Shown here piece by piece: positions 1 to 32,307 of a stretch of 32,307 nt of DNA. The first letter of the stretch is position 1. Each line of letters starts with the position of its first letter. The DNA lies in assembly GCA_028279065.1 (NCBI GenBank), contig JANQSY010000029.1, positions 1-32,307 of the forward strand, read 5' to 3'. Made by a program: the position numbers and the translations under genes. This stretch comes from Cytophagales bacterium (GTDB lineage Bacteria; Bacteroidota; Bacteroidia; Cytophagales; CCMP332). The notes beneath the pieces are model-generated. The model ran no database searches, was not told the DNA's origin, and was given only the letters and a program-made list of their open reading frames with translations.

Positions 1-4
1 CTGA

Positions 5-3000
5 TTATTCTTTCTTTCCAGATTTCTCAGCGATCTTATGAAGCTTTCGTTCATTTTGGGCTCCAATGCTGGTTTTTATTCCTGTATATAATGATTTCCA
101 CCAGTAGTTGATGATTGATTTATTCGGGTTACGCTTGAAGAAAATGCTCCCTTCCCTAAAAAAACCCAGATGGGGATTTCTGGTATTGACCACAAAAGTG
201 TTCGCCAAAAAGGAAATAAAGCCTTTGTCCAGCCCTTCCACCTGCCCTGTATTCTTGTTGATCAATGCGATCTTAAAGTCAGAATACTTGAATTCCATGT
301 TACCGGTGGAATAATGGTCATCCGCCTTGGCATCAAACTCTATGGATTTGATATAACCGCTCTTGATGGTTGTAAAGGCTACATTTTCAACCATTGGATT
401 GATCTTCCGCATATCCATAGGTCCAACTGAACCCCACATTTCAAATTTGTTCCCCGGATCGCGGATATTAAGATTGCAATGAAAGTCAATTACTCCTTCC
501 CCCATCAATTTTGCTGTCCCCGACATTTTTAACAGAGGATCTTGCCTGAAGATCTCCGGGTCTGAGGTCACATTCACGGCAGTTGCTGAAAAATCCTTAA
601 AATCCACAATTCCAGGAACCTTCCCGCCTTCGACAAATTCTTCATATTGGATCTCCCCATTGCTGACGGATACGGTATCAAGGTGGAACCTGAAATCGAT
701 TTGCTTAAGGATCTCTTGGGGCATGGGGGGAAAGAAATTCTCTCGGTCAGGCATGCGCTTGTCCCTGTGGTCATTGACCAGCATGCCATCGACCACCAAT
801 TTCTGGCCTCGTAGGTACTGATCATGATAAAGGCGTATCAGATCGAAATCCTTTAGGAAGATCTTGTCCAGCTTGATCTCAATCCGGTCTGTCTCAAAGC
901 CGAGTTTCCTGGAATGAAGGTACTTTCCATACCATGGTTTTATATGAAAATCATATACAAATGCTTCCTTTCGACCTGTGGATACTCCAACCTCTTTGGC
1001 TGTCAGGTCCATCATGGCCTCAGGTAGTTTCCTGGAGAAATTTCTCACCACCAGGGTAATATCATCCGCGAAACCAATTCGATCATCATTCCACCTTTCG
1101 CCATTTCGGATCTTCACTCCCCTGATCTTTCCATATATCTTACCCTGATCAAGGACCAGATCCAAGGAATCGCCCAGGACATTATACCTGAAGAAATGAA
1201 AATTGGTCAGATCAATGGTCTCAATTTCCAGACTGTTGATCCCTTTTGGAAAGTTGATCTGAATATTTGAAAGGTCCAGCTTGGTCTTCTTCCTTAATTG
1301 AGGAAAGATGAACTCGATAAGACCCACATCACTGACCCTGACTCTTTCGATCTCAATATCGCCGGATTGATAGAAATCATCCACGTCAAAACCCGTGATC
1401 TCAAGTTTCTTAACCGAGCCTGAACGGTAAGCACTTTTCTGTGTTCTTGAAAGTGTCCTGAATGGGTTTGATCCAGGCATGGCTACAAGCTTTCCGTCCA
1501 AAAGGGTGATCCTGGATCCCTGCTGATCAACCTTAAATTTTTCCCATTCAAATCGATGTAGTCCATCCCCCAAAAGCACAAAGCCATCAGTAAAATTCAA
1601 CCCGATCTGACGGGTAAGGAACATGGATGGAGAGGCCCCCGTGGAATATTCATTGATCACCAAATTCCGAACAGGGCCCTCAAAATTAGTTTGGAACAGC
1701 TTATTGCCATACTCATTATGAATAGATACGGTGCCCTTTTTTGTCTTTATTCTGTTGATCACCAATCCATTCAGCCCTTTTCCCTTTTGACCTCCCTGAC
1801 CTGTTTTTTGGCCGAAAAATGTCTTGGCCTGATGGTATTGAAAATTTGGATTCTCAGTGATTATCTCATCGATGATCAGGACCTTTTCCTCAAATAGCCG
1901 TTTAAGATCAATTCCTGTGGCCAACAATTTTGGGAATGTGGCGTTCAGTTTTACCTTAAAAGGGAAGATATTCCCTTTGAACTTCTTAGGTGTAACCTTG
2001 ATCCCGATTCCTTCAAGCTTCTTGTCCTTGCTGGAAAGGGTGATCTTCTCAGCAAAAAGATTATGGGCAGGACCTCCAAAATCAAGATCATAATCCTTGA
2101 GGATCACCTGAAGATCCTCTGAAAAGAAAAACCGATCCGGATCTATCTTCTTAACTTTTTCATCCACCTCAAAACCAAGCAGCCTCAGATCTACAGGAGC
2201 CCTGGTCCAGAACTGGTTTTCTCTATGAGGTTCCTGGGATACACGCACCAAAGCATTTTCAGCATAGTATTCTCCCACTGAGATCTTCCTGATCAGCTTG
2301 GTGATAAGTTTTTGAAAATCTTCTTCAAGGATAGGTTTTAGCTCTTTTTTGGAGCTTCGATTCGGATACAAGGTAAAGCCAAATTCAGGGTTCAGGAGGT
2401 GTATCCTTTTGGCGATAAGGGCATCCTGATAAACCAACTTGTAAATATCCAGGCCTTCCCATTTCAACCCAGGAATATAGATATCAAACAGGGTAGTCAG
2501 ACCTTGCTTCTTGAGCTCTGCGACTACATTGCTGGTGTCCCTGGGTGCAAAAATGATGTCCTGGAAATCCACCTTCTTCCTTCTGGTGGAGAGACTCATC
2601 TTCTTGATCTTGACCTCATGCAGTTTATCCAAAAGGAAATCATAATCATGGATCTCCAATTCAAGATGGCGGGAGAAGAAGATCCTGTTTTTTCTTCTTG
2701 AAGCGAGGGAATCAAGTTCAAAGCCGAAAAGATCAAGATTGATCTGGTCCCCACGGATTGACTCCATTCTTCCCTTCTGTAAAAACCAGAAATCCACTAT
2801 TCCGTTTTCCAGCTTGATATTGTTGACGGATACTGTGTCAAAATACCGTGAAACCACCTCAACAATATCAGGCCCCTTCTCATTCCCCACCCTCGACCTT
2901 GATTTTCTAGGCTTACCGATATTCGCCTTTATGACAGGGGATCTAAGGTCAAAAAGTTTTGCTCCCAAAATTCTTTTATGGTAGGCTTTGATAAGGTCAA

Positions 3001-4411
3001 TCCCATCGATCAGGATGTTGGGGATACTGAGGTCAACATAATTCATCCTTCGATTTACCTCGGTTTTTGGTCTCAGGATCAGACCTTGAGCTCTAATGGC
3101 CTGGAGTTTTGAGGAAATAAATAAGGAGTCGGCAGCAATTTCATGGAGGCTGTCCCTGAGGTCCATTCGAAATGTCTCAAAATCAAGCCAGAACTCCTTG
3201 GCATACAGCAGGTTGTCGTCGTCCAAATAGGCCGATGAATCCAAATAGAATCCCTCAAGTGCTACATTTATCCCTTCTATCTCAATGTTTTCCGGATGCA
3301 GTTCAAATGGCTCATAAAAATCAAAGGTTCCGTTTCCGATGAGGACAGAATCGATCTTAACCTCATTGAAATAACCCTCTATCAGTGGATAGATATTTTG
3401 GGCAAATCCTGTGAACTCCTTTTTCTCTACTTTCTTTTTTTCATCTCTGATATTGAATATTTGGAAATTGGGCATCTGCAAATGGATCATCCTGATATTC
3501 AGTGAGTCGGTCTGATATGCAGATTGGATGTCAGCTCCCTTTATTCGTAGCTCAGGAAAGAAAAAGTGATAATAGGGATTGGTAAGTAGGAAAAGGCTGT
3601 CAGGATGCTGCTGACCTGGACTTAGGTTGAACCCCCTGGCAACCACTGATGAGTCTTGACTTGAGAATGAGATCTCATTGGCCTCAATGGTGTGGACACC
3701 ATCCGTCAGGTAGAGTTTATAATCTTTCAAACCGATCTCATAGGATTCGGAATAAAGGAACTTCTTAGATCCTATTCCCTGGGTATTATCGACTTTAAAT
3801 CCCTTCAGATCCAAGGAAAGCTTAGAGGCGGTAAAGCTTTCAATCCGATCTTCCTTGTCCTCAAAAAGGTCAAATTCACCCTCATCGATCCTTATCCTGT
3901 CGATCAAAAGGAACTCCATCAGATTACGAATAATCGGGCCTACATCATCGTATTCCTTTGCCTCCTGGTTTTGAACTGAATCGATATGGGCTAGAATCTG
4001 GACCTTGGGTTTAAAAAAATGTAATTCATCCAACTCCAATCCGGGCGAAAGCAACAGATCGAGAACATTTAGGCCTTTTAACTCGGCCTTGGGAACTATG
4101 ACCCTGTAAAGGGAGGTCTTAACTTCACCTCTCTTCTTTTTTTCGAGATACAGATCGAGGTTGGGCTCCAATTCAAATCCTGTAAGCCTGAAGCCCATCT
4201 CCAGACCAAGCATTTCAAATTTTTCAAAGCTGATGGAGTAAATCCCTTCCGATCTTTCCTCAACGGTTTTCCCGAGATTTTTCTTTAGATAGACACCGAG
4301 CAGAATATAGCTAGCCCATAGAAGCCCCACCAGAATCACGATCCCGGACACCCACTTTAATATCCTTCTTGTCAAGGACTTTGGTTTGCCTTTTTTCTTT
4401 TCCTCTTCCAT
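5..4411 (-). CDS. Giant AsmA-like membrane-anchored repeat protein
   Basis: This 1468-residue protein has a short basic cytoplasmic N-terminus, one membrane segment at about residues 17-41 and then an almost wholly beta-predicted periplasmic body. Internal comparison shows a repeat of about 180 residues. One motif (hydrophobic strand, K/R-D-Y/F, then L-H or similar, ending S-x-S-S/T) recurs near residues 224, 407, 583, 767, 936 and 1118. A second motif, G-I/F-D-L-x-x-L/A-Y/F, recurs near 113, 293, 469, 653, 833, 1006 and 1187. The C-terminal ~180 residues (about 1290-1468) resemble the AsmA/DUF748-type C-terminal domain. Proteins of the AsmA/TamB/YhdP group form long hydrophobic grooves for envelope lipid traffic, so such a role is inferred here, not shown. 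It starts 24 bp after rarA on the same strand and may be co-transcribed with it. The ATG at 4411 precedes a good membrane anchor. Confidence 0.8.
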   Translation of the reverse strand: MEEEKKKGKPKSLTRRILKWVSGIVILVGLLWASYILLGVYLKKNLGKTVEERSEGIYSISFEKFEMLGLEMGFRLTGFELEPNLDLYLEKKKRGEVKTSLYRVIVPKAELKGLNVLDLLLSPGLELDELHFFKPKVQILAHIDSVQNQEAKEYDDVGPIIRNLMEFLLIDRIRIDEGEFDLFEDKEDRIESFTASKLSLDLKGFKVDNTQGIGSKKFLYSESYEIGLKDYKLYLTDGVHTIEANEISFSSQDSSVVARGFNLSPGQQHPDSLFLLTNPYYHFFFPELRIKGADIQSAYQTDSLNIRMIHLQMPNFQIFNIRDEKKKVEKKEFTGFAQNIYPLIEGYFNEVKIDSVLIGNGTFDFYEPFELHPENIEIEGINVALEGFYLDSSAYLDDDNLLYAKEFWLDFETFRMDLRDSLHEIAADSLFISSKLQAIRAQGLILRPKTEVNRRMNYVDLSIPNILIDGIDLIKAYHKRILGAKLFDLRSPVIKANIGKPRKSRSRVGNEKGPDIVEVVSRYFDTVSVNNIKLENGIVDFWFLQKGRMESIRGDQINLDLFGFELDSLASRRKNRIFFSRHLELEIHDYDFLLDKLHEVKIKKMSLSTRRKKVDFQDIIFAPRDTSNVVAELKKQGLTTLFDIYIPGLKWEGLDIYKLVYQDALIAKRIHLLNPEFGFTLYPNRSSKKELKPILEEDFQKLITKLIRKISVGEYYAENALVRVSQEPHRENQFWTRAPVDLRLLGFEVDEKVKKIDPDRFFFSEDLQVILKDYDLDFGGPAHNLFAEKITLSSKDKKLEGIGIKVTPKKFKGNIFPFKVKLNATFPKLLATGIDLKRLFEEKVLIIDEIITENPNFQYHQAKTFFGQKTGQGGQKGKGLNGLVINRIKTKKGTVSIHNEYGNKLFQTNFEGPVRNLVINEYSTGASPSMFLTRQIGLNFTDGFVLLGDGLHRFEWEKFKVDQQGSRITLLDGKLVAMPGSNPFRTLSRTQKSAYRSGSVKKLEITGFDVDDFYQSGDIEIERVRVSDVGLIEFIFPQLRKKTKLDLSNIQINFPKGINSLEIETIDLTNFHFFRYNVLGDSLDLVLDQGKIYGKIRGVKIRNGERWNDDRIGFADDITLVVRNFSRKLPEAMMDLTAKEVGVSTGRKEAFVYDFHIKPWYGKYLHSRKLGFETDRIEIKLDKIFLKDFDLIRLYHDQYLRGQKLVVDGMLVNDHRDKRMPDRENFFPPMPQEILKQIDFRFHLDTVSVSNGEIQYEEFVEGGKVPGIVDFKDFSATAVNVTSDPEIFRQDPLLKMSGTAKLMGEGVIDFHCNLNIRDPGNKFEMWGSVGPMDMRKINPMVENVAFTTIKSGYIKSIEFDAKADDHYSTGNMEFKYSDFKIALINKNTGQVEGLDKGFISFLANTFVVNTRNPHLGFFREGSIFFKRNPNKSIINYWWKSLYTGIKTSIGAQNERKLHKIAEKSGKKE

Positions 4412-4435
4412 TCAGAAACCCGGCTGCAAAAGTAC

Positions 4436-5710
4436 TTATTTGGACTTTGGAGAGTTCTTCATTTTTCCCCAACGAAGCATTTGTTTTTTATCTATCTCTT
4501 TTTCTCTGGAATTATCACCAGGTTCATAAAATTTCTCTCCTTCCAATTCATCCGGCAGGTATTGCTGAACAACGAAGTTTCCTGTAAAGGAATGGCTGTA
4601 TTTGTATTCTTTTCCATATCCGATCTTCTTCATCAACCTGGTTGGGGCATTTCTTAAGTGGACCGGTACAGGAAGGTTTCCCGTCTCTTTTGCTGTCTTT
4701 ATTGCTTGTTCAATAGCCATATAGCAGCTGTTACTCTTTTCAGACACAGCAAGGTAGATCGCACATTCAGAAAGGATGATCCGGGCTTCGGGCATACCTA
4801 CCTTGTCAATGGCTTCAAAGGTTGAGTTTGCAAGGACAAGTGCTGTGGGATTAGCTAGGCCAATATCCTCTGCCGCAAGGATCACCATTCTCCTGGCAAT
4901 AAATTTGGGATCCTCTCCCCCCTCGATCATTCTAGCCATATAATAAATCGCGGCATCGGGATCCGAACCTCTCATGGATTTGATAAATGCGGAGGCAATA
5001 TCATAGTGCTGGTCCCCTTTTTTGTCGAAATACATTCTCCGCTCCAGACTTACTCTCTCCAGCAGCTCCTTATCAATGAGGACTTTCTTTTCCGGAGAAT
5101 AATCGCTTGCCAGTTCTATCAGATTCAAGAGTTTCCTTGCATCCCCACCTGAAAAGGAAACAAGGACTTTCCAATCTTTTACCTTGATGTTTCTCTTTTT
5201 AAGATCCGGGTCCGTTTTCATCGCCCTGGTCCCGATTGCCTTTAGGGCTTCCAAGTCCAGTTCCTTTAGGATATAAACCTGGCAACGAGAAAGAAGGGCA
5301 GAATTCACTTCAAATGATGGGTTTTCGGTTGTGGCCCCAATGAGGACTATGGTTCCGTCCTCAACAGCACCCAACAAAGCATCCTGTTGCGATTTGTTGA
5401 ATCGATGAATCTCATCAATAAATAGGACAACACCTGTGGAATGTCTGGCATTGGAGATCACCTCTCTCAACTCCTTTACTCCTGAAGAGATCGCACTGAG
5501 GCTTTTAAAAGGCTTTTTGATCTTATGGGAAATGATCCTGGCAAGAGTGGTCTTACCCACACCCGGAGGACCCCAAAAGATCATGGAAGGGATGACCCCA
5601 CTTTCAATGCTCGTCCTCAATACCGCCTTATCACCAAGAAGATGGGATTGCCCTTCAAATCCTTCCAGATCGGTGGGCCTCATTCTATCTGCCAATGGTT
5701 TGTTCTGCAT
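4436..5710 (-). CDS. rarA: Replication-associated recombination protein A (AAA+ ATPase)
   Basis: RarA/MgsA is a clamp-loader-like AAA+ ATPase that acts at stalled replication forks. The 424-residue length is normal for the family. Walker A GPPGVGKT lies at residues 47-54, Walker B LFIDE at 96-100 followed by the family-typical [13 protein letters not shown], and a sensor-1/arginine-finger region [19 protein letters not shown] near 125-143. The C-terminal half contains the diagnostic stretch around [14 protein letters not shown] and [10 protein letters not shown], the tetramerisation/MgsA domain. The ATG at 5710 is preceded by an AT-rich 78-bp gap to the divergent EamA gene. The AsmA-like gene follows 24 bp downstream. 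Confidence 0.95.
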
Positions 5711-5776
5711 AAGCGAATTAATTTATCATTAACGAAGCATTGATTCAAATGAGATGATGATAATCTCTTTATTCGA

Positions 5777-5785
5777 TTACTTTGC
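5777..5785 (+). promoter_or_regulatory. Candidate -7 promoter box of the EamA gene
   Basis: TTACTTTGC differs at one position from the Bacteroidota -7 consensus TAnnTTTGC. It ends three bases before the GTG start, so the predicted transcription start falls at or next to the start codon. No convincing -33 TTG partner was found. Confidence 0.4.
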
Positions 5786-5788
5786 CGC

Positions 5789-6673
5789 GTGAAAAAGGCC
5801 TTTTGGGTTCACTCAGCATTGTTTTCCGTTGCCCTCCTCTATGGGGGTAATTATATCATTGCCAAGGATATCATGCCTGGCATATTTTCCCCTGTCCTAA
5901 TCGTGACTTTCAGAGTAATCTTTGGATTGATCTTCTTCTGGTCTTTCGCTGCTTTCCTTCCCAAAGAGAAGATACAGAACCTTTCTGATTATGGAAAACT
6001 CGCTCTTTGTGCTCTCTTTGGGATTGCCACCAACCAGCTTCTCTTTTTCAAAGGTCTGAGCATCACATCCCCAATCAATGCAAGCCTGGTGATGACCACC
6101 ACGCCGATACTTGTCCTTGTGGCTTCAAGAATTGTTTTGAAAGAAAAAGTCCGGGGACAGAAGGCCTTTGGTGTCATGCTAGGATTTTCCGGGGCGCTTC
6201 TTTTGATCTATTCATCCACCACCAGGATCGATCTCGGTTCCGGGGATTGGAGAGGAGACCTAATGGTATTGATCAATGCCAGCTCATATGGTCTATATCT
6301 GGTTCTTGTAAAACCCCTGATCGCAAAATACAGCACCACCACCGTGGTAAAGTGGTTGTTCCTGTTTGGAAGCCTGATGGTGATCCCATTTGGGATTCCT
6401 CACTTTCAGGAATTCTCTTTTAATGAAATTCCCAATTGGTCATGGCTTAACCTTACCTATATATTGATCGGAGTGACTGTCCTGGCATATTTTTTAAATG
6501 CCTGGGCCTTAAACTATGCCAACCCAAGCCTGGTAGGTATTTACATTTATCTCCAGCCTGTTCTTGCAACATTGATCAGTATTATTCTGGATAAAGACCA
6601 ACTTACCCTTGATAAGTTCATTGCAGGGGGATTGATATTCCTTGGGGTCTATTTTGTTTCGATAAGGAAATAG
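5789..6673 (+). CDS. EamA/DMT-family transporter
   Basis: This is a 294-residue integral membrane protein of the drug/metabolite transporter superfamily. It has two EamA repeats (about 8-140 and 155-292) and roughly ten hydrophobic segments. Features typical of the family are the N-terminal Y-G-G-N-Y-I-I-A-K motif, the K-G-L-S-I-T-S-P-I-N-A-S loop ending repeat one's third helix, and a late Y-L-Q-P-V-L-A-T motif in repeat two. The substrate cannot be told from sequence; relatives export amino acids or other metabolites. Translation starts at GTG (5789), only a few bases after a TTACTTTGC box (5777-5785), so the transcript may be leaderless or nearly so. It is divergent from rarA. Confidence 0.9.
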   Translation: MKKAFWVHSALFSVALLYGGNYIIAKDIMPGIFSPVLIVTFRVIFGLIFFWSFAAFLPKEKIQNLSDYGKLALCALFGIATNQLLFFKGLSITSPINASLVMTTTPILVLVASRIVLKEKVRGQKAFGVMLGFSGALLLIYSSTTRIDLGSGDWRGDLMVLINASSYGLYLVLVKPLIAKYSTTTVVKWLFLFGSLMVIPFGIPHFQEFSFNEIPNWSWLNLTYILIGVTVLAYFLNAWALNYANPSLVGIYIYLQPVLATLISIILDKDQLTLDKFIAGGLIFLGVYFVSIRK

Positions 6674-6674
6674 C

Positions 6675-6730
6675 TGGAGAGAGGCGAGAGACGAGAAGCG
6701 GGAAGCGAGGAGCTTGAGGTGAGCTTGGAA
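6675..6730. repeat. Purine-rich low-complexity GCGAGAA-type repeat
   Basis: Just after the EamA stop codon there is a run made of degenerate GAGAGGC, GAGAGAC, GAGAAGC and GGAAGCG units, nearly all purine on the plus strand. It occupies the convergent gap between the EamA gene and the YgaP-like gene. No hairpin terminator is evident here. Confidence 0.6.
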
Positions 6731-6732
6731 AA

Positions 6733-6975
6733 TTATCTCCTTCTCCCTCTACTTCTTTTTCTGCCACCGTCAACAGTTTTCTCAATAGTATTCCAACCTG
6801 GTATTAAATAGACAGGACAAACACCGACCGCCGAAGTCAGGATCAGGTACAAGGCAACAGCACCAAGTATAATTGCCAGAGTACCGGAGATAGCCCCGAT
6901 CCCGTAAAGTGCTGCAATGATCAGTACGAAAAAAAACCTGACCACCTTGTCCAGGGTTCCCATATTCTTTTTCAT
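6733..6975 (-). CDS. YgaP-like (DUF2892) small membrane protein
   Basis: An 80-residue protein starting at the ATG at 6975 with MKKNMGTLDK, which is the usual start of DUF2892 (YgaP-transmembrane-type) proteins. Two hydrophobic helices follow, then the conserved cysteine motif V-G-V-C-P-V-Y and a very basic tail rich in R, K and G. The reading frame stays open to 7038, but the extra 21 residues are Phe-rich, do not match the family and overlap an inverted repeat, so the shorter start is chosen. In some species the domain is fused to rhodanese; here it stands alone. Its function is unknown beyond being a membrane protein. Confidence 0.85.
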   Translation of the reverse strand: MKKNMGTLDKVVRFFFVLIIAALYGIGAISGTLAIILGAVALYLILTSAVGVCPVYLIPGWNTIEKTVDGGRKRSRGRRR

Positions 6976-7014
6976 GATTTGAAAATTGAAGAAAAAAATT
7001 GAAAGGTAAAACCC

Positions 7015-7036
7015 GAAGAACCTCTTCTGGTTCTTC
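7015..7036. promoter_or_regulatory. 8-6-8 inverted repeat in divergent gap
   Basis: GAAGAACC-TCTTCT-GGTTCTTC is a perfect inverted repeat with 8-bp arms. It lies midway between the divergent YgaP-like and DUF3078 genes, upstream of both, with no T-tract on either side. An operator is more likely than a terminator, but this is inferred from position and symmetry only. Confidence 0.35.
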
Positions 7037-7080
7037 ATTAGCCGGTTTCAATTCATTTCTTTGCAAAAAATTATCTATCC

Positions 7081-7974
7081 ATGAAAAGTCTTCTTCTCAC
7101 CATCGCAATGCTTATTGCATTTTCTGCTTCTACCTTCGCTCAGAAACCAGATTCGCTGAAAAACTGGAAACATGAAGGAACCATTGCCCTCGGGATTAAT
7201 CAGGCCTCATTTTCAGACAACTGGACTGGTGGAGGTACCAATTCAATAGGTCTTACCACGGCTTTCCTGTACAAGGGTAAATACAAGAAAAACAAATGGA
7301 GTTGGAACAACATGGTTGACCTCCAATATGGCTTTGTAGATATCTCCGGGACCGGGTATAGAAAAACAATTGACAAGATATACATTGATGTTAAAGGTGG
7401 ATATGATATCTACAAAAATTGGAAGGTCTCCCTTTCTGGCAACTATCTGACTCAGTTTGCCCCGGGCTTTAAATATGAAGATGATGGTTCAGGTCAGGAG
7501 CAGGCTATCAGGATATCTGATTTCATGGCACCGGCCTATTTGACATTTGGTATCGGTTTTGAATATGAGCCTGCAGATTTCTTTAGTTTGAGAATAAGTC
7601 CCTATGCCCCAAGGATAACATTCGTAACGGATACCAATCTTTACCGGGAGGTTCCTTCCAACTATGGTGTTGAGATAGGGGAAACGACAAGATTTGAAAA
7701 CGGTCTTCAGATCTACTCGGAATTCAACAAGGAGATCATAAAGAACCTTACACTCGAAGCGAAGTACCTGGGATATTTAAACTACGAAAAGAGTTTCGAG
7801 GATATGGATCACAGGATTGACCTATTGCTAAGTGCCAAAGTAAATGAGTTGATCAAGGTCGGATTCACCGGAATTCTGGTTTATGATACCGATCAGGACA
7901 GTGACATCCAGTGGAATGAAGCTCTTGTGTTCAACATATCCTACACTCTGAGAAACTTCACCCCGCAAGAGTGA
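7081..7974 (+). CDS. DUF3078 domain outer-membrane-type protein
   Basis: A 297-residue exported protein. The signal peptide spans residues 1-20 (basic start, hydrophobic core, A-S-T-F-A before Q). The mature part begins with the DUF3078 hallmark W-x-H-E-G-x-x-x-L-x-x-N-Q-A-S-F-S-D-N-W-T-G-G-G. Alternating-hydrophobicity strands with aromatic ends and a terminal aromatic-rich strand (NISYTLRNF) fit an outer-membrane beta-barrel. The family is common in Bacteroidota and has no assigned function. Stretches such as YGFVDISGTGYRKT and YLTQFAPGF also fit the family. A CTTTGC element lies 17-22 bp before the ATG. The sigma-factor gene begins 40 bp downstream, so it may be co-expressed with that operon. 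Confidence 0.85.
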   Translation: MKSLLLTIAMLIAFSASTFAQKPDSLKNWKHEGTIALGINQASFSDNWTGGGTNSIGLTTAFLYKGKYKKNKWSWNNMVDLQYGFVDISGTGYRKTIDKIYIDVKGGYDIYKNWKVSLSGNYLTQFAPGFKYEDDGSGQEQAIRISDFMAPAYLTFGIGFEYEPADFFSLRISPYAPRITFVTDTNLYREVPSNYGVEIGETTRFENGLQIYSEFNKEIIKNLTLEAKYLGYLNYEKSFEDMDHRIDLLLSAKVNELIKVGFTGILVYDTDQDSDIQWNEALVFNISYTLRNFTPQE

Positions 7975-8014
7975 TGAAAACTATTTTCCAAAAACCGTAA
8001 CCTTTTGGCCCTTT

Positions 8015-8530
8015 ATGGGTCTTCCCTCTAGAATGACCGGAAAAGAATTCTCGGAAATGGTCAAGACTATGGAGGGAAAATTGTTTCGCTTTGCAAATCA
8101 CTTTTTGAACGATGTTCAGGAAGCTGAAGATGCAGTTCAGGAATCCTTTTCCAAGTTCTGGCAGAAAAGGGATCAGCTAAAGGAGGTCCTTAAACCCGAA
8201 GCCTTTTTGATGAGGATGGTCAAGAATGAAAGCCTTGACCGTATCCGGAACAGAGGCCGGAATCACTTCGTCCCCATCGAAGAACAGCGGCTTTCGATAG
8301 AAGTTGATGACGGAATGGAAGAAAGGATACTCGCATTGAGAAAGGAAATAAGGTCCCTACCTGAAAATTTCAAATCGGTCATCCACCTGAGAGATATCGA
8401 AGGGCTCAAGTATGAGGAAATAGGAAAGATCCTGGACCTGAGCCTGTCTGACGTAAAGGTCAGAATCCACAGAGGAAGAAAGATTTTAAGGGAAAAAATA
8501 ACCCAACAAAAATGGATGCAGAAAAACTAA
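8015..8530 (+). CDS. ECF-type RNA polymerase sigma factor
   Basis: A 171-residue sigma-70 family protein of ECF size. Region 2 spans about residues 18-85 and contains the DVQEAEDAVQESFSKFW core-binding helix. Region 4 spans about 112-165, with LPENFKSVIHLRDIEGLKYEEIG and a helix-turn-helix ending in VKVRIHRGRKILRE. There are no extra domains. The ATG at 8015 is used, but the ATG at 8033 (MTGKEF) is an equally acceptable start. It overlaps the next gene by 19 bp, which implies translational coupling to its presumed anti-sigma factor. The operon continues with two DUF4252 genes, a combination recurrent in Bacteroidota. Confidence 0.92.
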   Translation: MGLPSRMTGKEFSEMVKTMEGKLFRFANHFLNDVQEAEDAVQESFSKFWQKRDQLKEVLKPEAFLMRMVKNESLDRIRNRGRNHFVPIEEQRLSIEVDDGMEERILALRKEIRSLPENFKSVIHLRDIEGLKYEEIGKILDLSLSDVKVRIHRGRKILREKITQQKWMQKN

Positions 8531-8982
8531 GATTCCTGATTGAAAAGTATTTCGAAGGAGAAACAAGCCTTGATGAGGAAGCAAGCATAAAGCAGGCCTT
8601 CAAAGAAAACCCAGGCCTCCAAAAAGAATTTGGAGAGGCAGCACTTTTCATGGCTTTTTCCTTGGAAAGGGATCTGGAACCAAAAAATATTGAAGTTTCT
8701 ATTGGGGAAGAGGAGTCTGAAACCAAAGTCAGACATATATCTTTTGGGACCTTCCTTAGATGGGCTGCCGTACTGGTCATAGTGGCTTCAACGGTATTCC
8801 TTTTTCTTCCAACCGATAATTCCCGGCAAGGCATGATGGAGGATTCTTTTGAAAATCCTGAGTTGGCCTATGTGGAGGCAAAAAAAGCGTTGGCCATGGT
8901 TTCTGAAAAAATGAATCAAGGAAGGTCAGGGGCTGCAGTGAAAATCTCAAAAATGAATACAGTAATACCAGTAAAAGACTGA
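8512..8982 (+). CDS. Putative membrane anti-sigma factor
   Basis: A 156-residue single-pass protein overlapping the end of the sigma gene. The N-terminal ~60 residues (LIEKYFEGETSLDEE and onward) match the short cytoplasmic helical domain seen in Bacteroidota anti-sigma-like proteins. A transmembrane segment follows at about residues 84-103 (RWAAVLVIVASTVFLFLP), then a ~50-residue periplasmic tail. There is no H-x3-C-x2-C zinc motif and no FecR domain. The role is inferred from position, size and topology; it would hold the sigma factor at the membrane until an envelope signal arrives. Confidence 0.75.
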   Translation: MDAEKLRFLIEKYFEGETSLDEEASIKQAFKENPGLQKEFGEAALFMAFSLERDLEPKNIEVSIGEEESETKVRHISFGTFLRWAAVLVIVASTVFLFLPTDNSRQGMMEDSFENPELAYVEAKKALAMVSEKMNQGRSGAAVKISKMNTVIPVKD

Positions 8983-8985
8983 ATA

Positions 8986-9582
8986 ATGAAAAAAATAACA
9001 ATCCTATTGATCTTAATATCCACCAGTCTAAGTTTCGGCCAAACACCACCGCTGAATCCCTTTTTTGAAAAATATCGGGATGATGATCGGTTCACCCAGG
9101 TATATATATCCGGAAAAATGCTGAACCTGATCGCGGAATTGGATGACGAAGATTATGATGACGATGAGGAAAGGGCGGATTCTGAAAATATTAAGTCCAC
9201 ACTCCAGCAACTAGATGGCATATGGGTCCTGAGCATAGGAGATGATGACGAAAGCGGGATCAAGCTGGGAAAAGGAAAAGGGGAGGATGCCTTGGATTGC
9301 AGGGATTTATACAAAGAGGCCAAGGGGATGGTTGTAGCTGGAGAGTATGAAGAACTCATGACTGTAAGGGATGAAGGAGAAGAGTTCCTTATCCTGATCC
9401 AGGAAAAGGAAAAGATAATTTCGGAACTGGTCCTGCTAGGTTACGAGACGGAAGAATGCTGCGACGGTGATAGCTTTTTTATGCTTTCTCTGAGAGGAAA
9501 GATCGACCTAAGAGGGATCTCAGATATAGGTGAGGCCCTGGACATAGAAGAATTGGAAAAACTTGAAAAACTAGAAGAATAA
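8986..9582 (+). CDS. DUF4252 domain exported protein (first copy)
   Basis: A 198-residue protein with a signal peptide (residues 1-18, cleavage before Q-T-P-P). The mature N-terminus F-F-E-K-Y-R-D-D-D-R-F-T-Q-V-Y-I-S-G-K-M matches DUF4252. An unusual acidic insert of D/E residues lies at about 51-68, and the C-terminus is a strand-helix unit ending LEELEKLEKLEE. It starts 3 bp after the anti-sigma gene and its stop overlaps the next ATG (TAATG at 9580-9584). DUF4252 has no proven function. Its repeated association with a sigma/anti-sigma pair suggests an envelope-stress output or sensor, which is an inference. Confidence 0.82.
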   Translation: MKKITILLILISTSLSFGQTPPLNPFFEKYRDDDRFTQVYISGKMLNLIAELDDEDYDDDEERADSENIKSTLQQLDGIWVLSIGDDDESGIKLGKGKGEDALDCRDLYKEAKGMVVAGEYEELMTVRDEGEEFLILIQEKEKIISELVLLGYETEECCDGDSFFMLSLRGKIDLRGISDIGEALDIEELEKLEKLEE

Positions 9583-10073
9583 TGAAAAAGCTATTGGTAT
9601 TTATGATCCTGTTCCTGGGAATGGCGCTTATGGTGGACTTGCTTGCAAGAACAAACCCGGTGGATGAGTTTGCGAACCAGCATAAGGATTCCAAGGGCTC
9701 TTTTAACCTTGATATAGGCACCTCTTTCCTAAAAGACCATGAAGGAGATGAAAGTTTGTTCGAGAAGGTTGACAATGTAAGGATCCTCACTTTCGATAAG
9801 GATGGGGGAAAATATTGGGGCATGGATATCAAGAAGCTTCAAAAAAACCTGAAGAAGAAAGGATTTGAAAATTACATGAAGATCAAGGACGATGATACGA
9901 TGGTAGGTCTTTATGCCCTTGAGAAGAAAAAGACAATTTCAGATTGGGTCATGCTGGTCGATGGAAAAGAGACCATCTTCCTTCTGGAGATCAAGGGAAG
10001 GTTCGATTATGATGACCTGGAAAAGATCGGAGCAGAGCTAGAGATCGACGAGGCGAAATACATAAATGACTAA
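9582..10073 (+). CDS. DUF4252 domain exported protein (second copy)
   Basis: A 163-residue paralogue of the preceding gene, starting inside its stop codon. A hydrophobic N-terminal segment (about 3-19) serves as signal peptide or anchor. The body follows the DUF4252 pattern: a helix with FEKVDNVRILTFD, a central strand around MKIKDDDTMVGLYALEKKKTI, and a C-terminal LLEIKGRFDYDDLEKIGAELEI that parallels LRGKIDLRGISDIGEALDIEEL in the first copy. The two copies are divergent enough to be an old duplication. This is the last gene of the sigma operon; a strong terminator follows 23 bp downstream. Confidence 0.82.
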   Translation: MKKLLVFMILFLGMALMVDLLARTNPVDEFANQHKDSKGSFNLDIGTSFLKDHEGDESLFEKVDNVRILTFDKDGGKYWGMDIKKLQKNLKKKGFENYMKIKDDDTMVGLYALEKKKTISDWVMLVDGKETIFLLEIKGRFDYDDLEKIGAELEIDEAKYIND

Positions 10074-10096
10074 AGAAAACCGGAGGTCAAATTCCT

Positions 10097-10157
10097 AGCC
10101 CCGGAGTTTTTTCAGATGGATGGTTCCTTCTGAAAATTGAACTCCCGGGCTTTTTTT
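10097..10157 (+). terminator. Intrinsic terminator of the sigma/DUF4252 operon
   Basis: A long hairpin: AGCCCCGGAGTT pairs with AACTCCCGGGCT (one mismatch), and an inner pair TCTGA/TCAGA extends the stem. It ends in seven T residues (10151-10157). It sits between the second DUF4252 gene and fbaA and separates the two transcription units. Confidence 0.85.
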
Positions 10158-10175
10158 CTTTGTGGGGAAAGTGGA

Positions 10176-10184
10176 TAGATTTGC
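10176..10184 (+). promoter_or_regulatory. -7 promoter box of fbaA
   Basis: TAGATTTGC matches the Bacteroidota -7 consensus TAnnTTTGC exactly and lies 18 bp before the fbaA ATG, just after the upstream terminator. The predicted 5' leader is about 15 nt. A TTTG at 10159-10162 is too close to be a normally spaced -33 element. Confidence 0.6.
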
Positions 10185-10202
10185 ATCAAATCCACTCAAG
10201 CT

Positions 10203-11270
10203 ATGGCTAATAAATTCAGTGCAGGGGTAGTCTGGGGACAAGAGACTGCCGATCTCCTTCAGTATGCAAACGAGAATGACTTCGCCCTTCCGGCGGTGAA
10301 TGTAGTTGGTACTAATTCCGTCAACGCAGTCCTTGAAACAGCCCGTAAGGTGAATTCTCCAGTTATGATACAGTTCTCTAATGGCGGCGCACAATTCTTT
10401 GCTGGAAAAGGACTTGATAATTCAGACCAGAACGCCTCAATTCTTGGGGGTGTTTCGGGAGCTCAGCATATCCAATTGATGGCTCAGGCATATGGGGTCA
10501 CTGTTGTCCTTCACACAGATCATGCTGCAAAAAAGCTGCTTCCATGGATTGATGGATTGCTGAACTACGGAGAGCAGTATTTTGAGGCACACAAAAGACC
10601 TCTGTATTCTTCTCATATGCTTGACCTTTCTGAAGAGCCATTAGAAGAAAATGTTTCCATAAGCAGAAGTTACCTTGAGAGAATGGATAAAATGGGGATG
10701 ATCCTTGAAATTGAATTGGGTGTAACCGGGGGGGAAGAAGATGGAGTTGACAACACAGATATTGACAGTTCAAGGCTCTATACTCAACCGGAAGAGGTTT
10801 GTTACGCTTACGAACAACTGAAAGAGGTGAGCGAAAACTTCACTGTGGCAGCTGCCTTTGGAAACGTACATGGGGTTTATAAACCGGGAAACGTGGAGTT
10901 AAAACCCATAATCCTTAAAAACTCTCAGGATTATATAGTCCAAAAGCACAATACAGGCCGAAATCCATTGAATTTCGTGTTCCACGGTGGATCCGGATCT
11001 TCCCAGGAAGATATTCGGGAGGCTATAGGTTATGGGGTGATCAAAATGAATATTGACACAGATATGCAATGGGCCTATTGGGAAGGAGTAAAGAATTACG
11101 CTGATGAAAAGAGTGGTTACCTGCAATCCCAGATCGGAAATCCAGAAGGGGATGATAAGCCTAACAAAAAGTTCTACGATCCAAGGGTTTGGCTGAGAAA
11201 AGGCGAAGAGAACTTTGTTGAAAGATTGACTCAGGCCTTTGAAGACCTAAATTGTATCAACCAAAACTAA
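10203..11270 (+). CDS. fbaA: Class II fructose-bisphosphate aldolase
   Basis: A zinc-dependent aldolase that interconverts fructose-1,6-bisphosphate with DHAP and glyceraldehyde-3-phosphate. The 355 residues match the E. coli FbaA type (class IIA). Seen in sequence: LHTDHAAK with the catalytic Asp106 and zinc ligand His107; LGVTGGEEDGVDN (residues 172-184), preceded by the active-site Glu171; zinc ligands His223 in FGNVHGVYKPGN and His261 in FVFHGGSGS; and the phosphate-binding KMNIDTD at 281-287. All key residues are present, so it should be active in glycolysis and gluconeogenesis. A WYL-domain regulator follows 9 bp downstream. Confidence 0.97.
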   Translation: MANKFSAGVVWGQETADLLQYANENDFALPAVNVVGTNSVNAVLETARKVNSPVMIQFSNGGAQFFAGKGLDNSDQNASILGGVSGAQHIQLMAQAYGVTVVLHTDHAAKKLLPWIDGLLNYGEQYFEAHKRPLYSSHMLDLSEEPLEENVSISRSYLERMDKMGMILEIELGVTGGEEDGVDNTDIDSSRLYTQPEEVCYAYEQLKEVSENFTVAAAFGNVHGVYKPGNVELKPIILKNSQDYIVQKHNTGRNPLNFVFHGGSGSSQEDIREAIGYGVIKMNIDTDMQWAYWEGVKNYADEKSGYLQSQIGNPEGDDKPNKKFYDPRVWLRKGEENFVERLTQAFEDLNCINQN

Positions 11271-11279
11271 ACATTTCTT

Positions 11280-12290
11280 ATGCCTGCAAATAAGGAAGCC
11301 CTTATCAGGTATAGAGTTATTAATCGAAGCCTGAGAAACAAACAGAAGCCATTTCCCAGTCTTCAGGAACTCATCAATAATTGTGAAGAAGCTCTAGGGA
11401 AGCCTGTTTCCAGGAGGACCGTTCAGGCTGACATGGAGGCGATGCGCTATGATGAACAGTTGGGTTTCAATGCGCCGATTGTATATGTTCCCGGGGAAAA
11501 GGGTTATACCTATGGTGACCCAAATTTTTCCATTGACAATATTCCCCTGAATTCCGATGACGTGGAAGCATTGGAATTCGCAACCAAGATCCTGAACCAG
11601 TTCAAAGGCATCGAACTTTTTCAACCCCTTACAGGAGCAATTGAGAAGATCACCCAGTCGGTAAAACTCAACCGCCATCTCTTCCCTGAACAAGAAGAGT
11701 ACGTTGAGGTGGAAAAGGCCCCAGAATATCAGGGCCAAGTCTACCTTCTACCCCTGGCCAAGGCCATCAAAGAGAAAAGAATACTGGACCTGGAGTACTC
11801 AAGTTTCAAAAGGAAGGAAAGCAGGAATTATTTCTTTGCCCCGCTTCTTTTAAAGGAATACAAAAGCCGTTGGTATGTACTAGGATATAACTACCAAAAA
11901 GAGAAGATAATTACCTTTTCATTGGATCGGATCGAAGGGATCAGGGAAACAGAAAAGTTTTACAAGGAAAAATTGGATTTCGACTCCGGAAAGTATTTCA
12001 AGTATTCTTTTGGAATAACCTCTCCCATGGAAAATGAACCTGAGGAGGTGAAACTACAATTCTCTCCAAAACAGGCTCCTTACATTAAATCCCAACCTAT
12101 CCACCATTCTCAAAAGGTTCTGAAGGAAAACACCAAAGGGTTGCTGGTTTCATTAAGGGTGTTTCCTTCTTACGAATTGATCTCCCAATTACTTTCCTAC
12201 GGTGCAGATGTAACTGTAAAAAGTCCGAAGTCGCTTGTAAAGACTATGAGGTCCGAAGCAAAAAAGATCGAAAAAATCTATAAAAAATAA
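11280..12290 (+). CDS. WYL-domain transcriptional regulator
   Basis: A 336-residue regulator in three parts. A winged-helix DNA-binding domain occupies about residues 5-75 (SRRTVQADMEAMR is the recognition-helix region). A WYL ligand-sensing domain follows at about 150-222, with LDLEYSSF and RWYVLGYN at 197-204 (here W-Y-V-L instead of W-Y-L). The C-terminal WCX extension covers about 245-336. WYL proteins sense nucleotides or other small ligands and often regulate DNA-damage or defence functions. Its start lies 9 bp after fbaA, so the two are probably one transcript. Whether it regulates fbaA is unknown; no defence genes are adjacent. Confidence 0.9.
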   Translation: MPANKEALIRYRVINRSLRNKQKPFPSLQELINNCEEALGKPVSRRTVQADMEAMRYDEQLGFNAPIVYVPGEKGYTYGDPNFSIDNIPLNSDDVEALEFATKILNQFKGIELFQPLTGAIEKITQSVKLNRHLFPEQEEYVEVEKAPEYQGQVYLLPLAKAIKEKRILDLEYSSFKRKESRNYFFAPLLLKEYKSRWYVLGYNYQKEKIITFSLDRIEGIRETEKFYKEKLDFDSGKYFKYSFGITSPMENEPEEVKLQFSPKQAPYIKSQPIHHSQKVLKENTKGLLVSLRVFPSYELISQLLSYGADVTVKSPKSLVKTMRSEAKKIEKIYKK

Positions 12291-12294
12291 ACGC

Positions 12295-12311
12295 GCGCAG
12301 ATTCCCTGCGC
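12295..12311 (+). other. Short GC-rich hairpin after the WYL gene
   Basis: GCGCAG-ATTCC-CTGCGC is a perfect 6-bp inverted repeat. It overlaps the 10-bp palindrome CCTGCGCAGG at 12305-12314. There is no T-tract, so it is not a classical terminator. It could be an RNA-stability or attenuation hairpin before the small gene at 12345. Confidence 0.35.
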
Positions 12312-12344
12312 AGGAGCAGGGGTATTTGGTCATAAAAAATAATT

Positions 12345-12533
12345 ATGACCATTTCAATCAAAGATCAATTCAGGACCATTCCAACCTTAAACCGGGAATT
12401 ATTGCTCAATCGCTATATTAGTTATCTAAACCTAGTCAGATCAGGGTTCACCCCAGCCCAGGCCAAAATGCAGGTATTCAAAACTGATGATAAGATGTTC
12501 AGACTCGCCAGAAGGAATTACCTTGAGGTCTGA
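12345..12533 (+). CDS. Small hypothetical protein (62 aa)
   Basis: A 62-residue basic, soluble, mostly helical protein starting MTISIKDQFRTIPTL and ending RRNYLEV. It has no cysteine or membrane segment and I recognise no family. The segment RSGFTPAQAKMQVFKTDDKMFRLARRN has the look of a helix-turn-helix-sized bundle, but no DNA-binding motif can be claimed. Support for it being real: an ATG start, normal codon use, a position 54 bp after the WYL gene on the same strand, and a stop exactly abutting the convergent gene's stop, which leaves no wasted space. Confidence 0.55.
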   Translation: MTISIKDQFRTIPTLNRELLLNRYISYLNLVRSGFTPAQAKMQVFKTDDKMFRLARRNYLEV

Positions 12534-13256
12534 TCAGCGTCCAAGGTTTCTGGATTTGAATAAGGTATTTGGCAGAAAGTATTCATTATAGGCCGTTCTT
12601 TTCTGCATTTCAAAAAGTACCTCGTTGTAGTGGAGATAATAGTCATTTGCCCAATTCGCCTCAGGAGTATTAGATGCCAATGACCTGGCGTATTTATAAT
12701 AGGAATAAAGGTCCCAACCCAATCCATGTTCTATGGTGATCAGGTCTGTTTTCTTCTCCATCCAGGCACGATATTTTGGGATTACGCCATAGTTTAACGC
12801 CACAGCGATCAGTTCCATCCATGAGAGATGAAGGTAATCAACAATATGCGATAGTTCATGCCCCAAAACCCCCATTTGAGCATTAAAAGGAAGATTCCTT
12901 AGCAAAATCGGCTCCATGTATTCATTGGATCTGGAACTAATAATGACCTGAAATTTTCTCTTTTCTCCACCAAGGAAGAGGGTCCCTATGTTCGGAAAAG
13001 CAGAAAGTGGGGCAAAGGTTTCCCTAATAACAAATTCAATGGGAACATTCTCGAGTTCCGGAAAATGAGATAAGACCAAAAGGATCTGTGGTTTGAACTT
13101 GTCAGGAATCGACTTATGATTGCCATACAAGGCTTCCAGACTATCAAAATATGCCTGATTTTCTTCAAAAAGACTACTATTCCCATCTTCAAGGAGCATT
13201 GAAGATCCGAACTGAGAGAAAAGGATCATGAAAATGGGAAATAGTAAAAATTTCAA
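12534..13256 (-). CDS. Exported HExxH putative zinc metallopeptidase
   Basis: A 240-residue protein with an N-terminal signal peptide (about 1-19). The centre carries GHELSHIVDYLH with the zinc-binding HExxH at residues 133-137, set in a helix as in zincins. Some 33-40 residues later comes E-K-K-T-D-L-I-T-I-E-H-G-L-G, where Asp171 or Glu176 could be the third ligand. I cannot assign a named peptidase family. The protein likely acts in the periplasm or at the outer membrane. It is divergent from the VWA gene across an 82-bp gap and convergent with the 62-residue gene, whose stop codon abuts its own in the palindrome TGATCA. Confidence 0.7.
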   Translation of the reverse strand: MKFLLFPIFMILFSQFGSSMLLEDGNSSLFEENQAYFDSLEALYGNHKSIPDKFKPQILLVLSHFPELENVPIEFVIRETFAPLSAFPNIGTLFLGGEKRKFQVIISSRSNEYMEPILLRNLPFNAQMGVLGHELSHIVDYLHLSWMELIAVALNYGVIPKYRAWMEKKTDLITIEHGLGWDLYSYYKYARSLASNTPEANWANDYYLHYNEVLFEMQKRTAYNEYFLPNTLFKSRNLGR

Positions 13257-13307
13257 GGTCTCGAATTAATCTGGTGTCAAGAGCGTTAATCTATTTTTCG
13301 GTTAAAC

Positions 13308-13316
13308 TAAATTCGC
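13308..13316 (+). promoter_or_regulatory. Candidate -7 box of the VWA gene
   Basis: TAAATTCGC differs from TAnnTTTGC at one position and lies 22 bp before the TTG start of the VWA gene, in the divergent gap. No clear -33 element is present. Confidence 0.35.
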
Positions 13317-13338
13317 CAAAAAAAGATTCGATAACCAA

Positions 13339-15411
13339 TTGATCCAATTCGAAACATCCGCACTCTGGCTACTATTGATCATTCCGATTGTGGGTTTAAT
13401 TGTATGGATCCATTATTCATGGAACCACCCCTGGAGCAAATCAGCAAATGGACTTCTTAGAGGGGTAAGGGCAATTAGTTTATTGCTGATCTTTATTTTA
13501 CTTCTGGCCCCCTTCTTAAATACCACCAAAACATATACCAGCCAGTCAAAATTCATCCTGGCGATTGATGATTCCGAATCCATGGTTTCAGGTCTTAACC
13601 CGATCGACCCGGATGAAATGAGCAGTTCAATTCCAATACTTTCTGAAAAGATCCAAAACTCAAACAGGATCCCGGTCATTGAACTGATCTCGGAGAAGGT
13701 AATTGAAGAAAATCAGAAAAAAATCGAGTTTAACAACCCAACAACAAATATCGACAGGTTCCTTCACTCTCTCGAAAAGAAGCATGATCCGAATGACATT
13801 TCAGGGGTACTACTGATCAGTGATGGGATATTCAATTCCGGCCTTTCACCTGACTTTGATGCCTATCCTTATCCCATTCACACCTTGGGTACAGGAGATA
13901 CAATAAGCCCAATGGACCTGAAGATCTCCTTTTTGGATTACAACAGGATCGCTTACAAGGGCTCAAGGTTTCCGGTAAAGGTGGAATACCTTGCCAAAGG
14001 TCTAAAGGGACAAAAAGCCGAGCTTTCAATAAGGGATGAAAATGGAAAAAGCGTTAATCGGGAAGAAGTCCAGTTTCAACGAGAGAATGATTTTGGAGAA
14101 AAAGTCTTTTACATTGATGCTGATTCATCCGGGAGGAAAAAATACCGGGTTGAGATCAGTTCCAACCAGGAAGAGTTCAATACAAATAACAATTCAAGAA
14201 TATTCCATATAGATGTGATCGATGATAAAAGATCGATCCTCATAGCCGCCCTGGCTCCTCATCCTGATATAGGAGCAATAAGAAATTCACTGGAAGAAAA
14301 GGAAGGTTTAGAGATAGACCTTTGGTTTCCTAATTCCAACCTTGACCTGGAAAAGGAAAGGGATCTGGTAATCTTTCACCAAATCCCGAATTTTAGAGGA
14401 TTTGGGGCTGAGCTTTACGAAAAGGTGAGATCTGAAAAAATCCCCTGCCTTTTTGTGTGGGGCCAACAAATGGATCTAAGATCATTCATGAGAGATTTTA
14501 GCAATCCGATCAAAGGAAACATTCAGACACAAATAGACGAGGTTTCTGCAAGCTTGAACGATGACTTTTTGCCTTTTGACATTCCGGAACACCTTGCTAT
14601 AAGACTGACTCAATTTCCTCCACAGGCTGTTCCATTTGGGGATTACTTTCCAAATTCAGCAGCACAAGTCTTGCTTTCCCAAAAGATCGGAAAAGCTGAG
14701 TCAAACCGACCCCTATTCCTTTTTTCGGAAAGGGATGATCAGAAATATGGCCTTTTTATGGGAAATGGACTCTGGCGATGGAGGCTACTTGAATCAGAGG
14801 CATTTGAAAATCCTGATCTTACCGATGTACTGATCAATAGTTCGGTTCAGTTTCTGGTCCTGGATGAGGAGAAAGAAAGATTCAGATTCTACATTTCTGA
14901 ATCAGAAGTCCTTGAGGGCAGTCCTGCTTTATTCAATGTTGAATACTACAATGAGATATTTGAAAAAAGCTTTGGAAATCAGATCGACCTTCTGATCACA
15001 AATCAGGATGGAGAGCAATTGAAATTTAAATATCAGAATACTCAAGGGGCAGGGAAATTTCAGGTTTCAGGATTAGAGGCAGGAGAATATGGATTCATAG
15101 CAACTACCACTGTTGGTGAAAAGGAGTTTAAAAATGAAGGTCAGTTTTCAGTTGTACGATCCGAACTCGAGAAGCTAAACCTTACAGCTGATCATAATTT
15201 ACTCAGGAATTTGGCAAAGAAAAGTGGCGGGATTTTCACAAAAGATTGGACCGACCCAAGGCTTGAATCAATTCTATCCAGCAACACCGCTCAGATCATG
15301 ACATCCAGACAATCCATGACAGCCGCCATTGATATCAAATGGATCCTGGGAATTATTTGCTTTTGGCTTGCTGCCGAATGGTTTTTTAGAAAAAGGCTAG
15401 GAGGCTACTAG
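13339..15411 (+). CDS. Membrane-bound VWA-domain protein
   Basis: A 690-residue protein starting at TTG (13339). Two membrane helices come first (about 8-26 and 41-60), as in BatA/aerotolerance-type proteins. A von Willebrand A-like domain follows, opening with F-I-L-A-I-D-D-S-E-S-M whose D77-x-S79-x-S81 fits a MIDAS metal site. A central region of about 290-480 (ILIAALAPHPDIGAIRN, FVWGQQMD) resembles the glutamine-amidotransferase-like fold common to these membrane proteins. Beta-rich domains precede a final helix at about 668-686, so both ends are anchored. The function is unknown; relatives act in envelope or secretion contexts. The stop overlaps the stop of convergent clpC. Confidence 0.85.
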   Translation: MIQFETSALWLLLIIPIVGLIVWIHYSWNHPWSKSANGLLRGVRAISLLLIFILLLAPFLNTTKTYTSQSKFILAIDDSESMVSGLNPIDPDEMSSSIPILSEKIQNSNRIPVIELISEKVIEENQKKIEFNNPTTNIDRFLHSLEKKHDPNDISGVLLISDGIFNSGLSPDFDAYPYPIHTLGTGDTISPMDLKISFLDYNRIAYKGSRFPVKVEYLAKGLKGQKAELSIRDENGKSVNREEVQFQRENDFGEKVFYIDADSSGRKKYRVEISSNQEEFNTNNNSRIFHIDVIDDKRSILIAALAPHPDIGAIRNSLEEKEGLEIDLWFPNSNLDLEKERDLVIFHQIPNFRGFGAELYEKVRSEKIPCLFVWGQQMDLRSFMRDFSNPIKGNIQTQIDEVSASLNDDFLPFDIPEHLAIRLTQFPPQAVPFGDYFPNSAAQVLLSQKIGKAESNRPLFLFSERDDQKYGLFMGNGLWRWRLLESEAFENPDLTDVLINSSVQFLVLDEEKERFRFYISESEVLEGSPALFNVEYYNEIFEKSFGNQIDLLITNQDGEQLKFKYQNTQGAGKFQVSGLEAGEYGFIATTTVGEKEFKNEGQFSVVRSELEKLNLTADHNLLRNLAKKSGGIFTKDWTDPRLESILSSNTAQIMTSRQSMTAAIDIKWILGIICFWLAAEWFFRKRLGGY

Positions 15412-17963
15412 TTCTGCTCCTTTTTGGGCTCTTCCTTTTTCTTCTTTTTCTTGACCTTGAAGGTGATCTCTTCCTTGCTTGCAGGAAAATCAGCCACGAT
15501 GGCATCTCCCTCTTTCAGGTCCCCCTGAAGGATCTCCTCAGCTAAAGGATCTTCCAGATACTTTTGAATAGCCCTGTTCAAGGGCCTGGCCCCAAACTGC
15601 GGGTCGAATCCTTTTTCCGATAGGTAATCCTTGGCTTTTTGAGTAACCTGGAGATCAAAACCCATTGCCGTAACTCTTTCAAAAAGCTTGGCAAGAGCAT
15701 TGTCAATGATCTTGAAAATATGCTCTTTTTCAAGAGAATTAAATACGATGACATCGTCCAGCCTGTTCAGGAATTCTGGCGAAAACGTGTTCTTCAATGC
15801 TTTTTGGATTGTACCCTTGATGATCTCATCCTGGTTATCCTGCCTTGACTGGGTGTTAAATCCGATTCCCATACCAAAATCCTTGAGATCCCTTACCCCT
15901 ATGTTGGAGGTCATTATGATAACGGAATTCCTGAAATCAACTCTTCTTCCTAAGCCATCGGTCAATACCCCATCATCAAGCACTTGCAAAAGAATATTGA
16001 ACACATCCGGATGGGCTTTCTCAATCTCATCCAACAGGACAACGGAATATGGCTTTCTCCTGACTTTCTCAGTTAGTTGGCCTCCCTCCTCATATCCAAC
16101 ATATCCAGGAGGAGCTCCCACCAATCTGGAAACAGAGAATTTTTCCATGTATTCGCTCATATCCACCCTTACAAGGGAATCCTCCTTGTCGAAAAGATAG
16201 GTAGCCAAAACCTTGGCCATTTCGGTCTTACCAACCCCGGTAGGTCCGAGGAACACGAATGATCCAATTGGTTTTCTGGGATCTTTTAATCCAACCCTTG
16301 TCCTTTGAATAGCCTTGGTAAGTTTTGAAATAGCTTCATCCTGCCCAATAACAAATTTGGCCAGCTCCTGAGACATGTTCTTGAGCTTTTCAGTTTCGTT
16401 CTCGGCAATCCTTTTTGTAGGAATGCCGGTCATCATAGCCACTACTTCGGAAACATTTTCCTCGTCAACCAGGTATCTTTTCTTCCTGGTTTCCTCTTCC
16501 CAGAGGCCTTTTTCGTGATCCAATTGTTCCAGAAGTTTCTTTTCTTTATCCCGAAGCTTTGCAGCTTCCTCGTACTTCTGGCTCTTTACAACGTTATTCT
16601 TGTCTTTCTTGACATTCTCAATAGCCTCCTCAAGTTTGATGACATTATCAGGAACATGAATATTCCTCAAATGCACCCTTGAACCGGCTTCATCCAAAAC
16701 ATCAATTGCCTTATCGGGGAGGTACCTATCGCTGATATAACGATCCGACAAGGTCACACAAGCCTCGATGGCTTCATCCGAAAAGGTCACATTATGGTGA
16801 TCTTCATACTTGCCTTTAATGTTGTTCAGGATCTCAATGGTTTCCTCAGGAGTAGTTGAATCAACCATTACGATCTGGAATCTTCTGGCCAGGGCACCAT
16901 CCTTTTCAATGTACTGCCTGTACTCATCGAGAGTGGTAGCTCCAATGCATTGGATCTCACCCCTTGCAAGGGCTGGTTTGAACATGTTTGAGGCATCCAA
17001 CGATCCGCTTGCCCCTCCGGCACCAACAATGGTATGCAATTCATCGATGAACAAAATGACATTGGTAGCCTTTTCCAGTTCATTCATGACAGCCTTCATC
17101 CTTTCCTCAAACTGTCCACGATACTTTGTTCCAGCTACCAGGGAAGCGAGGTCCAGTGTAACCACTCTTTTACCAAAAAGTACCCTGGAAACTTTCTTCT
17201 GTATGATCTTGAGCGCAAGTCCTTCAGCTATCGCGGTCTTACCCACACCTGGTTCACCGATCAAAACAGGGTTGTTTTTCTTTCTGCGGCTAAGGATCTG
17301 GGCAACCCTTTCAATCTCTTTTTCCCGCCCCACAATTGGGTCCAGCTTATCCTGCTCTGCAAGTTTTGTGAGGTCCCTACCGAAATTATCCAGGACCGGG
17401 GTCTTTGACTTCTCCGCGGGTGCGGCTTTTCCGCCTCCTTCCTTTGAGCCCCCTCCGGAACCAAATAGTTTTCCGGAATCCTCATCACTGTCCTCGGTGT
17501 CAGAAGAACTTTCTGCTACAGGATTTTGAAGGTGATACTCCAACAACTCTTTTACGACATCATAGTTGACATCGAACTTGGATAGGATCTGAGTCGAAAT
17601 ATTATCGTCGTCTCTTAGGATCGACAATAATAAGTGCTCAGTGCCAATGACCTCGGATTTAAAGATCTTGGCCTCCAGATAGGTGATTTTTAATACCTTT
17701 TCGGATTGCCTGGTCAGGGGGATGTTGGATAGGTTTTTAACATTATGAGTGGCGGTTCCCATAGTCGCCTGCTCTATGCTCAACCTTAGTTCCTCGAGGG
17801 AAACTCCGAGTTTCTTTAACAAGGAAATGGCCATGCCTTCTCCTTCCCTGATCATGCCCAATAAAAGGTGCTCAGTGCCTATATAATCGTGCCCAAGCCT
17901 AAGTGCTTCTTCACGACTTAGGGAAATAACTTCTTTGACTCTATCTGAAAATTTGGCTTCCAA
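15408..17963 (-). CDS. clpC: ATP-dependent Clp protease ATPase subunit ClpC
   Basis: A Hsp100 unfoldase of 851 residues that feeds substrates to ClpP. Domains in order: two Clp_N repeats (about 4-140), a low-complexity S/D/G linker (150-190), AAA+ D1 with Walker A GEPGVGKT at 236-243 and Walker B LFIDE at 304-308, a UVR-containing middle domain (about 440-500), AAA+ D2 with Walker A GPTGVGKT at 573-580 and Walker B LLDE at 643-646, and a D2-small domain ending in a Lys/Glu-rich tail. The ClpP-docking tripeptide I-G-F is at 700-702. The start is TTG (17963), giving MEAKFSDRVKEVISLSREEA, the usual ClpC N-terminus; no ATG or GTG is available just upstream. Confidence 0.96.
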   Translation of the reverse strand: MEAKFSDRVKEVISLSREEALRLGHDYIGTEHLLLGMIREGEGMAISLLKKLGVSLEELRLSIEQATMGTATHNVKNLSNIPLTRQSEKVLKITYLEAKIFKSEVIGTEHLLLSILRDDDNISTQILSKFDVNYDVVKELLEYHLQNPVAESSSDTEDSDEDSGKLFGSGGGSKEGGGKAAPAEKSKTPVLDNFGRDLTKLAEQDKLDPIVGREKEIERVAQILSRRKKNNPVLIGEPGVGKTAIAEGLALKIIQKKVSRVLFGKRVVTLDLASLVAGTKYRGQFEERMKAVMNELEKATNVILFIDELHTIVGAGGASGSLDASNMFKPALARGEIQCIGATTLDEYRQYIEKDGALARRFQIVMVDSTTPEETIEILNNIKGKYEDHHNVTFSDEAIEACVTLSDRYISDRYLPDKAIDVLDEAGSRVHLRNIHVPDNVIKLEEAIENVKKDKNNVVKSQKYEEAAKLRDKEKKLLEQLDHEKGLWEEETRKKRYLVDEENVSEVVAMMTGIPTKRIAENETEKLKNMSQELAKFVIGQDEAISKLTKAIQRTRVGLKDPRKPIGSFVFLGPTGVGKTEMAKVLATYLFDKEDSLVRVDMSEYMEKFSVSRLVGAPPGYVGYEEGGQLTEKVRRKPYSVVLLDEIEKAHPDVFNILLQVLDDGVLTDGLGRRVDFRNSVIIMTSNIGVRDLKDFGMGIGFNTQSRQDNQDEIIKGTIQKALKNTFSPEFLNRLDDVIVFNSLEKEHIFKIIDNALAKLFERVTAMGFDLQVTQKAKDYLSEKGFDPQFGARPLNRAIQKYLEDPLAEEILQGDLKEGDAIVADFPASKEEITFKVKKKKKKEEPKKEQN

Positions 17964-17982
17964 AATATACCTATGGTCCTTC

Positions 17983-17991
17983 GTAAAACTA
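17983..17991 (-). promoter_or_regulatory. Candidate -7 box of clpC
   Basis: On the minus strand TAGTTTTAC matches TAnnTTTGC except for G to A, 19 bp before the TTG start of clpC. No CtsR-type heptamer repeat or CIRCE element was seen in the 59-bp gap to the upstream wbqC-like gene. Confidence 0.3.
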
Positions 17992-18022
17992 ATTCTTTTT
18001 TCAAGCCGGAGGTTACCTCAAC

Positions 18023-18688
18023 TCAAAAATTCTTTCCACAAAAACCCTCAAAATCACCCATTTGTTCACTTATTGAGGATAAATGGGAAATTCCGTCCGG
18101 CCCTTGACATAAAACAAGGTCAAGTACTCCTACATCGTCCGCAAAACCTTTGCCAAAAAGTTGGGGGTATGAATAGTCAAATCTCGATTCCCCATTTCCT
18201 TTCGATGGGATCAAATCAAGGAGCTTTTCTTCCTTACACGCAATAAGATCCGGATCGGTTGGTAGACCTGACAGAAGTTCCGGTTTTGACCGGATCCTGA
18301 GTATCCTTAATGCAAGAAGGATCAATCTGAAATTTAACTGTACCAATGACAAAGATCGATCGGAATAGAGCTTCTCAAGCTCCTCCTGAACAAATGGAAA
18401 GTAAGCGGATTTCCCATAGTTTGAATTAAGAAACCTAAAATGGTCTCTACCCCAGTTACCCTTAGGGTCGAGCTTAATACGAGAGTAAATAGCGTTTTGC
18501 TCTGGTTTCCGGATGGAAACAAAAAGGTCTTTCACGCCCTGGGAAGAAAGCATTCTGGTTCTCGATCTCATTGTACCCCTTTTAAAGATCTCAAGGTCAT
18601 CGAAAACCACTTCATAACCCTGAAAAAAAGGCACAAAAAGCAAGGGGTGTGGGTTGTAGTATAAGGGAAGCAGGACCTTTTGATTCAT
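18023..18688 (-). CDS. WbqC-family protein
   Basis: A 221-residue protein matching WbqC-like proteins: N-terminal L-L-P-L-Y-Y-N-P-H-P-L-L-F, then V-V-F-D-D-L-E and an R-S-R-T-R-M-L motif, I-K-L-D-P-K-G-N-W-G-R-D-H-F-R-F-L-N-S-N-Y-G (the family's W-x2-x-H-x2-S/L-x3-Y region) and a helix with LNFRLILLALRIL. WbqC homologues are found in O-antigen gene clusters and are widespread in Bacteroidota, but the enzymatic role is unproven. It has no signal peptide. It lies 59 bp upstream of clpC on the same strand and is divergent from the GWxTD gene. Confidence 0.8.
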   Translation of the reverse strand: MNQKVLLPLYYNPHPLLFVPFFQGYEVVFDDLEIFKRGTMRSRTRMLSSQGVKDLFVSIRKPEQNAIYSRIKLDPKGNWGRDHFRFLNSNYGKSAYFPFVQEELEKLYSDRSLSLVQLNFRLILLALRILRIRSKPELLSGLPTDPDLIACKEEKLLDLIPSKGNGESRFDYSYPQLFGKGFADDVGVLDLVLCQGPDGISHLSSISEQMGDFEGFCGKNF

Positions 18689-18729
18689 GGGAAAGCTGAA
18701 TTTAAAAAGGTATATTTTTGTTGTAATAT

Positions 18730-18738
18730 TGTTTTTGC
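18730..18738 (+). promoter_or_regulatory. Candidate -7 box of the GWxTD gene
   Basis: TGTTTTTGC, one mismatch from TAnnTTTGC, ends 12 bp before the ATG at 18751. A second exact TAnnTTTG (TATTTTTG) lies at 18713-18720. Either would give a very short leader. Confidence 0.35.
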
Positions 18739-18750
18739 CAAAAATAACCC

Positions 18751-20247
18751 ATGAAGTTTCCAGGCGCCCATTACATATTCACCTTTCTACTTTTCCTGGG
18801 AGGATCCTCGATCGCCAAGCAGCTTTCGGCCACCTTTGATTTTTGCAATTTCAGAGCTACGGATTCTACCGGGGTCTTCGAATATTACCTGAGTTTTGAT
18901 GGAAGATCGGTCCATTATGTTTTTTCTCCCGAAGGGTATTACCAAAGTAATATCAATGTAGTTGTTAAGGTTCTCGATGAAGACAACGTGATCTTTGTGG
19001 ACAAGTATGGGGTCACTTCCCCTCCCATCTATGATACAACTGAATTTGGCAGTGAATTTCTGGTACAGAACAGGATCAAGCTTCCTAACGGGAATTATAA
19101 ATTTTCTCTGGAGGCTGAGGATGCACGGAACAGCAAGGATGATGATCCTCTTAGTTTGATGATCCCGATTGAGGTGGGCTATACCGGCCTGACGCTTCAG
19201 ATCAGCGACGTACAAACATTAAAATCTTTTGATAAGTCTGATGGAACCGGACCAGATGATAAATCCGGATTTACCCTGATCAGCCGAAACTCCAACTACT
19301 TCGCTGGAGCAGATGACTTCTATAATTTCTATGGAGAGATCTACAATTCGAGCAAAGTCCTGGGGGATAAGGAACCCTTCATGGCTGTCTTCACGGTCAA
19401 ACATGCCCAGGACCTCTCAGTTATTGAAGGTGCAGGCAGTTTTGCAAAATTCAACGCCGATCTGGTAAATCCCATACTTGGGTCCATTGATCTTTCCAAG
19501 GTACCTACCGGATATTATTATTTTGATGTAGAGGTTAGGAACAAGGAAAATAAATCTTTGGCCAGCAAGAGGAAATTCTTTCGCCGGGTAAATCCCAATA
19601 TGAAGGAAGAAGAAAAAGAATTTGATCCAAACTCTATTGAAGCCGGATGCGAGATCGCTGATGTAGTCGATAGGAGGAATCTTGATTACCTGCTTAATGG
19701 GCTTATGCCAATGGCAATAGCGAATGAGAATGATTTCATAGATGCTGTGGTTGCTAGTGGAACTGAAGAGCAAAAGGTGAAGTACTTGTGCTATTTCTTT
19801 GAAAAACGCGCCACCCAAGAGAGGCCTGCCCTAGCCCAATACCTTGAATTCAAAGATCGATTGGAACTGGCAGAGAAAAAATACTCAACCCAGACTATGC
19901 CGGGATATCAGACAGAAAGAGGCAGGGTGGTCATTCAATATGGAAAACCAAACAGGATTGATGATGAGTTTAGTGACCCGACTAGACAGGCCACGAATAA
20001 TGCTTATATGCCCTATGAGATCTGGACCTATTACAAGGTAGAATCACCAATTCCTCAAACCAATATCCAGTTTGTGTTTGCTCAGGTAAGCCGGGCAAAT
20101 TATAACTATGTGATGGTCCATTCCAATGCAGTTGGAGAAAGATCAAACCCAAATTGGAAACAGGATATAAAAGCCAGGTTTATCATTGATGATGATCCTG
20201 CAGACTTTGCTCCTCCTTCCCAACTGAACGACCCTACCAATCAATAA
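18751..20247 (+). CDS. GWxTD domain exported protein
   Basis: A 498-residue exported protein with a signal peptide (about 1-22). The first ~280 residues are beta-rich, Ig-like in character. The C-terminal ~140 residues form the GWxTD domain: M-P-G-Y-Q-T-E-R-G-R-V-V-I-Q-Y-G-K-P-N-R-I near residue 385-405, then Y-E-I-W-T-Y-Y and a strand with QFVFAQVS. The domain occurs widely in Bacteroidota and a few other phyla, with no proven function. The GWxTD motif itself is not intact: the residues before GYQTERGRVV differ from the classical G-W-x-T-D, but the downstream domain pattern is clear. It converges on tsaC with an 11-bp gap and no terminator. Confidence 0.82.
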   Translation: MKFPGAHYIFTFLLFLGGSSIAKQLSATFDFCNFRATDSTGVFEYYLSFDGRSVHYVFSPEGYYQSNINVVVKVLDEDNVIFVDKYGVTSPPIYDTTEFGSEFLVQNRIKLPNGNYKFSLEAEDARNSKDDDPLSLMIPIEVGYTGLTLQISDVQTLKSFDKSDGTGPDDKSGFTLISRNSNYFAGADDFYNFYGEIYNSSKVLGDKEPFMAVFTVKHAQDLSVIEGAGSFAKFNADLVNPILGSIDLSKVPTGYYYFDVEVRNKENKSLASKRKFFRRVNPNMKEEEKEFDPNSIEAGCEIADVVDRRNLDYLLNGLMPMAIANENDFIDAVVASGTEEQKVKYLCYFFEKRATQERPALAQYLEFKDRLELAEKKYSTQTMPGYQTERGRVVIQYGKPNRIDDEFSDPTRQATNNAYMPYEIWTYYKVESPIPQTNIQFVFAQVSRANYNYVMVHSNAVGERSNPNWKQDIKARFIIDDDPADFAPPSQLNDPTNQ

Positions 20248-20258
20248 TTCATCCAAGA

Positions 20259-20882
20259 TCAGAGGGTGATCTCTCCCAGGCCATCACGAATCACTTCTGG
20301 TTCCAGGCCCGTGCAATCGATCACCGTTGATGGCACATTATGACCAAAACCTCCGTCAATAATAATATCGGCTGTACTTTGGTACTTTAATCTTATCTCT
20401 TCGGGATCAGTTGGATAGGTGAGAATTTCATCATCGGATTTAAGTGTGGTAGATATGACCGGATTGCCAAGTTCGCGTACCATGCTTCTGGCTATCTCGT
20501 TATTCGGAATCCTGATCCCAACTGTCTTCTTTTTTGCCTCAAGGATCTTTGGAACATTGGATGAAGCTTCCAGAATAAAGGTGAAAGGACCTGGAAGGTA
20601 ATGCTTCATCATCTTAAAAACCTGGTTATCGATCCTTTTAACATAATTTGAAATATGGCTTAAATCATTACAGATAAAGGACAGATTAAGGTTTTTGGAC
20701 TTAAGCCCAAGAATTTGGACCAGTCTGGTCACGGCCTTCTTATTATAGATATCGCAGCCAATTCCATAAATGGTATCGGTAGGATAAATGACTATGCCTC
20801 CTTTGCTGAGCACAGTGACGACCTTTTCTATCTTCCTGGCCTCAGGGTTTTGTGGATGGATCTTTAAATACTCTGCTGCCAT
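20259..20882 (-). CDS. tsaC: L-threonylcarbamoyladenylate synthase (TsaC/Sua5 family)
   Basis: Makes threonylcarbamoyl-AMP from threonine, bicarbonate and ATP for the t6A37 modification of ANN-decoding tRNAs. The chosen 207-residue form starts at the ATG at 20882 (MAAEYLKIHPQNPEARKIEK) and carries the YrdC domain: I-V-I-Y-P-T-D-T-I-Y-G-I-G-C-D, then L-P-G-P-F-T-F-I-L, V-G-I-R-I-P-N, G-N-P-V-I-S-T-T and a terminal V-I-R-D-G-L-G-E-I. The frame is open to 20957, but those extra 25 residues would lie over the intrinsic terminator of the upstream gene and do not fit the family, so they are excluded. There is no Sua5 C-terminal domain. Confidence 0.9.
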   Translation of the reverse strand: MAAEYLKIHPQNPEARKIEKVVTVLSKGGIVIYPTDTIYGIGCDIYNKKAVTRLVQILGLKSKNLNLSFICNDLSHISNYVKRIDNQVFKMMKHYLPGPFTFILEASSNVPKILEAKKKTVGIRIPNNEIARSMVRELGNPVISTTLKSDDEILTYPTDPEEIRLKYQSTADIIIDGGFGHNVPSTVIDCTGLEPEVIRDGLGEITL

Positions 20883-20936
20883 AGTTTTCTCTACAACAAA
20901 GACTTTGGAAAGAGCCAAAATGTCAAATTGAAAGCG

Positions 20937-20974
20937 AAAAAAAAACCCTGGGCCCAATTCAAATGGGCCCAGGG
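20937..20974 (-). terminator. Intrinsic terminator of the T9SS cargo gene
   Basis: Read on the minus strand: a perfect 11-bp stem, CCCTGGGCCCA with TGGGCCCAGGG, a 7-nt loop, then nine T residues (plus-strand A9 at 20937-20945). It begins 27 bp after the stop of the 1170-residue secreted protein and separates that gene from tsaC. Confidence 0.9.
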
Positions 20975-21000
20975 CTATTCAAAGGGGGTTACCCCAATAA

Positions 21001-24000
21001 CTATTTGATCATAGTGATCTTTCTAGTTTGGATATTTCCTTCCCCTACAACTTTTAGCAAGTAGTTTCCTGAGGATAGTTCACCAAGATCAAACTGATTG
21101 TGTACCGCATTTATATCAGCTTCGAACATGAGGTTGCCTATCATATCCAATACCTGGATCCTTTGGTAATCACCTTTCTCGACCCTCACGTTAAGCAATC
21201 CAGTTGAAGGAACAGGATAGATCTTTACATCCTGGGTAAATGTTCCTTTCAGTCCTGTAATCAAGGTCAGATCCGTAGACCTTCTTGGAAGAAGCTGGTA
21301 ACCTTCATCAAAAGGTGAAGAAAGGTCAAATTGACCACCAATACCAACAATTTCGTAGGGAAAGCCATCCATCGGCTCAGCCGCTGTGAATAGATCGCAA
21401 TCATTATCAATTCTAACTTCGAATGTATCGGTATTAGTGGTGAGTGAAACAAAGCGAACATTGAATCCTGATCCACCAGAACCCCAGTCTCCCTCTGAAA
21501 CATAAGTACCTTGCCTAACAACAAGGTTTGATTCGGAGAACTCATCAAGTGTGGTAACAGAAACCGGGGATTTCAAAGGATTGCCCTGGCTGAGAAGAAC
21601 CACTGAATCAGGAACGATCTCGGTAAGACCAGCAAATTGAGCAATTGTTCCTATCACCCGTACTTCATCTCCCTCGGTAGGAAAATAACCCAAGCTGTCC
21701 GTTGTGAATACCTGAATACCATCATCATTATTATTAGGATCGATAAGGGTTACGGATAAACCATTTGGTAGCCTAAAATTCTCTCCATAAACAATGCCCA
21801 CCAACTTACAAATCACACCCAGGGAATCAGCCTCAAAGTTTGAGTCCAGACCGATAACATCACCTATGGAATAGGTGGGAATATTTGGCGGTGGGGGAAT
21901 AAATGGAATAATGTGGGTGGAGTCCATGGGCAGGATCTGGTAGCCGTCATCCCATGGGGAACCACTTCCATCAAACTGTCCTCCAACACCTATCACGTCA
22001 AAAACCCCAACAGGAGCAGCCATGTCGGAAACATTAACATCCGAATCAGCTCTCAAGTCGAAGGTATCCGTCCCATTTGTAATCTGAGCTGTAAAGCTTT
22101 GGCCAGTCACCCATTGGGCTGGATCGACAAGGGTAACCCCGTTTATCCTGACATAACGGCTTTCAGTGCTTTCGTCCAGATCAGTTACCACTATTGGCGC
22201 TGGAACATTCGCGCCTGTAGAAACTAAGACCATGGAATCCGGATTAAATTGCGACAAGCCATTAAAATGTGATATGACTCCGATAATTTTAACCGAATCG
22301 CCTTCGGTCACCATATAAGGGGGCGAAAACCCACCACCCTTGAAAACGGAAATTCCCCCCGTTCCATCATCGAAACTGAAAGCATTATTTGAGGAAGAAT
22401 TGCCCTGGAGATCCACCCCAAGAACTACACCTGATGCCGAACAATAAACTCCGATCGAATCAGCTATACCGTCCGTGTCATTTCCTCTGATGGTGGCGAT
22501 GCTATAATGGGGAATATCATCGTTCAATATTGTAAGGGTGAAAACTGTATCAATTCCATAATCTGCATTTCCCATTAGATTCCTAAGGGAAAGGATTACC
22601 GTTCTATCGGGATTTGGAACAGAATTATCAATAATTGTAATGGGTAGCCAAAAACTATCCATCAACCCCGCGCTAAATGCTAATGTGGTATCATTGAAAT
22701 TAAAGTCTGTTCCAGGAATGGCTGTTCCACCTGTATGATTTACTTCTATTGTGGATGGACTACTAAAGGTATCTGCAGCCACCACAAGTACAAGGTAAGA
22801 TCCAGAGGATTCAGTTGCTGAAGCCGATGGCCCTGCAAAAGAAATAGCCTCTCCTGCAACCGATAGGATCTCCAAATCGGTAAACCTGGATGGGAATATC
22901 TGATAACCGGAAAAATGGGGAGAAGAACCATCAAATTGACTGCCTATTCCAACAACATTGAACAAACCTGTAGGTATAAACTCCCCATTCCAGTCATTCT
23001 CATAATTCCGGTCGATCCTTAAAGTGAAGGTATCCATTTGAACTGTCTGGATGGAATAATTTGTACCACTTCCAGCTATGGCAAATGTGTCTCCTGGAGT
23101 TATCCCAAGGAATCTGCAACTATCCAGACGGATGTATCTGCCTTCAGTATATTCATTAATGGTATCCATTTTCTCTGCTATAAATAGAGGGTTCCCGGAG
23201 GAATGCAATACCATGGAGTCAGGGTCCATTTCAATTACACCACTGCTAAAGTTGATCGATCCCCAAACAGTAAAATGGTCTCCTTCTGCCGGAGAAAATC
23301 CCGGGGATGGATTTCCCTCAAGCCAAATCCCTGCACTTCCATCCTGAAATGCAAATTCAACATCGAAGAAACCCTGATCAGGATTGTGTATAATACCCGA
23401 AAGCTGGCATACAACACCAGTTGAATCAGCTACACCATTTGCATCAACTCCTTTTACATCGCTAATCAAATAAGCGGGAATTGAGCTTCCACATGCCCTG
23501 GCATTATGAATCCCAAGGTGGCTGTAGGTGTTTTGTGGATATACATACCATTGGTTTTGTACTACTGAGTTCCATGAGGTATCGCCAACGTTTATGTCGG
23601 GTCCCCGCACGAGAGTATGATCCCTGGTGGTTCCAACAACCCCATTAATACCGGTGACAGGCCAGCTTGAGCCAGGGTCAAACCCGGGGGTCCCAAAAAC
23701 ATCAATTGTATCACCAGTAACCGTATTTGCGATAATAAAAGCATCATCTCCATTGAAGTGAGCAACACTTGGAAAGGGAAAGGCGGTATCAGCAACATTC
23801 AAAATAGCTGAATCAGCCTGGTCTGCCGCGAAAACAAAAACGTCATTCGAGGCTAAAGTTCCTTGTGGGAGGAAGGTGTTTGTGAAAGATCCACCATTAC
23901 CAACTAAATAGATAGCATAATTGCTGAGGTTAACTGCCGAACCTGTTGGATTATAGATTTCAACAGCCTTATTGTTGCTTGAGCCTTCGATGTATTCGGA

Positions 24001-24513
24001 AATGAAGATATCAGCACACTCTGCTGGACCAGCCGAAGTAGGAGACCAAAACGAAACACCGAAATCTGTGCCCGCTCCGGTGAAATTATAAGGCTCTGGC
24101 CCGGATACGAATGTTCCTGCCGACCAAATTCCCTTGGACGCAGCAACAGACTCCCTTCCATTTCCCCCACTTCCAAACTGCATGAAATCCATCATGTTAG
24201 CCGTGTCTGCAAATCCTCCGGAGGCTGTATAAAGACCAAAATCAGCCCCATTTCCACCTGGATCTATGCTCCTCGTAAGAGTAACGGATGCTCCGGCTAC
24301 CAGATTGGTTGATCCACTAATAACTGTTAATCCGCTCAAAGTCGAATAGCTGATCTCCGTGCATACTCTGAGCGGGGATACATCGACCGTGGAAGCTCCG
24401 AAATTTTTTAAAGTGAATTCATTGGCGGTAGGATTGACCGAGACAATCCGGATTTGGCCAAAGCCGATCGAACATGTCAATAGCAAGGCCCATAGGAAGT
24501 AGTACTTTTTCAT
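21001..24513 (-). CDS. Secreted T9SS cargo protein with lamin-tail and repeated beta domains
   Basis: A 1170-residue exported protein. Signal peptide 1-19 (cleavage before Q-I-R-I). A first beta domain (20-165) and a lamin-tail domain (about 167-335) with ISEYIEGSSNNKAVEIYNPTG. Three homologous modules of about 200 residues then occur near 348-550, 670-868 and 881-1086. Each opens Y-x-I-x-D/T-V/I-x-G-x-D and D-S-x-G-V-x-C-x-x-x-G, passes D-P/N-P-D-S-M/V-V-L, and ends V-G-I/V-G-G/S-Q-F-D-x-S-x-P-x-x-x-G-Y-Q. A Calx-beta-like domain (about 552-666) separates modules one and two. The last ~80 residues (from VKIYPVPSTG) are a type A T9SS sorting domain. Related lamin-tail proteins include secreted nucleases, but no catalytic domain is visible here, so a structural or adhesive role is more likely. 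Confidence 0.88.
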   Translation of the reverse strand: MKKYYFLWALLLTCSIGFGQIRIVSVNPTANEFTLKNFGASTVDVSPLRVCTEISYSTLSGLTVISGSTNLVAGASVTLTRSIDPGGNGADFGLYTASGGFADTANMMDFMQFGSGGNGRESVAASKGIWSAGTFVSGPEPYNFTGAGTDFGVSFWSPTSAGPAECADIFISEYIEGSSNNKAVEIYNPTGSAVNLSNYAIYLVGNGGSFTNTFLPQGTLASNDVFVFAADQADSAILNVADTAFPFPSVAHFNGDDAFIIANTVTGDTIDVFGTPGFDPGSSWPVTGINGVVGTTRDHTLVRGPDINVGDTSWNSVVQNQWYVYPQNTYSHLGIHNARACGSSIPAYLISDVKGVDANGVADSTGVVCQLSGIIHNPDQGFFDVEFAFQDGSAGIWLEGNPSPGFSPAEGDHFTVWGSINFSSGVIEMDPDSMVLHSSGNPLFIAEKMDTINEYTEGRYIRLDSCRFLGITPGDTFAIAGSGTNYSIQTVQMDTFTLRIDRNYENDWNGEFIPTGLFNVVGIGSQFDGSSPHFSGYQIFPSRFTDLEILSVAGEAISFAGPSASATESSGSYLVLVVAADTFSSPSTIEVNHTGGTAIPGTDFNFNDTTLAFSAGLMDSFWLPITIIDNSVPNPDRTVILSLRNLMGNADYGIDTVFTLTILNDDIPHYSIATIRGNDTDGIADSIGVYCSASGVVLGVDLQGNSSSNNAFSFDDGTGGISVFKGGGFSPPYMVTEGDSVKIIGVISHFNGLSQFNPDSMVLVSTGANVPAPIVVTDLDESTESRYVRINGVTLVDPAQWVTGQSFTAQITNGTDTFDLRADSDVNVSDMAAPVGVFDVIGVGGQFDGSGSPWDDGYQILPMDSTHIIPFIPPPPNIPTYSIGDVIGLDSNFEADSLGVICKLVGIVYGENFRLPNGLSVTLIDPNNNDDGIQVFTTDSLGYFPTEGDEVRVIGTIAQFAGLTEIVPDSVVLLSQGNPLKSPVSVTTLDEFSESNLVVRQGTYVSEGDWGSGGSGFNVRFVSLTTNTDTFEVRIDNDCDLFTAAEPMDGFPYEIVGIGGQFDLSSPFDEGYQLLPRRSTDLTLITGLKGTFTQDVKIYPVPSTGLLNVRVEKGDYQRIQVLDMIGNLMFEADINAVHNQFDLGELSSGNYLLKVVGEGNIQTRKITMIK

Positions 24514-24543
24514 AGATCTTTAATGTTTTGCTGTTTTTACGGG

Positions 24544-24552
24544 GCAAACCTA
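24544..24552 (-). promoter_or_regulatory. -7 promoter box of the T9SS cargo gene
   Basis: On the minus strand TAGGTTTGC matches TAnnTTTGC exactly, 30 bp before the ATG at 24513. It lies in the divergent gap with mltG. Confidence 0.55.
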
Positions 24553-24623
24553 CTAAGGCCAGGGGGTGAATTGCCCGGTGTAATATTAAGGAATTGTAAA
24601 CCTTTTTTCTCCCAATAAGGCTC

Positions 24624-24632
24624 TACTTTTGC
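24624..24632 (+). promoter_or_regulatory. -7 promoter box of mltG
   Basis: TACTTTTGC matches TAnnTTTGC exactly and ends 15 bp before the mltG ATG, giving a predicted leader of roughly 10-12 nt. The nearest upstream TTG is 27 bp away, too far for a standard -33 element. Confidence 0.55.
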
Positions 24633-24647
24633 GACATCAAGAATTCA

Positions 24648-25697
24648 ATGGAGGAGCAACTACCCAAAAAAAGGGTGATCCAATTTAGCCTGATGCTTTT
24701 CAGTGCTGTAATGGTCATTTCTTTCAGTTTTTATTTCTACCAGGTCTTCTTTTCCCCGAATGTGCTTGTGGACCAGGAAGAAGCCGAGATCTATGTTCCC
24801 ACGGGTACGGACTTTTTCGGCTTGCTGGAGATCCTGGACGGTGAAAGGATAGTTAAGGACAAGATCTCATTTGCCTTCGTTTCCAAACTGATGAAGTTTC
24901 AGCAAGCTGTAAAACCAGGGCATTACCTGATCCCTCCAAATCTTACCAATATCCAAATGGTCCGCATGCTTCGTGGGGGAATGCAGGAACCTATCAAAGT
25001 GGTGCTGAACAACGTTCGGATACCTGCGGATCTTGCATCTAAAAGCAGCGAAAACCTGGAATTTGATTCCCTTGATTTTTCGAATCTTTTTCATGATAAA
25101 GAGATCCAAAACGACTATGGATTTGATAGCAGTAACTTCCTTGCTATGTTTCTTCCAAATACCTATGAGATGTATTGGAATGTTTCACCCAGGCATTTCA
25201 TCAAAAAAATGAATGATGAGTATTCAAAATTTTGGAACCAGGATAGAAAGGAAAAGGCAGAAAGGATTGGACTAAATATGATTGAGGTTTCTGTTTTGGC
25301 TTCAATAGTTCAGGCTGAAACCAACATGAAAGAGGAAAAGCCAATAATTGCCGGTGTTTATATGAATCGATTAAAAAGGAACATGAGATTGCAAGCCGAT
25401 CCGACGGTGGTTTATGCCATTGGCGATTTTGAAATGAAGCGTGTCCTTACAGTTCACAAAGAGATTGATTCTCCATACAATACCTATAAGTATCCCGGGC
25501 TTCCTCCGGGACCGATCAATCTCCCGGAAATTGAAACTCTGGAAGCAGTCCTGAACTACGAGAATCATAACTATCTATACTTCTGTGCAAAAGAGGATTT
25601 TTCTGGTCGACATAACTTCGCTGCCACTCTGAGTGAGCATAATGCCAATGCAAGGAAGTATCAAAATGCCTTGAACAAAAGGAGGATCTATCGCTGA
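24648..25697 (+). CDS. mltG: Endolytic transglycosylase MltG
   Basis: An inner-membrane lytic transglycosylase that cuts nascent peptidoglycan strands and so sets glycan length. The 349 residues carry one N-terminal membrane helix (about 11-34), a LysM-like subdomain (45-110, with GHYLIPPNLTNIQMVRMLRGG) and the YceG catalytic domain. Signature motifs present: ASIVQAET with the conserved Glu224, AGVYMNRLKRNMRLQADPTVVYAIG, SPYNTYKYPGLPPGPI and NYLYFCA...GRHNFAATLSEHNAN. Key residues appear intact. Its TGA overlaps the ATG of the thioesterase gene (ATGA at 25694-25699 region), so the genes are translationally coupled. Confidence 0.95.
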   Translation: MEEQLPKKRVIQFSLMLFSAVMVISFSFYFYQVFFSPNVLVDQEEAEIYVPTGTDFFGLLEILDGERIVKDKISFAFVSKLMKFQQAVKPGHYLIPPNLTNIQMVRMLRGGMQEPIKVVLNNVRIPADLASKSSENLEFDSLDFSNLFHDKEIQNDYGFDSSNFLAMFLPNTYEMYWNVSPRHFIKKMNDEYSKFWNQDRKEKAERIGLNMIEVSVLASIVQAETNMKEEKPIIAGVYMNRLKRNMRLQADPTVVYAIGDFEMKRVLTVHKEIDSPYNTYKYPGLPPGPINLPEIETLEAVLNYENHNYLYFCAKEDFSGRHNFAATLSEHNANARKYQNALNKRRIYR

Positions 25698-26104
25698 TGT
25701 TCCAATTTGAAACAAAGATCAGAGTAAGGTATTCTGAAACCGATAAAATGGGATATGCCTATAATGGAAATTACATTTCCTACTACGAGGTCGCAAGAGT
25801 AGAAGCATTGAGATCCCTTGGATTCAGTTATGCAGCACTTGAAGACCAGGGAATCCTATTACCAATTCTCGAAAACTGGTCAAAATATCTTGCTCCAGCT
25901 TTTTATGATGAACTGCTAACAATTAAGGTTTTCATAAAGAAAATTCCAGGGGTTAAATTTGAATTCGAATACGAATTCTATAATTCCCGAGGAGAAAAGA
26001 TCCATATTGGGAAAACAATCTTGGTTTTTGTCGATAAGCAAAGCCGGAAACCTATCCGGCCCCCGGAAGATCTTTTGAAAAAATTAGAAGAATTCTTTGT
26101 CTAG
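25697..26104 (+). CDS. Acyl-CoA thioesterase, YbgC-type hotdog fold
   Basis: A 135-residue 4HBT-family thioesterase. The N-terminal motif R-V-R-Y-S-E-T-D-K-M-G-Y-A-Y-N-G-N-Y-I-S-Y-Y-E-V-A-R matches the YbgC active site, with the catalytic Asp in TDKMG; the usual V-V-H-H-G-N is replaced by Y-A-Y-N-G-N. The hotdog strands follow with FEFEYEFYNSRGEKIHIGKT. It likely hydrolyses an acyl-CoA; the substrate is unknown. It overlaps mltG by 1 base upstream and the YihY gene by 8 bases downstream, so the three are a coupled operon. In other bacteria YbgC-type enzymes also sit beside envelope (Tol-Pal) genes. Confidence 0.9.
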   Translation: MFQFETKIRVRYSETDKMGYAYNGNYISYYEVARVEALRSLGFSYAALEDQGILLPILENWSKYLAPAFYDELLTIKVFIKKIPGVKFEFEYEFYNSRGEKIHIGKTILVFVDKQSRKPIRPPEDLLKKLEEFFV

Positions 26105-27059
26105 GATCAACGACTATATAAAAGCCGCTCAGGAGCACCCAATATTTCATAAAGGACTCTCCTTTCTTAGGACCAAGCAGGTTCTAAAAAAGCAGATCCC
26201 TTTGCTTACACTGATCCAGGTCTTTTATCACCAGTTGAGGAAGGATGATCTCTCAACCATGGCCTACGCAATCGCCTTCAATTTTACATTTGCCATTTTC
26301 CCTTCTTTCATTTTCCTATTCACCCTGATACCATATATCCCGATTGAAAATCTTGATGTCACAATACTCCGGTTCATGGAGGACATCATTCCCTCCAGGA
26401 TGTATCACAATATGGAAGGGACCATTAGCGATATAGTTAGTAAACCAAGGGGAGGCCTTCTCTCCTTCGGATTCCTGCTAGCTACCTATCTGGCCACAAA
26501 TGGTATGGATTTCCTCATTACCACGTTCAATAAAGTCTATAAGACCAAGGAAACAAGGAATTTTCTTGTTCAAAGGCTGACATCACTTGTCCTGACATAC
26601 TTACTGGTATCGGTTCTGTTTGTGGCTGTTGTATTGATAATCGTTGGGAAATTTGTGATCAACTATTTACACGATGAAGGCTTTTTGATGGACAAGAGTA
26701 CAGTATATGCAATTTTCTTCTTCAAGTATCTTGTTATCATTTTGCTATTCTTGGTTGGTCTGGCAATAGTCTATTATTTTGGCCCAAGTGTCCACAAAAG
26801 ATTCAGTTTCTTTTCTCCTGGGGCACTTTTGGCTACAGCACTTACCATCCTTGTTTCGCTGATCTATGGGATCTATTTCAACAACTTTGCACAATACAAC
26901 AAGCTATACGGATCCATTGGGGCGTTTATCGGTTTTATGCTTTGGCTCTACTTCATTGCCTTTATCATTATGCTTGGATTTGAATTCAATGCCAGCATAG
27001 AAAAGGCTCATAGGCTTGAGCAATTCGCTAGAGGCAAAGCAAACAATTCCAATTCCTAG
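26097..27059 (+). CDS. YihY/virulence factor BrkB family membrane protein
   Basis: A 320-residue polytopic membrane protein with about six helices. Motifs of the family are seen: the amphipathic start, D-D-L-S-T-M-A-Y-A-I-A-F-N-F-T-F-A-I-F-P at the first helix, the middle S-F-G-F-L-L-A-T-Y-L-A-T-N-G-M-D and the late Y-G-S-I-G-A-F-I-G-F-M-L-W-L-Y-F. The family was once called RNase BN in error; the true role is unknown. Translation starts at TTG (26097), inside the end of the thioesterase gene; the first in-frame ATG lies well inside the conserved region (MAYAIAF), so the TTG is required. Confidence 0.9.
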   Translation: MSRINDYIKAAQEHPIFHKGLSFLRTKQVLKKQIPLLTLIQVFYHQLRKDDLSTMAYAIAFNFTFAIFPSFIFLFTLIPYIPIENLDVTILRFMEDIIPSRMYHNMEGTISDIVSKPRGGLLSFGFLLATYLATNGMDFLITTFNKVYKTKETRNFLVQRLTSLVLTYLLVSVLFVAVVLIIVGKFVINYLHDEGFLMDKSTVYAIFFFKYLVIILLFLVGLAIVYYFGPSVHKRFSFFSPGALLATALTILVSLIYGIYFNNFAQYNKLYGSIGAFIGFMLWLYFIAFIIMLGFEFNASIEKAHRLEQFARGKANNSNS

Positions 27060-27066
27060 ATATTTT

Positions 27067-27098
27067 TTTGAGTATTATCCATCCTTGATTTAGTTTTG
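27067..27098 (+). promoter_or_regulatory. Consensus promoter of tRNA-Ser
   Basis: TTTG at 27067-27070, a 20-bp spacer, then TAGTTTTG at 27091-27098 (followed by C). This is the best full match in the window to the Bacteroidota -33/-7 promoter. The predicted start near 27105 leaves a leader of about 58 nt before the tRNA. Confidence 0.65.
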
Positions 27099-27113
27099 CA
27101 GGCCGTTTGCCAG

Positions 27114-27153
27114 CATAGCTTGGTGGACTATTTTCGCCTTCGCTGAAGCTATG
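27114..27153 (+). other. Inverted repeat in the tRNA-Ser leader
   Basis: CATAGCTT (27114-27121) and AAGCTATG (27146-27153) form a perfect 8-bp inverted repeat in the transcribed leader upstream of tRNA-Ser. A smaller pair, CGCC/GGCG, overlaps the right arm. It may be a processing structure or a REP-like remnant. Confidence 0.4.
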
Positions 27154-27162
27154 GCGGATTAA

Positions 27163-27247
27163 AGAGGGTTGGCGGAGTGGTCGAACGCGGCGGTCTTGAA
27201 AACCGTTGTACCGCGAGGTACCGGGGGTTCGAATCCCTCACCCTCTG
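27163..27247 (+). tRNA. tRNA-Ser (anticodon UGA)
   Basis: An 85-nt cloverleaf. Acceptor strands AGAGGGT and ACCCTCT pair fully, with discriminator G at 27247. The D arm contains GAGTGGTCGAA. The anticodon stem GCGGT/ACCGT encloses loop CTTGAAA with anticodon TGA. A long variable arm (GTACC-GCGA-GGTAC type) is diagnostic of serine tRNA, and the T arm has GGTTCGAATCC. CCA is not encoded. It decodes UCA and related UCN codons. Confidence 0.95.
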
Positions 27248-27258
27248 CCCTGTAGTAG

Positions 27259-27291
27259 AGCCTCAGCGTTTAAACGCTGAGGCTTTTTTTT
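27259..27291 (+). terminator. Intrinsic terminator of tRNA-Ser
   Basis: AGCCTCAGCGTTTAAACGCT and onward forms a near-perfect self-complementary stem (AGCCTCAGCG / CGCTGAGGCT with TTTAAA between), followed by eight T residues at 27284-27291. It starts 12 bp after the tRNA 3' end. Confidence 0.92.
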
Positions 27292-27299
27292 GTTAAGGG

Positions 27300-27323
27300 A
27301 AATGGCAAATGCATTTGCCATTT
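27300..27323. repeat. 24-bp perfect palindrome
   Basis: AAATGGCAAATG is followed immediately by its reverse complement CATTTGCCATTT with no spacer. It lies just after the tRNA-Ser terminator, with no gene within about 390 bp downstream. It could be a protein-binding site or half of a cruciform-forming element. Confidence 0.75.
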
Positions 27324-27717
27324 TCTGAAAACAAAGAATATCCATTCGAGCTTGCGAGAATGGCTCACTACAGGGCAAAGCCCACCCCCGGGATCACCGA
27401 GTGGAGCGAGGTAATCATTCCGCTTTCTACACTGCCAAGCTTTGCTTGGCTAAGGTTAAAACCAAAAAAAGCCCAACTGAATGAAATGAAGTTGGGGCTC
27501 ACTTCATGGCAAACCCTCCCACTGGGATCACCGACACCCGAAGGGTAGAGGTAATCCCAAAACAAAAAAACTCATTCGCGCTTGCGAGAATGGCTCACTT
27601 CCCGCCTTCATTCAATCCCATTGAATTTTGGCGGGCAAGCAGGGCAAAGCCTACTATTCAGATTCAATCAATGGCTTGACACTTTGAATAAAGGAATGAA
27701 TAAAGGAAATTTCATGT
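27324..27717. repeat. Gene-free region with three imperfect hairpin cassettes
   Basis: No credible gene is seen here. Three related cassettes occur at about 27343-27420, 27470-27558 and 27573-27652. Copies 1 and 3 begin with a CATTCG-AGC/CGC-TTGCGAGAATG hairpin, and copy 2 with an AGCCCAACT/AGTTGGGGCT stem in the same place. All share GGCTCACT; copies 1 and 2 continue with A/T-CA-G/T-GGCAAA-G/C-CC and then GGGATCACCGA. Copies 1 and 2 close with GAGGTAATC, which pairs with GGGATCACC to make a second hairpin. In copy 3 a 35-bp double-stem hairpin interrupts the unit. A separate GCCAAGC-TTT-GCTTGGC hairpin is at 27434-27450. The likely 3' part (27653-27717) is the upstream region of the next gene. 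Confidence 0.65.
27601..27635. repeat. Symmetric double-stem hairpin within cassette copy 3
   Basis: CCCGCC-TTCA-TTCAAT-CCC-ATTGAA-TTTT-GGCGGG: two perfect 6-bp stems separated by a symmetric 4-nt internal loop. It lies where copies 1 and 2 have only a few bases between GGCTCACT and GGCAAA, which suggests a small inserted or expanded element. Confidence 0.6.
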
Positions 27718-28350
27718 GTGAACCGAATACTATGCATGATCCTAATGATGCTTCCCTTATCAAGCTTTGGTCAATCCTTTGAGGAAAGAAAACTGAGCTT
27801 CGTGATAGGGATACCGGAAGGGAATCACATTCTACATAAAACTCAAGACTTTGAAATCGAAAAATCCGGATTTATGCTATTTACCGGAGGCATGAAAGTT
27901 AGGATCAGTGAAAAGAATAGCGTTTTGATATCTGCTGGGTGGGTAATGAATTTTCCTGTTTTTGCACCTGCACCTTATGATTGCCAGGAATTGTGTGAAG
28001 GATTAAATAACCAATTCGCTAGTGCCAGGCTTGAAGGGAAATTTCTTAAAAACAAACTAATCTATGGAGCAGGATTGCAGGTGACTTCATCAAATTATAA
28101 CTACTCCTATTTTCCTTTCGATTCTGTCTCTTCAGCGGATAACCCTGCTGACTCAAATTATTCCTCCATTTCAAACTCCTTGGGAATACATCTGAGCCTT
28201 CACTACGCCTTTACCAAGGTTTTTAGCGTTGGGGTTAACTATTTACCTTCCTTCTTGAGCTTGGATAATATGAGATTTATGTACTCACACACCCTCTTTC
28301 TAGAATTGAGATTTGATATTCGGACAAGACGGAGAAGGATGAAGGATTAA
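27718..28350 (+). CDS. Exported hypothetical protein, beta-barrel-like
   Basis: A 210-residue protein starting at GTG (27718), with ATG at 27736 as an alternative. It has a signal peptide (MNRILCMILMMLPLSSFG before Q). The rest alternates hydrophobic and polar residues in strands such as VLISAGWVMNF, ARLEGKFLKNKLIYGAGLQ, GIHLSLHYAFTKVFSVGVNYLPS and LFLELRFDI, as in small outer-membrane beta-barrels. Two cysteines (C-Q-E-L-C) could form a disulphide. A basic tail (RTRRRRMKD) is unusual after the last strand. I do not recognise a named family. It converges with the NUDIX regulator with a 5-bp gap. Confidence 0.7.
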   Translation: MNRILCMILMMLPLSSFGQSFEERKLSFVIGIPEGNHILHKTQDFEIEKSGFMLFTGGMKVRISEKNSVLISAGWVMNFPVFAPAPYDCQELCEGLNNQFASARLEGKFLKNKLIYGAGLQVTSSNYNYSYFPFDSVSSADNPADSNYSSISNSLGIHLSLHYAFTKVFSVGVNYLPSFLSLDNMRFMYSHTLFLELRFDIRTRRRRMKD

Positions 28351-28355
28351 GATGC

Positions 28356-29063
28356 CTACTGCTTATTCAACTTATACAACTGTGCGGGTTTGTGGAGAAC
28401 ACCCTCTTGCTTTTCACCAACAGCTTCAATCAGACCTTCCTTCTTGACCTTCTTTCGGAAATTCCTCTTATCGAACTTCTTATTCAACACGATCTCGTAA
28501 AGTTTTTGAAGCTGGGTGAGTGTAAATTTCTTTGGAAGAAGCTCGAAGCCCAACATCTTGTTCTCAAATTCTTCCTGAAGCCTTTTAAACCCTCCCATTA
28601 CGATCTCATTATGATCGAAGGCTAACTGAGGGATATTTTCCACATTTTGCCAAAAGGTTTTTGCTGCAAATGAGGCAGGCACAGGTTTGTAATCGTTCAG
28701 GCTAACAAGGGAATAATATCCAACCGTGATCACCCTTGCTGCTGGCTCAGTTCTGAAAGATCTCAACCAGTCCTGATCCTTGAGGTCCTTGACCCGGTTA
28801 ACATTTCCAAATGCATGGAATTGCTTCATATATATGTTATCCAGATTGGTCAATTCGGCCAATACTCGTAATGCAGCATCATCGAGACTTTCATCATCAA
28901 AAACAAGGTCCCCAGGCAGTGCGAATTGGGTCATATGATTCCCGCCATTAAAGTCTTTCTGCTCGATCAAAAGGACCCTTAATTCCTCGCCGTTAAATCC
29001 AAAAACAACGCAATCGACGGATATATTATGGTTTAATACGTGCCCGTTAGGTGGTTTGGCCAT
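28356..29063 (-). CDS. NUDIX-type (NrtR/AraR-like) transcriptional regulator
   Basis: A 235-residue protein with an N-terminal NUDIX fold (about 10-150) and a C-terminal winged helix (about 160-235; FTLTQLQKLYEIVLNKKFDKRNFRKKV-type helices and LYKL end). The NUDIX box is degenerate: where a hydrolase has R-E-x-x-E-E it reads R-V-L-A-E-L-T, so catalytic metal ligands are missing, as in NrtR-family repressors that use the fold to sense ligands. The frame is open to 29468, but the upstream part overlaps pfkA on the other strand and lacks family similarity; MAKPPNGHVLNHNISVDCVV at 29063 fits. Members control NAD metabolism or, in Bacteroidota, sugar catabolism. The divergent glycolytic operon is its probable target. 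Confidence 0.88.
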   Translation of the reverse strand: MAKPPNGHVLNHNISVDCVVFGFNGEELRVLLIEQKDFNGGNHMTQFALPGDLVFDDESLDDAALRVLAELTNLDNIYMKQFHAFGNVNRVKDLKDQDWLRSFRTEPAARVITVGYYSLVSLNDYKPVPASFAAKTFWQNVENIPQLAFDHNEIVMGGFKRLQEEFENKMLGFELLPKKFTLTQLQKLYEIVLNKKFDKRNFRKKVKKEGLIEAVGEKQEGVLHKPAQLYKLNKQ

Positions 29064-29101
29064 GAGTGAGTTCTCCCATAAGGTGATAGTTTTCTCTTCC
29101 T

Positions 29102-29109
29102 CAAAAATA
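29102..29109 (-). promoter_or_regulatory. -7 box of the NUDIX regulator gene
   Basis: On the minus strand TATTTTTG matches TAnnTTTG exactly, 38 bp before the ATG at 29063. Inverted repeat 1 (29120-29137) covers its -33 region. Confidence 0.5.
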
Positions 29110-29119
29110 AGCTTTAAGG

Positions 29120-29137
29120 ATATTCTTTTACGAATAT
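29120..29137. promoter_or_regulatory. Inverted repeat 1, candidate operator
   Basis: ATATTC-TTTTAC-GAATAT is a perfect inverted repeat with 6-bp arms and a 6-bp spacer. It lies between the divergent -7 boxes. Its centre is about 31.5 bp from the centre of inverted repeat 2, three helical turns. Confidence 0.5.
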
Positions 29138-29140
29138 AGG

Positions 29141-29148
29141 TATTTTTG
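29141..29148 (+). promoter_or_regulatory. -7 box of the pfkA operon
   Basis: TATTTTTG matches TAnnTTTG exactly. The predicted transcription start near 29153 falls inside inverted repeat 2, so a bound regulator would block initiation. Confidence 0.5.
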
Positions 29149-29151
29149 GTA

Positions 29152-29168
29152 AGTGTAAAAAATACACT
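29152..29168. promoter_or_regulatory. Inverted repeat 2, candidate operator at the pfkA start site
   Basis: AGTGTA-AAAAA-TACACT: perfect 6-bp arms around an A5 spacer, 17 bp in all, immediately downstream of the pfkA -7 box. Symmetry, size and position fit a site for the dimeric NUDIX-winged-helix regulator encoded next door; binding is inferred. Confidence 0.55.
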
Positions 29169-29205
29169 ATCTTCGAACCTGCCTGAAATTCTTGTTGGGA
29201 AAACC

Positions 29206-30195
29206 ATGTCAAAGAAGGACTCCATAAAAAAAATAGGTGTTTTTACCTCCGGGGGTGACGCTCCCGGCATGAATGCCTCTATTCGAGCGGTTGTAAGGGG
29301 GGCGTTACACCATGGATTAAAGGTAGTGGGGATCGAGAGAGGATATGAGGGTCTGATCGAAGGGCGTATGGCTCCCTTGACAAATAGATCGGTGGGGAAC
29401 ATCCTGCAAAAGGGCGGTACCTTCTTAAAAACAGCCAGAAGTGAACTTTTTAAGACCCCTGCGGGCATGGAGCAGGCTTATCACAAGCTTTTGGAATATG
29501 AGATCCATGCCCTGATCGGAATTGGTGGAAACGGAAGTCTAAAAGGTCTTCAGGTGTTGAATGAAAGGTATGGAATACCCGTAATCGGTATTCCTGCTAC
29601 AATTGATAACGATCTTGGTGGAACAGACTTCACCATCGGTTTTGACAGTGCCGTGAATACAGTTGTTGAGGGGGTTGATAAGATCAGAGATACAGCGCTT
29701 TCCCATAACCGACTATTCCTAATAGAGGTTATGGGCAGGGATGCTGGTCAGATCGCCGTGTCAAGTGGAATAGCTTCCGGAGCCATTTCGACGATCATTC
29801 CGGAGAAGGAAAAGTCAATTGATGATCTGTTCAAGGAGATCCGGTTGCTGCAGGGCAGCAAAAAAGAAAGCAAGATCATAATCGTAGCCGAAGGTGGTGG
29901 TCTTGGAAGCGCTCCATCCATTGCTGAAAAAATCGAAGATGAATTCCCTCATTATGAAGTAAAAGTGACCATTCTAGGGCACCTGCAAAGGGGGGGTGCT
30001 CCGACCGCTTTTGATCGCATCCTTGCAAGCAAGTTCGGCGTTGCCGCTGTTGAAGGGCTTATCAATGGCCATCAAAACCATATGGTTGGGTTGGTAAACA
30101 ACAGATTGGAATTCACACAATTAACGGAGGTTTTTCATCAAAAGAATGACTTGGACGGAGATCTTTTAAGGATCTCAGAGTTTTTATCAAACTAA
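29206..30195 (+). CDS. pfkA: 6-phosphofructokinase
   Basis: Phosphorylates fructose-6-phosphate to fructose-1,6-bisphosphate. The 329-residue form starts at the ATG at 29206; the open frame reaches further up but crosses the operators. Motifs: TSGGDAPGMNASIR (14-27), PATIDNDLGGTDFTIGF with catalytic Asp134 in TIDND, VMGRDAG, and LGHLQRGGAPTAFDRILASKFG. The notable change is G-G-N-G-S at 107-111 in place of G-G-D-G-S, so the Asp that helps coordinate Mg-ATP in E. coli PfkA is Asn109. The Gly after it, which marks ATP rather than pyrophosphate use, is kept. First gene of a packed five-gene operon. Confidence 0.93.
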   Translation: MSKKDSIKKIGVFTSGGDAPGMNASIRAVVRGALHHGLKVVGIERGYEGLIEGRMAPLTNRSVGNILQKGGTFLKTARSELFKTPAGMEQAYHKLLEYEIHALIGIGGNGSLKGLQVLNERYGIPVIGIPATIDNDLGGTDFTIGFDSAVNTVVEGVDKIRDTALSHNRLFLIEVMGRDAGQIAVSSGIASGAISTIIPEKEKSIDDLFKEIRLLQGSKKESKIIIVAEGGGLGSAPSIAEKIEDEFPHYEVKVTILGHLQRGGAPTAFDRILASKFGVAAVEGLINGHQNHMVGLVNNRLEFTQLTEVFHQKNDLDGDLLRISEFLSN

Positions 30196-30205
30196 ATTTA
30201 TCAAA

Positions 30206-31066
30206 GTGATAATAATCGCAGATAGCGGATCTACAAAATGTGACTGGGCTTTGGTCCAGCCGGATGGTGAAATAATAAGCATTTTCAGCACCATGGGTTT
30301 TAACCCATTTTTCCACACTAAAGAGGTAATCTCGGCGGAATTGTTTAAGAACCGGGGCCATTTTCCTCCCCTTAAGAAGATTGAGAAGGTCTTTTTTTAT
30401 GGTGCGGGCTGCTCCTCTCCCGAGATGAACAGGGTGATCTCAGATGGGTTGAGTCTTTTCTTCACTTCCAGTGATATTCATGTAGATCACGACCTCGTAG
30501 GAGCTGCCTATGCAACGTTTTCAGGCGAGCCAGGAATTGCCTGTATCCTGGGAACAGGATCCAATAGCTGTTTCTTTGACGGGGAAAATATCAGAGAAGA
30601 AGTGCCTGCCTTGGCATTTATTCTAGGAGATGAAGGAAGTGGGAGTTATTTTGGAAAAAGATTGCTCAGGTCTTACATGTACAGAAAACTTCCTGAAGAG
30701 CTTAGAAATGAATTGGACAAGGAATACACCCTGAATAAAGATGAGATCTTTGCAAACGTTTATGGCAACAACAAGGCCAATGTCTACCTGGCAAGTTTCA
30801 TGAAATTTGTTTCTGACAATCAAAAACACCCATTCTTTAGGAAGATCCTTAAAGATGGCCTCAATGATTTCCTTGATGTGCACGTCAAATGCTTTAAGGA
30901 ATACAAAGAGGTCCCGATACATTTTGTTGGTTCCGTGGCTTATTACTGCCGTGGTATTCTGGAGGAAGCGATGAATGAAAATTCAATGCGCCTTGGAGCC
31001 ATAGAAAAAAAACCGATCCAGGGTCTGATCCAGTATCATCTTGATTATGTTTTAGAGGCACATTAA
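30206..31066 (+). CDS. BadF/N-acetylglucosamine-kinase-type ATPase
   Basis: A 286-residue member of the ASKHA (actin/hexokinase fold) BadF/BadG/GlcNAc kinase family. Phosphate-1 motif ADSGSTKCDWAL at residues 5-16, FYGAGCSS near 67, phosphate-2/adenosine region G-I-A-C-I-L-G-T-G-S-N-S near 113-124, then the family's L-G-D-E-G-S-G-S-Y-F-G-K near 140. It probably phosphorylates an amino sugar or hexose; GlcNAc is the best guess from Bacteroidota homologues. The start is GTG (30206), 10 bp after pfkA, with no ATG available before the phosphate-1 motif. Second gene of the operon. Confidence 0.88.
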   Translation: MIIIADSGSTKCDWALVQPDGEIISIFSTMGFNPFFHTKEVISAELFKNRGHFPPLKKIEKVFFYGAGCSSPEMNRVISDGLSLFFTSSDIHVDHDLVGAAYATFSGEPGIACILGTGSNSCFFDGENIREEVPALAFILGDEGSGSYFGKRLLRSYMYRKLPEELRNELDKEYTLNKDEIFANVYGNNKANVYLASFMKFVSDNQKHPFFRKILKDGLNDFLDVHVKCFKEYKEVPIHFVGSVAYYCRGILEEAMNENSMRLGAIEKKPIQGLIQYHLDYVLEAH

Positions 31067-31076
31067 TTTCAGTAGC

Positions 31077-31475
31077 ATGAGAAACATTGCTGTTATCGCC
31101 CACGATAAGAAGAAGCCTGCGCTGGTTGATCTATTAAAAGAAGTGGAAGATGGTTTATGGCAACGGACCATCCTTGCTACCGGTCGAACCGCAGAGTTCC
31201 TCGAAAAAGGGGATTTTAAAGTTCCGGTAAACCATATGAGTCCAGGAAAATCCGGTGGGTATATGGAGATCACGGATATGATCAGGGAAGGAAAAGTGGA
31301 TATCGTGATTTTTTTAAGGGACCATGAGGTCACCCATAATCATGAAGACATTCAAAATCTTCTGATCGAATGCAATAAAGGGAATGTACCCCTTGCCACT
31401 AATCCAGCTTCGGCCAAGCTGTTGCTCATGGGTCTTATCCATTTGGAAAGGATTCATCCAAAAAAGAAATCCTGA
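31077..31475 (+). CDS. Methylglyoxal synthase-fold protein, catalytic Asp absent
   Basis: A 132-residue MGS-like domain protein. Conserved with MgsA: I-A-V-I-A-H-D-K-K-K (His9, Asp10), A-T-G-R-T-A in the phosphate-binding loop (35-39 region), I-R-E-G-K-V-D-I-V-I-F-L, a His/Asp-rich D-H-E-V-T-H-N-H-E-D (82-91) and V-P-L-A-T-N-P-A-S-A. However the E. coli G-P-M-G-G-D-Q-Q segment, which holds the catalytic Asp71, is replaced here by S-P-G-K-S-G-G-Y-M-E-I-T (55-66); Tyr62 or Met63 aligns to the Asp. It may be a regulatory or altered-specificity relative, or use another acid (Glu64, Asp67). Databases would probably name it mgsA. Starts 10 bp after the kinase gene. Confidence 0.85.
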   Translation: MRNIAVIAHDKKKPALVDLLKEVEDGLWQRTILATGRTAEFLEKGDFKVPVNHMSPGKSGGYMEITDMIREGKVDIVIFLRDHEVTHNHEDIQNLLIECNKGNVPLATNPASAKLLLMGLIHLERIHPKKKS

Positions 31476-31476
31476 A

Positions 31477-32133
31477 TTGAATTCCCTAGGGTTCATTTTT
31501 GATCTGGATGGGGTCATCGTAGATACGGCCAGCTTTCATTTCAAGGCATGGGGTCAGATCGCATCCGAATTGGGAATTGAATTTGGGGAAAAGGAAAATG
31601 AGCTTCTAAAAGGTGTGGGCAGGGCAGATTCTCTCGAAAAGATCCTTTCTATGGGAAATGTCAAATTGGAAGCCGACAAAAGAGAGGTTCTTTTGCATAA
31701 AAAGAACAGAATATATCTGGAACTCGTTGATTCCCTCTCTGAGGATTCACCCTTGCCCGGGGCAAAGAATTTTTTAGAAGAATCAAAAAGATCAGGAATC
31801 AAAATAGGAATAGGTTCATCAAGCAAGAACGCAAAAAGAATTCTGGAAAAGATCGGGTTAGCTGATGAGTTTGATGTGATTGTAGATGGAACCATGATCG
31901 AAAAGTCCAAACCAGATCCGGAAGTTTTTCAAAAAGGGGCAGAAAAAATGGGGACACCACCTTCCTCATGTGTGGTATTTGAAGATGCCGAGTCAGGAGT
32001 CAAGGCAGCGAAAAGGGCAGGTATGTATTGTATCGGGATCGGATCTGAAAAAAACCTCTCAGATGCAGATCTTGTGGTTACGGACTTGAGCAAGATCAAA
32101 GCCCATGAAATAAAATCCCTTCTGAACCTATGA
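31477..32133 (+). CDS. pgmB: Beta-phosphoglucomutase
   Basis: Converts beta-D-glucose-1-phosphate to glucose-6-phosphate; HAD superfamily. From a TTG start at 31477 the protein is 218 residues, usual for the family. Motif I D-L-D-G-V has nucleophile Asp9 and acid Asp11; the cap follows with S-F-H-F-K-A-W (His21) and the family hallmark G-V-G-R-A-D-S-L-E-K-I-L (46-57). Motif II is G-S-S-S-K-N, motif III K-S-K-P-D-P, motif IV F-E-D-A-E-S-G-V-K-A-A. The open frame extends to 31384 inside the previous gene, but those residues are not family-like. One base separates it from the preceding stop codon, and its stop overlaps the next ATG. Confidence 0.92.
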   Translation: MNSLGFIFDLDGVIVDTASFHFKAWGQIASELGIEFGEKENELLKGVGRADSLEKILSMGNVKLEADKREVLLHKKNRIYLELVDSLSEDSPLPGAKNFLEESKRSGIKIGIGSSSKNAKRILEKIGLADEFDVIVDGTMIEKSKPDPEVFQKGAEKMGTPPSSCVVFEDAESGVKAAKRAGMYCIGIGSEKNLSDADLVVTDLSKIKAHEIKSLLNL

Positions 32134-32307
32134 GTGCTCAATACATCCCTGATGAATGGAAGGTAGTCGAAAAGGGATTCGATCCATCTCTGATACAGGG
32201 ATCAGAAAGCCTTTTTAGCCTTGGGAATTCCCATATGGGACACCGGGGGAATTTCGAGGAAACCTATTCAGGAAAAAGCCTTCAAGGTTCCTATGTTGCC
32301 GGGGTTT
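32130..32307 (+). CDS. GH65 disaccharide phosphorylase (5' end only)
   Basis: The first 59 codons of a gene that runs off the window. The peptide begins M-S-A-Q-Y-I-P-D-E-W-K-V-V-E-K-G-F-D-P and continues with E-S-L-F-S-L-G-N-S-H-M-G-H-R-G-N-F-E-E-T-Y-S-G and G-S-Y-V-A-G-V, the standard N-terminal region of family 65 maltose, trehalose or kojibiose phosphorylases. Such enzymes release beta-glucose-1-phosphate, the substrate of the pgmB product encoded directly upstream with a 4-bp ATGA overlap. The exact disaccharide cannot be told from this fragment. Confidence 0.9.
   Translation, partial: MSAQYIPDEWKVVEKGFDPSLIQGSESLFSLGNSHMGHRGNFEETYSGKSLQGSYVAGV

Follow-up and report, generated by a model that had tools for sequence, protein, structure and literature searches.

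A methylglyoxal synthase-like protein lacking the catalytic aspartate in a maltose/glycolysis operon of Bacteroidota

The locus and its annotation

The window, which is the whole stretch of 32,307 nucleotides analysed here from a Cytophagales bacterium, contains a gene for a small protein of the methylglyoxal synthase (MGS) fold, which we call MGS-Y. The gene belongs to an operon in which pfkA, a BadF-type kinase, MGS-Y, beta-phosphoglucomutase and a GH65 gene follow one another, either overlapping or separated by roughly 10 bases, and a Nudix regulator is transcribed divergently (Table 1). The GH65 gene overlaps the mutase by 4 bases (ATGA), and a full-length version of it is present in relatives. 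The BadF-type kinase scores 30.1 bits with the Pfam BcrAD_BadFG model, just below the cut-off of 31.5, and 32.3 bits with the NCBIfam NagK model, far under the cut-off of 370, and is thus weakly related to NagK. Outside the operon, the window also carries a class II fructose-bisphosphate aldolase gene (10203-11267, + strand).

Table 1. Operon genes and the altered catalytic segment, with their positions in the window
Feature	Position	Strand	Basis
Divergent NrtR/AraR-type Nudix-wHTH transcriptional regulator (start inferred)	28356..29063	-	Pfam NrtR_WHD 92 bits, AraR_C 38 bits
pfkA, ATP-dependent 6-phosphofructokinase (ATG start inferred)	29206..30195	+	TIGR02482 383 bits, above cut-off
BadF/NagK-like sugar kinase (ASKHA), GTG start	30206..31066	+	Family resemblance; ends 10 bases before MGS-Y
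MGS-Y, 132-aa MGS-fold protein, Tyr62 at the E. coli Asp71 position	31077..31475	+	Intact ORF, Pfam, AlphaFold2
Altered catalytic segment, codons G60-G61-Y62 (ggt ggg tat); GGD in canonical MGS	31254..31262	+	
Beta-phosphoglucomutase, probable TTG start right at the MGS-Y stop	31477..32133	+	TIGR01990 231 bits, above cut-off
GH65 (maltose phosphorylase type) gene start, cut by the window end	32130..32307	+	phmmer to the GH65 protein of a relative (L036); GH65 name by eye

The original prediction, made from the DNA letters alone, described MGS-Y as an MGS homologue with intact fold motifs that may be wrongly annotated as mgsA. The open reading frame and its coordinates are exact, and all of the motifs that it quoted (AHDKKK, ATGRTA, IREGKVDIVIF and PLATNPAS) are present. 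The protein scores 38.5 bits with the Pfam MGS-like domain PF02142 (cut-off 24.1), and every one of its PDB sequence matches at E < 1e-9 is a methylglyoxal synthase. The two NCBIfam equivalog models disagree, however. With TIGR00160, the window protein reaches only 75.7 bits against a cut-off of 146.9, and the clade members searched reach at most 98.7 bits in the genome search and 99.4 bits by protein, a shortfall of about 47 to 71 bits, whereas all canonical matches in the same genome search score at least 147.1 bits. With PRK05234 (methylglyoxal synthase), the window protein passes at 89.7 bits (cut-off 84), as do nine further clade members, that is, every member tested. MGS-Y will therefore usually be named mgsA, as had been suggested, and PRK05234 is the likely source of the misnaming. 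A separate collision of names affects a RarA-type AAA+ ATPase in the same window (4439-5710, - strand), which carries a Pfam domain also called MgsA (PF12002). In the open-access literature that we searched, no account of such an MGS-like protein turned up.

An aromatic residue in place of the catalytic aspartate

In canonical enzymes, Asp71 acts as the base, Lys23, Thr45 to Gly49 and Ser65 bind the phosphate, the Gly66-Pro67 loop lies over C1/C2 and His98 is accessory (PMC7843640). We aligned 69 canonical MGSs with the 23 members of the clade to which MGS-Y belongs, and positions are given in E. coli numbering unless they are those of the window protein. The catalytic segment of the window protein reads SPGKSGGYMEIT. 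The original prediction held that the GGDQQ segment had been lost, which is true of its second part, as D-Q-Q has become Y-M-E and Asp71 aligns with Tyr62, but not of its first, as the two glycines are retained. The loss of the catalytic Asp itself extends to the whole clade: all 69 canonical enzymes have Asp in this column, whereas all 23 clade members have Tyr (17) or Phe (6). A search for an Asp that a small shift of the alignment could bring into the site was negative, as none is conserved among the 23 members up to three columns on either side of position 71.

The His/Asp motif that follows had been described as out of register, which proved correct only for the Asp: His89 of the window protein aligns with E. 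coli His98, and its Asp91 falls one residue before Asp101. Among the clade members, position 98, which is His in 69/69 canonical enzymes, is occupied by Tyr (16), His (6) or Phe (1), and position 101 by Asp (14) or Glu (9). Pro67 is likewise invariant in the 69 canonical sequences and is replaced by Arg or Lys in 20 of the 23 members, which places an additional charge beside the ligand loop, and a new His, at position 53 in the numbering of the window protein, is found in the loop of 21 of them. Arg107 (69/69 canonical) and Thr47 are gone in most or all members. The residues kept in the clade are His19, Lys23, Thr45, Gly46, Thr48 or Ser, Gly66, Gly69, Gly70 and Asp91, and the equivalents of His19, Lys23, Asp91 and Asp/Glu101 are conserved in every member. 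In the phosphate site of the window protein, Lys23, Thr45, Gly46, Thr48 and Gly66 are kept and Thr47, Gly49, Ser65 and Pro67 are changed; given another placement of the loop insertion, its Ser55 could replace Ser65.

The canonical reaction, whose product methylglyoxal is toxic, requires a base that removes the C3 proton of DHAP. Neither Tyr nor Phe is able to take this proton, so, going by the established mechanism, the formation of methylglyoxal in the known way is very unlikely, and the Phe found in six members excludes a simple acid-base use of that residue. Thus, MGS activity has very probably been lost in MGS-Y.

A conserved and distinct clade

Relatives were drawn from searches of about 940 genomes, nearly all of them from Bacteroidota related to the genome of the window, together with the record of Bacteroidetes bacterium GWF2_38_335. 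A scan of genome contigs with the single sequence recovered only one true relative. In profile searches at the phylum and order levels, clade members scored at least 234 bits and everything else at most 114, and members that were found later and are absent from the profile scored 172 to 231 bits. The sampled clade comprises 23 members in Bacteroidota, including the window protein, and each is an intact open reading frame. In maximum-likelihood trees, they form a single group with support of 100/100 (99 with the active-site columns removed), in agreement with the earlier suggestion of a distinct clade. Its stem branch is long, with 1.3 to 1.4 changes per site. For close pairs with measurable dS, omega (dN/dS) is 0.02 to 0.08, and it is 0.21 for one distant pair (L097/L099), the other distant pairs being saturated in dS; these low values indicate strong purifying selection on MGS-Y. 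Members also occur in two single-contig genomes (G001 and G819). The possibility that MGS-Y represents a decaying, non-functional remnant of mgsA or a sequencing artefact, which the loss of the catalytic residue taken alone might suggest, can be dismissed given the low omega, the 23 intact reading frames, the operon position common to three families and the single-contig genomes.

The AlphaFold2 model of MGS-Y (pLDDT 86) keeps the MGS fold and resembles the Thermus enzyme 1wo8 most closely (TM 0.84), followed at lower similarity by the MGS domains of CPS1 and CarB, although it may lean towards the canonical fold because it rests mostly on canonical MGS sequences from phage contigs. Such canonical genes were observed on 62 putative viral contigs from IMG/VR (L114-L175), with GGDAQ or GGDAE in all of the distinct sequences that we read; both contigs checked (L121 and L128) have phage-type genes nearby, namely, tRNA nucleotidyltransferase, homing endonuclease and antiterminator genes, and phage-borne mgsA seems to be little described.

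Two regions that vary in canonical enzymes are conserved in the MGS-Y clade. One is the C-terminal helix, and the other is a motif at residues 21-30, K-E-R-E-x-W-x-W-G-R (consensus KEREDWLWGR), whose lower variability is partly due to the narrower taxonomic sampling of the clade and from which the window protein departs at two positions, lacking R23 and W26. From the topology of the fold, the motif probably lies on the alpha1-to-beta2 side, opposite the face where the active site is expected, and it may thus serve as a surface for a partner.

An operon in which MGS-Y is optional

The conservation of the surrounding sugar-phosphate operon, which had been supposed from the window alone, is borne out by the relatives. 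Relatives from three families share this module, in many cases with gapA following pfkA; BadF stands immediately 5' of MGS-Y in 21 of the 23 cases, the mutase follows in 20, and the regulator is divergent from the operon in five other loci as well (L036, L037, L038, L180 and L181). In one relative (L183, from G748), an aldehyde-dehydrogenase-like gene upstream of BadF (2595-3998) replaces gapA and, judged by eye, may encode a non-phosphorylating GapN. In a genome of the same genus as that of the window (L216, from G002), only BadF remains of the operon, and pfkA, MGS-Y, the mutase, GH65 and the regulator are absent from the stretch; the same flanking genes lie nearby (MltG-like, thioesterase-like and YihY-like, named by eye), and since the assembly is fragmented, this is partly uncertain.

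The association is not strict. In six genomes, the mutase comes right after BadF (L217, L218, L219, L220, L221 and L225), and since the operon thus exists without MGS-Y, the latter is an accessory component. Conversely, two members lie outside the operon and without BadF (L002 and L098), which weakens the case for an obligate partnership with the kinase; the genome that carries the second of these (G765) has an operon without MGS-Y at a separate place (L225). Canonical mgsA is found elsewhere in 12 of the 21 genomes with MGS-Y and is absent in nine, including the genome of the window, where, at 97% completeness, the absence is likely rather than certain. MGS-Y as a simple replacement of canonical mgsA is ruled out by the 12 genomes that carry both, and this coexistence, together with the operons without MGS-Y, fits an accessory role.

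Comparison with known systems

MGS-Y is about 36% identical to the known MgsA enzymes (E. coli 1b93/1ik4, Thermus 1wo8/2xw6, B. subtilis 6f2c; TIGR00160), with which it shares the fold, His19, Lys23, Thr45-Gly46-x-Thr48, Gly66, Gly69-Gly70 and Asp91, but it differs from them in having Tyr/Phe for Asp71 and Arg/Lys for Pro67 and in the changes at Thr47, Ser65, Arg107 and, in most members, His98. A parallel in position comes from pfkA-gap-BadF-mgsA clusters of other Bacteroidota, probably Flavobacteriaceae (for example, L016, L018, L176 and L177), where the gene that immediately follows the BadF-type kinase is a canonical mgsA. Those genes keep GGDAQ, however, belong to a clade separate from MGS-Y and lie in clusters without the Nudix regulator, the mutase and GH65. 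Direct descent of MGS-Y from this canonical mgsA was neither supported nor rejected (p-AU 0.215), the long stem having no firm placement in the tree.

Another parallel is the C-terminal MGS domain of CarB and of human CPS1 (2yvq), which has the same fold, a shared Lys and T-x-x-T-A, and no Asp71. Its identity to MGS-Y is only about 18%, it has another loop, and MGS-Y is a stand-alone reading frame that is not fused to the large subunit of carbamoyl-phosphate synthase. Lys954, Thr974 and Thr977 (T-x-x-T-A) of E. coli CarB align with Lys13, Thr35 and Thr38-Ala39 of MGS-Y; we take these CarB residues to be the ones that hold the effector phosphate, and the domain to be an allosteric effector site. 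We dropped the idea that the His53/Lys58 loop of MGS-Y corresponds to CarB Lys993, as the loop of CarB has fewer residues and can be aligned in more than one way. As a separate observation, most of ten CarB matches in the order of the window (L236-L245) end at about 921-947 of a 1058-position model, so the C-terminal MGS domain is apparently missing. Finally, it is the neighbouring regulator, and not MGS-Y, that resembles the NrtR/AraR Nudix-family sugar regulators of Bacteroidetes, having an NrtR wHTH and a Nudix-like domain; among these, BtAraR offers an earlier example of a sugar sensor derived from an enzyme fold (PMC4666351).

Possible roles of MGS-Y

Given that the catalytic residue is lost and yet the protein is strongly conserved within a maltose/glycolysis cluster, MGS-Y most likely does a different job than methylglyoxal synthesis, for instance, the sensing of a sugar phosphate, which the retained phosphate-binding residues and the operon context make plausible. 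The original prediction had already raised both another reaction and a sensor of DHAP or a sugar phosphate as possibilities. It seems fairly probable that a kinase-centred maltose/glycolysis operon of Bacteroidota has recruited a stand-alone protein of the MGS fold, in a development parallel to that of the CarB MGS domain, and that this protein senses a metabolite, serves as a regulatory subunit or catalyses a new reaction, while databases name it methylglyoxal synthase. Our preferred reading, to which we give a probability of roughly 0.45, is that MGS-Y is a repurposed MGS paralogue that does not form methylglyoxal but binds a phosphometabolite and, as their partner, regulates the enzymes encoded beside it. 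In this reading, the fold of MGS and the central residues of its phosphate site would be retained, the MGS mechanism being unusable with an aromatic residue in place of the Asp71 base. The putative ligand would be a phosphorylated intermediate of the route from maltose to glycolysis, such as DHAP, fructose bisphosphate or a hexose phosphate, and the protein would act on co-encoded enzymes, most likely the preceding BadF-type kinase. We prefer a regulatory partner because of the surface motif opposite the active site, the fixed slot behind BadF and the CarB-like effector pattern.

The main and close rival, which we consider somewhat less likely, is that MGS-Y catalyses some other reaction of a phosphorylated compound, for instance as an isomerase, epimerase or lyase; it would use the same pocket, with His9, Asp82 and Asp/Glu91 of its own numbering instead of Asp71. 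In fact, the conserved polar groups H19, D91 and D/E101 could serve another reaction, and their presence in all members together with Lys23, the charge and the His gained in the loop, the long stem and the metabolic nature of the operon all speak for it, but the route from maltose to glycolysis has no obvious missing step, and several genomes have the operon without MGS-Y. It is unlikely that MGS-Y is still a methylglyoxal synthase, slow or rewired and with another residue as the base. The retained fold, His9, Lys13, T35-G36-x-T38 and Asp82, the pass with PRK05234 and the canonical mgsA found in the same slot elsewhere, with its unrejected common ancestry, are compatible with such an enzyme, but it would have to work with Tyr or Phe at position 71 in all members and no conserved Asp nearby, with Pro67, Arg107 and mostly His98 lost, in genomes of which over half also keep canonical mgsA; the clade also fails TIGR00160.

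Implications

The idea of a regulatory partner can be tested directly, given the fixed position of MGS-Y behind the BadF kinase. Genomes whose sole mgsA match is MGS-Y, such as that of the window, would be assigned a methylglyoxal pathway in annotation and in metabolic models. Furthermore, the family offers a natural comparison between proteins of one fold, encoded in the same slot of the operon, that have or lack the catalytic Asp. This comparison bears on the ways in which a small enzyme of metabolism turns into a sensor or takes on another reaction.
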